A stretch of 64,000 nt of DNA from Lautropia sp. SCN 69-89 (GTDB taxonomy: Bacteria; Pseudomonadota; Gammaproteobacteria; Burkholderiales; Burkholderiaceae_E). Below are positions 1-64,000 of the stretch, piece by piece (position 1 is the first letter of the stretch; each line of letters starts with the position of its first letter). The translations under genes were made by a program, and so were the position numbers. The notes under the pieces are model-generated. The model had not been told where the DNA came from. It searched no databases and saw only the letters and a list, made by a program, of their open reading frames with translations. The stretch lies in contig MEED01000023.1 in NCBI GenBank assembly GCA_001724855.1, positions 1-64,000 on the forward strand, given 5' to 3'.

Positions 1-1347
<1,347 letters not shown>

Positions 1348-1560
1348 TTGGTTGGCCTGTTTCCAGGCCTGCTCAACGGAATCGACATTCATTGGTTTCC
1401 CAATGGATGTTCGTTTACCGTGTGAGCGTTCGATTTTCCGAGATCCGCACCGGAACGAGTCCGGATTGGAACCCGCCTCGGGTCCGTGAGAACCCTCGGC
1501 TTGGCGCGTTCGCCCGAACGCCCACACTTATCGGCTGTTGATTTTTAAAGATCGTGGATC
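1348..1560 (-). other. Pre-16S rRNA leader with boxA-like region and two GAAA-tetraloop hairpins
   Basis: Minus-strand GATCTTTAAAAATCAACAGCCGATAAGTGTGGGCG resembles betaproteobacterial rrn leaders; hairpins at 1354-1369 and 1385-1410. Confidence 0.7.
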
Positions 1561-1601
1561 GCGCTGCATTTGCAGTGGGTCGCGATCAGCAGAGAAAGGA
1601 G

Positions 1602-1630
1602 AGTATGACGAATCCCTGAGAACCTGTCAA
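1602..1630 (-). promoter_or_regulatory. Putative rrn sigma70 promoter (TTGACA-17-CATACT)
   Basis: Minus strand TTGACAggttctcagggattcgtCATACT upstream of the 16S leader. Confidence 0.7.
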
Positions 1631-1754
1631 CTCGACCGCCTTCCCTGCCCGGCGCTTCGTTCCTTCCCGCCTTTGCGGTGAGGCCCTGCCGGCTCCGCAG
1701 CGCCGAAGCACTGCAGAGCCCGCGACTATAGCGGCAAACCTGGACGCATGCAAC

Positions 1755-2531
1755 TCAGCGGTGGCGGAACTGCGGCTTGCGCTTCTCGACGAAGGCCGCC
1801 ATCCCTTCCTTCTGGTCCTCGGTGGCGAACAGCGAGTGGAACAGCCGCCGCTCGAACAGGATGCCTTCGGCGAGCGGCGTCTCGTAGGCGCGGTTGATCG
1901 CCTCCTTGGCCATCATCAGCGCGGGGAGCGAAAAACCCGCGATCGAGGTGGCGGCCTCGAGTGCCTCGTCGAGCAGCCGCTCGGCCGGCACCACGCGCGA
2001 CACCAGCCCGGCGCGCTCGGCCTCCGCCGCGTCCATGGTGCGGGCCGTCAGGCACATGTCCATCGCCTTGGCTTTCGAGATCGCGCGCGGAAGACGCTGG
2101 GTGCCGCCGGCGCCCGGGATCACGCCGAGGCGGATCTCCGGCTGGCCGAACTTCGCGGTGTCGGCGGCGATGATGATGTCGCACATCATCGCCAGCTCGC
2201 ACCCGCCGCCGAGCGCATAGCCGGCCACTGCGGCGATCACCGGCTTGCGGATGCGCCGCAGCGTCTCCCAGTTGCGCGTGATGTACTCGCTGCGGAAGAC
2301 CTCCATGTAGCCCCAGCCGGCCATCGCCGCGATGTCGGCGCCGGCGGCGAACGCCTTGTCGCTGCCGGTGATCACGATCGCGCCGATGCCGTCGTCGGCG
2401 TCGAAATCGAGCAGGGCCGCGCCGAGCTCGTCCATCAGGCGGTCGTTGAGCGCGTTGAGCTGCTTGGGCCGGTTCAGCGTGACCAGGCCGACCCGACCGC
2501 GGGTTTCGACCAGGATGTTCTCGTAGGACAT
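1755..2531 (-). CDS. Enoyl-CoA hydratase/isomerase family protein
   Basis: 258 aa; crotonase motifs ([49 protein letters not shown]). Confidence 0.92.
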
Positions 2532-2699
2532 GTGCAGTGCTCCTCGTGGCGCCCATGCTGCGGGCGGTCGTCGACACCGATTCTGCCACGCGGCCGGTAC
2601 GCGAGACGCCGGCCGGCGGCGCAGGGTTTAACATCGGATCGCCACGGACGACGGCCATCGGGCGGCCGGCCCGCGTGCCACGAGAACGGAGGAGTCGCC

Positions 2700-4028
2700 A
2701 TGAGCAGCAAGGAAGCCGCAGCGATGGTCTCGGCCGGAGGGTTTCCGCTCGAGCCGATCGAGCGGGCGAGCGTCGACGAACTGCGCGCGCTGCAGCTGCA
2801 GCGACTGCGCTGGTCGCTCGACCACGCGTACCGCAACGTTGCGCACTACCGTGCGAAATTCGATGCCGCAGGGGTTCGCCCCGAGGACCTGAACTCGCTC
2901 GACGACCTGGCACGGTTTCCGTTCACCACCAAGGCCGATCTGCGCGAGACCTACCCGTTCGGCATGTTCGCAGTGCCGCGTGAGAAGGTGGTGCGCATCC
3001 ATGCGTCCAGCGGCACCACCGGCAAGCCGACCGTCGTCGGCTACACCGCACGCGACATCGACGCGTGGGCGAACCTGATGGCGCGATCGATCCGCGCCGC
3101 GGGCGCCCGTCCGGGCGACATCGCCCACGTCAGCTACGGCTACGGGCTGTTCACCGGCGGGCTGGGCGCCCACTACGGCGCCGAACGGCTGGGCCTGACG
3201 GTGATCCCGTTCGGCGGCGGCCAGACCGAGCGGCAGGTGCAGCTGATTACCGACTTCCGGCCGGCGATCATCATGGTCACGCCCAGCTACATGCTGGCGA
3301 TCGCCGACGAGATCGAGCGCCAGGGGCTCGATCCGCGCGGCACCAGCCTGCGCATCGGCGTGTTCGGCGCCGAGCCGTGGACCAACGAGATGCGCACCGA
3401 GATCGAGAAGCGGCTCGCGATCGACGCGGTCGATCTCTACGGCCTGTCCGAGGTGATGGGGCCCGGCGTGGCCTGCGAATGCCTCGAATCGAAGGACGGC
3501 CCGACGATCTGGGAAGACCACTTCTATCCCGAGATCGTCGACCCGCAGACCGGCAAGGTGCTTCCCGAGGGCGAGTTCGGCGAACTGGTGTTCACCTCGC
3601 TGTCGAAGGAAGCGCTGCCGATCGTGCGCTACCGCACCCGCGACCTCACCCGGCTGCTGCCGGGCAGCGCCCGCACGATGCGGCGCATGCAGAAGATCAC
3701 CGGCCGCTCCGACGACATGATGATCGTGCGTGGCGTGAACGTGTTCCCGTCGCAGATCGAGGAGCTGATCCTGCAGCGGCCCAACCTCGCGCCGCACTAC
3801 GTTTGCGAGCTCACCCGCGAAGGGCCGCTGGACGCGCTCACGGTGCGCGTCGAACTGAAGGCCGGCGAGCACCACGACGGTGCCGATGCGGTCGGCGCGG
3901 CCGCCGCGCTCGAGCACGCGATCAAGACCTACATCGGCGTGACGGTGACCGTGCGGGTGGAGCCACCGGGCGCGATCGAGCGCTCGGTGGGCAAGGCGAA
4001 GCGGGTGATCGACAAGCGGGGGCGGTGA
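2700..4028 (+). CDS. paaK: Phenylacetate-CoA ligase family
   Basis: 442 aa from ATG 2700; AMP-binding motif HASSGTTGKPTVVGYT; C-terminal GRSDDMMIVRGVNVFPSQIE typical of PaaK. Confidence 0.92.
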   Translation: MSSKEAAAMVSAGGFPLEPIERASVDELRALQLQRLRWSLDHAYRNVAHYRAKFDAAGVRPEDLNSLDDLARFPFTTKADLRETYPFGMFAVPREKVVRIHASSGTTGKPTVVGYTARDIDAWANLMARSIRAAGARPGDIAHVSYGYGLFTGGLGAHYGAERLGLTVIPFGGGQTERQVQLITDFRPAIIMVTPSYMLAIADEIERQGLDPRGTSLRIGVFGAEPWTNEMRTEIEKRLAIDAVDLYGLSEVMGPGVACECLESKDGPTIWEDHFYPEIVDPQTGKVLPEGEFGELVFTSLSKEALPIVRYRTRDLTRLLPGSARTMRRMQKITGRSDDMMIVRGVNVFPSQIEELILQRPNLAPHYVCELTREGPLDALTVRVELKAGEHHDGADAVGAAAALEHAIKTYIGVTVTVRVEPPGAIERSVGKAKRVIDKRGR

Positions 4029-4041
4029 GGGTCGGCCGGCA

Positions 4042-5088
4042 TCAGCCCGGCGGCGGCGGCACGAACTGGGCGCCGAACGAGCCGATGGCGATCAGGCCGT
4101 TGCTGGTGCGGAAGCGGAAACGCCCGGCGAGTTCGTACGAATAGTCGCCGGACACGCCGAAGTATTTTGCCTCGAAGCGACCATCGACGAGGTCGGCATC
4201 CGGACCGGCGGCCGAAATCATCGATCCGGTCAGGGCCATGTCGACCGTGTCCGTCCCCGACTGCTGGAGGCTCACCGGATCGACGCGGAGCACGTCGAAC
4301 TTGAGCAGGTTCGAGTCATAGTAAGGCATCACCATCGTGCCGATCTGCGCCGAGGCGATCCGCCCGCTGCTGCCATCGACCTGGATTTCGATCGGGGCGC
4401 TGAAGCTGCGCAAGTGGCCGAGCGCAGCGCTGCCGTCCTCGTCGGGCCCGATCGCCCCGACGATGTAGCCGAGATAGCGCCGATTCGTCCCGCTCGGCCA
4501 GAAGTTCTTCACGTTCTCCGAGATCGGTTCGTACCAGGGGCCTACGAACCCCTCGGTGCTGATGGGCACCTTCTCCCAGGTGCCGAAGCGGACGTACTGC
4601 AGCTGCGGAGGCAACCAGGGCGGGTTGTAAAGATAGGCCGTAGGGCTGTGAAAGTCGGTCAGTGCCACATACGGCGCGCTCAGCATCGTGTTCAGCGGGT
4701 TCTCGTAGGAGACGCCTTGCAGCGCGCCTAGGACGTTGCGACCCCATTCAGGCGCAGTCAGATTCGCGGCAGTGAACCCGGTGGGACCATCGTTTGCGTC
4801 GAGCGCCGCCGGGAAGTTCAGCGTGAGGATGTAGCTGTCGGTGGGCAGCGGTATCTGCACCGCGCTACCGACGTCGACGAACACGCTGGTCGCAGTCGAC
4901 GCGCACATGCCGATCGTAAAGCCGTCGGCACTCGACGCCGACGCCGAATCGCAGGCTACCGGCGCCGGGACGAAAGGATTGGGCCCGGTGCTCGACCCGC
5001 CCCCGCAAGCCGCGAGGCCGGTGGCGAACAGCAACGCGATCGCTGCTGCGCGGAAAGGCCGGTGTTCGCTCGTGCGGGCGGGATTCAT
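4042..5088 (-). CDS. Predicted secreted lipoprotein, unknown function
   Basis: Start at MNPARTSEH; lipobox LAACGGGS; no family recognised. Confidence 0.75.
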
Positions 5089-5315
5089 GGCAGCGGTCCC
5101 CAATGCAGGCACCTCTGTACGGTTCGAGTGTCGGCGCAGGCCGCGGCGTTGCGCCCGATGGGCGGACGAACGGAGGGCATGTCCCGCCGAGTGTACCTGC
5201 AGGCAGCGGCAAGGCCGGCCCCCCGACCGCGCCGGCAACCGTGACGGAAATCACATCCCGTGAGGAAGCGGGCAAAATATCGCGCTTCGAGCGACAACCT
5301 GCAGGAGCACCAACG

Positions 5316-6311
5316 ATGTTCGACGCGCTTTACCTGGAGAAGTCCGACGGGGGATTCTCCGCGACCCGCAGGACGCTGAGCGACGACGAGCTCGCGGCAG
5401 CCACGCCCGATGCCGATGTCACGGTGCGCATCGAGTATTCGACGATCAACTACAAGGACGCGCTCGCGCTCACCGATCGTTCGCCGGTGGTGCGTCGCTG
5501 GCCGATGGTGCCGGGCATCGACGGTGCCGGCGTGGTCGAGGCGAGCTCGCATCCGGGCTTCGCCGTCGGCGACCGGGTGATCCTCAACGGCTGGGGCGTG
5601 GGCGAGACCCACTGGGGATGCCTCGCGCAGCGCGCGCGGCTCGAGGGCGACTGGCTGGTCGCGATGCCTGCGGGGATCGACGCGCGCCGCGCGATGGCGA
5701 TCGGCACCGCCGGCTACACCGCGATGCTGTGCGTGATGGCGCTCGAGCGCCGCGGCGTGACGCCTGCGCAGGGCGAGATCCTCGTGACCGGCGCAGTGGG
5801 CGGCGTGGGCAGCGTCGCGATCGCGCTGCTCGCGCGACGGGGTTTTCGCGTCGTAGCCTCCACCGGGCGGGCGGGCGAGGCTGACTACCTGCGCGCGCTG
5901 GGCGCCGCCGAAGTGATCGATCGCGCGACCCTGTCGGCGCCAGGCAAGCCGCTGCAGAAGGAACGCTGGGCCGGCGTCGTCGACGCGGTGGGCTCGCACA
6001 CGCTGGCCAACGCGTGCGCGCAGGCGAAGTACCGCGGCACGGTCGCCGCCTGCGGACTGGCCGGCGGGATGGACTTCCCCGCGACGGTCGCTCCGTTCAT
6101 CCTGCGCGGCGTGGCGCTGATCGGCGTCGACTCGGTGATGTGCCCGATCGACGAGCGGCGCGAAGCCTGGAAACGGCTGGCGAGCGAACTCGATCCTGCG
6201 CAACTCGAGCGCATGACCACCGTCGTCGGCCTCGACGACGCGCTGAAACTCGCTCCGGAGATGCTGGCCGGCAAGGTGCGCGGCCGCGTCGCGGTCGACG
6301 TGAACCGTTGA
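5316..6311 (+). CDS. acuI: MDR-family oxidoreductase, AcuI/YhdH-type (acryloyl-CoA reductase-like)
   Basis: 332-codon [39 protein letters not shown] motifs. Confidence 0.85.
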
Positions 6312-8152
6312 GCGCGCCTGCAAAGCGCCGGGCCGGCGGCGCGCCGGTCTCGTACCGGATCGTCCCGGTCGATCCGCACGCGCACCTGTTCGAGATTGCA
6401 CTCACGATCGCGCAGCCCGACCCGGAGGGCCAGCGCGTGGCGCTGCCGGCCTGGATTCCCGGCAGCTACATGATCCGCGAGTTCGCGCGGCACGTCGTCT
6501 CGATCGATGCGCGCAGCGGCGCGTGCGCGGTGCGCGTGCGCAAGCTCGACAAGCACACATGGCAGGCAGCGCGCTGCGACGGCCCGTTGACCCTCGTCTA
6601 CCGGGTCTATGCCTGGGATCTGTCGGTGCGCGCGGCGCACCTCGACGCGACGCACGGCTTCTTCAACGGCACCAGCGTGTTTTTCAGGGTGCTCGGCCAG
6701 GAGGACCAGCCCTGCGAGGTGCTGATCGAACCGCCGGCCGGCGACGGATACGCCGACTGGCGCGTGGCCACCACGCTGCCCGAGGCCGGCGCGCGCCGCC
6801 ACGGCTTCGGCCGCTATCGCGCGGCCGACTACGACGAGCTGGTCGATCATCCGGTGGAGATGGGGCGCTTCACGCTCGCCGGCTTCGAAGCGGGAGGCGT
6901 GCGCCACGAAGTCGCGATCACCGGCCGCCACGATGCGGACACCGCGCGGCTGTGTCGCGACCTCGCCCGCGTCTGCGCGCAGCAGGTACGCCTGTTCGAG
7001 CCGCGCACGCGCCGTGCGCCGGTCGAGCGCTACCTGTTCCTGGTGATGGCGGTCGGCGACGGATACGGCGGCCTCGAGCACCGCTCGAGCACCGCGCTGA
7101 TCTGCTCGCGCAATGACCTGCCGTGGCGCGGCCAGCGCGAAACGTCCGACGGCTATCGCGGCTTCCTCGGACTGGCGAGCCACGAGTACTTCCATACCTG
7201 GAACGTAAAGCGGATCAAACCCGCGGCGTTCGCGCACTACGACCTGCAGCAGGAGAACTACACGCGGCTGCTGTGGATCTTCGAGGGCTTCACTTCGTAC
7301 TACGACGACCTGATGCTGGTGCGCTCCGGCGTCATCGACCACGACGCGTACCTGGGTTTGCTCGCGAAGACGATCAGCGGCGTGATGCGCGGCCCGGGCC
7401 GGCAGGTCCAGAGCGTGGCCGAGTCGAGCTTCGATGCATGGATCAAGTACTACCGGCAGGACGAGAACTCGCCGAATGCGATCGCCAGCTACTACGCGAA
7501 GGGCTCGCTGGTGGCGCTGGCGCTCGACCTGACGATCCGCATCCGCACCGGCGGGAAACGCTCGCTCGACGACGCGATGCGGCTGATGTGGAGGCGCTAC
7601 GGACGCGACTTCTTCGCACGGCGCGAAGGACTCGCCGAAGACGAGTTTCCGCGCCTGCTCGAAGAAGCGACCGGCCTGCGGCTCGACGCGCAGATCCGCA
7701 GCTGGGCCTACGGCACGGCAGAGCTGCCGCTCGCGCCGCTGCTGCGGGCGGTGGGCGTCGAGCCCGGATTCGGTCCCGGCGACCAGGGGCCGGCCTCGCT
7801 CGGCGCCAAGCTCGCCACGCGCGAGGGCCAGTTGACGATCGCGACCGCCTACACCGGCCAGGCGGCGCAACGCGCCGGTCTTTCGGCCGGCGACACGCTG
7901 GTGGCCGTCGACGGCCTGCGCATCGACGAGCGCGCGCTGAAGGCGCTGCTCGCGCGCCGCAAGCCGGGAGACCGACTGCGCGTGCACGCATTCCGTCGCG
8001 ACGAGTTGTTCGACTGCGAACTCCAACTCGACGCACCGCCGGCGACCGACGCGAAGCTGACGCTCGCGCCGAAGCCCGGAGCGCGCGCGGCGCGGCTGCT
8101 CGCCGGGTGGCTGGGCGGGAGCCGGCCGGCCCGCGCCAGCCGAGCCCCCTGA
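6308..8152 (+). CDS. M61-family metallopeptidase with C-terminal PDZ domain
   Basis: [14 protein letters not shown] zinc motif; PDZ-like [14 protein letters not shown]; in-frame TTG at 6308 overlaps upstream stop. Confidence 0.88.
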
Positions 8153-8174
8153 CCCGCGAGCAGCGTCGGCCTGC

Positions 8175-8975
8175 TCAGCCGAACAGCGTCGCCAGCGCCT
8201 CGCCGGGGTCGGGCGCGCGCATGAAGGCTTCCCCGACCAGGAACGCGTTCACGCCGGCCTGGCGCATTCGCGCCACGTCGGCCGGAGCGAGGATGCCACT
8301 CTCGGTGACGACCAGCCGGTCGGGCGGGATGCGCGGCAGCAGCGCCAGCGTGGTATCGAGCGAGACCTCGAAGCTGCGCAGGTTGCGATTGTTGATGCCT
8401 ACGAGCGGCGTGCCCAGCGCGAGCGCGCGATCGAGTTCGGCCGCATCGTGCACCTCGACCAGTACGTCCATCGACAGCGCGCGGGCGATCGATGCGAATT
8501 CGGCGAGTTGCGCGTCGTCGAGCGTCGCGACGATCAGCAGGATGCAGTCGGCGCCGTTCGCGCGCGCCTCGTAGACCTGCCAGGCGTCGACGACGAAATC
8601 CTTGCGCAGCACCGGCAGCGCACACGCCGCGCGCGCGGCCCGCAGGTCGTCGAGCGAACCCCGGAAGAAGCGCTCGTCGGTGAGCACCGACAGGCAGGCC
8701 GCACCGTGCGCGGCGTAGCGGGCGGCGATCGCCGGCGGATCGAAGGGTTCGCGCAGTAGGCCCTTGCTCGGGCTCGCCTTCTTGATCTCGGCGATGACGG
8801 CTGCGCGGCCGGCCGCGATCTTCGCGCGCAGCGCGCGCTCGAAGCCGCGTACGGGTTGCGCGCTGCATGCCGCCTCGGCCTGCGCGCGCAACGCGGCGTC
8901 GCTTTGCAGCCGACGCGCCGCCGCCACTTCCTCGCGCTTGACGGCGACGATGCGCGCCAGGATGTCCTCAGCCAT
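8175..8975 (-). CDS. trpC: Indole-3-glycerol phosphate synthase
   Basis: Start [48 protein letters not shown] motifs. Confidence 0.97.
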
Positions 8976-10011
8976 GACCCTGCCCCGCGCAGCGCTGCGT
9001 GAACTGCACGAACGCGTCGAGCCTGGCGCGCGCCGCGCCCGATGCGATCGTCTCGCGCGCCAGCGCGATGCCGGCTGCGATCGAGTCGACCACGTCGGCC
9101 GCATAGAGGGCCGTGCCCGCGTTCAGCGTGACGATCTCGCGCGGCGTGCCCGGCTGGTTCGACAGCGCCTCGAGCACCATCTCCTTCGATTCGAGCGCGT
9201 CGGCCACCCGCAGGCCGCGGTTGCTGATCATCGACAGGCCGAAGTCCTCCGGATGGATCTCGTACTCGCTCACTTCGCCGTTCTTCAGTTCGCCGACCAT
9301 CGTCGCGGCGCCGAGCGAGACCTCGTCCATCCCGTCCTTGCCCCAGACGACGACCGCGTGCCTCGCGCCCAGCCGCTGCATCACGCGCACCTGGATGCCG
9401 ACCAGGTCGGGGTGGAACACGCCCATCAGGATGTTCGGCGCACCAGCCGGGTTGGTGAGCGGGCCGAGGATGTTGAAGATCGTGCGCACGCCCAGCTCGC
9501 GGCGCACCGGCGCGACGTTCTTCATCGCCGGGTGGTGATTGGGCGCGAACATGAAGCCGACGCCGGTGGCGCGAATGCAGTCGGCGACCTGCGACGCGTT
9601 CAGCATGATGTTGGCGCCCAGCGCCTCGAGCACGTCGGCGGCGCCCGACTTCGACGAGACGCCACGGTTGCCGTGCTTGGCCACCGTCGCGCCGGCCGCC
9701 GCGGCCACGAAGGTCGACGCGGTCGAGATGTTGAAGGTGTGCGAGCCGTCGCCGCCGGTGCCGACCACGTCGACGAAGTGCGGGCCGCCGTCGACCTCGA
9801 CCTTGGTGGCGAACTCGCGCATGACCTGTGCTGCAGCGCTGATCTCGCCGACCGTCTCCTTCTTCACGCGCAAGCCCACCAGGATCGCCGCCATCATCGT
9901 CGGCGACATCTCGCCGCTCATGATCTGGCGCATGATCCTGAGCATCTCGTCGTGGAAGATCTCGCGATGCTCGATGCAACGGGTGAGCGCTTCCTGCGCG
10001 GTGATCGTCAT
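8968..10011 (-). CDS. trpD: Anthranilate phosphoribosyltransferase
   Basis: Start [47 protein letters not shown]; 8-bp overlap with trpC. Confidence 0.97.
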
Positions 10012-10577
10012 TTCGGTTCTCCCAGGAAATTGCGCAGCAGCGCGTGGCCGTGCTCGGTGAGAATGGATTCGGGATGGAACTGCACGCCTTCCACGGCCAG
10101 TTCGCGGTGGCGCAGCCCCATGATCTCGCCGTCGTCGGTCCAGGCCGTGACTTCGAGACAGCCGGGCAGCGACTCGCGCTCGACCGCCAGCGAGTGATAG
10201 CGGATCGCGGTGAACGGGTCGGGAAGCCCGCGGAAAACGCCGGCCCCGTCGTGACGGATCGGCGAGGTCTTGCCGTGCATCACCTGCTTCGCGCGCACCA
10301 CGCGCCCACCGAAGGCGGCGCCGATCGCCTGGTGTCCCAGGCAAACGCCGAGGATCGGGATGCGGCCCGCGAAACGCTCGATCAGCGGCAGCGAGATGCC
10401 GGCCTCGGCCGGCGTGCACGGGCCCGGCGAGATCACGATGCGCGCCGGGGCCAGCGCGACGACCTCGTCGAGCGTGATCGCGTCGTTGCGCACCGTGCGC
10501 ACCTCCTCGCCCAGCTCGCCGAAGTACTGCACCAGGTTCCAGGTGAAGCTGTCGTAGTTGTCGATCATCAGCAGCAT
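10008..10577 (-). CDS. trpG: Anthranilate synthase component II (glutamine amidotransferase)
   Basis: [29 protein letters not shown]; overlaps trpD by 4 bp. Confidence 0.97.
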
Positions 10578-10594
10578 GTTCGTCTCCGGCCGCG

Positions 10595-12076
10595 TCAGAT
10601 CTGGCCATCCAGGCCGGCCTGCACCAGTTCGGCTGCACGCAGCACCGCGCGCGCCTTGTTCTCGGTCTCCTGCCACTCGTTCTCGGGGATCGAGTCGGCG
10701 ACGACGCCGGCGGCGGCCTGCACGTACAGGGTGCCGTCCTTGACCACTGCGGTGCGGATCGCGATCGCGAGGTCGAGGTCGCCGAGAAACGAAATGTAGC
10801 CGCAGGCGCCGCCATAGACGCCGCGTCGGGTCGGCTCGAGCTCGTCGATGATCTGCATCGCGCGGATCTTCGGCGCGCCGGTGAGCGTGCCCGCCGGGAA
10901 GGTCGCGCGCAGCACGTCGATCGGCCCCATGCCGGGCTTCAGCTTGCCCTCGACGTTCGAGACGATGTGCATCACGTGCGAGTACTTCTCGATCGCAAGC
11001 TGGTCGGTCACGCGCACGCTGCCGATTTCGGCGATGCGGCCGATGTCGTTGCGCGCGAGATCGATCAGCATCACGTGCTCGGCAATCTCCTTCGGGTCGG
11101 CCAGCAACTCCTGCGCGAGCGCTGCATCCTGCGCCGGCGTGGCGCCGCGCCGGCGCGTGCCCGCCAGCGGACGGATGGTGATGCGGTCGCCGTCGGGCTG
11201 GCGCTCCTGGCGCACGAGGATCTCGGGCGAGGCACCGACGATGTGGAACTCGCCGAGGTTGTAGAAGTACATGTACGGCGACGGGTTGATCGAGCGCAGC
11301 GCGCGGTACAGCGTGACCGGCGAATCGCGGAACGGCTTTTCGATCAGCTGGCCGACCTGCACCTGCATCACGTCGCCGGCCATGATGTATTCCTTGGCCC
11401 GCGCGACCGCTGCGAGGTAGTCGTCCCTGGCGAATTCGCGGCGCGTGCCGGTCTCGAAGCTCGGCTCGAGCGAGGGCATCTCCAACGGCCGCGACAGCTG
11501 CGCGTAGAGCTCGCGCAGGCGCTTGCGGGCACGCTGGTACGCCTCGCCCTCGGCGGGATCGGCGTAGACCATCAGGTAGATCTTGCCGGTCACGTTGTCG
11601 ACGATCGCGAGTTCTTCGGTGAGCAGCAGGAACACGTCGGGAACGCCGACCGGATCGGGCTTGTCGCGACCGGCCGCGCGCGGCTCGATGTGGCGCACCG
11701 CGTCGTAGGCGAAATAGCCGGCCAGCCCGCCGCAGAAGCGCGGCAGGCCCGGGCGCACCGCGACCTTGAAGCGTTTCTGGTAGGCGTCGACGAAGTCGAG
11801 CGGGTTGCCCCGGTAGCGCTCGATCGTTTCGCCGTTCTTCACCACCTCGGCGCCGTCGGCGGTCGAGCGGATGATCGTGCTCGCGGGCAGGCCGATGAAC
11901 GAATAGCGCCCGAAGCGCTCGCCGCCCACCACCGATTCGAGCAGGAAGCTGTACGGCTGGTGCGCCAGCTTCAGGTACAGCGACAGCGGCGTGTCGAGGT
12001 CGGCGAAGCACTCCAGCAGCAGCGGAATGCGGTTGTAGCCCTGGGCGGCAATCGCCCGGAATTCGATTTCGGTCAT
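10595..12076 (-). CDS. trpE: Anthranilate synthase component I
   Basis: 493 aa; chorismate-binding motifs ([49 protein letters not shown]). Confidence 0.97.
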
Positions 12077-12097
12077 GACTCCCTCGCGGAACTGCGG

Positions 12098-12139
12098 CCG
12101 GGTCCACTGCGGACCCGGAGGCGCCCGCCATGGGGCGCC
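12098..12139 (-). promoter_or_regulatory. Two strong RNA hairpins between trp leader peptide and trpE
   Basis: Perfect stems: CCGGGTCC/GGACCCGG (12098-12118, 5-nt loop) and GGCGCCC/GGGCGCC (12120-12139, 6-nt loop). Confidence 0.65.
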
Positions 12140-12213
12140 CAGCGATGTTTCAGGAAACCCGGCCGGGGGCGCGGCGCCGCGAGGGCGCTAGCGACACGGC
12201 CGGTGTGCGGCGA

Positions 12214-12291
12214 TCAGCGCCAGCACCACCAGCGCCAGGCCCGCCAACCGTTGGCGTTGCGGGCCGAGCGAAGTTCCTGAACGTTGCGCAT
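12214..12291 (-). CDS. trpL: trp operon leader peptide (attenuation), MRNVQELRSARNANGWRAWRWWCWR
   Basis: Short ORF translated by hand: 25 codons + TGA, 5 Trp in the last 10 residues, upstream of trpE on the same strand. Confidence 0.85.
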   Translation of the reverse strand: MRNVQELRSARNANGWRAWRWWCWR

Positions 12292-12356
12292 GAGGGAAAG
12301 GATGTCCTGGCTGTTTCTGGACGTGGCGGACTATAACACCATCGCCGGCGAGGGCG

Positions 12357-13040
12357 TCAACCGGCCTCGATGCATGTCGCCGCCTCGAGCAGGTCGGCGA
12401 CGACCGCGTCGGCGTCGATCGTGCTCACCGGCAGCCCTTCGTTGTAGCCGTACGGCACGATCATCACCGGCATGCCGGCCGCGCGGGCAGCCTGTGCGTC
12501 GTTCAGCGAATCACCGATCGCCACCATCTGCGACGGCCCGAGCCCGAGGAGCTCGCACGCGTGGTGCAACTGCATCGGGTCGGGCTTGCCTCGCGGCAGC
12601 ACGTCGCCGCCGATCACGAACTCGAACTGCGCGGCCAGCCCGGTGCGGGCGAGCAGCGTGTGGGCGAAGGCCTGCGGCTTGTTGGTCACGCAGGCGAGCC
12701 TGAGTCCCTTGGCGTGCATCGTCGCGAGGCCCTCGACCACGTTCGGGAACAGCGTCGCCGAACGGCCGTTCTCGCGCTCGTAGTGGCGCTCGAACGACTG
12801 CATGCCGCGCCCGGCGGTCGCATCGTCGACGCGCCCGTCGAGCGAGCCCGACAGCGCGCGGTGCACCAGGATGCGTGCACCCTTGCCGACGTAACTGCGC
12901 ACCGTCGATTCCGGCAACGCCGGCTGCCCGAAGTCGGCCAGCATTGCGTTCACCGCAGCGGTGAGGTCGGCGACCGTGTCGAGCAGGGTGCCGTCGAGGT
13001 CGATTGCCACTCCGCGGGCGCGGAACGTGCGCGCGGCCAT
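12357..13040 (-). CDS. gph: Phosphoglycolate phosphatase (HAD family)
   Basis: AIDLDGTLLDTVADL; VTNKPQAFAHTLL; KPDPMQL; conserved rpe-gph-trpE order. Confidence 0.94.
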   Translation of the reverse strand: MAARTFRARGVAIDLDGTLLDTVADLTAAVNAMLADFGQPALPESTVRSYVGKGARILVHRALSGSLDGRVDDATAGRGMQSFERHYERENGRSATLFPNVVEGLATMHAKGLRLACVTNKPQAFAHTLLARTGLAAQFEFVIGGDVLPRGKPDPMQLHHACELLGLGPSQMVAIGDSLNDAQAARAAGMPVMIVPYGYNEGLPVSTIDADAVVADLLEAATCIEAG

Positions 13041-13044
13041 CGGC

Positions 13045-13737
13045 TCAGGCCGACGCCAGCGCGGCGCGCATCTTCGCGAGCACGCCGCGATATCCGCCGT
13101 CGTCGTCGGGGGCCCCGAAGACCGCCGACCCCGCGACGAAGGTGTCGGCCCCGGCGCGCGCGACCTCGGCGATGTTGTCGACCTTCACGCCGCCGTCGAC
13201 CTCCAGCCAGATCGGCTGGCCGCCGGCCGCGACGTGCGCGTCGATGCGTTCGCGCACCGCGCGGATCTTCGGCAGCGTCGCCGGGATGAACTTCTGCCCG
13301 CCATAGCCCGGGTTCACCGACATCAGCAGCACCATGTCGAGCTTGTCCATCACGTGGTCGAGGTAGAACAGCGGAGTGGCCGGGTTGAACACCAGGCCGG
13401 CACGGCAACCGCATTCGCGGATCAGCTGCAGGGTGCGGTCGACGTGGTCGGACGCTTCCGGATGGAAGCTGATCAGGTTCGCGCCCGCCTTGGCGAAGTC
13501 GCCGACGATGCGATCGACCGGGCTGAGCATCAGGTGCACGTCGATCGGGATCTGCAGGTGCGGGCGCAGCGCCTCGCACACCAGCGGGCCGATGGTGAGG
13601 TTCGGCACGTAATGGTTGTCCATCACGTCGAAGTGGATCATGTCGGCACCCGCGGCCTCGACGGCCCGCACCTCCTCGCCGAGTCGGGCGAAATCGGCCG
13701 ACAGTATGCTGGGGGCGATCCGGAAGGCTTGCGTCAT
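13045..13737 (-). CDS. rpe: Ribulose-phosphate 3-epimerase
   Basis: Start [48 protein letters not shown]. Confidence 0.97.
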
Positions 13738-13783
13738 GGTGGAGTCCTGCTTGTGGTCGGATGGGGACGCGGCCCCGCTTTGT

Positions 13784-13801
13784 CTACAATCGCGATTGTA
13801 G
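13784..13801. promoter_or_regulatory. 18-bp perfect palindrome CTACAATCGCGATTGTAG in the rpe/apaG divergent intergenic region
   Basis: Direct reading; contains TACAAT (-10-like) on both strands. Confidence 0.55.
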
Positions 13802-13837
13802 CCACCGGCCTGCCGCCCCTTCCCGACCCTCATTCCC

Positions 13838-14218
13838 GTGTCCGACAAGCACTACCAGTTCCGCGTCGAAGTGCAGGCGACCTACCTGCCCGAGCAATCG
13901 AAACCCGAAGACGCGCAGTTCGCGTTCGCGTACACGGTGCGCATCACCAATACCGGCAGTGTCGCCGCGCAGCTGATCAGCCGGCACTGGATCATCCGCG
14001 ACGACAGCGACCGCGTGATCGAGGTGAAGGGGCTCGGCGTGGTCGGGCAGCAGCCGCTGCTCGAACCGGGCGCGCGCTTCGAGTACACGAGCGGCAGCCA
14101 GATCGCGACGCCCACCGGCGCCATGCGCGGCAGCTACTTCTTCGTCGCCGAGGACGGGCACCGTTTCGAAGTGCCGATCGAGGAGTTCACGCTCAGCATG
14201 CCGCGCACGCTGCACTGA
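13838..14218 (+). CDS. apaG: ApaG protein
   Basis: 126 aa; [39 protein letters not shown]. Confidence 0.95.
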
Positions 14219-14248
14219 GCGATGGACCACGGACGGATGCGGCGCGCG

Positions 14249-14341
14249 TCACTTCTTGCCGCGCATCGTCCACCAGACGAAGAACAGCATCAGCGCCAGC
14301 ACGCCGCCGGCTTCGGCGAACAGGATCCACGCGTCGTCCAT
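14249..14341 (-). CDS. Small single-pass membrane protein (30 aa)
   Basis: MDDAWILFAEAGGVLALMLFFVWWTMRGKK; one hydrophobic helix with a basic C-terminus; not listed separately in ORF track. Confidence 0.55.
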   Translation of the reverse strand: MDDAWILFAEAGGVLALMLFFVWWTMRGKK

Positions 14342-14362
14342 GCGGCCGATTCTAGCGCGGTG

Positions 14363-15547
14363 GTGCGGACCGACTCGCCAATCGCCCCGCTGATCGTCTC
14401 GCCGGCTGTCTCCCTGATCGTCTTCCTGTTTCGCCGGCTGCGCGCCGCGCTGCTGGCGGTTGCCCTCGCCCCGGCGGTCTGCATCGCATCGGAGCGCTTG
14501 CCGCTGGCGCCCGACCAGCTTCCCGGCTGGGACGGCGATACGCTCGCCGGATTGCACCGGGCGATCGAGCGCCAGTGCGCGCTGCCGCGGCCGCCGCAGC
14601 CGTGGCCCGCGCTGTGTCCGGCCTTGCCGCCGGCCGACGCCCTGAAGGAATGGCTCGGCGCGAACTTCGTCGCCTGGCCGCTTGCGCGCGCGGACGGTGC
14701 ACCGGGCCTGCTCACCGGCTACTACGAACCGGTGCTCGAAGGCAGCCGCAGCCGCGAGCACGACGGCCAGGCGCCGCTGTATCGGCCGCCGCTCGACCTG
14801 GTGCGCGGCCCCGACGGCAGGCGGATGCGGGCGCCGGCTTCGACCGGCGCTGCACCCCCGGCGGCAGCGGCGGCCTCGCCGGGCGCGCTGCAGCCGTATC
14901 CGGCGCGGGCCGAGATCGAGGCCGGGCGGTTGCTCGAAGGCCGCGAACTGGTCTGGCTCGACGATCCGGTCGAGGCCTTCTTCCTGCAGGTGCAGGGCTC
15001 GGGGCGGGTGCGGCTGCGCGACGGCAGCACGATGCGCGTCGGCTTCGCCGACCACAATGGCCAACCGTACTACCCGATCGGTCGCGAACTGGTCGCGCGC
15101 GGCGCACTCGCGCCGGAAGCGGTCGACGCCGACGCGATCAAGGCGTGGCTGCGCGCCCACCCCGGCGAGGCGGGCGACGTGATGCGACGCAACCGTCGCT
15201 ACGTGTTCTTTCGCGAACTGCCGGGCGGCGAGGACGGACCGCCCGGGTCGCTCGGCGTCTCGCTGACGCCGATGCGCTCGGTGGCCACCGATCCCGCGCA
15301 GGTGCCGCCGGGCGCGCTGCTGTTCATCGATTCGACGCACCCCGACGACGGCGCGCCGCTGCAGCGCGCGGTGCTGAGCCAGGACCGCGGCGCGGCGATC
15401 ACCGGCGCGGCGCGGGCCGATCTCTTCTGGGGTTCGGGCGATGCGGCCGGTCGCCTGGCCGGCCGCACGAAGCAGCCGCTGCGGATGTGGCTGCTGTGGC
15501 CGAAAGGGCTGATCAGCCCTTCGAGTTCTCGGTCAGCAGGCGGTTGA
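14363..15547 (+). CDS. mltA: Membrane-bound lytic murein transglycosylase A
   Basis: GLLTGYYEPVLEGSRSR, VEAFFLQVQGSGRVRL, GAAITGAARADLFWGSGDAAG; start (GTG 14360/14363) uncertain. Confidence 0.92.
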   Translation: MRTDSPIAPLIVSPAVSLIVFLFRRLRAALLAVALAPAVCIASERLPLAPDQLPGWDGDTLAGLHRAIERQCALPRPPQPWPALCPALPPADALKEWLGANFVAWPLARADGAPGLLTGYYEPVLEGSRSREHDGQAPLYRPPLDLVRGPDGRRMRAPASTGAAPPAAAAASPGALQPYPARAEIEAGRLLEGRELVWLDDPVEAFFLQVQGSGRVRLRDGSTMRVGFADHNGQPYYPIGRELVARGALAPEAVDADAIKAWLRAHPGEAGDVMRRNRRYVFFRELPGGEDGPPGSLGVSLTPMRSVATDPAQVPPGALLFIDSTHPDDGAPLQRAVLSQDRGAAITGAARADLFWGSGDAAGRLAGRTKQPLRMWLLWPKGLISPSSSRSAGG

Positions 15548-16289
15548 AGCGCTCGGGCGGCGCGTAGCCCTGCAGCCGCTTGCCGTTCGCGAAGAACACC
15601 ACTGGCGTTCCGGTGATGCCGAGCTTGCGCGCGAGTTCGGCCACCTTCGCGAGCGGTGTGTCGCAGGTGCCGGTGTTGCCCGGAATGCGGTTGTTCAACA
15701 GCAGGTCGTTCCAGGCGCGCGCCTTGTCGGCCGCGCACAGCGCCTTGCGCGCCTTCGACTCGGAGTCGGCCGCGAGGAAAGCCATCGGGAAGGTGTAGAT
15801 CGTGACGTCGTCGAGCTTGACCAGGTCGGCGCGCAGGCGCTTGCAGTAGCCGCAGTTCGGATCCTCGAACACCGCCACGACCCGCTTGCCGTTGCCGGCG
15901 ACCTGCTTGATCGCCAGGTCGAGCGGCAGCGCGCCGAAGTCGATCGCGAGCAGCTCCTCCATGCGTTCCTGCGTGAGGTTGCGCTCCGCCTTCAGGTCGA
16001 TCAGGCTGCCGTCGAGAAAGACGTACTGGCCGGTTTCGTCGGCGTACATCAGCACGTCGTTGCGCACGCGCACTTCGTAGATGCCGCGCAGCGGCGTCTT
16101 GCGGACCTCGTCGACCGCATAGCGGCCCTTGAAGAACCCTTCCACCGCGGCCTTGACGCGGGCAGCGCCCGGGTCGGCGGAGGCCGCCCCCTGCGCCTGC
16201 GCGAGCGGGGTCGCGATCCAGAGCGCCGCGGCAGCGACGAACGCGACCGCTGCGGCAGCGACGCGGGTGAATCTCATCGAATCGATCAT
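15513..16289 (-). CDS. dsbC: Thiol:disulfide interchange protein DsbC
   Basis: FEDPNCGYCKRL active site; GITGTPVVFFANGKRLQGY; signal peptide. Confidence 0.93.
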   Translation of the reverse strand: MIDSMRFTRVAAAAVAFVAAAALWIATPLAQAQGAASADPGAARVKAAVEGFFKGRYAVDEVRKTPLRGIYEVRVRNDVLMYADETGQYVFLDGSLIDLKAERNLTQERMEELLAIDFGALPLDLAIKQVAGNGKRVVAVFEDPNCGYCKRLRADLVKLDDVTIYTFPMAFLAADSESKARKALCAADKARAWNDLLLNNRIPGNTGTCDTPLAKVAELARKLGITGTPVVFFANGKRLQGYAPPERFNRLLTENSKG

Positions 16290-16354
16290 CGGTACCACAT
16301 CCTCGGCTGCGCGATCATCGTCGCGCGGGTTGAAACGGCGCGGCGCGAAACGCC

Positions 16355-17629
16355 TCAGCGAACCGCCTGCGCCACCAATTGTCGCTTGATCCAGCGCGAA
16401 CCTGCCACTGCCCGCCAGCCGAGCGCGACCGCCGACTCGACCAGCGGGGCGAGCGTGGCCGCCGCCGGGGTGCGCGTCGGATCGAACAGGCGTTGCAGCG
16501 CGTCGGTGGCGCCGCGCATCGCCGCCACCGGCTCGGCGCGCGCCCGCGCGTAGCGGCGCAGCAGCAGCCGGTCGCCGGGGTCGCTGCCCCGCTCGCGCTC
16601 CCGCAGCACGTCCGCGAGGGCCGCCACGTCGCCAAGGCCGAGGTTCATCCCCTGCCCGGCCAGCGGGTGCACCAGATGCGCGGCGTCGCCCACCAGCGCC
16701 ACCCTCTGGCCGATCATCGACCCGACGCGGCCCAGGCGCAGCGGGAACGCCTGCACCCGCGAGATCGCCGTCATCGCTCCGAGCGCCGAGCCGGCGGCCT
16801 GCTGCACCCGAGCCGCGAGCTCGCCGGGCGTCATCGCCAGAAGTGCGTCGGCCAGCTCGTGCGGCGCCGACCAGACCATGCTGACGCGCCCTTGCGGCGC
16901 GCCAGGGCCGGTGGCCGGCGGCAGGGGCAGCAGGGCCAGGATGCCGTCGCGCCCGAACCATTGCCAGGCGATGTCGCGATGCGGGCGCTCGGTGTCGAAG
17001 TGCGCCACCAGCGCGCGTTGCGGGTAGTCGGAAACGCTCCAGGCCAGCCCGGCGGACTCGCGCACCCGCGATCCGGCGCCATCGGCGCCCACCAGCAGCC
17101 GCGCCGACAAGCGGCGCCCGCCTTCGAGCCTGAGCGGGATCGTCGGCTCCGGCACCGCGCCCGACGCCGGCTGCAACGCGCGCGGATCGGCGTCGATGCC
17201 GTCGAAGCGCTCGTCGACGATCGGCAGGCCCGCGAAGCGAACCGCCTGGCCGAGCGCGCGCAGCAGGTTGCGCTGCTCGACGATCCAGGCCAGCGCCTCC
17301 ACGCGCGCCTCGTAGGCGCTGAAGTGCAGCGCGTCGCGGTCGGAGCCGAAGGCGGGGAACACGCGCATGTCGTAGACCGGCGCGACGCGTGCGGCGTCGA
17401 GCGCATGCCAGACACCGATCGACTCGAGCAGCGCGCGCGTGGCCGGAGACAGTGCGAAGACCCGCAGGTCCCAGGGATCGGCCTCGCCGACGACATCGAC
17501 CGGCGGCAGCGCGCCGATCAGCGTGGCAGGCAGCCCGATGCGCGACAGCGCCAGCGCGGCGGCCAGGCCGACGGCTCCGCGGCCGACGACGGCGACATCG
17601 GCCCGCATGGCGGCAGGGCTGGAAAGCAT
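16355..17629 (-). CDS. FAD-dependent monooxygenase, UbiH/UbiF family
   Basis: DVAVVGRGAVGLAAAL; VGDAAHLVHPLAGQGMNLGLGDV. Confidence 0.9.
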   Translation of the reverse strand: MLSSPAAMRADVAVVGRGAVGLAAALALSRIGLPATLIGALPPVDVVGEADPWDLRVFALSPATRALLESIGVWHALDAARVAPVYDMRVFPAFGSDRDALHFSAYEARVEALAWIVEQRNLLRALGQAVRFAGLPIVDERFDGIDADPRALQPASGAVPEPTIPLRLEGGRRLSARLLVGADGAGSRVRESAGLAWSVSDYPQRALVAHFDTERPHRDIAWQWFGRDGILALLPLPPATGPGAPQGRVSMVWSAPHELADALLAMTPGELAARVQQAAGSALGAMTAISRVQAFPLRLGRVGSMIGQRVALVGDAAHLVHPLAGQGMNLGLGDVAALADVLRERERGSDPGDRLLLRRYARARAEPVAAMRGATDALQRLFDPTRTPAAATLAPLVESAVALGWRAVAGSRWIKRQLVAQAVR

Positions 17630-17723
17630 CGGGCGATTATAGGGTCGCGGCTCGACCGTCCGCCGACCCGGTTCTGCTATGATTGCGGGCTTTCGGGCGC
17701 GGCGTTCTGGTCCGCGCCCCGGC

Positions 17724-17799
<76 letters not shown>

Positions 17800-17802
17800 T
17801 CC

Positions 17803-18066
17803 TCACGCCTGCAGGTCGCGCCGCTTCTCCTCGAACTCCGCCTTGTCGATCTCGCCGCGCGCGTAGCGCTTCTTCAGGATGTCGAGCGCGGTCTCGGCGG
17901 GCACGGGCGGCGGTGACGGCGGCACCGCGCCGCTTCCTCCGCCGCGGGCGAGCAGGCGCACCAGCAGCACGATCCCCAGGATGACGAAGATCCACCACAG
18001 CAGGCCGTGGACCATGCCGATGCCCCAGGTCCAGCCCCAGCCCCAGCCGTCCATTCCGTGCCACAT
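17803..18066 (-). CDS. Small membrane protein with C-terminal SHOCT domain
   Basis: 87 aa; Trp/Gly-rich N-terminus, TM helix, DILKKRYARGEIDKAEFEEKRRDLQ. Confidence 0.85.
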   Translation of the reverse strand: MWHGMDGWGWGWTWGIGMVHGLLWWIFVILGIVLLVRLLARGGGSGAVPPSPPPVPAETALDILKKRYARGEIDKAEFEEKRRDLQA

Positions 18067-18138
18067 CTCAGGATCTCCTCGAGATCGAGTGCCGCGGGCC
18101 GGCCCGGCGACCGAGTGTGGGCGCCGGCCGCCGGCGGA

Positions 18139-18759
18139 TCATTGGCCGTCGCGGTCGAGCCACCACGGTCCCGAGCGCCTCAACTGCTCGCGCTGCTGCT
18201 CGGTGAGGACCTTGTCGAGGCGGTCGGCTGCGTCGAGCGACTGTTCGAGCGACTGCTGGCGCAATTCGCCCAGCCGCTTGTAGCCGGCCAGGATCGCGGC
18301 GCGGTCGCGCTTGGGCGCCAGCCAGGCGTCACGCAGCTTCGCCATTTCTTCCTGCGCCTTGCCGGCGAGTTCCCAGTGTTTCCTGCGCAGGTCGTCCTGG
18401 ATCGCTAGCACCTGCTTGCGCTGCGCATCGTCCAGGTCGAGCGCCCAGAGCGCACGGCCGATCCCCGGACCCATCATGCCGTCGGCGCCCATCATCCCGA
18501 AGCCCGGGCCGTAGCCGCCCATCATCCCCGGCCCCATGCCGTAGCCGGGGCCGTAGCCACCCATCATTCCGGGACCCATCCGGTAGCCGTACCCGGCACC
18601 CGGGCCGTAACCGGGGCCATAGCCCATCATTCCCGGCCCCATCCGGTACCCGGCCGGCGGAGGCGTGCCGGGCGCGGGCTGCGACGGTTGCTGGGCCAGC
18701 GCCGCGCCGGCCACCAGCGCGAGCGCCAGGAATGTCGATCGATGCAGGGGAACGCACAT
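18139..18759 (-). CDS. Periplasmic Spy/CpxP-like protein with Met/Gly/Pro/Tyr repeats
   Basis: Signal peptide; repeated MGPGMMGGYGPGYG; C-terminal helical region with LDDAQRKQVLAIQDDLRRKHW. Confidence 0.75.
   Translation of the reverse strand: MCVPLHRSTFLALALVAGAALAQQPSQPAPGTPPPAGYRMGPGMMGYGPGYGPGAGYGYRMGPGMMGGYGPGYGMGPGMMGGYGPGFGMMGADGMMGPGIGRALWALDLDDAQRKQVLAIQDDLRRKHWELAGKAQEEMAKLRDAWLAPKRDRAAILAGYKRLGELRQQSLEQSLDAADRLDKVLTEQQREQLRRSGPWWLDRDGQ
18470..18655 (-). repeat. Imperfect coding tandem repeat (GPGMMGGYGPGYG units)
   Basis: Recurrent cccatcatNcccgg / gggccgtagcc blocks on the plus strand. Confidence 0.75.
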
Positions 18760-18946
18760 GAGGACCTCCCGTGGTACGAGTTGCCGAAGACGGCATCGCG
18801 AAACAGCCCGATCGGAGCGCCCATGGCGCCAGATCCGTCTTGTCGGAATCCTGCGCCCGAACTTGCAGACACGCCAGCCTTCGCCGGGGGCCGACCGCTC
18901 GTCGGCCGCGCGAGCGAGGGGTGGCGGAAAACCCGACCATTGACGG

Positions 18947-19594
18947 ATGCAGACGATGCCCCGCCATCGCCCCTTCATCGGCCGTGGAAATCCGCACCCT
19001 GCGACCGCGTCATCGCGTCGGTTGCGCGCCGGTGGCCTGACCCTGCTGGGCCTGTTGGTGGCGGCCTGCGGTGGTGAAAGCAGCGACGGCGGCGCCACGA
19101 CGACGTCGCCGGCCCCCACTGGCACGGCATCGGCGACCAGCACCATGGCGACCGCCGTTGGTGCCTCGACGAGCATCGATGCGGCGAGCGCGCTCGATCA
19201 GCTCAACGCCGCGCGCGCGGTCGAGCGCACCTGCGGCACCTCGCAGATGCCGGCGGTACCGCCGCTGCGCTGGAGTGCGGCGCTCGAGCAGGCAGCGACC
19301 GGCCATTCAGAGTGGATGCAGGCGAACGACATCTTCGACCATATCGGCGACGGCGGCTCGGACGTCGGCATGCGCGCGACGGCCGCTGGCTATGCGTGGA
19401 AGATGGTCGGCGAGAACATCGCCGCGGGGCATCCCGACGTCCCGAGCGTGGTAAGAGCCTGGCTCGAGAGCCCCGGGCACTGCATGAACATCATGCATCC
19501 GGACTTCGTCGATGTGGCGCTCGCGATGAAGCCGGGCACCTCGTCGAACACCTACCGCACCTGGTGGACCCTCGACTTCGGCCGGCCGCGCTGA
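18947..19594 (+). CDS. CAP/SCP-domain lipoprotein
   Basis: Lipobox LVAACGGE; CAP motifs (RWSAALEQAATGHSEWM, VGENIAAG, WLESPGHCMNIMHPDF). Confidence 0.85.
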   Translation: MQTMPRHRPFIGRGNPHPATASSRRLRAGGLTLLGLLVAACGGESSDGGATTTSPAPTGTASATSTMATAVGASTSIDAASALDQLNAARAVERTCGTSQMPAVPPLRWSAALEQAATGHSEWMQANDIFDHIGDGGSDVGMRATAAGYAWKMVGENIAAGHPDVPSVVRAWLESPGHCMNIMHPDFVDVALAMKPGTSSNTYRTWWTLDFGRPR

Positions 19595-20461
19595 TCAGCG
19601 CACCAGTTCGGCGCGCAGCGCGCGCAAGACCTTCTTCATCTGCGCTGCGTGCTCGGGGCCGATGCGGATCATGATCTTGCGCCCCGCCGACAGTTTCTCG
19701 AGCAGCGGATCGGCGAACCTGTAATTGACCTTCGGCTGCACCAGCCGGATCGGACCGCTGACCTCGGGCGCGGTGAGCATGTCGTCGATGGCCTCGATGA
19801 CGCGATCGTGGAAGTGCGCGTTCGGGAATCCCATCGCGCGGTATTCCTGCTGCAGCAACGGATAGAAGCGCAGGTAGATCGCGACCATCGTCTTCGGGTC
19901 GAGCGACTCGGCCAGGCGCACGAAGGCGTCGTAGCGCGCGAAGTTGGCCGGTTCGAGCGTCATCGAACCGTGGGCCGACGCCACCGAGAGCTGGCCGGGC
20001 ACGCGCTTGACCGCGCTCAGTTGCGCAGGGATCCGCTCGCGCGGCAGGTGGTCGACCGTGACCACGAAGCGACGCGCGAAGTCCGGCATGTTCAGCACCT
20101 GCGCCAGCGCATCGCGCCGGGCCAGTTTCAGCAGCGCTTCGAGGATCGGCGCATCGCTGCGCTCGGCCGGCGGCATCGTGCCCGCGTCGGGCACCGCGCC
20201 CGGCAGCGGATTCTTCGGCCCGTCGGCAACCGGGGCAGGAACCGGCGGCGCAGCCTCGGCAGGCTGCGCGGGCGCCGGCGCGGCTCCGGCCGCGGCCCCA
20301 CTCTCGGAAGCCGGGGCCGTGGCGGTGGTGGGCGGCGGCACCGGCCTGGGCGTTTCGCGCTGCCACAGGTAAATGCCGCCGGCGATCGCCGCGATCGCCA
20401 GCACGACGAGCCACCACGGCGGACCCGCAGTGGAAGCCGGAGGGGCGTTCGGTGGTGGCAT
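19595..20461 (-). CDS. DUF3014-like membrane-anchored protein
   Basis: N-terminal TM; ERSDAPILEALLKLA...FARRFVVTVDHLPRERIPAQL. Confidence 0.7.
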   Translation of the reverse strand: MPPPNAPPASTAGPPWWLVVLAIAAIAGGIYLWQRETPRPVPPPTTATAPASESGAAAGAAPAPAQPAEAAPPVPAPVADGPKNPLPGAVPDAGTMPPAERSDAPILEALLKLARRDALAQVLNMPDFARRFVVTVDHLPRERIPAQLSAVKRVPGQLSVASAHGSMTLEPANFARYDAFVRLAESLDPKTMVAIYLRFYPLLQQEYRAMGFPNAHFHDRVIEAIDDMLTAPEVSGPIRLVQPKVNYRFADPLLEKLSAGRKIMIRIGPEHAAQMKKVLRALRAELVR

Positions 20462-20506
20462 CGGCGTCCTTCGCGGCGCGCGTCTCCCGAAAGGGTCGAG
20501 GGTAAC

Positions 20507-21898
20507 TCAGATCACGCCTTGCGCGATCATCGCATCGGCCACTTTCACGAAGCCCGAGATGTTGGCGCCGTCGACGTAGTTGATGCTGCCGTCTTCGCGC
20601 CGCCCGTGGCGCACGCAGCTCTCGTGGATCGCCTTCATGATCGCGTGCAGTCGCTCGTCGACCTCGGCGTGCGTCCAGCCGAGCCGCTGAGCGTTCTGGG
20701 CCATCTCGAGCCCCGAGGTGGCCACGCCGCCGGCATTGCTCGCCTTGCCCGGCGCGTAGAGCACGCGGGCGTGGTGCATCACTTCGACCGCGTCGAGGGT
20801 GCTGGGCATGTTCGCGCCTTCGGCGACGCAGACCACGCCATTGGCCACGAGGTTCTTCGCGTCGCGCTCGTCGAGTTCGTTCTGGGTGGCGCAGGGCAGC
20901 GCGATGTCCGCCGGTATGTGCCACGGCCTGCGTCCGGCCTCGAAGCGCAGCCCGAACTCCTGGGCGAACTGCTCGAGCCGCCCGCGCCGCTCGTTCTTCA
21001 GTGTCATGAGCGCGGCGAACTTGTCCTCATCGAAGCCTTCGGGGATGTGCACGGTGCCGCCCGAGTCGGAGGCGGTGATCACCTTCGCGCCGAGGTCCAT
21101 CGCCTTCTCGATCGCGTACTGGGCGACGTTGCCCGATCCCGAGACCGAGACGGTCATCCCTTCGAACGAGCGGCCCGACCGGCGCAGCATCTCCTGCGCG
21201 AAGTAGACGGTGCCGTAGCCGGTGGCCTCGGGCCGCATCAGGCTGCCGCCGTAGCTCAGGCCCTTGCCGGTGAACACGCAGGAGGCGTTGTTGGCCAGCC
21301 GCTTCATCATGCCGGCCATGAAGCCGACCTCGCGCGCGCCCACGCCGATGTCGCCGGCCGGGACGTCGGTGTCGGCACCCAGGTGACGGTGCAGTTCGAG
21401 CATCAGCGACTGGCAGAAGCGCATCACCTCGCCGTCGCTCTTGCCCTTGGGATCGAAGTCGGAGCCGCCCTTGCCGCCGCCCATCGGCAGCGAAGTGAGC
21501 GCGTTCTTGAAGGTCTGCTCGAAGGCCAGGAACTTCAGGATGGAGAGGTTCACCGACGGGTGAAAGCGCATGCCGCCCTTGTACGGGCCGATCGCCATGC
21601 TGTGCTGGATGCGGAACGCCCGGTTCACGCGCGTGTTGCCTTCGTCGTCGACCCAGCAGACGCGGAACTGCAGCACCCGGTCGGGCTCGACCAGGCGTTC
21701 GAGCAGCGCGTCGTCGGCGTAGTGCGGGAACTCCTGCAGGAAAGGCCAGATGCTTCCGATCACTTCCTTGACCGCCTGCAGGTACTCGGGCTGGTTCGGG
21801 TCGCGCTGCGCGACCGACGCGAGAAACGCTTCCGGGCTGGCGTGTTTCACCTGGACTCCTGGTTCGTCATCGTTGCATGTGTGTGGGTGGCTCGCCAC
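20507..21898 (-). CDS. gdhA: NADP-specific glutamate dehydrogenase
   Basis: PMGGGKGGSDFDPKGKSD, GVGAREVGFMAGMMKR; start codon uncertain. Confidence 0.95.
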   Translation of the reverse strand: MASHPHTCNDDEPGVQVKHASPEAFLASVAQRDPNQPEYLQAVKEVIGSIWPFLQEFPHYADDALLERLVEPDRVLQFRVCWVDDEGNTRVNRAFRIQHSMAIGPYKGGMRFHPSVNLSILKFLAFEQTFKNALTSLPMGGGKGGSDFDPKGKSDGEVMRFCQSLMLELHRHLGADTDVPAGDIGVGAREVGFMAGMMKRLANNASCVFTGKGLSYGGSLMRPEATGYGTVYFAQEMLRRSGRSFEGMTVSVSGSGNVAQYAIEKAMDLGAKVITASDSGGTVHIPEGFDEDKFAALMTLKNERRGRLEQFAQEFGLRFEAGRRPWHIPADIALPCATQNELDERDAKNLVANGVVCVAEGANMPSTLDAVEVMHHARVLYAPGKASNAGGVATSGLEMAQNAQRLGWTHAEVDERLHAIMKAIHESCVRHGRREDGSINYVDGANISGFVKVADAMIAQGVI

Positions 21899-22015
21899 CC
21901 GCGATGCATGTCAGGAGTGCGCGTGGCGCGGGCAGCGAAACGCGGAACCGCGAATCGTAGCAGGTTCGCCGGATCGGCTACCGTTGCGATTTTGCGACCC
22001 CGAGCACGACAGGCC

Positions 22016-23356
22016 ATGACCCGCCCCACCCGTATCCTGATCCTCGGCGCCGCCGGGCGCGACTTCCACAACTTCAACCGGGTCTATCGCGATGATCCGG
22101 GGGTCGAGGTCGTCGCGTTCACCGCGGCGCAGATCCCGGGCATTGCCGGGCGGCGCTATCCGCCGGAACTGGCCGGACCGCATTACCCGGCGGGCATTCC
22201 GATCGAGGACGAAGCGCGGCTGGAGGTTCTGTGCCGCGAGCGCGGCGTCGATCGCGTCGTGTTCGCCTACAGCGACGTCACTCACGCCCACGTCATGCAC
22301 TGCGCGTCACGCGCGCTCGCGTCGGGCTGCGACGTGAGCCTGCTCGGCCCGGCAGCGACGATGCTGGCGTCGAGCCGTCCGGTGGTCGCGATCTCGGCGG
22401 TGCGCACCGGCTGCGGCAAGTCGCAGATCGCGCGCTGGCTATCGTCCTGGCTGCGCGAGCGGGGCTGGCGGGTCGCGGTGCTCAGGCATCCGATGCCCTA
22501 CGGCGACCTGGCCGCGGCGCGGGCACAGCGCTTCGCGACCATGGCCGACCTCGACGCCGCGCGCTGCACCGCCGAGGAGCGCGAGGAATACGAGCCCCAT
22601 CTCGCCGCCGGCAACCTGGTGTTCGCGGGCGTCGACTACGCCGAGGTGCTGCGACGGGCCGAAGCCGAGGCCGACCTGATCGTCTGGGACGGCGGCAACA
22701 ACGACTTCCCGTTCGTGCGCCCCGGCCTGCACCTGGTGCTCGCCGACGCGCTGCGTCCGGACCAGGTGGACACGCACCATCCGGGCGAGACGGTGGCGCG
22801 GATGGCCGACGCGCTGATCGTCAACAAGGTCGACGCCGCCGAGGCGCCGGCGATCGAGGCACTCGAACAGCGACTGCGCGCGGTCAATACGCGCGCGCCG
22901 ATCGTGCGGGCGGCCTCGCCGGTACGGCTCGATGACCCGCAGGCGGTCGCCGGGCGGCGCGTACTGGTCGTGGAGGACGGCCCGACGATCACCCACGGCG
23001 GCATGGCGAGCGGCGCTGGCTACGTGGCCGCGCTGGCCGCGGGCCCGGCGGCGATCGTCGATCCGCGACGTTTCGCCGAGGGCTCGCTGGCCGCGACCTA
23101 CGCGGCCTTCCCGCACATCGGGCCGGTGCTGCCGGCGATGGGTTACGGCGCCGCGCAGCGCGCGGAACTGGCGCGCTGCATCGCAGCCAGCGGCGCGGAG
23201 GCGGTCGTCGCGGGCACCCCGATCGACCTCGCCTCGATGCTGGGACTGGCGGTTCCGGTGGTGCGCGCGCGCTATCGCTTCGAGCAGCGCGGCGGCGCCC
23301 GGCTCGACCAGATCGTCGGCGACTGGCTCAGCGCCTTGCCATCTCGAAGTCGATGA
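22016..23356 (+). CDS. P-loop GTPase/ATPase related to cyclic 2,3-diphosphoglycerate synthetase (COG2403-type)
   Basis: 446 aa; N-terminal Rossmann-like ILILGAAGRDFHNFN, P-loop SAVRTGCGKSQ, IVWDGGNNDFPF, NKVDAA. Confidence 0.75.
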   Translation: MTRPTRILILGAAGRDFHNFNRVYRDDPGVEVVAFTAAQIPGIAGRRYPPELAGPHYPAGIPIEDEARLEVLCRERGVDRVVFAYSDVTHAHVMHCASRALASGCDVSLLGPAATMLASSRPVVAISAVRTGCGKSQIARWLSSWLRERGWRVAVLRHPMPYGDLAAARAQRFATMADLDAARCTAEEREEYEPHLAAGNLVFAGVDYAEVLRRAEAEADLIVWDGGNNDFPFVRPGLHLVLADALRPDQVDTHHPGETVARMADALIVNKVDAAEAPAIEALEQRLRAVNTRAPIVRAASPVRLDDPQAVAGRRVLVVEDGPTITHGGMASGAGYVAALAAGPAAIVDPRRFAEGSLAATYAAFPHIGPVLPAMGYGAAQRAELARCIAASGAEAVVAGTPIDLASMLGLAVPVVRARYRFEQRGGARLDQIVGDWLSALPSRSR

Positions 23357-24044
23357 CGCGGGTGCTTCCGCGCAGGCGGCCGAGCGGGGTGTCGATGTGC
23401 TGCTCGACCTCCAGGAACACGCCGAGTCGTTCGAAGTACAGCACCGTCGCGCCCGCTCTCACCGGGATTCCGTGATAGCGGCCGCGGCCGTCGCACTCGA
23501 TCGTGCGTGCGCTGCCCGGCATTTCCGGATGCACGGTCGACGCCGCAAGCGAGGCCCCGACGACGCAGTGCTGCGTCAGCGACGCGCCGTCCTCGTCGTA
23601 ATCGAGCCGGAAGCGCGCGCCCGGCGAGAGCGGCAACTGCAAGGCCTGCACCTGCACGTCGAGCACGGTGTCGCCCGGGTGCACGACGGTGAGGCCACGT
23701 ACGCTGATGCCGCGGCGCGGCCCGCGCGGCTTCGGCGCGAGCGTTTCGTGGACCACCGGGCTCAGGCCAGGCGGCAGGTCGGGGCCGCCACCCTCGAATC
23801 GCTCGCGGACCCGGCGGGCCGGGCGCGTCGGCCGCTTGGTCTCGAGCGTCCAGTCGAAGGCGGCGACCGGCTCGCCGCGACCGATGAGCCCGGCCGAAAA
23901 CAGCGTATCGACCAGCGCCGGCGGCAGCGAAGCCGTACCCGGCTGTGCGGACGCGGCCGCATCGGGGGAAGCGGGGGAAGGCGTGGCCGCGTCGGCCGCT
24001 CCGATGCACAGCGCGATACAAAGCGCCAGCGAGTGCAGCGGCAT
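23328..24044 (-). CDS. Secreted hypothetical protein
   Basis: Signal peptide MPLHSLALCIALCIGAADA; no family recognised. Confidence 0.6.
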   Translation of the reverse strand: MPLHSLALCIALCIGAADAATPSPASPDAAASAQPGTASLPPALVDTLFSAGLIGRGEPVAAFDWTLETKRPTRPARRVRERFEGGGPDLPPGLSPVVHETLAPKPRGPRRGISVRGLTVVHPGDTVLDVQVQALQLPLSPGARFRLDYDEDGASLTQHCVVGASLAASTVHPEMPGSARTIECDGRGRYHGIPVRAGATVLYFERLGVFLEVEQHIDTPLGRLRGSTRVIDFEMARR

Positions 24045-24117
24045 GCACGGCGATGCGCGTCGCGCCATCGGCCGCATGGCGGCGCAGCGCGGCAACGACG
24101 CCACGCGCAACGCCCCG

Positions 24118-24780
24118 TCAGTGGCCTGCGGGCCGCGCGAGGCCACGGCTGCGGCCACCCCGGGCTTCGATCCGCGCGATCCGCGCTTCGAGCGCGTCGA
24201 GCGCAGCGCCGAGCGCGGCCAGCTCACCGCGCGCGACCAGATGGTGGCCGTCACCCGCCAGATGGGCGACGGCCGAGCTCTCTACCCGCATGCGAAGGTC
24301 GCGCGCCGCCGCCCGGCCGGATTCGACCCCGGTGCCGATACGGCGCGCGAGCACGTCGCCCACCACACGGCTGAGGTCTTCCTCGACGTCCCAGCGAAGC
24401 TGCCTGGCGATTTCCCCCAACGCCTCGGCCAGCGCCGCTTCGCCCTCGATGCGCAGATGCGGTGTCAGCGCCCGGGGCCCTTCGCGCAGCAACGCGAAGG
24501 CGGCATCGACCGAGGGCCGCAACAGCATCCGCACCGCGGCCTCGGGCTCGCCTTCGTCGGGCCAAGGGAGCAGTTCGAGTCGCCCGTCGTCGAGGATTCG
24601 CGCCAGTAACTGCGGGGGCGGCAGCCCGGGCAGCGGGGCCGCCTCGACGCCGACGCGAACGATGCGACCGGCAAAGCCGGCGAGCCGGGCGCGCGCCCAG
24701 TCGTGCTGGCGCAGCAGATGGTCGAGCGCCGCGAGCAGCGCCGAAGCGCCGCCATCGGCCAGGCGGCGCGCAAGCGGCAT
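24118..24780 (-). CDS. ubiJ: Ubiquinone biosynthesis accessory factor UbiJ-like (SCP2 domain)
   Basis: 220 aa, SCP2-like region LRIEGEAALAEALGEIARQLRWDVEEDLSRVVGDVLARRI; near ubiE. Confidence 0.8.
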   Translation of the reverse strand: MPLARRLADGGASALLAALDHLLRQHDWARARLAGFAGRIVRVGVEAAPLPGLPPPQLLARILDDGRLELLPWPDEGEPEAAVRMLLRPSVDAAFALLREGPRALTPHLRIEGEAALAEALGEIARQLRWDVEEDLSRVVGDVLARRIGTGVESGRAAARDLRMRVESSAVAHLAGDGHHLVARGELAALGAALDALEARIARIEARGGRSRGLARPAGH

Positions 24781-24796
24781 CGCGCCGACCGATGGA

Positions 24797-25717
24797 TCAG
24801 TTGAGCTGCTGGATGCCCGCGAGCACCCAACCGCCGCTGCCGCTGACCGGCTTGACCAGGTTCCAGACCTCGTCGAACGGCCGCGCCTCGCCGTCGGCGT
24901 CTTCCCGGATCATGCCGGTGAAGCGCAGGCTGGCGATGTGCTCGGCCGCGGTGGTCTCGATGCCGAGCAGCTGCGCGTCGAGCGTGACCACGTCGGTGCG
25001 GTTGGACGTGCCCTTGCGTTCGCCGATGTCGAGCGCGAGCTCGGCGTACATCTCGGGCGTGGTGAATTCGCGCAGGTCGGCCAGGTCGGCCGCGTCGAAG
25101 GCGGCCTGCAGGCGCACGAACTGGACTTTCGCGGTGCGCACGAAGCCCTCGACGTCGAAGTCGGCCGGAACGCCCCACCCCTCGGTCGGAGCGGCGGCCG
25201 GCGCCACCGGGGTGACCGTCCGGCGCTGGTCTGCGTCGGTTCCGCCCTGCGGGAGCGGCGAATAGCGGACTGCGGCCTCCTGGCCGAGGTTGGCCTGCGA
25301 ATAGCCCGCCCCCTGGTAGGCGGGCTGCTGCCCGCCCGCAGTGCGCCGGCCGGCGAGCATGCGGAATACTGCCAGCGCCGCGATCGCCAGCAGCGCGATC
25401 AGCATGAACGACGCGAGTTCTTCGCCGAAACCGAGATGACTGGCCAGCGCGGCCAGCCCCAGCCCGGCAGCCAGGCCGGCGATCGGCCCGAGCCAGCGAT
25501 TGCCGGTGCCGGGCGCAGCCGCACCCGCCTGACGCGCCGGAGCCTGCGGCGCAGCGGCCGGCTGTTGCGGCGCCGCGCTGCGCTGGGTCACCTTGCTGGA
25601 TTGCTGACCGATGGACTTGCCGCCGCCCAGGCGGCGCGCCTCGGCTTCGGGAGAGACCAGCGCGATCGAGGCTACGAGGGCAACGAGCACCGACAGGATC
25701 CGGGACATCAGTTTCAT
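24797..25717 (-). CDS. Tim44-like domain membrane protein
   Basis: Signal/TM then GVPADFDVEGFVRTAKVQFVRLQAAFDAADLADLREFTTPEMYAEL. Confidence 0.82.
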   Translation of the reverse strand: MKLMSRILSVLVALVASIALVSPEAEARRLGGGKSIGQQSSKVTQRSAAPQQPAAAPQAPARQAGAAAPGTGNRWLGPIAGLAAGLGLAALASHLGFGEELASFMLIALLAIAALAVFRMLAGRRTAGGQQPAYQGAGYSQANLGQEAAVRYSPLPQGGTDADQRRTVTPVAPAAAPTEGWGVPADFDVEGFVRTAKVQFVRLQAAFDAADLADLREFTTPEMYAELALDIGERKGTSNRTDVVTLDAQLLGIETTAAEHIASLRFTGMIREDADGEARPFDEVWNLVKPVSGSGGWVLAGIQQLN

Positions 25718-25806
25718 GAACACTCCGCATTCAGGGCCGTTCGGACGACCCGATAGTGGGGCCGAGCCCCCCGAAAACCAACGAGGACAAACCCGCGGCC
25801 GACCCG

Positions 25807-26547
25807 CTACGCCTTGAACCCCTCGTGCAGCGCAACGACGCCGCCGGTAAGGTTGAAGTAGCGAACCCGCGAAAAGCCTGCCTCCTCCATCATGTTCTTC
25901 AGGGTTTCCTGGTCGGGATGCATGCGGATGGACTCGGCCAGGTAGCGATAGCTGGCCTCGTCGCCGGCCACGCGCTTTCCGAGCCACGGCAGCACCGAGA
26001 ACGAGTAGAGGTCGTACAACGGCGCCAGTGCCTTACGCACCTGCGAGAACTCGAGCACCAGCAGGCGGCCTCCGGAGGCGAGCACGCGGTGCATCTCGGC
26101 GAGCGCGCGCTCCTTGTGCGTCATGTTGCGCAGGCCGAAGGCGACCGTGACACGATCGAAGTAGCCGTCGGGAAACGGCAGCGCCTCGGCATCGCACTGC
26201 ACCGCCGGCTGAAGGCATCCGTCGTCGACCATGCGGTCGCGCCCCACCGAGAGCATCGATCCGTTGATGTCGGTGAGCCAGACCTCGCCCTGCGGCCCGA
26301 CGCGGCGGGCAAACGCGCGCGCCAGGTCGGCGGTGCCGCCGGCCACGTCGAGCACGCGCATGCCGGGGCGCACGGCGGCCTGTCCGATCGTGAACGCCTT
26401 CCAGAGCCGGTGCATGCCGGCCGACATCAGGTCGTTCATCAGGTCGTAGCGCGTGGCCACCGAATGGAACACGCCGGCGACGCGCGCCGCCTTGGACGCC
26501 TCGTCGACGGTCTGGTAGCCGAAGTGGGTGGTGCGGGGCTCGCTCAT
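25807..26547 (-). CDS. ubiE: Ubiquinone/menaquinone biosynthesis C-methyltransferase UbiE
   Basis: [54 protein letters not shown]. Confidence 0.96.
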
Positions 26548-26563
26548 CGACGCGACGCCGCCT

Positions 26564-26980
26564 TCAGTGCTTCGGCCGTTTGGCAGCGCTCGACTGGATC
26601 GGCGACGGCGCGTGGCGGCTCATTCCGGCCTCCTCGAGCCGTGTCAGGTATTGCTGCCACAGCTGTTCCTGGTTGTCGCCGAGCCAGTAGAGGTACTCCC
26701 ACGCGTAGATGCCGGTGGCATGACCGTCGGTGAAGGTGGGCTGGATCGCGTAGTGGCCCACCGATTCGACCGAGGCGATGCCGACGTCGGCCTTGCCGGC
26801 CTGCAGCGTCTCCTGGCCGGGCCCATGGCCGCGCACCTCGGCCGACGGCGAATACACGCGCAGCAATTCGAACGGCAGCCGGAACAGCTTGCCGTCGGAG
26901 AACTCGATCTCGAGAACGCGCGAGCCCTGATGGACGACGACGCGGGTGGGCGACACGCTTGCGGAATCGGAGCCGGACAT
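26564..26980 (-). CDS. DUF971 (gamma-butyrobetaine hydroxylase-like N-terminal) protein
   Basis: [53 protein letters not shown]. Confidence 0.85.
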
Positions 26981-27035
26981 GGATGTATCGGAGCCTGATC
27001 TGCACCGGACAGGACGCCCGGCATCAGGGTCGATG

Positions 27036-28718
27036 TTAGCCGAATTCGCGGCCCGCTCCCCGGCCCTGACGAGGTTCCTGACGGGGGCTTTCGATCCGCA
27101 GCGAAAGCCGCTCGTAGCCGGGTCCGCGCTCGATCAGCGACGCGAAGCGGATCGCCACCTCGCGGTCGGGCTCGCGCAACACCGCGCACGCGCCGGCATG
27201 GGCGCGCCTGGGCGGCAGCACCAGGCTGGGCAACTCGCCTGCCGCCGCATCGCCCGGCAGCAGCCATGCGTCGACGAAGAACAGCGCCTCGCCGATGCGG
27301 ACCCCCACCGGCACCGGCGTTCCGCGCCAGCAGCGCAAGCCCAGCCGCTGGCAGCGAAGGCCCAGGTAGTCGGACTCCGGGACCTGCTCGATCGACTCGA
27401 CCGTGGCCAGCGACAGGCCGGAGCCGCGCGCGATCGCGACCAGGGCACCGAGTGCGGCGCGCGGCGCCGAACCGTGGCGCATCAGCGCGAGCCGCCCCGC
27501 GTCGAGCTCTTCGAGCCGATCGACCGCCTCGCCCTCGGCCATGACCAGCGCAGCCGGATCGCACCGGTCGACGTCGCTGCCCAGCGCCACGCGCATGATC
27601 GTGTTCTGTTCCCAGCGCCTGGTGTAATCGTAGGCCGCATCGGTTGCCGCCTGCGGGGCACGCGCCTCGGCCACCGGCTGCATGTCGGCCGCGTGGATGC
27701 GCGGCAGGCCGAAGCGCAGCCGCGTATTGCGCGCGCCCTCGGCGCCGTCGCCGGCGGCCTCGCGACCGGCGCCCGGCGCGGCGAGCAGCGAAGCCTCCGT
27801 CCAGCGTCGCTCGAGGTCTTCGAGAAGCGCCCAGGTGGCGCTGCCGGCCAGCGGCAGCGACTTGCGCGACGACGCCTCGCCTGCCGAAGCGAGCCACTGC
27901 TGGCGGCGACGGCCAATGCTGGCCGGCAGCCTGTGGGCGTCGAGCCGCACCGCGTGCCCGGAGCTCAGCACGATGGTAGGACCGTACGGATTGGGCTGGG
28001 GCGCGCCATCGTCGATGCGGTAACCGACCTTCGCGGCCAGCCGCGTGGCGAGCCGGTCGGCGACGCCCCCCTCCGCGCTCGCGCGCGACGGCAGCGCCGC
28101 CGCCTGCAGCAGCAGCGGATAGACGAACAGCGCGCGCGCCGTCGTCGGCTTGACCAGTGGCACCTCGTCGATCAGCGCCTCGTCCTGGAACGTGGTGCGG
28201 CGCATGTGACGCGCGAGTACGCAGAGCGCGTCCCAGTCGGCCGCCAGCGGCGTGATCCGATGGCGCAGCAGCAGCGACACGATCCGCGCCTGCGCGTCGA
28301 GCGCGCGAGCCAGCGGCATCGCGACGCGCAGCGCATTCGTGGCTCCGGGGATGATCGAGCGGGTGTCGTCGCCGTGGATGCCGAGCATCAGCGAGTAGGC
28401 ACGCTTGAACAGGTCGCGACTGGCGCGCAGGCTGGCCAGCGCGCTTCCCAGGCGCTCCCAGTCCGGCTCGGCGAAGGGCAACACAAGTCCGGCCAGTGGC
28501 GCCACGCAACGGTCGATGGCGCGGACCTGCTCGATGCGCGCCTGCTCCAGGATCTCGAACAGCGGATCGGCGGCCGGGCCCGGCCGGGCCAGCCGCGCGA
28601 GCAGCATGTCGATTGCCGACAGGCGCTGCCGGGCCTCCGTGGGCAGTTCGTCGAGCCACTGCCGACAAGATGCGGCGTCGCGCACGCGCGCGAGATCGGA
28701 GTGCGGACCGTTGGTCAT
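27036..28718 (-). CDS. Hypothetical protein (560 aa), unknown function
   Basis: Long ORF from MTNGPHSDLARVRDAAS with strong coding bias; N-terminal helical region, C-terminus beta-rich by eye. Confidence 0.7.
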   Translation of the reverse strand: MTNGPHSDLARVRDAASCRQWLDELPTEARQRLSAIDMLLARLARPGPAADPLFEILEQARIEQVRAIDRCVAPLAGLVLPFAEPDWERLGSALASLRASRDLFKRAYSLMLGIHGDDTRSIIPGATNALRVAMPLARALDAQARIVSLLLRHRITPLAADWDALCVLARHMRRTTFQDEALIDEVPLVKPTTARALFVYPLLLQAAALPSRASAEGGVADRLATRLAAKVGYRIDDGAPQPNPYGPTIVLSSGHAVRLDAHRLPASIGRRRQQWLASAGEASSRKSLPLAGSATWALLEDLERRWTEASLLAAPGAGREAAGDGAEGARNTRLRFGLPRIHAADMQPVAEARAPQAATDAAYDYTRRWEQNTIMRVALGSDVDRCDPAALVMAEGEAVDRLEELDAGRLALMRHGSAPRAALGALVAIARGSGLSLATVESIEQVPESDYLGLRCQRLGLRCWRGTPVPVGVRIGEALFFVDAWLLPGDAAAGELPSLVLPPRRAHAGACAVLREPDREVAIRFASLIERGPGYERLSLRIESPRQEPRQGRGAGREFG

Positions 28719-28869
28719 GGGAGTCTTCGTGATCGTTCCAGGCTCGTCGTCGTCAGCGGGCCCAGTGTGCGCCGGCGCAAGCCGCACGCAACGGCATTGC
28801 CGCACACTGCTCGGCCACGGGGGACGGGCGGCCGTGGCGGGCCGACGGACGGCCGACCGCGAGGCGCGT

Positions 28870-29340
28870 TCAGGCTCCCGGGGCTAGGAGTCTGTTCACG
28901 CCACGGACGAGCGCCTCGAGATACGACGGCAGGCGCGCCGCGACCCAGGCGCGCCGGGCCTCGACGGCGACGTCTCGACCGTCGGCCGCTCGCCCCCAGA
29001 CCGGCTCGGGGAAATGCCGGTCGTCGCGCCAGCGCGGAATCACGTGCCAGTGCAGGTGAGGCACGACGTTGCCGAAGCTGGCGAGATTGACCTTGTCGGG
29101 CGCCAGCACCGCACGCTGCGTCTGTTCGACCGCGAGCACCACGCGCATCAGCTCGTCGCGATCGGCCGCGCCGAGCTCGCTCATCTCGGCGACGTGCGCG
29201 TTCCAGATCACGCGCGTGAACGCCGGATAGTCGTGCTCGGCGGCCAGCACGACGTGCCAGTTGCGCGTGCGTGCCAGCAGCGTGCCGCCCTCGCCCGTGC
29301 AAAGCGGGCAGCGCAAATCGGGAGTGCCGTTTCCGGCCAT
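28870..29340 (-). CDS. HIT family protein
   Basis: CPLCTGEGG; VVPHLHWHVIPRW histidine triad. Confidence 0.9.
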   Translation of the reverse strand: MAGNGTPDLRCPLCTGEGGTLLARTRNWHVVLAAEHDYPAFTRVIWNAHVAEMSELGAADRDELMRVVLAVEQTQRAVLAPDKVNLASFGNVVPHLHWHVIPRWRDDRHFPEPVWGRAADGRDVAVEARRAWVAARLPSYLEALVRGVNRLLAPGA

Positions 29341-29357
29341 GGTGGCAGGCTGCGCGC

Positions 29358-32300
29358 TCAGACGAGCACGCGCTCGATGCCGCCATCGTTGGCGCGGCGC
29401 ACGTAGGCCTGCAGCCAGTCTTCGCCGAGGATGTGCCTCGCCAGTTCGATGACGACATAGTCGGCTTCGACCCCGGCGTCCTCCTCGTAACGCACCAGGC
29501 CCTGCAGGCACGACGGGCACGAGGTGAGCACCTTGACCGGACCGGCGAAGGGTTCGCCGGGCACGCCGTCGCCAGTCGTCACCGGCAGTGCGCGCAGCGC
29601 CTGCGCGTCGCGGCGGATCTCCTCTTCCTTGCGAAAGCGCACCTGTGTGCTGATGTCGGGCCGCGACACCGCCAGCGTGCCCGACTCGCCGCAGCAGCGG
29701 TCGTTCTTCTCGACGCGGCCGTTCAGCGAATCGTTGATCAGCGCGTTGACCACCTTCAGCGGCGCGTATTCCTTGATCGGGCTGTGGCAGGGATCGTGGT
29801 ACATGTAGCGCGCGCCGGTCACGCCGTCGAGCCGCACGCCCTTCTCCATCAGGAACTCATGGATGTCGACGATGCGGCAGCCGGGGAAGATCTTCTCGAA
29901 GCGGTAGTCCTGCAGCTGGTCGTAGCAGGTGCCGCAACTCACCACCACCGTGCGGATGTCGAGGTAGTTCAGCGTGGTGGCGACCCGGTGCAGCAGCACC
30001 CGGTTGTCGGTGATGATCTTCTCGGCCCGGTCGTACTGGCCCGAGCCGCGCTGCGGATAACCGCAGCACAGGTAGCCGGGCGGCAGCACCGTCTGCACGC
30101 CCACGTGCCAGAGCATCGCCTGCGTGGCCAGCCCCACCTGCGAGAACAGGCGCTCCGACCCGCAGCCCGGGAAATAGAACACCGCCTCGGAGTCGACCGT
30201 GGTCGCCTGCGGGTCGCGGATGATCGGCACGTAGCGGGAGTCCTCGATGTCGAGCAGCGCGCGCGCCGTCTTCTTCGGCAGGTTGCCCGGCATCTTCTTG
30301 TTGACGAAGTGGATCACCTGCTCCTTCAGCGGCGCCCGGCCGACCGTGGCCGGCGGCTTGCGCGTCTGCTCCTTCGCCAGCCGTCGGAACAGGTCGCTGG
30401 CGAGCCGTTGCGCGCGATAGCCGATGCCGACCATCGCCGCGCGCGTGGCCCGGATCGTGTCCGGGTCGGTGGCATTGAGGAAGAACATCGCTGCGGCGTT
30501 GCCCGCGTTGAACTTCTTCTTGCCCATCTTGCGCAGCAGGTTGCGCATGTTCATCGACACGTCGCCGAAGTCGATGTCCACCGGGCACGGCGCCAGGCAC
30601 TTGTGGCAGACGGTGCAGTGGTCTGCCACGTCGGAGAATTCGTCCCAGTGACGGATCGAGACACCGCGCCGCGTCTGCTCCTCGTAGAGGAACGCCTCCA
30701 CCAGCAGCGAGGTGGCGAGAATCTTGTTGCGCGGCGAATAGAGCAGGTTCGCGCGCGGCACGTGCGTGGCGCACACCGGCTTGCACTTGCCGCAGCGCAG
30801 GCAGTTGCGCACCGAGTCGGCGATCGAGCCGATGTCGGACTGCTGAAGGATCAGCGATTCGGCACCCATCAGCCCGAAGCTCGGGGTATAGGCGTTGCGC
30901 AGGTCGCCCGGCAGCGCGGGATCGTCGAGCAGCTTGCCGCGGTTGAAGCGGCCGTCGGGATCGACGCGCCGCTTGTAGGCGCGAAAGTCGGCGACTTCCT
31001 CGTCGGTGAGGAACTCGAGTTTCGTGATGCCGATGCCGTGCTCGCCGGAAATCACGCCGTCGAGCGAGCGCGCCAGCGCCATGATGCGCGCCACCGCTGC
31101 CTCGGCCTCCTTCAGCATCGCATAGTCGTCGGAGTTCACGGGGATGTTGGTGTGCACGTTGCCGTCGCCGGCGTGCATGTGCAGCGCGACGAAGACCCTG
31201 CCGCGCAGTACCTTGCGGTGGGTCGCGTCGAGCGCCTGCAGCAGCGGCGCGAACGCCAGCCCCGAAAAGATGTTCTCGAGCGGCGCGCGCACCTCGGTCT
31301 TGAAGGACACGCGGATCGTGCGGTCCTGCAGCACGCGAAACAGCGTGGCGCCGGGCTCGTGCCCGAGCCGCTCGTCGAGTGCTGCCCGCAGGTGCCCGAG
31401 TCCGAGCCCGGCGAGCGAGTCGCGCAACGGGGCAAGCGGCGCGTCGATGCGTTCGAGCAGGAAGCGCCAGCGCCGGCGCGCCGTCCGGATGACTTCCAGC
31501 GCCTGCAGGCGGCGCGCGGCAGCCATCTCGCGGTCGGCTGCCTCGTCGCGGCCGGCCACCGGGCGCGGCAGGTGGGCCTCGTCGGCGAGCAGGCGCTCGA
31601 GCGCGTCGAGCATCGCCAGCTTGTTCTTCGTCGACAGCTCGATGTTGATGCGCTCGATGCCGTCGGTGTACTCGCCCATCCGCGCGAGCGGGATGACGAC
31701 GTCCTCGTTGATCTTGAACGCGTTGGTGTGCCGCGCGATCGCGGCGGTGCGCGCGCGGTCGGCCCAGAATGCCTTGCGCGCCTCGGCCGATGCGGCGACG
31801 AAACCTTCACCGGCGCGCCGGTTCGCCAGCCGCACCACCTCGGAGGCGGCGCGCGCCACTGCCTCGTCGTCGTCGCCGACGATGTCGCCGATCAGCACCA
31901 TCTTCGGCAGGCCGCCGCGACGCGACTTCGTGGTGTAGCCGACCGCGCGCAGGTAGCGCTCGTCGAGGTGCTCCAGGCCGGCGAGGATCGCGCCGTGCGG
32001 CCGCTCGTCGAGGTATGCCTTGATCTCGACGATCGACGGCACCGCGTCCCTGGGCTGGCCGAAGAATTCGAGGCAGACGGTGCGGATGCAGCCGGGCATC
32101 CGGTGCAGCACCCAGCGCGCCGAAGTGATGAGACCGTCGCAGCCCTCCTTCTGGACCCCCGGCAGCCCCGCGAGGAACTTGTCGGTGACGTCCTTGCCCA
32201 GTCCGGGCTTGCGAAAGCGCCGCCCCTCGATCTCGAGACGCTCGCTGCGGATCGGGTCGCCGCGCATCGCGCCGTCCGCGCCGAGTTGCGCGGGGGCGTA

Positions 32301-33422
32301 CCACTTCAGGTCGAACGACGCGCTGGGCGCTTCGTGGATCTTGCCCAGGTTGTGCCCGACGCGCGTGACCTCGAGCCAGTTGCCGTCCGGGTCGACCATC
32401 CGCCACCAGGCGAGGTTGTCGAGCGCGGTGCCCCACAGCACCGCCTTCTTGCCGCCGGCGTTCATCGCGATGTTGCCGCCGATGCAGGAGGCGTCGAGCG
32501 AGGTGGGGTCGACCGCGAACACCAGCCCCGCACGCTCCGCGGCCTCGGTGACGCGCCGGGTGACGACGCCCGCCTCGGAGAAGACGGTGGGCACCTCGCG
32601 ATCGAGGCCGGGCAGCCGGATGCGCTCGAGTTCGCCGAGACGCTCGAGCTTCTCGGTGTTGATCACTGCCGAGAGCGGCGTGAGCGGAATCGCGCCGCCG
32701 GTGTAGCCGGTGCCGCCGCCCCGGGGGATGATCGTCAGGCCCAGTTCGATGCAGGCGGCCACCAGCGCCGCGATCTCGGGCTCGCTGTCGGGCGTGAGCA
32801 CGACGAACGGATACTCGACGCGCCAGTCGGTGGCGTCGGTGACGTGCGAGACACGGCTCAAGCCGTCGAAGCGTACGTTGTCGCGCGCCGTGTGCCGCGA
32901 CAGTCGGCGCATCACGCGCGTGCGCAGCGCCGCAGTGCGCGCGCACTCGTCCTCGAAGGCGGCCACCGCCGCGCGCGCCAGTCCGAGCAGCCGGCTGACC
33001 CGGACGCTGCGCTCGCCGGCGGCCTGGTCGTCGTGCTCGCTCAGGTCGAGCGCGCGCCGCTTCTCGATCTCGCCCAGCCGGTGATGCAGCGCCTGGACCA
33101 GCAGTCGCCGGCGCTTCGGGTTGTCGAGCAGGTCGTCCTGCAGGTACGGATTGCGCCGCACGACCCAGATGTCGCCGAGCACTTCGTAGAGCATGCGCGC
33201 CGAGCGCCCGGTGCGCCGCTCGGCGCGCAGTTCCTCGACGATCGCCCATCCCTCGGCCCCGAGGAGGCGGATCACGATCTCGCGGTCGGAGAACGAGGTG
33301 TAGTTGTAGGGAATCTCGCGCAGGCGCACTGCATCGGCGGCCTGCCCGTCGGCGGCGGGCGGCGGTTCGGGGCGCGGGCCGGCGGCCGTGTCGGAAAGGG
33401 AAGCGCTCATCGGACCCGTCAT
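29358..33422 (-). CDS. Large FAD-binding dehydrogenase / Fe-S oxidoreductase fusion (DUF3683-type)
   Basis: 1354 aa; [19 protein letters not shown]-binding, two ferredoxin clusters ([27 protein letters not shown]), CCG domains ([20 protein letters not shown]). Confidence 0.9.
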
Positions 33423-33462
33423 TTTATCCGACCGCGATCGCGGCGGCCGGCACAGGGGAAAT

Positions 33463-33506
33463 CGGTGTCTCAGCCGCCGGAGAACGGTGTCTCAGCCGCC
33501 GGAGAA
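33463..33506. repeat. Perfect tandem duplication of a 22-bp unit
   Basis: CGGTGTCTCAGCCGCCGGAGAA occurs twice head-to-tail. Confidence 0.95.
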
Positions 33507-33986
33507 CGGCCTGAGCAGTGCGTGCCACCAGGCATTGGGTACGCCCATCAGCGCGGCCGTCATCAGCAGGTAGCGCAGGCACTTGCCGAGTGCCATCCAG
33601 CCCACGCACGGCCAGAACGGCAGCCGCAGCCAGCCGGCCAGCGCGCACAGCGGATCGCCGACCGCGGGCAGCCAGGCGAAGAACAGCGCCTTCGGCCCCA
33701 GGCGCTCGAGCCACTTCAGGTAAACGGTGCGCTTGCCGCGGGCCACCGCTTCGTGCGCGCCCAGCCCGAGCCAGTAATCGACGGCGCCGCCCAGCGTGTT
33801 GCCGACGGTCGCCACCATGATCGCCAGCCAGAACTGGTCCGGATTGAGCTTGACGAAGCCGAAGACGGCCGGCTCCGAGCCCATGGGCAGCAGCGTCGCC
33901 GACACGAACGCCACGACGAAGATCGTCGACAGCCCGATCTCGGGCAACGCGAACCAGTCGAGCAGGGTCCGGAGCAGGGCTTCCAT
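33492..33986 (-). CDS. YqaA-family (DedA-like) membrane protein
   Basis: 164 aa; SATLLPMGSEPAVFG, VGNTLGGAVDYWLG, WLPAVGDPLCALAGWLR. Confidence 0.88.
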   Translation of the reverse strand: MEALLRTLLDWFALPEIGLSTIFVVAFVSATLLPMGSEPAVFGFVKLNPDQFWLAIMVATVGNTLGGAVDYWLGLGAHEAVARGKRTVYLKWLERLGPKALFFAWLPAVGDPLCALAGWLRLPFWPCVGWMALGKCLRYLLMTAALMGVPNAWWHALLRPFSGG

Positions 33987-34071
33987 CGGCCGGGCAGTCT
34001 ATCAGCGGCCGCGGCGACAGCCCGGTCCACGGCCGCCGTCCTCGTCGCGGGGCGGTAGAATCTGCCGCTTC

Positions 34072-35595
34072 ATGTCGATCGACTACCTCAAGCGCATCCT
34101 CACGGCGAAGGTCTACGACGTCGCCGACGAGACACCGCTCGACGCGGCGGACATCCTGTCGACCCGGCTGTCGAACCGTGTGCTGCTCAAGCGCGAGGAC
34201 ATGCAACCGGTGTTCTCGTTCAAGCTGCGCGGGGCGTACAACCGCATGGCGCGGCTGTCGGCCGGGCAGCTGGCGCGCGGAGTGATCGCTGCCTCGGCCG
34301 GCAACCATGCCCAGGGCGTCGCGCTGGCGGCGCGCCGCCTCGGCTGCCGGGCCGTGATCGTGATGCCCGTCACCACGCCGCAGGTCAAGATCGACGCAGT
34401 CAGGGCGCTGGGCGGAGAGGTCCTGCTCACCGGCGAGTCCTACAGCGACGCGGCGGTGGCGGCGACCGCGCAGCAGGAGCGCGATGGGCTCACCTTCGTG
34501 CACCCGTTCGACGACCCCGACGTGATCGCCGGCCAGGGCACGATCGGCATGGAGATCATGCGCCAGCACCAGGGCCCGCTGCACGCGATCTTCGTGCCGA
34601 TCGGCGGCGGCGGTCTGGCCGCCGGCGTGGCCGCCTACGTGAAGCAGGTGCGGCCCGAAGTGCGCGTGATCGGCGTGCAGACGATCGACTCCGACACGAT
34701 GGCGCGCTCGATCCGGGCGGGCCGGCGCGTCGAGCTGCACGACGTCGGCCTGTTCTCGGACGGCACCGCGGTCAAGAAGGTCGGCGAAGAGACCTTCCGG
34801 CTGTGCCGCGCGCTGCTCGACGACATCGTCGTCGTGGACACCGACGCGATCTGCGCGGCGATCAAGGACGTGTTCCAGGACACCCGCTCGATCCTCGAGC
34901 CTGCGGGGGCGCTGTCGGTCGCGGGGCTGAAGGCGTGGGTCGAGCGCGAGAAGCTGCACGACGAGACGCTGGTTGCGGTGGCCAGCGGCGCGAACATGAA
35001 TTTCGACCGGCTGCGCTTCGTCTCCGAGCGCGCCGAGATCGGCGAGCGGCGCGAGGCGGTGTTCGCGGTAACCATCCCCGAAGAGCGCGGCAGCTTCCGC
35101 CGCTTCTGCGAGACGGTGGGGCCACGCAACGTCACCGAGTTCAACTACCGGATCGCCGATCCCACCCAGGCGCACGTGTTCGTCGGCATCCAGACCTCGC
35201 GTCCCGGCGAGGCCGCGCAGATCGCCGCGGGCTTCGAGGCGGCAGGCTTTCGCACGCTCGACCTCACCGACGACGAGCTCGGCAAGCTGCACCTGCGCCA
35301 CATGGTGGGCGGCAACTCGACGCTGGCCCGGAACGAGCTGCTCTACAGCTTCGAGTTCCCGGAGCGCCCTGGCGCGCTGATGCGCTTCCTGTCGAGCATG
35401 AGCCCGAACTGGAACATCTCGCTGTTCCACTACCGCAACCACGGCGCCGACTACGGCCGCATCCTGGTCGGCATCCAGGTGCCGGCCGGCGAGAAGAAGC
35501 AGTTCCGCGAGTTCCTCGCCACGCTCGGCTACCCGCACCGCGACGAGAGCCAGCACCCGGCCTACCGGCTGTTCCTGGGCGCGCACGCTTCCTGA
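34072..35595 (+). CDS. ilvA: Threonine ammonia-lyase, biosynthetic
   Basis: [38 protein letters not shown]; two C-terminal ACT-like regions. Confidence 0.96.
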
Positions 35596-35620
35596 GCGTC
35601 GCGGCAGTCGGCCCCGGGTG

Positions 35621-35653
35621 ATTCCGATCAAGCCAGCGGCATCGGAATCCGAT
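35621..35653. promoter_or_regulatory. Overlapping inverted repeats upstream of hemA
   Basis: ATTCCGAT-N12-ATCGGAAT and ATCGGA-A-TCCGAT adjacent to a TAATAT -10-like element. Confidence 0.5.
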
Positions 35654-35668
35654 AATATTCAAGCTCTT

Positions 35669-36988
35669 ATGCAACTTCTCACGCTCGGCCTGAACCACCA
35701 GACCGCGCCGCTCGCGCTGCGCGAGCGCGTGTCGTTCCCGGGCGAGACGTTGCGCGCGGCGCTTGCCGACCTGCGCGAGCGGCTGCATGCGGTGGCCCCC
35801 GAATCGGCGATCCTGTCCACCTGCAACCGCACCGAGATCTACTGTGCGACGCGCGAGCCGCAGGAAGCGAAGGAAGCGATCGCAGGGTGGCTCGACCATC
35901 GCCATCGCGTCGACGGGGCGGCGCTGCTTGCGCACCTGTACGCGTTGCCCAACGGCGAAGCGGTGCGCCATGCGTTCCGCGTCGCTGCCGGGCTCGATTC
36001 GATGGTGCTCGGCGAGCCGCAGATCCTCGGCCAGATGAAGCAGGCCGCGCGGGTCGCGCACGAGGCCGGCGCACTGGGCTCGCACCTTCACCAGCTGTTC
36101 CAGCGCTCGTTCGCGGTCGCCAAGGAGGTGCGCAGCACCACCGAGATCGGCGCGCATTCGGTGTCGATGGCCGCCGCCGCCGTGCGGCTGGCGCGGCGCA
36201 TCTTCGAAGACCTGCGCGACACCCGCGTGCTGTTCGTCGGCGCCGGCGAGATGATCGAACTGGCAGCCACGCATTTCGCCGCCCAGCACCCGAAATCGAT
36301 GGTGGTGGCCAACCGCACGATCGACCGCGCGGCCCGGCTCGCGCAGCGGCTCGGCGCCGAGACCCTGAGGCTGGCCGAGTTGTCCGAAAGGCTCGACGAA
36401 TTCGACATCGTCGTCTCCTGTACGGCGAGCTCGTTGCCGATCATCGGGCTGGGCATGGTCGAACGCGCCACGCGCGCGCGACGGCGCAAGCCGATGTTCA
36501 TGGTCGACCTCGCCGTGCCGCGCGACATCGAAGCCGAAGTCGCCCGCCTCGACGACGTCTTTCTCTACACGGTCGACGACCTCGGCCGGCAGGTGGCAGC
36601 CGGCCACGAGAACCGGCGCGCCGCAGTGGCGCAGGCCGAGGCGATCATCGAGACCCGCGTCGACGCGTTCATGCAGTGGATGTCGACGCGCCGCGCGGTG
36701 CCCGCGATCCGCTCGCTGCACGCGCGCGGCGACGCGATCCGCCGTGCCGAGCTCGAGCGCGCGCGGCGCGCGCTGGCTCGTGGCGAAGCGCCCGAGCAGG
36801 TCGTCGAGCTGCTGGCGCACGCGCTCACCGCGAAGTTCCTGCACGGGCCCACCAGCCTGCTGCACGGACCGGACACCCAGCGCGAGCACCTGCTGCCGAT
36901 CATCGACCAGTTGCTCCCCGACCGTTTCGCCCCGGCGGCGTCCGATGCGCCGGGCAGCGACGACGACGCGCCCGTCGCATCCACGTAG
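35669..36988 (+). CDS. hemA: Glutamyl-tRNA reductase
   Basis: [41 protein letters not shown]. Confidence 0.97.
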
Positions 36989-36999
36989 CTGACTCGAGC

Positions 37000-38085
37000 A
37001 TGAAGGCCTCGATGCAGGCCAGGCTCGAGCAACTCGAACGCCGCCTGGCCGAAGTCAACCTGCTGCTGTCCGGCGAGGACGCCGCGCGCGACCTCGAAGC
37101 GTTTCGCCGCGCCAGCCGCGAACACGCGGAGCTGGCGCAGGTCGTCGAATGCTACGAGGCCTGGAAACGCGCGATCGCCGACCTGCGCACCGCCGAGCAG
37201 ATGCGCTCGGAGCCGGCAATGCGCGAGTTCGCCGACGAGGAGGCGGGCGCAGCCACGACCCGTGCCGCCGAGCAGGAGGCACTGCTGCAACGGCTGCTGC
37301 TGCCGAAGGATCCGAACGACGAGCGCAGCGTGCTGCTCGAGATCCGCGCCGGCACCGGCGGCGACGAATCGGCGCTGTTCGCCGGCGCGCTGCTGCGCAT
37401 GTACCTGCGCTTCGCCGAGCGCCGCGGCTGGCGCACCGAAATCGTCTCGGCCAGCGAGTCCGAGCTCGGCGGCTACAAGGAGGCGATCGTCCGCATCGAC
37501 GGCAACGGCGCCTGGTCGCAGCTGAAGTTCGAATCCGGCGGCCACCGGGTGCAGCGGGTGCCCGAGACCGAGGCGCAGGGGCGCATCCACACCTCGGCAT
37601 GCACGGTGGCGGTGATGCCCGAAGCCGACGAGATCGGCGAGATCGACATCGATCCCGAGGAGATCCGCGTGGACGTGTTCCGCGCCTCTGGCGCGGGCGG
37701 GCAGCACGTGAACAAGACCGAATCGGCGGTGCGCATCACGCACCTGCCCACCGGGATGGTGGTCGAATGCCAGGACGATCGCTCGCAGCACCGCAATCGC
37801 GATCGCGCGATGCAGGTGCTCGCCACGCGGCTGAAGGATCGCCAGATGCGCGAGGCGCAGGCGCGCGAGGCTGCGCAGCGCAAGTCGCTGATCGGCTCGG
37901 GCGACCGCTCGGAGCGCATCCGCACGTACAACTTCCCGCAGGGGCGGGTCACCGACCATCGCATCAACCTCACGCTGTACAAGCTGCAGCAGGTGATGGA
38001 CGGGGACCTCGACGAGATGATCGCGGCGCTGTCGACCGAGCACCAGGCGCGCCTGCTCGCCGAACTGGGCGAGGGCACCGCGTGA
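37000..38085 (+). CDS. prfA: Peptide chain release factor 1
   Basis: [45 protein letters not shown] (GGQ). Confidence 0.97.
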
Positions 38086-39002
38086 GCGCGGGTCGCGCCG
38101 CGCCGGCTCCGCAAGCCCCGGCGATCGCCTCGACAGCGACCCCCCGGACGCCCGAAGCCGACGCTTCGGCTGTACCGACCTGGGAGCGGCTCGCGCTCGC
38201 GAGCGGCCTGCCGCGCCTGGAAGCCAGGGTGCTGCTCGGGCACGCGAGCGGCCGGCGGCGCGAATGGCTGGTCGCACACGGCGACGAGCCCGCCGAAGCG
38301 CGCGCTGCCGTCGCCTTCGCCGAACTGGCGCGACGGCGCCGCGACGGCGAGCCGATCGCCTACCTCACCGGGTCGCGCGAGTTCCTCGGCCGCGACTTCG
38401 AGGTGTCGCCGGCGGTGCTGATCCCCCGACCCGAGACCGAACTGCTCGTGCAGGCGGCGCTCGAGCGCGCGCCCCGCGGCGCCCGGGTACTCGACCTCGG
38501 CACCGGCAGCGGCGCGATCGCGATCAGCCTGGCCTGCGAGCGGGCCGACCTGAGCGTGCTCGGCTCCGACGCGTCGCCGCAGGCGCTGGCCGTGGCCGCG
38601 CGCAACGCGCAGCGGCTGGCCGGCGACGCGCTGGCGAGCGGGCGGCTGCGGCTGCGCGCCGGCAGCTGGTGGGAAGCGGTCGACCTCCAGGAGCGATTCG
38701 ACCTCGTCGTCTCGAACCCGCCCTACGTGCAGGCCGGCGACCCGCATCTGGCGCAGGGCGACCTGCGCTTCGAGCCGCCGCAGGCGCTCGCGGCCGGGCC
38801 CGACGGGCTGGCGGCGCTGCGCGAGGTCGTCGCGGGAGCGAGCGGCCGCCTGCAGCCCGGCGGATGGCTGCTGCTCGAGCATGGCCGCGACCAGGACGCG
38901 GCGGTGCGGGCGCTGCTGGCCGGTGCCGGCTTCACGGCGATCCTGACGCTCGGCGACGCCGCAGGCCTGCCCCGCGTGACGCTCGGGCGTCGGCCCGAAT
39001 AA
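38082..39002 (+). CDS. prmC: Release factor glutamine methyltransferase
   Basis: GTG start overlapping prfA stop; [35 protein letters not shown]. Confidence 0.95.
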
Positions 39003-39086
39003 CCCCGGTTTGACGCTGGGTCCGGCTCGTTCCTAGAATCGATCTCCCGCCGCATCTCGGCGCAGCCGTTCTCCCCGAGGCACTCA

Positions 39087-39407
39087 ATGGACGCAAAGGC
39101 ATTCATCCAGAAGACCGTCACCGAAAACCCCGTCGTACTGTTCATGAAGGGCACGGCGGAGTTCCCCCAGTGCGGCTTTTCGGGCCGCGCGATCCAGATC
39201 CTGAAGTCCTGTGGCGTGAAGAACCTCGTCACGGTCAACGTGCTCGAAGACGACGAGGTCCGCCAGGCGATCAAGGAATACGCGAACTGGCCGACGATTC
39301 CGCAGCTCTACGTCGGCGGCGAGTTCGTCGGCGGCTCCGACATCATGAACGAGCTGTATCAGTCCGGCGAATTGCAGAAGCTGATCCCGCAGGCCGCGCA
39401 GGCCTGA
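39087..39407 (+). CDS. grxD: Monothiol glutaredoxin
   Basis: KGTAEFPQCGFSGRAIQIL; WPTIPQLYVGGEFVGGSDI. Confidence 0.96.
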   Translation: MDAKAFIQKTVTENPVVLFMKGTAEFPQCGFSGRAIQILKSCGVKNLVTVNVLEDDEVRQAIKEYANWPTIPQLYVGGEFVGGSDIMNELYQSGELQKLIPQAAQA

Positions 39408-39417
39408 ACCGGCCCGG

Positions 39418-39441
39418 ACGGCGCCAGTAGAATGGCGCCGT
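39418..39441 (+). promoter_or_regulatory. 9-bp perfect hairpin containing a TAGAAT -10-like box and overlapping the ubiX start codon
   Basis: ACGGCGCCA-GTAGAA-TGGCGCCGT; GTG start at 39440. Confidence 0.6.
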
Positions 39442-40036
39442 GAATTCCGGCCGACTCATCGTTGCGATCACCGGCGCCACCGGCGCCCTCTACGGCGTGC
39501 GCCTGCTCGAGGTGCTGCGGGCGACGCCGGGCGTCGAGATCCACCTGATGGTCACGCCCGCCGGCTGGATGAACGTCGAACAGGAGTTGCAGCGCCCGCG
39601 CGGCGAGATCGAGGCGCTGGCCCACGTGATGCACAGCGTGCGCGACGTGGGGGCGAGCATCGCGTCGGGCTCGTTCCCCACCGACGGAATGATCGTCGCG
39701 CCGTGCTCGATGAAGACGCTGGCCGCGATCGCCCACGGGTTGTCGGACAACCTGGTCACCCGCGCCGCCGACGTGGTGCTCAAGGAGCGCCGCCGCCTGG
39801 TGTTGCTCGCGCGCGAGACGCCGCTGAATCTCGCGCACCTGCGCAACATGACCGCCGTCACCGAGATGGGCGGCATCGTCTTTCCGCCGCTGCCTGCGTT
39901 CTATCACCGGCCGCAGACCATCGGCGACCTGATCGACCACACCTGCGCCCGCGTGCTCGACCTGTTCGGGGTCGGGCACCGGCTGGCCCCGCGCTGGGGC
40001 GGCCTGCGCGCTGCCGAAGAAGGAGAACCCGAATGA
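39440..40036 (+). CDS. ubiX: Flavin prenyltransferase UbiX
   Basis: ITGATGALYGVRLLEVL; PCSMKTLAAIAHG; GTG start. Confidence 0.95.
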   Translation: MNSGRLIVAITGATGALYGVRLLEVLRATPGVEIHLMVTPAGWMNVEQELQRPRGEIEALAHVMHSVRDVGASIASGSFPTDGMIVAPCSMKTLAAIAHGLSDNLVTRAADVVLKERRRLVLLARETPLNLAHLRNMTAVTEMGGIVFPPLPAFYHRPQTIGDLIDHTCARVLDLFGVGHRLAPRWGGLRAAEEGEPE

Positions 40037-40464
40037 CAATGAAGATGCTCGTGGCCACCGACGGATCGAAAAACGCGTTGAGCGCGGTGAAATACGCGGC
40101 GCAACTGCTCGCACGGATCGCCGACGGCGGCTCGATCACGCTGATCAGCGTGCACGACGACGTCGCCCTCCGGCATGCACGCCGCTTCGTCGGCAAGGAG
40201 GCGGTGAACGACTACCTTCGCGAGCTCGGCGAACAGGATCTCGCCGACGCGCGCAAGTTGCTCGACAAGGCCGGGGTCACCCATGACATGATCATCCGCA
40301 CGGGGCACGTGGCCACCGAGATCGCCGCGGCGGCCGAGCGCGGCAAGTTCGACCTTCTGGTGCTCGGCTCGAAGGGCCGCAGCGCGGTGAAAGACCTGCT
40401 GATCGGCTCGGTCGCCCGGCGCGTGGCCGAGATCTCGAAGGTTCCGGTGCTGCTGGTGAAGTAA
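40033..40464 (+). CDS. Universal stress protein (UspA family)
   Basis: MLVATDGSKNALSAVKYA; VLGSKGRSAVKDLLIGSVARRVAEISKVPVLLVK. Confidence 0.94.
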   Translation: MTMKMLVATDGSKNALSAVKYAAQLLARIADGGSITLISVHDDVALRHARRFVGKEAVNDYLRELGEQDLADARKLLDKAGVTHDMIIRTGHVATEIAAAAERGKFDLLVLGSKGRSAVKDLLIGSVARRVAEISKVPVLLVK

Positions 40465-40492
40465 GCCGCCGCCCACTGACAAGGAGCGCACC

Positions 40493-40837
40493 ATGTCGCT
40501 GATCATCGGATGGGCGATCAACGCGGCGAGCCTGCTGCTGCTCGCCTGGCTCATGCCGGCGGTGACGGTGGCCGGCTTCGGCACCGCACTGGTCGCCGCG
40601 CTGGTGCTCGGACTGCTCAACACGGTGATCCGCCCCGTATTGCTGGTGCTCACGCTGCCGGTGAACCTGCTCACCCTCGGGCTGTTCACCTTCGTGATCA
40701 ATGGTTTCCTGTTCTGGCTCGCGGCGCGCTTCCTCGAAGGCTTCGAGGTGCGCAGCTTCGGCTGGGCGGTGCTCGCGGCGATCGTCTACAGCCTGATCAG
40801 CTGGACGGTGAGCGCGCTGCTGCCCCGGGGTCGCTGA
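40493..40837 (+). CDS. Phage holin family 4 / YvlD-like membrane protein
   Basis: 114 aa; LLNTVIRPVLLVLTLPVNLLTLGLFTFVINGFLFWL. Confidence 0.88.
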   Translation: MSLIIGWAINAASLLLLAWLMPAVTVAGFGTALVAALVLGLLNTVIRPVLLVLTLPVNLLTLGLFTFVINGFLFWLAARFLEGFEVRSFGWAVLAAIVYSLISWTVSALLPRGR

Positions 40838-41498
40838 CCGCCGCGGCCGGCCGCGCCTGCGCGACCACCCAGTCCTGCACCTCGTCGAGCAGGCGCCCCA
40901 GCGCCTGCCCGAACGCAGCCACGGCCTGAGCAGCCGACTCGCTCGCCAGCGGCTCGACCTGCGCGAAGCGGCGGCGGGCGATCGTGCGCAGTGCCGCGCG
41001 GTCGGTGAGCTCGGCCACCAGTTCGATGCGCGCCACGCCCGGCGGCACCTGGTCGTCGTGATAGAGCTGCTCGAGCTGAAGCTCCAGCAGCCAGTCGCCG
41101 CGCACCGGCGCGGTCGCGGCCGCGACGTCGGCAAAGGCGCCGCTCGCCGTGAGCCGCCGCCCGAGCAGACGCGCGATTCGCGCCGCCGGCCGCTCGGTCC
41201 AGCTGGCGAACTGGTAACTGGCACGGGCGCCGGGCGCGCGGCTGTACGCGATCGCGGTGCTGTCGAGAAACGCGTTGGCCGCGACGCCGTCGATGAGCAG
41301 CGTGCGTGTTCGAGCGCTCGCGCTGGCGGCCGCATCTGCGCCGTGCCCGTCCACGCGCGGCCCCCCCGCTCCCGGGTCGTCGAGCTCGTAGTACAGATGC
41401 GCGGGCGCCTGGCCCGGCCCGATGCAGCCGGACAGTGCCGTGGCAAGCGGCGCCGCGCCGAGCACACCCAGCAAGCGCCTGCGCACCGCCGCCTTCAT
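40797..41498 (-). CDS. ABC-type transport auxiliary lipoprotein (PqiC-like) of MCE system
   Basis: Lipobox ALSGC; YYELDDP; last gene of the MlaE-F-D operon. Confidence 0.8.
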   Translation of the reverse strand: MKAAVRRRLLGVLGAAPLATALSGCIGPGQAPAHLYYELDDPGAGGPRVDGHGADAAASASARTRTLLIDGVAANAFLDSTAIAYSRAPGARASYQFASWTERPAARIARLLGRRLTASGAFADVAAATAPVRGDWLLELQLEQLYHDDQVPPGVARIELVAELTDRAALRTIARRRFAQVEPLASESAAQAVAAFGQALGRLLDEVQDWVVAQARPAAAVSDPGAAARSPSS

Positions 41499-42463
41499 TG
41501 CGGCTTCTCCCCGGGGCCGAGTTGCGCCGGCGAAGGCCCGAGCAGCGCAGCGCGCGGATCGCGCAGCCGTTCGGCCGCGCGCGACAGCTGTTCGGCGCCG
41601 TGCCGCAACTCGCGCGCGGTGGCCCGCAATTCGAGGGCGCCGGCATCGGCGGTGGCATCGAGCCGCTGCGCGATCGCCGCAGATTCGCGCTCGAGCGCCT
41701 TCGCGGCCGCCGAGAGATCGGCGAGCGTCGCCTGGGCCTGCCGGCCCAGCGGCTGCATCTCGCGCAACAGCGCGCTGCCGTCGCCGGCCACCTGCCCGAT
41801 CGACGCGGCAATGTCGCGGCTCGAGCGCTGCATCGCCAGCGCCGTCTCGCGTATACCGTCGGCAGCGAGGTCGAGCCGATGCAGCCGCTCGTCGAGCCCG
41901 TTGGCCAGTTCGCGCACCGCCGCAACCGCCTCGACCAGCGTCTTGCGGTTTTCCGCGTTCAGCAACTGCTCGAGGTTCGCCAGCGCTCCCTCGCCGGTCA
42001 CCGCGAGCCGGCTGAGCGCGCCGGTGATCTGCTCGAGGCCCGAGGTTCCCTCGGGAATCACCGGATAGCGCTCTCCCGGCGGCACCTCGACCAGCTCGGG
42101 GCCGGGCGTGCCCGGCGTGACCAGGTCGATGCGCGCCAGGCCGGTGACCAGGTTGCGCGAGATCACCGCTTCGGTGTTGCGGCTCACCGGCGTCTGGCGG
42201 TCGACGCGCACGACGACCTCGACGCGGTTGATGTTGTCGCGCGAGATCGAGTATTCCTGCACGCGGCCGACCTTCACGCCGCGCATGTTGACGTCGCTGC
42301 CGAGCTGCAGGCCGTCGAGCGACTGCTTCTCGAAGTGGATCGCGTAGAAGCGGTAGCCCGCCGCCCCGCCCTCGCGCGCGAGCCACACGTAGGCGATGCT
42401 GACAGCCGCGACCAGGGCCAGCACGACCGCGCCCACCAGCGTGTACCGGGCTTCAGGCTCCAT
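41495..42463 (-). CDS. MlaD/MCE-domain lipid transport protein
   Basis: TM then YAIHFEKQSLDGLQLGSDVNMRGVKVGRVQEYSI (MCE). Confidence 0.92.
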   Translation of the reverse strand: MEPEARYTLVGAVVLALVAAVSIAYVWLAREGGAAGYRFYAIHFEKQSLDGLQLGSDVNMRGVKVGRVQEYSISRDNINRVEVVVRVDRQTPVSRNTEAVISRNLVTGLARIDLVTPGTPGPELVEVPPGERYPVIPEGTSGLEQITGALSRLAVTGEGALANLEQLLNAENRKTLVEAVAAVRELANGLDERLHRLDLAADGIRETALAMQRSSRDIAASIGQVAGDGSALLREMQPLGRQAQATLADLSAAAKALERESAAIAQRLDATADAGALELRATARELRHGAEQLSRAAERLRDPRAALLGPSPAQLGPGEKPQ

Positions 42464-43223
42464 TGGACGATGCCTCCGCGAGCATTCTACGGCCCTCGAA
42501 ATACGAGCGTATCCACGGATCGGGACTCGCGGCCACCTGCTCGAGCGTGCCGTCGGCCACCACCCGCCCCTGCCCGAGCACGACGACGCGCTGCGCGATC
42601 GAGGCGAGCGTATCGAGATCGTGCGTCACCAGCAGCACGGTGATTCCGAGATCGCGGCACAGCGATGCGAGCAGCGCGTCGAAAGCGCGTGCGGTGATCG
42701 GGTCCAGCCCCGCGGTCGGCTCGTCAAGGAACAGCACCTCGGGCTCGAGCGCGAGCGCGCGGGCGATCGCCGCTCGCTTGCGCATGCCGCCGGAGAGCTC
42801 GCTGGGCCGCTTCGTGCCTGTCTGCGGCGCCAGCCCGGCCATCGACAGCCGCAGGTCGACCAGTGGAGCGACGAGATGGGCGGGAATGCCGCCGTGCTCG
42901 AGCATCGGCGTGGCGACGTTGCCGGCCACGGTCAGCGACGAGAACAGCGCGCCGTCCTGGAACATCACCCCGATCCGGCGCCGCAGCGCGGTCAGCTCGC
43001 GCGCCGACGCTGCCCAGACGTCGATGCCGAGCAGCCGGATCCGGCCCGTGTCCGGTCGCTGCAGCCCGATGATCTCGCGCAACAGCACCGACTTGCCGCT
43101 GCCGCTGCCGCCGACGAGCGCGACCAGTTCGCCACGCCCGATCCGCAGGTCGACGCCATCGTGCACCCGCTGCGCCCCGAAGCGCGTGTGCACCGACTCG
43201 ATCTCGATGACCGGTTCGCTCAA
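42453..43223 (-). CDS. ABC transporter ATP-binding protein (MlaF-like)
   Basis: GGSGSGKSVLLREI, LSGGMRKRAAIARAL, EPTAGLDPI; TTG start. Confidence 0.92.
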   Translation of the reverse strand: MSEPVIEIESVHTRFGAQRVHDGVDLRIGRGELVALVGGSGSGKSVLLREIIGLQRPDTGRIRLLGIDVWAASARELTALRRRIGVMFQDGALFSSLTVAGNVATPMLEHGGIPAHLVAPLVDLRLSMAGLAPQTGTKRPSELSGGMRKRAAIARALALEPEVLFLDEPTAGLDPITARAFDALLASLCRDLGITVLLVTHDLDTLASIAQRVVVLGQGRVVADGTLEQVAASPDPWIRSYFEGRRMLAEASSNGA

Positions 43224-44356
43224 AGCCCGAGCTCCTGCAGGATCACCGCGAACAGCGCATCGAGCAGGATCACCGCGACGATGCCCTGCACGACCGTGGA
43301 CGTGGTGTTGATGCCGATCGACCGGGTGTCGCGGCTCACCGACAGGCCCATGCGGCAGCCGATCACCGCGATGAACAGCGCGAACACCGGCGCCTTGGAC
43401 AGCCCGATGACGAAATGGCGTGGCGCGAGCGCGTCGTGCAGGCGGCCCACGAAGGTGGACGGCGTGATGTCGAGCATGCGCTCGGCAATGACCATCGCGC
43501 CCAGCGAGCCCATCACGTCGCCCACGAACACCAGCAGCGGCAGCGAGATCACCAGCGCCAGCACGCGCGGCACCACCAGCACCTGCTCGGCCGACAGCCC
43601 GAGCGCGCGGATCGCGTCGATCTCCTCGGTAAGCTTCATCGTGCCCAGCTGCGCGGTGAACGCGGCGCCCGAGCGGCCGGCAACGATGGTGGCCACGATC
43701 AGCGGCGAGAACTCGCGCGTCAGGCCCAGTGCCACGCCGTCGACGACGAAGATGTTCGCACCGTACTTCTCGGCCTGCAGGCCGAGCAGGTAGGCGATCA
43801 CGAGACCGATCAGGAAGCTCACCAGCGCGACCACCGGGATCGCCGTCACGCACACCTGCGCAAGTTGCGCGGACAGTTCCCGGCCACGCAGGACGGCCGG
43901 TCGTGCGGCCACGCGAGCCAGCTCGACGATTACCCGGCCGAGGAAGTCGAGGTGGCCGTGCAGCAGCGCGGACAGCTGCAGGCTCGACGCACCGAGTTGC
44001 CCGAGGGCGCCGCGGCGGCGCTGCGGGGCGGCTGGCTGCAATTCGGGCAGCCGCTGCCGCACGAGTTCGACGATGCGCGCCTGCGCGCCGCCGAAGCCGC
44101 GCAGGACGACCTCCGCGGCCGGCACGCCTGCCTGCGCCAGATGGCGCCAGAACAGCAGGGCTGCCGCGGTGTCGATCTCGACGAGACCTGAGCCGTCGAT
44201 CGCGACCGGACGGCGCCAGCCGTCGGCCGCGGCCGGCAACGCGCGCAAGGCCGCATCGAGTTCGGCAAGACGCGCCAGCCGCCAGCTGCCGGCCAGCCGA
44301 AGCACGCTGCCTTCGGCACCGTACTCGAGCAGACAGCTGGCGTCGGCGGGGTTCAT
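43220..44356 (-). CDS. STAS-MlaE fusion lipid transport permease
   Basis: N-terminal STAS-like domain (DGSGLVEIDTAAALLFW) then MlaE (AGRSGAAFTAQLGTMKLTEEIDAIRALG). Confidence 0.92.
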   Translation of the reverse strand: MNPADASCLLEYGAEGSVLRLAGSWRLARLAELDAALRALPAAADGWRRPVAIDGSGLVEIDTAAALLFWRHLAQAGVPAAEVVLRGFGGAQARIVELVRQRLPELQPAAPQRRRGALGQLGASSLQLSALLHGHLDFLGRVIVELARVAARPAVLRGRELSAQLAQVCVTAIPVVALVSFLIGLVIAYLLGLQAEKYGANIFVVDGVALGLTREFSPLIVATIVAGRSGAAFTAQLGTMKLTEEIDAIRALGLSAEQVLVVPRVLALVISLPLLVFVGDVMGSLGAMVIAERMLDITPSTFVGRLHDALAPRHFVIGLSKAPVFALFIAVIGCRMGLSVSRDTRSIGINTTSTVVQGIVAVILLDALFAVILQELGL

Positions 44357-44427
44357 CGCGAAGGCAACCGGAGCGGCGCGGTGGGGCCGTAGCGGGTCTC
44401 GTCAGCCTGCGACACTAACATAGGGGC

Positions 44428-45069
44428 ATGAGCGACGAGACAGCCGCCATTCCCGCCTGGGCGTCGTGGCGCCGGGTCGAGCGCAGCCGGCTGATCGCGG
44501 CGCGCCTGGCCATGCCGGCCCAGGCGCGGCGCGAAGGCGCGCGCCTGATCTGCGCGGCGCTCGACCGCCTGCTGCCCGAGCCCGGCGGACTGGTCGTCGC
44601 GGTCTACTGGCCGATTCGCGGCGAACCCGACCTGCGAGAGTGGGTCGCGTCGATCCGCAGCCGCGGCGCGCGTTGCGCGCTGCCGGTCGTCGCCGCCCGC
44701 AGCGCGCCGCTGGTGTTTCGCGAATGGCGCCCCGAGGCGCGCCTCGTTCCCGGCGTCTGGAACATTCCGGAGCCGGCCGACGGCGAAGCGCTCGCGCCGC
44801 AAGTGGTGATCGCTCCGCTGGTCGGCCACGACCACCGCGGTTATCGCCTCGGCTACGGGGGTGGCTACTACGACCGCACCCTTGCGGCCTGCCCTGCGCG
44901 CCCCTTTGCCATCGGGGTCGGCTACCGCGCTGCAGCGCTCGCCGGCTTCGAGCCGCAGCCGCACGACATCCCGATGGACGCGATCGTCGATGAGCAAGGA
45001 GCGACCCTTCGCCCCGGTCTTCGTCCCACCGCTCTGCCCACTTTTGTGATGGGACCCGAAAAGCCTTGA
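44428..45069 (+). CDS. 5-formyltetrahydrofolate cyclo-ligase
   Basis: YWPIRGEPDLR, VVIAPLVGHDHRGYRLGYGGGYYDRTL. Confidence 0.92.
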   Translation: MSDETAAIPAWASWRRVERSRLIAARLAMPAQARREGARLICAALDRLLPEPGGLVVAVYWPIRGEPDLREWVASIRSRGARCALPVVAARSAPLVFREWRPEARLVPGVWNIPEPADGEALAPQVVIAPLVGHDHRGYRLGYGGGYYDRTLAACPARPFAIGVGYRAAALAGFEPQPHDIPMDAIVDEQGATLRPGLRPTALPTFVMGPEKP

Positions 45070-45094
45070 CATCCCACTGGCGATCCACTGAAAT
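45066..45094 (+). promoter_or_regulatory. Putative sigma70 promoter (TTGACA-17-TGAAAT) for the first methyltransferase/MTHFR pair
   Basis: Direct reading; overlaps the stop codon of the upstream gene. Confidence 0.5.
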
Positions 45095-45132
45095 CGACCG
45101 GGGACAAGCAACGGGCTGGGACGGGTGCGCAG

Positions 45133-46533
45133 GTGGAGGCCGACACGCTGCTGCGCGAAATCGTCGAATACTGCCGCAAGGCGGGCGTCGCCGAGTCGAC
45201 GTTCGGGCGATTCGCGGTCAATGACGGCAAGTTCGTCAACCGCCTGCGCGACGGCGGACGAATCACCACGGCCACCGCCGAGCGCGTACGCCGGTTCATC
45301 GCCAACGACGCGCGCGCCGGCGCGCGCAACGGCCGGGGGTTCCTGATCGACGCGCCACCCGGCGCACCCCTGCCGATGCCCCGGATCGACCCGCAGGAAC
45401 CGCCCGCGCACGTCGACCGCAATTTCCGCTTCTTCGACAACCGGCAGAAGTACCAGCTCTTCGTCAGCACCTGCTCGGAGAAGGCGGTGGTGGCGCAGCG
45501 CGTGGCGATGGAGCTGGTCAACATCCACCCGACGCCGCCGGCGGTGCGCATCTTCGACGCCGGCTTCGGCGACGGTACGGTGCTGCTGCGCGTGATGCGC
45601 GCGATGCACAAGCGCTTCGCGACGATGCCGTTCTACATCGTCGGCAAGGAAATCAGCGTCGAGCACGTGCGGCTCACGCTCGAGAAGATGGCCGACCGCT
45701 TCTTCGAGCATCCGGCCACGGTGCTCGTGCTCACCAACCTGAACTACACCGAAGCGCCGTCGCTGGCGCCGGCCTCGATGGCCGCGGCCACCTCGCTCGT
45801 CTGGCACGAGGTCGCGCTCACCGGCGCCACCTCGCACGACTTCGAGGAGCAGATCGCCGCGCTCGGACCGTTCCTCGCCGAGAACTGGCGCGTGAACATC
45901 GACCCGGCCACCGGCAACCCGGTCTACGCGCGGCCGACGGTGCTGGTGCTGTATCGCGACGATCACCGCTTCCTGCTCGAATCGGTGATCCCGAAGCGCG
46001 GCGGCAGCGAGGCCGGCTACGACCTGGTCATCGCGTCGCAGCCGTACCGCGCACGCGCCGACCTGCGCTTCAAGGCCTCGCGCGTGATCGCACCGCTGGC
46101 GCGCAGCCTGGCTCCGGGCGGGCGGCTGCTGGCGATCCACTCCCGCGGCGACGACCCCGGGCTCGAGATCCTGCAGAAGATGTGGCCCGGCGAGAACCCG
46201 TTCATCCACGATCGCCACCAGATGCTCAAGGCGGTGAAGGAGGCGCTCGGAACGGCGGCGCGCGGCCTGAACTTCAACGCCTATTCCGACGCGCGCTCGC
46301 TGTTCCGCTTCGACATGCACGCGCTGCCCACCGAGCTGTCGGCGTCGATCGGCACCTCGATGCTGTTCGCCGCCTGGAACGCCGCAATCTACGTGGGCCA
46401 GATCGACGACGCTCGGCTCGAGAGCGTGATGGGCGACCGGCGCTACCTCGAGATCACCGGCGAGGTGCTGCACCGCTACAACGGGCTGTGGTTCCAGGAC
46501 GAGTCGTACATCATTTCGCGGCATCGCGACTGA
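45133..46533 (+). CDS. Class I SAM-dependent methyltransferase-like protein with N-terminal HTH-like domain (copy 1)
   Basis: 466 aa; motif I VRIFDAGFGDGTVL; N-terminal EIVEYCRKAGVAESTFGRFAVNDGKFVNRLRDGGRITTATAERVRRFI; GTG start. Confidence 0.8.
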   Translation: MEADTLLREIVEYCRKAGVAESTFGRFAVNDGKFVNRLRDGGRITTATAERVRRFIANDARAGARNGRGFLIDAPPGAPLPMPRIDPQEPPAHVDRNFRFFDNRQKYQLFVSTCSEKAVVAQRVAMELVNIHPTPPAVRIFDAGFGDGTVLLRVMRAMHKRFATMPFYIVGKEISVEHVRLTLEKMADRFFEHPATVLVLTNLNYTEAPSLAPASMAAATSLVWHEVALTGATSHDFEEQIAALGPFLAENWRVNIDPATGNPVYARPTVLVLYRDDHRFLLESVIPKRGGSEAGYDLVIASQPYRARADLRFKASRVIAPLARSLAPGGRLLAIHSRGDDPGLEILQKMWPGENPFIHDRHQMLKAVKEALGTAARGLNFNAYSDARSLFRFDMHALPTELSASIGTSMLFAAWNAAIYVGQIDDARLESVMGDRRYLEITGEVLHRYNGLWFQDESYIISRHRD

Positions 46534-46544
46534 AGGGCGCAAGC

Positions 46545-47441
46545 ATGGACCTCGGGCACGCGACGGCAGGCATCGTGCGCCTGGCGCGCAACGCGTCGAT
46601 CGAGACCTCCACGCGCAACGTCGCCGAGGTCAACGGCTACGCGCGGATGCTGCCGCCGGGAAGCGACGTCTACATCACGTTCCTGCCCGGCACGCCGTAC
46701 CACCACATCCTGAGCACGGCGACCCGGCTGCGCCAGGTTGGCCTGAACCCGGTGCCGCACCTGGCGGCGCGGCGCTTCGCCAGCGCGGCCGCGGTGGCCG
46801 ATTTCCTCGCGCGGCTGCGCGACGAGGCCGGCGTGACCCGCGTGCTGCTGGTGGCCGGTGACAGCGACGCCGCGGCCGGCCCCTTCGACTCGAGCCTGCA
46901 GGTGCTCGAGACCGGCGTTTTCGAGGCCTGCGGCATCCGCAGCATCGGCGTGGCCGGCTATCCGGAAGGTCATCGCCGCATCCCGCAGCAGGCGCTCGAC
47001 GACGCGCTCGAGCGCAAGATTCGCTACGCCGAAGCGCACCGCCTCGAACTCTTCGTCGTCTCGCAGTTCTGCTTCGAGCCGCAGCGCGTGCTCGACTGGC
47101 TCGGGCGGTTGCGCGCGCGCGGCGTCACGCTGCCGGTGCGCGTCGGCGTGGCCGGGCCGGCCACCGTACGGACACTGCTCGCGTACGCGCTGCGCTGCGG
47201 AATCGGCGCCTCGATGAAGGCGCTGGGCTCGCAGCCGGTTTCACTGAACCGGATGCTCGCGCGGCACGGTCCGGACGATTTCACGCGCGCCATCGCGCCG
47301 CGCGCGGCAGAACTCGGCGTGACGGGGCTGCACCTCTTTGCCTTCGGCAATTTCGCCGACTGCGCGCAATGGATCCGCGACGCCGCGGCCGGCCGCATCG
47401 GTCCCGAAAAGGACAGCACGGAGTCCGCCGCCCGCGGGTGA
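46545..47441 (+). CDS. Methylenetetrahydrofolate reductase-like protein (copy 1)
   Basis: 298 aa; MetF-like VPHLAARR, VLLVAGD, VAGYPEGH, VSQFCFEP motifs. Confidence 0.85.
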   Translation: MDLGHATAGIVRLARNASIETSTRNVAEVNGYARMLPPGSDVYITFLPGTPYHHILSTATRLRQVGLNPVPHLAARRFASAAAVADFLARLRDEAGVTRVLLVAGDSDAAAGPFDSSLQVLETGVFEACGIRSIGVAGYPEGHRRIPQQALDDALERKIRYAEAHRLELFVVSQFCFEPQRVLDWLGRLRARGVTLPVRVGVAGPATVRTLLAYALRCGIGASMKALGSQPVSLNRMLARHGPDDFTRAIAPRAAELGVTGLHLFAFGNFADCAQWIRDAAAGRIGPEKDSTESAARG

Positions 47442-47453
47442 CGGATCAGGGCT

Positions 47454-49124
47454 TCAGAACAGCCCGACCACCTTGCCGTCGACCAGGTCGATGCCATCGG
47501 CCGACGGCACTTTCGGCAAGCCGGGCATCGTCATGATGTCGCCGCAGACCATCACCACGAAGCCGGCCCCCGCCGCCAGGCGCACCTCGCGGATGTTCAG
47601 CACGTGCCCCTCGGGGGCGCCGCGCAGCTTCGGGTCGGTGGAGAACGAATACTGCGTCTTGGCCACGCACACCGGGAAGCGCCCGTAGCCGTCTTCCTGC
47701 AGCTTGCGGATGCGCGCGCGCACCTTGCTGTCGGCGGTGACCTCGGAGGCGCGATAGACCGTCTTCGCGACCTTTTCGATCTTCTCCCAGAGCGGGTCGT
47801 CGTCTTCGTAGACGAAGGCCGGACGGGCCGGCTTGCCGCACAACGCGACCACCGCGCGCGCGAGATCGGCAGCGCCGCGGCCGCCCTCGGCCCAGTGGTT
47901 CGCGGTGATCGTCTCGATGCCGAGCCTGGCCAGGCGCTCGCGCACCAGCTCCATCTCGTCGGCCGAATCGAAGGCGAAGCGGTTGATCGCGACCACCGCG
48001 GGCAGCCGATAGACGTCGCGCAGGTTCCCGACGTGGCGCTCGAGGTTCGCCATGCCCTTGACGAGCGCCTTCATGTTCTCGTGGCCGAGTTCGCGCGGGT
48101 CGACTCCGCCGTGATACTTGATCGCGCGGATCGTGGCGACGAGCACCGCGGCATCGGGCATCAGGCCGCTGCTGCGGCACTTGATGTCGAGGAACTTCTC
48201 GGCGCCGAGGTCGGCGCCGAAGCCCGCCTCGGTGACCACGTAGTCGGCCAGCTTCAGCGCCGCGCGCGTGGCGATCACCGAGTTGCAGCCGTGCGCGATG
48301 TTGCCGAAGGGGCCGCCGTGGATCAGCGCCGGGTTGTTCTCCAGCGTCTGCACCAGGTTGGGCTTGAGCGCATCCTTCAGCAGCACGGTCATCGCGCCGT
48401 GCGCCTTCAGGTCGCGCGCGCGCACCGGGTGCCCGTCGCGGGTCCATGCGACGACGATCTCGCCCAGCCGCGCCCTCAGGTCGTCGAGCGACGTGGCCAG
48501 GCAGAAGATCGCCATCACTTCGGAAGCGACGACGATGTCGAAGCCGTCCTCGCGCGGGTAGCCGTTCGCAGGGCCGCCGAGCCCCACGACGACCTCGCGC
48601 AGCGCCCGGTCGTTCATGTCGACGACGCGCCGCCACTCGATGCGGCGCGGATCGATGCCGAGCTCGTTGCCGTGCGCGATGTGGTTGTCGATCAGCGCCG
48701 CCAGCAGGTTGTTGGCCAGGCCGATCGCCGAGAAGTCGCCGGTGAAGTGCAGGTTGATGTCCTCCATCGGCACCACCTGCGCGTGGCCCCCGCCGGCCGC
48801 GCCCCCCTTCATGCCGAACACCGGTCCCATCGACGGCTCGCGCAGGCAGATCAGCGCCTTGCGACCGATCCGGTTCAGCGCGTCTCCCAGGCCCACGGTG
48901 GTGGTCGTCTTGCCCTCGCCGGCCGGCGTCGGGCTGATCGCGGTGACCAGCACCAGCTTGCCGTCGGGGCGGTCGCGCAGCGACGCCAGGTAATCGAGCG
49001 AGATCTTCGCCTTGTAGTGACCGTAGGACTCGACGTACTCCTCGGGAATGCCGAGTTTCTCGAGGGCGATGCGCGAGATGCGCTGCATCTTCGCGGCCTG
49101 CGCGATCTGGATGTTCGACGACAC
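47454..49124 (-). CDS. fhs: Formate--tetrahydrofolate ligase
   Basis: [57 protein letters not shown]. Confidence 0.97.
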
Positions 49125-49146
49125 GTTGACTCGGTGACTCGGTGGC

Positions 49147-50088
49147 TCAGAAATCGGTGTGCATGGCGCCCATGGGGATGTCGCCCGGGTGGAACGGCGT
49201 GACCTGGTAGACGTGGTAGTTCAGCCAGTTCGCGAACAGCAGGTTCGCGTGGCCGCGCCAGCGCACCAGCGGCGGGCGCGACGGATCGTCGTCCGGGTAG
49301 TAGTTGCGCGGCACCCGGATCGGCAGGCCCTTCGCGACGTCGCGGTCGTATTCGGCCTTCAGCGTGAGTGGGTCGTATTCGGAGTGGCCGGTGACGAAGA
49401 CGTGCCTGCCGTCCCTGGAGCCCACGAGGTAGACGCCCGCCTCGTCGGATTCGGCGAGGATCTCGACCTCGTCGACCCGCTCGATGTCGGCGCGGCGCAC
49501 CTCGGTGTGCCGCGAGTGCGGCGCGAGGAACACGTCGTCGAAGCCGCGCAGCAGCCTGTCGGTGGGCGCGAGCGTGCGATGCTCGAACACGCCGAACATC
49601 TTCTGTGGCAGCGGATGCTTCGGAATGCCGTAGCGGCGGTACAGCGCCGCCTGCGCGCCCCAGCAGATGTTCAGCGTCGAGGAGACCGCCTCTTCGGCCC
49701 AGTCGATGATCGCCGCGACCTCGGGCCAGTAGTCGACCTCCTCGAACGCCATCTGCTCGACCGGCGCGCCGGTGATCACCAGGCCGTCGAACTTCTGGTG
49801 ACGCACCCGCTCGAAGGTGGTGTAGTGCTCGAGCAGGTGCTCGGCGGCGACGTTCTTCGACTCGTGCGTGGCGGTGTGCAGCAGCGTCACGTCGATCTGC
49901 AGCGCGGTGTTGCCGAGCAGGCGCAGCAGCTGCGTCTCGGTGGCGACCTTCGTCGGCATCAGGTTGAGGATCGCCACGCGCATCGGACGGATGTCCTGGC
50001 GCGCCGCGCGCTCCTCGCCCATCACGAAGACGTTCTCGCGCTCGAGCGTCTCGCGGGCGGGAAGCGTCGACGGGATCCTGACCGGCAT
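49147..50088 (-). CDS. metA: MetA-family homoserine O-acyltransferase (Glu111, predicted acetyl-CoA specific)
   Basis: [52 protein letters not shown]; Glu at residue 111 ([15 protein letters not shown]). Confidence 0.94.
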
Positions 50089-51416
50089 GATCGGCTCCGG
50101 CTACGGCCTTTCTCGCGTCGGGCGGGCGCGCGGTGCGACCGCCCCGCGAGGTCCCAGAGGATGTCGTCGACGTCCTCGATGCCGATGCTCAGCCGGACGA
50201 AGTCCGGGCTCACGCCGGCCGACGTCAGCTCCTCGGGACTGAGCTGGCTGTGCGTGGTCGTCGCCGGATGAATCGCGAGGCTCTTCGCATCGCCGACGTT
50301 GGCCAGGTGGCTGAACAACTGCAGGCTCTCGATGAACTTGCGACCCGCCTCGACGCCACCCTTGACGCCGAAACCCATGATCGCGCCGGGCCCCTTCGGC
50401 ATGTAGCGCTTTGCACGCTCGTGGTCGCGGTGGCTCTTCAGGCCCGGGAAGCTGACCCATCCGACCTTCGGATGCTTCTCGAGGAACTCGGCCACCGCCT
50501 GCGCGTTCTGCGTATGCCGCTCCATGCGCAGGCTGAGCGTCTCGACGCCCTGGATCGTCTGCCAGCTGTTGAACGGCGACGCGCAGGCGCCGATGTCGCG
50601 CAGCACGTGCACGCGCGCCTTGATTGCGAACGGCGGCAGGCCCATTCCGACCAGGTTCGCGTAGACCAGCCCGTGGTACGAGGGATCGGGGGTGGTGAAA
50701 TTGGCGAAGCGGCCGCTGGTCCAGTCGAAGTTGCCGCCGTCGACGATCATGCCGCCGATGCTGGTGCCGTGGCCGCCGATGAACTTGGTCGTGCTGTGGA
50801 CGACGACGTTGGCACCCCACTCGATCGGCCTGAACAGGTATGGCGTGGCGAAGGTGTTGTCGATCATCAGCACGATCTTGTGCTTCTTCGCGATCTCGGC
50901 CACTTCCTCGATCGGGAACACCGCGATGTCGGGGTTGCCCAGCGATTCGCCGTAGATGATCTTCGTGTTCGGGCGGATCGCACGCTCGAAGTTCTTCGGA
51001 TCGGTCGGGTCGACGAAGGTGACCTCGATGCCGAGGTTGCGCAGCGTGTGGTTGAACTGGTTGTAGGTGCCGCCGTAGAGCCGGCTGCTGCTGACGATGT
51101 GGTCGCCCGAATTGCACAGCGTGAAGATCGCCTGCGCCTGCGCGGCGTGGCCCGAGCTGGCCGCCAGGCCCGCCACGCCGCCTTCGAGCACCGCGATGCG
51201 CTGCTCGAGCACGTCGGTGGTCGGGTTCATCAGCCGCGTGTAGATGTTGCCGAGTTCCTTGAGCGCGAACAGGTTGGCCGCATGCTCGGTGTCGCGGAAC
51301 TGGTAGCTCGTGGTCTGGTACAGCGGCACCGCGCGGCTGCCCGTCGTCGGATCCGACTTCTGGCCGGCGTGCAGTTGCTGGGTGGCAAAGGCGAACTTGC
51401 GTGCTTCGGTAGCCAT
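50022..51416 (-). CDS. metY: O-acetylhomoserine sulfhydrylase / aminocarboxypropyltransferase
   Basis: PLP Cys/Met metabolism family: [29 protein letters not shown]-terminal tail overlaps metA by 67 bp. Confidence 0.92.
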
Positions 51417-51429
51417 CGAACGTCCCCTG

Positions 51430-52311
51430 TCAGCCGCTTGCCATATTAGCCGGCTCCTCGGCGCTCCGGGAGAGCCATTGCGCGGTCGCCGCCATGCCGC
51501 CGAACGCGAACAGGTGAAGGGAAAGCGGATCGAGCGCCGGCTGCACCAGGCGCTCCGCGGCGATCTCGCGGATCAGCTCCGCCGGATCGTGGGTGGCTGC
51601 GAGCCGGGTCAGCGACCCGAGCCGTCCCCTGAGCGCCCGCAACGAGTTGCCGATGCCGCACTGCACACCCAGCTTCAGAAGCCGCGCGACCGAAGTCGGC
51701 CCGGCCACGCCGATGCACAGCGGAACGTCGACGCCGCGGGCGCGCAGCTCGCCCGCCCAGCGGGCGATCGTCGCACCGTCGAAGCAGAACTGCGTCACCA
51801 CGTACAGCCGCAGGCCGTGGCTTCGCGCATGACCGAGCTTGAGGTCGAGGTCCGCGCGCAGCACCGCATCGGGAATCCGCGGATGCCCCTCCGGATAGCC
51901 GCAGATGCCCGCCTGCGCGAAGCCGCAATCCTGCAGCAGGCCGCTGTGCAGCACCTCGAAGCTCGAGCGGAACGGGCCGGCGGGTTCGCGCAGGTCTCCG
52001 CCCACCAGCAGCACCGACTCGGCGCCGCGCCGGCGCAGCTCGCCCAGCAGTTCGCGGGCCGCTGCAGCGCTGACGAGGCGGCGCGCCACCACGTGCGGCA
52101 CCGGCGCCAGCCCCAGCTCGCGCGCCCGCGAGGTTGCCGCGATGATCGCCGTCGCGTCGAGATTCGGCGTCCACGGGATGAACACCCGGCGCCCCTTCGC
52201 CAGCGCGGCCGCATCCTCCAGCTCGCGCGCGGCGATCTCGATCGACGCGCCCGCCAGCAGTTCGCGCACCGCCGCCGCGACGCCGGGCATCCGGGACGGG
52301 GACGGCATCAT
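51430..52311 (-). CDS. Methylenetetrahydrofolate reductase-like protein (copy 2)
   Basis: 293 aa; VPHVVARRLVSAAA, VLLVGGDLREPAGPFRSS, GICGYPEGHPRIP, VVTQFCFDG; paralogous to 46545-47441. Confidence 0.85.
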   Translation of the reverse strand: MMPSPSRMPGVAAAVRELLAGASIEIAARELEDAAALAKGRRVFIPWTPNLDATAIIAATSRARELGLAPVPHVVARRLVSAAAARELLGELRRRGAESVLLVGGDLREPAGPFRSSFEVLHSGLLQDCGFAQAGICGYPEGHPRIPDAVLRADLDLKLGHARSHGLRLYVVTQFCFDGATIARWAGELRARGVDVPLCIGVAGPTSVARLLKLGVQCGIGNSLRALRGRLGSLTRLAATHDPAELIREIAAERLVQPALDPLSLHLFAFGGMAATAQWLSRSAEEPANMASG

Positions 52312-52330
52312 GTTCGCGGCCTGCTGCAAC

Positions 52331-53593
52331 CTAGAAGCTGCGGCGCCGCGAGATGCCGAAGGCCTCGTCCCAGAACCACAGGCCCCCGTGCCGGCGCAGC
52401 ACGTCGCGAGTGACTTCGAGATAGCGGCCCGACGCGAGCGCCTGCTCGAGCCGGGCATCCTCGATCTGCCCCACGTAGACCGCCGCGTTCCAGGCCGCCA
52501 GCAGCGTCGAGGTGCCGATCGACCCCTCGATTTCGGCCGGCAGCGTGTGCATCTCGTGCCTGAACAGCGCGCGCTCCTCGGGATTCGCGTTGAAGTTGTA
52601 CGACCTCGCCGCCGGGCCCAGCGCCTCGCGCACCGCCTTGAGCACCTGATGCCGGTCGTGGACGAACGGATTCTCGCCAGGCCAGACGCCCTGCAGGATC
52701 TCCTGGCCCGGATCCGCACCGTGCGACTGGACGACGAGCAGTCGTCCGTCCGGGCCGAGCGCCTTCGCCAGCGGGCCCAGCACACGCGAGGCCTTGAACT
52801 CGAGCGGTGCGCGCAGACGGTAGGGCTGCGACGCGATCACCAGGTCATAGTCGGCACGCGTCGAGCCGCGCCGCGGAATCACCGAGTTGAGCAGGAAGCG
52901 GTGGTCTTCGCGATAGATCACCAGCACGGCCGGCCGCTCGTAGCCGAGCGCGCCGGTGGCCTTGTTCACCACGGTGCCCCAGTTGCCGGCGAGCAGCGGC
53001 TGCAGGTCGGTGATCTGCTTTTCGAATTCGCGCGCGGTGGTGCCGGTGAGCGCAACCTCGTGCCAGTTCAGCGTCGAGGCGGCGGTGACCGACTGCGGGT
53101 TCAGCCACGGCGCCTCGCGGTAGTAGAGGTTCGTGATGACCAGGACCGTCGAGGGGTGCTCGAAGAAGCGATCGGGCGTCTTCTCGAGCGTCAGCCTCAC
53201 GTCCTCGAGGCTGATCTCCTTGGCGACGACGTAGAACGGCAGGGTCGGGTACCGCAAGTGCATCGAACGCATCACGCGCGTGAGCACCGTGCCGTCGCCG
53301 ACGCCCGCGTCGAACACCCGGATCGCGGGGGGCTTCGGATGGATGTTCTGCAGCTCGCGCTCGACCCGTTCGGCCACCGCCCACTTCTCGGTGCAGGTGT
53401 TCACGAACATCAGGTACTTCTGGCGATTGTCGTAGAAGCGAAAGCTGCTTCGGGAATCGCCGTCCGCGGATGTCGCGGGCACCGCCTCGGGCACCTGACC
53501 GGCCCGTGCCGCGACCGGAGCCGGCGCCTCGATCGTGCCGGCCGCCCCGCCGGCCTCGCCGCGTTCGACCAGTGCTGCGCTCGATGTCTGCAT
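52331..53593 (-). CDS. Class I SAM-dependent methyltransferase-like protein (copy 2, lacks N-terminal HTH-like domain)
   Basis: 420 aa; FRFYDNRQKYLMFVNTCTEK...IRVFDAGVGDGTVL; paralogous to 45133-46533; SD AAGGAGGG. Confidence 0.82.
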   Translation of the reverse strand: MQTSSAALVERGEAGGAAGTIEAPAPVAARAGQVPEAVPATSADGDSRSSFRFYDNRQKYLMFVNTCTEKWAVAERVERELQNIHPKPPAIRVFDAGVGDGTVLTRVMRSMHLRYPTLPFYVVAKEISLEDVRLTLEKTPDRFFEHPSTVLVITNLYYREAPWLNPQSVTAASTLNWHEVALTGTTAREFEKQITDLQPLLAGNWGTVVNKATGALGYERPAVLVIYREDHRFLLNSVIPRRGSTRADYDLVIASQPYRLRAPLEFKASRVLGPLAKALGPDGRLLVVQSHGADPGQEILQGVWPGENPFVHDRHQVLKAVREALGPAARSYNFNANPEERALFRHEMHTLPAEIEGSIGTSTLLAAWNAAVYVGQIEDARLEQALASGRYLEVTRDVLRRHGGLWFWDEAFGISRRRSF

Positions 53594-53630
53594 GCTGCGA
53601 TCCCTCCTTCGTCGCCGCCCTTGCCGGACG

Positions 53631-53687
53631 ATTCAATCGGCGCGCCGGTGCAGTGTCAACCCATTTCGAGCCCACGCCGGAAATGGG
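53631..53687 (-). promoter_or_regulatory. sigma70-like promoter (TTGACA-17-TTGAAT) plus inverted repeat CCCATTTC-N12-GAAATGGG upstream of copy-2 operon
   Basis: -35 at 53654-53659, -10 at 53631-53636 (minus strand); perfect 8-bp inverted repeat 53660-53687. Confidence 0.6.
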
Positions 53688-53782
53688 AGATTTCATGGGC
53701 AGGCTCCCGGCACAGTGGGAGCCGGGCGCGTCTTTTCGGGAGAGAATGTGCGCCCGAACGCACCCACCGGAAAGGCGGCCCG

Positions 53783-54286
<504 letters not shown>

Positions 54287-54324
54287 GCCGGTCCCCACGC
54301 CGACGCGACGCCGCCGATCGCGCC

Positions 54325-55464
54325 ATGCCGATCCCGCGCATCGATCCCTGCGAACCCGACGAGGGCTGCGAGCGGCTGCGGCTCGAGGTACGCGAGTTCC
54401 TCGCCGAAGCGCTCGCCGGCTATCCGGCCGCGGCACGCGCGCATCACTGGAGCGTCGCCGACCCCGAGTTCAGCCGCCGCCTCGGCGAGCGCGGCTGGAT
54501 CGGCATGACCTGGCCGGCCCGCTACGGCGGCCATGAGCGCTCGCAACTCGAGCGCTACGTGGTGATCGAGGAACTGCTGGCCGCGGGCGCTCCGGTCGCC
54601 GCGCACTGGACCGCCGACCGGCAAAGCGGGCCGCAGCTGATCCGCTTCGCGCCCGAGACGCTCGCGCCGAAGATCGTGCCCGGAATCGTCCGCGGCGAAA
54701 CGTACTTCTGCATCGGCCTGAGCGAGTCCGACACCGGCTCCGACCTCGCCTCGGTGCGCACGCGCGCCACGCGCAGCGGCGATGGCTGGGTGCTCGACGG
54801 CGCGAAGCTGTGGACCACCGGCGCGCACCGCGCGCACTACATGATCGCGCTGGCGCGCACCGGCCCGCCCGACGGCTCGCGACACGCTGGCCTGTCGCAG
54901 TTCCTGGTCGACCTGAAGGCACCGGGCGTGAAGATCCGCCCGATCCGCAACCAGGCCGACGAGGACGACTTCAACGAAGTCAGCTTCGAGCGCGTCGAGC
55001 TGCCCGCCGAATGCCTGGTGGGACGCGAGGGCGAAGGCTGGACACAGGCGACGACCGAACTCGCCTTCGAGCGCAGCGGCCCCGAGCGATACCTGAGCGG
55101 AATTCGGCTGCTGCTCGAGATGCTCGACGCGGCTCCGGCCGGCGACGCCCGCGCGCAGGTCGCGCTCGGTCGGCTGGTCGCGCACTACGCAACGCTGCGG
55201 CAGATGTCGCTCGGAGTGGCCGGAGTGCTCGCGCGCGGCGAGGATCCGTCGCTCGCCGCGGCAATCGTGAAGGACCTCGGCGCCACGCTCGAGCAGTCGC
55301 TGCCCGACGTGGCGCACGAGCTGTTCGGCGGCGCGATGCCGGCCGGCTCGACGCTCGAACAGGTGGCCGACTACGTCACACGCGCCGCGCCCTCGTTCTC
55401 GCTGCGTGGCGGCACGCGCGAGATCCTGCGCGGCATCGTCGCGCGCGGACTGGGGTTACGATGA
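54325..55464 (+). CDS. Acyl-CoA dehydrogenase
   Basis: FCIGLSESDTGSDLASVRTRA; WTTGAHRAHYMIALART. Confidence 0.94.
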   Translation: MPIPRIDPCEPDEGCERLRLEVREFLAEALAGYPAAARAHHWSVADPEFSRRLGERGWIGMTWPARYGGHERSQLERYVVIEELLAAGAPVAAHWTADRQSGPQLIRFAPETLAPKIVPGIVRGETYFCIGLSESDTGSDLASVRTRATRSGDGWVLDGAKLWTTGAHRAHYMIALARTGPPDGSRHAGLSQFLVDLKAPGVKIRPIRNQADEDDFNEVSFERVELPAECLVGREGEGWTQATTELAFERSGPERYLSGIRLLLEMLDAAPAGDARAQVALGRLVAHYATLRQMSLGVAGVLARGEDPSLAAAIVKDLGATLEQSLPDVAHELFGGAMPAGSTLEQVADYVTRAAPSFSLRGGTREILRGIVARGLGLR

Positions 55465-56609
55465 CCGTGCCCGATCGATCGCCACGGCCGGGCGCCAGCA
55501 GGTCGGCGGGAGCCGACGACGCGATCCGTGCGCAGATCGAACGCAGCGTCGAGCGCGTGTTCGCCGACCACGCCGACACCGCGGCACACGCGGCGGTCGA
55601 GCGCGGCGAGTGGCCGCAGCAGTTGTGGCAGGCGGTGCTGGATGCCGGCTTCGCCGCGGCGGCCGCGCGGTCTTCGCACGGGGGGATCGAGGCCCACTGG
55701 GCCGAAGCCTGGCCGATCCTCTTCGGCATCGGCTACTGGCAGGTGCCGCTACCGCTGGCCGAGACGATGATCGGCGCGATGCTGCTGTCGATCGCGGGCG
55801 AGGCGCCGCCGCAGGATGCGATCACGCTCGTCGAGCATGGCGACGACGCGCAACTGCTGCCGGGGGGCAGCGCGCAACGGCCCACGGTCTGCGGCCATGC
55901 CCATCGCGTGCCGTGGGCCAGGTACTGCCGATGGGCGCTGGCGTCGATGCCGGCCTCGCGCGAACTGCTGCTGGTCGACCTGCGGCAGCGTGAGGGCGTG
56001 CGCCTGAAGCCGGGAGCGAACCTGGCCGGCGAGCCGCGCGACGAGATCGCGTTCGCCGACGCGCATGTCGCGCTGCGCGTCGAGCAGCCGCTGGCCGGCC
56101 TGGACGAGCCGCTACGGCTGCTGGGCGCGTTCGCGCGCAGCGCGGCGATCGCCGGCGCGCTGGAGTCGGCGCTCGCGCAATCGGTGCGCTACGCGGGCGA
56201 ACGGATCCAGTTCGGCCGACCGATCGGCGCGTTCCAGGCGATCCAGCATTCGCTGGCGATCCTCGCGTCCGAAGCAGTCGCGGCGCGCACCGCGGCGCTG
56301 GTCGCTGCCGGCTCGGTGCCGTCGGTCGCCGCGGGGGACCCGCGGCGCGCCGCCTTCGACGTCGCAGTGGCCAAGCTGCGCGCCAGCGAGGCCGCGACCC
56401 GCGGCGCGCCGATCGCCCACCAGGTGCACGGCGCGATCGGATTCACGCGCGAGCATCCGCTGCATCGCGCGACCTGCCGCCTATGGGCCTGGCGCGCCGA
56501 GCACGGCAGCGACGCGCAGTGGGCCGACTGGCTCGGACGCGCGGCGATCGGTGCGGGATCGGAGGGGTTCTGGCCGGGGCTGACGCGGCGGCGGTTCAAC
56601 GAAGCCTGA
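55461..56609 (+). CDS. Acyl-CoA dehydrogenase-like protein
   Basis: SVRYAGERIQFGRPIGAFQAIQHSLA; IAHQVHGAIGFTREHPLHR; ATGA overlap with upstream gene. Confidence 0.9.
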   Translation: MTVPDRSPRPGASRSAGADDAIRAQIERSVERVFADHADTAAHAAVERGEWPQQLWQAVLDAGFAAAAARSSHGGIEAHWAEAWPILFGIGYWQVPLPLAETMIGAMLLSIAGEAPPQDAITLVEHGDDAQLLPGGSAQRPTVCGHAHRVPWARYCRWALASMPASRELLLVDLRQREGVRLKPGANLAGEPRDEIAFADAHVALRVEQPLAGLDEPLRLLGAFARSAAIAGALESALAQSVRYAGERIQFGRPIGAFQAIQHSLAILASEAVAARTAALVAAGSVPSVAAGDPRRAAFDVAVAKLRASEAATRGAPIAHQVHGAIGFTREHPLHRATCRLWAWRAEHGSDAQWADWLGRAAIGAGSEGFWPGLTRRRFNEA

Positions 56610-56619
56610 CAAGGCTGGT

Positions 56620-57102
56620 TCAGCCGAAAAGGGTGCCCGGCGGCAGTTGCACCTTGAGCCCCTGAACGAACAGCAGCTGAAAGCCGATCACGACCAGCAC
56701 TCCGACCACGAGATAGCGCGCCAGCCGGGCAACGGTCAGTGGCTCGCGCTCGGTAATGGCGGCAAGCGCGACGAAGCCCACGACCCCCGCGACCGCGAAC
56801 CCGACTCGTTCGAGCATCGCGATCCAGGCGACCAATACCAGCACGAGCAGCAGGCTGCGCATCGCCCCGTCTCGCGGGATGCCACGGCTCATCGGCGCGC
56901 GGCCGCGCAGCGAACGCCACAGCGATACCGCGCCAGCCACCAGGAGTGCGGTGCCGATCGTGCGCGGGAAGATCGCGCCCATCGCCGAGAATTCGCGCGA
57001 TTCCCACAATGCCGCGACCGCGACCAGCATCAGCAGCACGGCGACTGCCACTGCTCCGGCGTCAGTGCGGCTTGTCGATTGCACGCCTGCTCCTTCTTTC
57101 AT
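56620..57102 (-). CDS. Tripartite tricarboxylate transporter TctB family protein
   Basis: 160 aa, four TM segments, adjacent to TctA. Confidence 0.85.
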   Translation of the reverse strand: MKEGAGVQSTSRTDAGAVAVAVLLMLVAVAALWESREFSAMGAIFPRTIGTALLVAGAVSLWRSLRGRAPMSRGIPRDGAMRSLLLVLVLVAWIAMLERVGFAVAGVVGFVALAAITEREPLTVARLARYLVVGVLVVIGFQLLFVQGLKVQLPPGTLFG

Positions 57103-58579
57103 AGTAGAGACGCGAGAACGTCGGATAGAGCAGCGTCAGCGCCGCCATCGCCATGATGGCCAGCGAGATGGGCCTGCCGAAGAACATTCCCCAGAGGTTG
57201 TCGGTCGCGGAACCAATCATCCACGCCTGGACGAAACCCTGTTCGGCCAACGGCCCGAGGATCAGCCCGAGCACGACCGGCGCGGGCGCGAAGCCGAAGC
57301 GGCTCAGCACCCAGCCGATGACCCCGGTGCCCAGCATCACGATCACGTCGTCGATGTTGTTGTGGATCGCATAGCTGCCGATCACCGTGAGAAAGGCTAT
57401 CGCAGGTACCAGAAAGGTCTTGGGGACTGCGATGATCGAGCTGTACGCGTAGCGTCCGAGCACAAGGCCGACCGGCAGCATCAGCACGGTCGCGACCAGC
57501 AATCCGATGATGAAGGTGTACGCGATCGCGCCCTGTTCGTTGAAGAGTGACGGCCCGACCTTGATGCCCTGGACCAGGAGGGCGCCGAGCACGACTGCGT
57601 CGGCCGGGGTGCCGGGAATGCCCAGCACCAGCGTCGGGATGAATCCGCCGCCGACAGTCGCGTTGTTCGACGACTCGCTGGCGATGATTCCCGCCGGATT
57701 GCCCTTTCCGAAGCTGTCCGGATTGCCCGACGCGCGGCGGGTCTCCGAATAGGCGACCAGCGCGGCGATCGAACCGCCAGCGCCGGGCAAGATGCCGATC
57801 ACGGTTCCGATTGTCGAACTTCGCGCGAGATTGACCTTGTTCGACAGTGCAATGCGGATCGCTTCGCCGAGGCGGAACCCCGCGACCTTGCCCTGCAACT
57901 CGAGATGCTCCTCGCGCGATGCGACCAGGTCGATCAGAACCGGTATGCAGAACAGCCCGATCAAGGCCGGTACCACGTCGATGCCACCAAGCAGGATCTC
58001 GGAATCGAGCGTGTAGCGGATGTCGCCGCCGACCACCGCCGAGCCAATCATCGACAGGAGCAAGCCAACGCAGGCGCCGACCACACCCTTCCAACTGTCC
58101 CCGTCGGACAGCGCGGCCACCAAGGTCAGGCCGAGGATCGCCAGCCAGAAATACTCGATCGGACCGAATGCCAGCGCCACTTCGGCAAGCGGTGGCGCCA
58201 GCAAGAGAAGTGCCAGCGCCCCCACCAGCCCGCCGAACACCGACGACAGGCAGGCCAGCGTGATCGCCAGGTCACCGTCACCGCGACGGGCCATCGGGAA
58301 ACCGTCGAAGGTGGTCGCGATCGCCGACGGCGTGCCCGGGGTGTTCAGCAGCACGGCCGAATAGGCGCCGCCGTAGATCGCGCCGGTGTAGATGGCGCCG
58401 AGCATGATCAGTGCCGGCGCCGGTTCCATCGTGAACGTGAACGGCACCAGGACCGCCACCGCCATGGTGGCGGTCAGCCCCGGCAAAGCGCCGATGATGG
58501 TGCCGGCGGCCACGCCCAGCAGCGCCAGCAGCAGGTTGCCTGCCGACAGCGCCGCCTGCGCGTTTGCGAGCAGGTCCAT
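57062..58579 (-). CDS. Tripartite tricarboxylate transporter TctA permease
   Basis: GTIIGALPGLTATMAVAVLVPFTF; YGGAYSAVLLNTPGTPSAIATTFDGFPMAR. Confidence 0.96.
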   Translation of the reverse strand: MDLLANAQAALSAGNLLLALLGVAAGTIIGALPGLTATMAVAVLVPFTFTMEPAPALIMLGAIYTGAIYGGAYSAVLLNTPGTPSAIATTFDGFPMARRGDGDLAITLACLSSVFGGLVGALALLLLAPPLAEVALAFGPIEYFWLAILGLTLVAALSDGDSWKGVVGACVGLLLSMIGSAVVGGDIRYTLDSEILLGGIDVVPALIGLFCIPVLIDLVASREEHLELQGKVAGFRLGEAIRIALSNKVNLARSSTIGTVIGILPGAGGSIAALVAYSETRRASGNPDSFGKGNPAGIIASESSNNATVGGGFIPTLVLGIPGTPADAVVLGALLVQGIKVGPSLFNEQGAIAYTFIIGLLVATVLMLPVGLVLGRYAYSSIIAVPKTFLVPAIAFLTVIGSYAIHNNIDDVIVMLGTGVIGWVLSRFGFAPAPVVLGLILGPLAEQGFVQAWMIGSATDNLWGMFFGRPISLAIMAMAALTLLYPTFSRLYYERRSRRAIDKPH

Positions 58580-58583
58580 GCTG

Positions 58584-59543
58584 CTACTTGATCATGCCGA
58601 CTTCGCGGGCAGCGGCCTCGTATTCCTTGCGCTTGGCGTCGAGGAACGCGCCCACCTTCTCGTACGGGATATCGAGGATCACGAAGCCCGCGTCGGCCAT
58701 CTTCTTGCGGTAGCCGGGATCGGCGTTCACCTTGTCGAACAGGTCGGACAGACGCTTGCGCTCGACTTCCGGCGTGGCCTTTGGCACCGCGACACCGCGG
58801 AAGACACCCGACATCATGTCGATACCCAGTTCCCTGAACGTCGGCACGTCGGGGTGGCTGGGAAGGCGTTTCTCGAGCGCCACCGCGAGCATGCGCACCT
58901 TGTCGCCCTGCTGGATCGCGGCCGTCGTGAACGTCATCGCTGCGTTGACCTGCTTGCCGAGCATGGCCGCCACCGAGGTCGCTGTACCGGAGAAGGGGAT
59001 GTAGGTGGTCTTGATACCGGCCAGCTTGTTGAACGTGGTCGTGCTGAGATGCGGGCCGCTGTTGGTGCCGCTGCCCGACATCGTGATTGCGCCCGGCGAC
59101 TTCTTCGCAGCATCGATCAGGTCCTGCAGCGTCTTGAATGGGCTGTCGGCCGGCACCACGATTGCATCCGGCGTCAACTGGAACACGTAGACGTGAACCA
59201 GATCCTCTGTCTTGTAGCCGACGTCCTTCTGCATCGGCTGCAGGAAGACGTGCGGCAGGTTCGTTCCCATCACCGTGCTGCCGTCGGCCGGCAGCTTGTT
59301 CAACGATGCCCATGCCGTAGCACCGCCGGCACCGACCTTGTACTGGACGACGACGTCACGCCCCGAAACCGCCCGCAGCACCGGCTCCTGCAAGCGCGCC
59401 GTCACATCGGACTCGCCGCCCGCGGGGAAAGGGATCACGTAGTTCAGCGGCTGCGACAGGGCAGGGGCAGCGGCCATCAGGCCCGCGGCGAACCCGAGGC
59501 TCGTCAACCAGCGGCGGGATTCGGCAAAGCGTCGGTCAGTCAT
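58584..59543 (-). CDS. TctC/Bug-family periplasmic substrate-binding protein
   Basis: Signal peptide; YVIPFPAGGESDVTAR; YKVGAGGATAWASL. Confidence 0.94.
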   Translation of the reverse strand: MTDRRFAESRRWLTSLGFAAGLMAAAPALSQPLNYVIPFPAGGESDVTARLQEPVLRAVSGRDVVVQYKVGAGGATAWASLNKLPADGSTVMGTNLPHVFLQPMQKDVGYKTEDLVHVYVFQLTPDAIVVPADSPFKTLQDLIDAAKKSPGAITMSGSGTNSGPHLSTTTFNKLAGIKTTYIPFSGTATSVAAMLGKQVNAAMTFTTAAIQQGDKVRMLAVALEKRLPSHPDVPTFRELGIDMMSGVFRGVAVPKATPEVERKRLSDLFDKVNADPGYRKKMADAGFVILDIPYEKVGAFLDAKRKEYEAAAREVGMIK

Positions 59544-60465
59544 GTTCGATCTCTCCTTTGTTCCGCGGGTGCAGCCGCGGGTCCTCGTTCCCTGGCGCGA
59601 GTCCAGAGGGTTTCATGGCGGCGTGAACGGCATTCGACGGAGTGGCCCCCACCTCGCGCCGGCTGCCGATCAACTCGATGTCGAGGCGCACGAAATCCGC
59701 CCGATAGGTGATGTTCGCGACGTAGACCGCGCGTCCCGCCGGATCGAGCACGATGCGCCGAACGAACGCGACCGGATCGCCGGCATCGATGCCGAGATGG
59801 CCCGCGGCCTCGGGATCGGCCTTGCCGATCGTCAGCGTCTGCCAGGCCTGTCCGATCAGCTCGGGAGCCACCCGGGTCAGTGTCGGCAGCACGAGTTGCG
59901 CGTCGAAGCCGACGGGGTCGCGCTGGTAGGCGTCCCAGGCGAGATACAACTCGATGATGCAGAACGGCTCGTTACCTCGGCAATGCACGCGCTTCTGGAA
60001 CAGGTAACGGACGGCGGGCGAGCCCTCGTGCGGCCCCAGCACCGGAGCGAATTCGCCGCGTTCCATGGGGACCAGCCGCACGGTAGCGCCCGCCAGTAGC
60101 TCGAGCAGCGACGACCAGCTCGTGCCAAGCGATAACCAGTCGGGCGGCGGCACGCTGCCGACCACGAAAGTGCCCAGCCCCTGACGTCGCTCCACAAGGC
60201 CTTCGCGCTCGAGCAACTCGATCGCCTGCCGGATCGTGACCACCGCAACATCGCTCTGCGCAGCGAGCGCCTCGAGCGAAGGCAGGCGGGTGCCGATCGG
60301 CCAGTCTCCGGTTTCGATCCGATGACGCAGCAGCCTGGCATGCTGCGCATACAGCGGCAGCGCACCGCGTCGGCCCGGCATCCGCCGCAGGCGCCCTCGG
60401 GGCTCGGTATCTCGATCGTCGATCGGCATCGGCAGGGTTGCTGGCAGACTTACTGATCCGGTCAT
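59536..60465 (-). CDS. GntR family transcriptional regulator (UTRA domain)
   Basis: wHTH LPSLEALAAQSDVAVVTIRQAIELLEREGLVERRQGLGTFV; overlaps TctC gene. Confidence 0.92.
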   Translation of the reverse strand: MTGSVSLPATLPMPIDDRDTEPRGRLRRMPGRRGALPLYAQHARLLRHRIETGDWPIGTRLPSLEALAAQSDVAVVTIRQAIELLEREGLVERRQGLGTFVVGSVPPPDWLSLGTSWSSLLELLAGATVRLVPMERGEFAPVLGPHEGSPAVRYLFQKRVHCRGNEPFCIIELYLAWDAYQRDPVGFDAQLVLPTLTRVAPELIGQAWQTLTIGKADPEAAGHLGIDAGDPVAFVRRIVLDPAGRAVYVANITYRADFVRLDIELIGSRREVGATPSNAVHAAMKPSGLAPGNEDPRLHPRNKGEIEHD

Positions 60466-60478
60466 TCCATTGTTGGAA
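60465..60478. promoter_or_regulatory. Inverted repeat TTCCA-TTGT-TGGAA at the start of the GntR gene
   Basis: Direct reading; overlaps the start-codon region. Confidence 0.4.
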
Positions 60479-60519
60479 GGACAGTCTATCAGTGGCACCC
60501 GTAGCGTCAATTCGGGTTC

Positions 60520-61680
60520 CTACCGTTGGGCCCGCTGGCCGATCCCGAAACGCGCAAGCGCTCCGAGATCCGGCAGCGGTCCAATGCCGGGGGCGGCGCT
60601 CAGTTCCACGGCACCGTCGCGGACGGGCAGCAAGCCGTCGCAGGTCAACTCGCGTAGCGGATTCGGATTCGCGTCGATTTCGAGAAGACCGTCGCCGCCC
60701 GCCGCCGCCAGCAGATGCGCGGACATCCTCAGGCCGATGCCGGCGCCGAGGAAATGCGGACAGTAGCGAATCCCCGCCTCCATCGCGGAACGCGCCACAC
60801 TGAGACAGCCGCTGACGCCGCCCCACTTCGCGACATCCGGTTGCAGCACGCCCAGCGCCCGGGCAGAAATTGCCGCGTCGAAGCTTGCGCGTCCAACGAG
60901 ATTCTCGCCAGCCGCCAAGGCGGTACCAGCATGCGCGGCGAGCTGGCGCCACGCTTCGACGGGCGCATCCGCGCGCAGTGGCTCCTCGATCCAGTGCACG
61001 CCGAATTCCGCCATCTCCGGGCATCGCTGCATCGCCATGTCGGGGTCCCACGCCTGGTTTGCATCGACCATCAGCGTCGCCTCGGGGCCAAGCGCGTCAC
61101 GCAGGGCGCGCAGCCGACGCAAGTCGTCGACATGATCGAATCCGACCTTCAGCTTGAATGCCACATGACCACGCTCGCGTGCAGCCAGCGCAGTTGCCAC
61201 CGAGCCGTCGGGACCGAGACCGCTTGCGTAGACGCGGATTGCGCCGTGCTCGCCGCCGAGCAATCGCCAAAGCGGCAGCCCCAACCGGCGGGCCGCGAGG
61301 TCCCACAGGGCCTGGTCGATGCCCGCCAGTGTCTGTGCGATTGGACCGAACTCACCACTCTGGATGGCGAGCACCTCGAGCTTCCGCTCGAGCGATCCGG
61401 CCAGTGCCGACGGGGATTCCAGCACGGCGCCCTTCAGCATCGGGGCGACAACGGTCCGGACCAGCGCCGCGCGATGGTCTGCGCCGACGGCGGGGAAGTT
61501 GCACCAGATCTCGCCCCAGCCTTCCCCACCGTCGCGGTCGCGCACGCGCACCAGCACCGCCGGACGGTCGTGCATCACCCCGAACGAGGTACGCACCGGC
61601 ACCTCACAAGGCGCGCGAAAGACGAACGCATCGACGCCCTCGAGCGTCGCCGCGTTCCAGTCCGTGCCCGAGCCGATCAT
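60520..61680 (-). CDS. Mandelate racemase/muconate lactonizing enzyme (enolase superfamily)
   Basis: AFKLKVGFDHVDD, LMVDANQAWD, WIEEPLRAD, AAGENL motifs. Confidence 0.92.
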   Translation of the reverse strand: MIGSGTDWNAATLEGVDAFVFRAPCEVPVRTSFGVMHDRPAVLVRVRDRDGGEGWGEIWCNFPAVGADHRAALVRTVVAPMLKGAVLESPSALAGSLERKLEVLAIQSGEFGPIAQTLAGIDQALWDLAARRLGLPLWRLLGGEHGAIRVYASGLGPDGSVATALAARERGHVAFKLKVGFDHVDDLRRLRALRDALGPEATLMVDANQAWDPDMAMQRCPEMAEFGVHWIEEPLRADAPVEAWRQLAAHAGTALAAGENLVGRASFDAAISARALGVLQPDVAKWGGVSGCLSVARSAMEAGIRYCPHFLGAGIGLRMSAHLLAAAGGDGLLEIDANPNPLRELTCDGLLPVRDGAVELSAAPGIGPLPDLGALARFGIGQRAQR

Positions 61681-61691
61681 CGACGATCCCC

Positions 61692-62435
61692 TCAATACCC
61701 CGGCTCGCGCTGGTACTCGTGCCGCGCCGTGTTCACGTACGAGCGCCTGAACTCCACCGGGCGATCGCCCGGCGTGAATGCCACGCGGCGAATCAGCAGC
61801 AGCGGGCTGCCCTCGGGCACGCCCAGCAGCAGCGCGACGTCGGCGGGCGCGCCCACCGAACGAACGGTCTCGGCGGTGCGCACCACCGACAGTCCGAAGC
61901 CGTGCTGGTACAGGTGATAGATGGTGTTGGTGCGTTCGCGCAGCCGTTCGGCCGTGAGACCCGCGAACAGCTCGGCCGGCACCGCGATGTCGTCGACGAT
62001 CACCGGTTCGCCACCCAGCCGCAGCGCGTTGCGGTAGGCGAAGACCGGCGCGCGCGGCGCCAGTTGCAGCCGCTCGGCGGTCTCGTCGTCGGCGCGCGCC
62101 TTGCGAAAGCCCAGCAGCTCGACCTGCGGGTATTCCTTCACCCCGTCGTGCCGGATGATGTTGAAGAACAGGAACAGCATCCGGTCGCGCGTGTGCGTGG
62201 CCACGAAAGTGCCGCGCCCCTGCTGGCGCAGCAGCACGTTCTCGGCGACCAGTTCGTCGATCGCCTTGCGCAAGGTGCCGATCGCGATGCCGAAGCGCTC
62301 GGCCAGCCGTGGCTCGGCCGGCACCGCCTCGCCGGGCTTCCATTCGCCGGCGGCGAGCGCCGCCAGCATCTTGCGCTTGACCTCCTTGTAGATCGGCCCG
62401 CCCGAGGGCGCGGTGATGGCGTCGTGTCTGTCCAT
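61692..62435 (-). CDS. GntR family transcriptional regulator (HutC/UTRA type)
   Basis: VPAEPRLAERFGIAIGTLRKAIDELVAENVLLRQQGRGTFVATH. Confidence 0.93.
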   Translation of the reverse strand: MDRHDAITAPSGGPIYKEVKRKMLAALAAGEWKPGEAVPAEPRLAERFGIAIGTLRKAIDELVAENVLLRQQGRGTFVATHTRDRMLFLFFNIIRHDGVKEYPQVELLGFRKARADDETAERLQLAPRAPVFAYRNALRLGGEPVIVDDIAVPAELFAGLTAERLRERTNTIYHLYQHGFGLSVVRTAETVRSVGAPADVALLLGVPEGSPLLLIRRVAFTPGDRPVEFRRSYVNTARHEYQREPGY

Positions 62436-62521
62436 GCGTGGGTCCGCCGCGGCACGCCCGGAGCGGGCGATGCGTGTCCCGCCATTCTGACAGCAAATTC
62501 CGGAAGCGTGTAACTGAGTTG

Positions 62522-62560
62522 AGTCATCTAGTTGACTTGCCGGAGCCGCTCGTCTACGAT
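62522..62560 (+). promoter_or_regulatory. Putative promoter TTGACT-17-TACGAT with overlapping operator AGTCA-N6-TGACT
   Basis: Direct reading in the GntR / UxaA-family divergent intergenic region. Confidence 0.55.
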
Positions 62561-62587
62561 CGGCCGACCCATCCCAAGGAGCGCTCA

Positions 62588-62869
62588 ATGATTCACGTCG
62601 TACTGCACGACGCCAGGGACACCGTCGCGGTGGCCGTCGTCGAAGGCATCAAGGCCGGCACGCAACTCAACGCCTGGATCATGGACGACGACAGGACGAT
62701 CACGGTCCAGGCCGCCCAGGACATCCCGATCGGCCACAAGGTCGCGCTGAAGGACATGGCGGTCGGCGACACTGTCTACAAGTACGGCATCGACATCGGC
62801 AAGGTGGTGGCGCCGATCAAGGCCGGCGAGCACGCCCACGTGCACAACATCAAGACCAAGCGCTGGTAA
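62588..62869 (+). CDS. UxaA-family small subunit (SAF domain; SuyA-like)
   Basis: 93 aa; [49 protein letters not shown]. Confidence 0.88.
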
Positions 62870-62909
62870 GCAGCCGCCGCGTCGCCACCCAACCGAAAGA
62901 GAGCGTCAA

Positions 62910-64000
62910 ATGCCAGTGATCGACAAGAACACCACCTTCTGGGGCTATCGCCGCGAGAATGGTCGCGTCGGCGTGCGCAACCACGTCATCATCCTGCCGC
63001 TGGACGACCTGTCCAATGCCGCCGCCGAGGCGGTCGCCGCGGCGATCAAGGGAACGATGGCGATCCCGCACCCCTACGGCCGCCTGCAGTTCGGCCCCGA
63101 CCTCGACCTGCACTTCCGCACGCTGATCGGCACCGGCTCGAACCCGAACGTCGCCGCGGTGGTGGTGATCGGCATCGAGGACGGCTGGACGAAGAAGGTC
63201 GTCGACGGCATCGCGAAGACCGGCAAGCCGGTGGTCGGCTTCGGCATCGAGGGCCACGGCGACCACGAGACGATCAAGCGCGCGTCGATGGCCGCGAAGC
63301 AGTTCGTCCAGCACGCGACCGCGCTGCACCGCGTCGAGTGCCCGATCAGCGACCTGTGGGTGTCGACCAAGTGCGGCGAATCCGACACGACCTCGGGCTG
63401 CGGCTCGAACCCGACCGTGGGCAACGCGTTCGACAAGCTGCACCCGCTGGGCACGACGCTGTGCTTCGGCGAGACGTCCGAGATCACCGGCGGCGAGGAC
63501 ATCGTCGCGGCGCGCTGCGCCAACGACCAGGTGCGCGAGCGATTCATGTTCATGTTCAACCGTTACCAGGACATGATCAATCGCTGGCGCACGACCGACC
63601 TGTCCGAGTCGCAGCCAACCAAGGGCAACATCGCCGGCGGCCTGACGACGATCGAGGAGAAAGCGCTCGGCAACATCCAGAAGATCGGCAAGAAGTGCAC
63701 CGTCGACGGCGTGATCGACAAGGCCGAGGAGCCGACGCATCCGGGCCTGTGGTTCATGGACTCGTCGTCGGCGGCCGCCGAGATGGTGACGCTGTGCGCG
63801 GCCTCGGGCTACGTGGTGCACTTCTTCCCGACCGGCCAGGGAAACGTGATCGGCAACCCGATCCTGCCGGTGATCAAGCTGTGCGCGAACCCGCGCACCG
63901 TGAGGCTGATGAGCGAACACGTCGACGTCGATTGCTCGGGCCTGCTGCAGCGCGAGACGACGCTCGACCAGACCGGCGACAAGCTGCTCGAGGCAATGCT
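62910..64000 (+). CDS. UxaA-family hydrolase large subunit (SuyB/altronate dehydratase-like), truncated by window end
   Basis: [67 protein letters not shown]. Confidence 0.9.

Follow-up and report, generated by a model that had tools for sequence, protein, structure and literature searches.

A putative tryptophan-sensing leader upstream of trpE in Lautropia, with two long-range helices that may hide the trpE ribosome-binding site

Introduction

Control of transcription through a leader peptide has its textbook example in the trp attenuator. Olekhnovich and Gussin reportedly described, in 2001, attenuation of trpE and trpGDC in Pseudomonas putida (cited in PMC8297930).

Several related systems have been described in other bacteria. 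In Sinorhizobium meliloti, the trpLE(G) attenuator (rnTrpL/peTrpL) gives rise to a terminated RNA that is still able to make peptide (PMC7298713). In translational attenuation of the ermC type, stalling of the ribosome in the leader opens the Shine-Dalgarno sequence of the downstream gene (PMC10219788). In the LEU element of actinobacterial leuA, a segment of the leader ORF pairs with the Shine-Dalgarno sequence of the biosynthetic gene (PMC1262725). A literature search, which covered a minority of subscription journals, returned no described Burkholderiales trp leader and no pairing of a trpE Shine-Dalgarno sequence with a leader. The novelty of the arrangement presented here is relative to this searchable literature and does not amount to proof.

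The locus and its leader peptide

The window, i.e., the whole stretch of 64,000 nucleotides that was analysed, belongs to a Burkholderiales genome of 3.8 Mb (95.6% complete). Among named relatives, the nearest are Zeimonas arvi together with uncultured Lautropia/Burkholderiales MAGs. The gene order on the minus strand is rpe, gph (12357-13040), a gap of 280 nt, trpE (10595-12076, assigned with the NCBIfam model trpE_most), trpG (10008-10601), trpD, and trpC. TrpR (PF01371) was not found in this 95.6% complete assembly. Promoter-like elements can be read from the sequence on the minus strand at 12330-12360, namely TTGACG (12355-12360) and TATAGT (12330-12335), separated by a 19-nt spacer. A scan for consensus promoters gave no match upstream of the leader, the 19-nt spacer exceeding the length that the scan permits. 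In most relatives inspected, a TATAGT/TATATT box is located at the end of gph or just past it. In one member of the genus, TrpE is split over two overlapping frames (G016:C1:1303647-1305091), due to either a frameshift or a sequencing error.

A preliminary description of this DNA had proposed a Trp-rich leader of 25 codons before trpE, and translation confirms it: the ORF (12214-12291, minus strand) encodes MRNVQELRSARNANGWRAWRWWCWR followed by a stop codon, with five Trp among the last ten residues, and the stop lies 137 nt ahead of trpE. It is the sole ORF of 10 to 60 amino acids on either strand of the 64 kb window with at least five Trp among its ten C-terminal residues, and dinucleotide shuffling of the 280-nt leader yields no such ORF in 3000 trials. 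No recognisable Shine-Dalgarno sequence precedes it (12292-12330), and the same holds for most leaders of the relatives. A second protein (ALVVLALIA), read from a different frame of the leader, was considered and dropped, as it rests on repeated TGG codons.

The preliminary description had made its proposal depend in part on conservation of the ORF, and a Trp-rich short ORF is indeed present ahead of trpE in nearly all of 80 Burkholderiales trpE loci. Most Oxalobacteraceae leaders have the consensus MFLxKKR...EAWLWRRWQSW in common, and the leaders of the window's genus mostly end in WRxWRWWCWR or close variants. Inspection of the DNA ahead of trpE at 59 loci of the window's genus and family revealed a leader in most members of the genus and in some other genera of the family, while several genera of the family have no recognisable leader. 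The criteria for selecting leader ORFs were their Trp content, start codon, length, and distance, and never pairing; searching for Trp-codon motifs by pattern lacked the specificity needed to measure the distribution. Rfam covariance models gave no match at the gathering score or with a convincing E-value, either in the window or in the relatives. The conservation of the ORF lends strong support to its assignment as a Trp leader peptide.

The terminator-like hairpin and its neighbours

The preliminary description had further pointed out complementary GC-rich segments and two perfect hairpins, all of which lie where it placed them. The GC-rich segments, ACCGGCCG (12197-12204) and CCGGCCGGG (12158-12166), belong to a terminator-like hairpin, ACCGGCCG / CGGCCGGG (12158-12204, minus strand). 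The two perfect hairpins, visible in the sequence and in folds, occupy 12098-12139 on the minus strand, between the tail of helix P1 (see below) and the trpE Shine-Dalgarno sequence. They consist of GGCGCCC (12133-12139) with GGGCGCC (12120-12126), and of CCGGGTCC (12111-12118) with GGACCCGG (12098-12105). Covariation of the hairpin before the Shine-Dalgarno sequence is weak in the window's family (z 2.3) and reaches z 4.5 in other Burkholderiales. The motif CTACAATAGCG recurs just ahead of the trpE Shine-Dalgarno sequence, within the last 25 nt, in L008, L016, L018, L045, and other Oxalobacteraceae. It is part of the covarying hairpin (z 4.5), yet it resembles a -10 element as well.

In a classical attenuator, an antiterminator formed by the Trp codons and the segment past the stop would compete with ACCGGCCG / CGGCCGGG, acting here as a GC-rich intrinsic terminator without a proper U-run. 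The antiterminator equivalent would be the Trp-codon hairpin of GGTGGTGCTGGC (12219-12230) with GCCGCACACC (12202-12211), located at 12202-12230 on the minus strand and read from the sequence together with the folds of relatives. Its retention in the window's family, where it is too invariant to covary, is in line with classical attenuation. Other Burkholderiales point in the same direction. They have the same layout, and in 40 of them the hairpin past the stop covaries (own versus swapped arms, z 9.3). It is usually followed by U6-U7, and the Trp-codon segment shows complementarity to the terminator's 5' arm, so that a conventional attenuator layout can be assigned to these leaders from their sequences. 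Leaders from Undibacterium and Herbaspirillum (L014, L029, L036, L042, L045, L064) carry an interrupted U-run (e.g., GTTTGTT) at the terminator position, which stays complementary to the leader codons.

The window itself argues against this reading. Its leader strand contains no U-run, the longest run of T being three, which bears out the earlier remark that the two hairpins just before trpE lack a U-tract. A terminator scan found no match in this strand, the proposed hairpin does not covary in the window's family (own versus swapped arms, z -0.1), and its 3' arm doubles as the partner of P1. The earlier claim of Trp attenuation is thus supported in part, namely for the leader peptide, which is conserved; the covariance comparison that had been suggested alongside it supports a terminator hairpin in other Burkholderiales. 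For the window's family, these results give no support to attenuation of the terminator type at the hairpin in question, and classical attenuation is considered an unlikely account of the window.

Helix P1: leader codons and tail

RNAalifold on MAFFT alignments recovered local Trp-codon hairpins only and missed the long-range helices; hence, swap and chimera tests were used. Swap tests reduce the effect of relatedness but do not remove it, as leader and trpE share their ancestry. Several segment pairs were tried, and single p values near 0.01 are therefore to be discounted.

The first long-range helix, P1, is indicated by covariation and folds. Its 5' strand (12262-12282, minus strand) spans leader codons 4 to 10 and comprises GTTCAGGAAC (12273-12282) and CTCGGCC (12262-12268). 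Its 3' strand, the tail (12147-12166, minus strand), comprises CCGGCCGGG (12158-12166) and GTTTCCTGAAAC (12147-12158). Leader codons 4 to 8 pair with a segment 45 to 65 nt beyond the leader stop, and the tail occupies the position that the terminator U-tract has in other Burkholderiales. Covariation of P1 gives z 4.1-4.7 in the window's family, z 2.8 when that family is reduced to about one member per lineage, and z about 9 elsewhere. When leader nt +6..+30 are tested against own and swapped tails, z is 8.7 for 41 other Burkholderiales and 4.3 for 17 members of the window's family, while segment pairs without the two P1 stretches mostly remain at about 0. Full-ensemble chimeras give z 5.4 and 4.1 for the same two groups, respectively. 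In other Burkholderiales, 41 compensated cells were counted versus 19.5 in shuffles; none of 500 shuffles reaches 41, and slid registers fail. About ten compensated branch events were placed on a TrpE tree.

The pairing partners illustrate this pattern. The terminator U-tract and the bases preceding it (ACGTTTTTTGT) find their complement, in other Burkholderiales, in leader nt +10 to +21 (encoding xKKR, e.g., ACAAAAAACGT). The two arms vary in concert: ACAACAAACG/CGTTTGTTGT in Herbaspirillum, TAACAAACG/CGTTTGTTA in Undibacterium, ATAAAAAACGG/CCGTTTTTTAT in Burkholderia, GTTCAAAAAAC/GTTTTTTGAAC in Pseudoduganella, and TCAATAAACCA/TGGTTTGTTGA in L043. The window's family retains this pairing, with the same codons and at the same place, even though the U-run is gone; GTTCAGGAAC faces GTTTCCTGAAAC in the window, and the partners in its relatives are TCAGGAAAT/ATTTCCTGA, GCCAGGAAA/TTTCCTGGT, and GTTCGGGAAC/GTTCCTGAAC.

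Helix P0: leader start and trpE ribosome-binding site

The second long-range helix, P0, likewise emerges from folds and covariation. Its 5' strand (12287-12298, minus strand) consists of TTCCCTC (12292-12298), located just ahead of the leader ATG, and TGCG (12287-12290). Its 3' strand (12079-12096, minus strand) consists of the trpE Shine-Dalgarno sequence GAGGGAG (12079-12085) and CGCA (12093-12096), resulting in 7 + 4 pairs. In the minimum-energy fold of the window leader (z -2.7 versus shuffles), UUCCCUC is paired to GAGGGAG. The Shine-Dalgarno sequence is thus paired in the default fold, with a pairing probability of 0.81. Translational control had been a side remark of the preliminary description; it has become the better lead, as the fold puts the trpE Shine-Dalgarno sequence in a covarying long-range helix.

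Partners in relatives differ in sequence and include TGCGTCCCG/CGGGACGCA (L099), ATGCGTATTC/GAGTACGCAT (L103), CATGCATC/GATGCATG (L114), and CTCCCG/CGGGAG (L094). In the window's family, the swap test gives z 2.7-2.9 (27 loci) with controls near 0. When each lineage is represented by about one member, z is 3.2 (p 0.002) for leader -12..+12 against trpE -25..+6, and ensemble tests are weaker (z about 2). Support for P0 is therefore moderate in the window's own family, and its covariation there is less strong than that of P1. The helix extends across both start codons in other Burkholderiales, where ATGTTTCTC pairs with GAGAAACAT and leader -12..+12 against trpE -25..+6 gives z 4.4. In 47 other gammaproteobacterial genomes, one per family, leader 0..+20 against trpE -25..+6 gives z 7.9, and more distant segments about 2. 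In these 47 families (L148-L220), trpE is preceded, mostly at a distance of 40 to 75 nt, by a short leader ORF whose product often has RW or RWR at its end. In L201, early leader codons and the trpE Shine-Dalgarno region, CCATCACCTGGC/GCCAGGTGATGG, can form 12 pairs.

Proposed mechanism

The reading preferred here, to which a probability of about 0.5 is assigned, is that of a Trp-sensing trpE leader with a mainly translational output, in which the unstalled state closes P1 and P0 and stalling keeps them open. That TrpR was not found in the genome counts in favour of this reading. When charged tRNA-Trp is scarce, the ribosome would slow at the Trp codons of the leader. When Trp is plentiful, it would clear the leader, and the leader RNA would close into one domain, with codons 4 to 10 paired to the tail (P1) and the leader start region paired to the trpE Shine-Dalgarno sequence (P0). 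Closed P0 would hide the ribosome-binding sites of trpE and of the leader alike. A translating ribosome would have to open P1 and P0, and a stalled or queued one would keep them open, allowing translation of trpE. A difficulty is that a single ribosome stalled at Trp16 would not cover P0, so that a queued ribosome or the loss of P1 would be needed. In other Burkholderiales, the same lock would operate beside a transcription terminator.

Reduced translation of trpE could add Rho-dependent termination to such a lock. Rho could also be the principal agent, if the leader ribosome and the folded leader decide whether Rho loads in the interval from the leader stop to trpE. The untranslated gap of 137 nt without a U-run terminator is compatible with this, and Rho would benefit from concealment of the trpE ribosome-binding site. 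As the main mode of control, Rho-dependent attenuation nevertheless appears improbable. Least probable is a role of P1 outside the switch, as a post-decision shut-off of leader translation in terminated or read-through RNA: in other Burkholderiales, P1 does join the terminator U-tract, which is in the RNA-DNA hybrid at termination, to leader nt +10 to +21, which fall within the footprint of the initiating ribosome, but a shut-off alone explains neither P0 nor the persistence of P1 in the window's family, which has no U-run.

Returning to the translational lock, a wider proposal is put forward tentatively, with slightly less than even odds: Gammaproteobacteria (in the GTDB sense, including Burkholderiales) may share a lock between the first leader codons and the trpE ribosome-binding site, through which Trp controls the translation of trpE. 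The terminator of Burkholderiales would then be an addition, and the window's family would have kept the lock and lost the terminator. If the covarying helices act as suggested, many non-enteric relatives regulate trpE by hiding its ribosome-binding site with leader start codons, and in Burkholderiales a further long-range helix joins codons of the leader to the U-tract of the terminator. Neither long-range helix falls under an Rfam family.

Comparison with known systems

The Pseudomonas putida trpE/trpGDC system is reportedly also a case of trpE leader control in Proteobacteria outside the enterics. Sinorhizobium meliloti trpLE(G) shares the trpE leader peptide, its own features being a leaderless ORF, control of the terminator type, and functions in trans.

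The E. coli trpL attenuator also places a short ORF with multiple Trp codons before trpE and senses Trp through a stalled ribosome, as would the window. The window differs from it in that the proposed terminator lacks a U-run and does not covary. Conversely, neither P0 nor P1 rises above chance in E. coli trpL, so that the helices of the window have no above-chance counterpart there. In systems of the ermC type, stalling in the leader opens a downstream Shine-Dalgarno sequence, which is what would happen in the window. The signal in the window, however, would be amino acid supply, and the Shine-Dalgarno sequence would be hidden by the start region of the leader itself. The LEU element resembles the window in the pairing of a leader ORF segment with a Shine-Dalgarno sequence. 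In the LEU element, the run of Leu codons itself pairs, whereas in the window it is the start region that is predicted to pair, with the Trp codons lying inside the domain.
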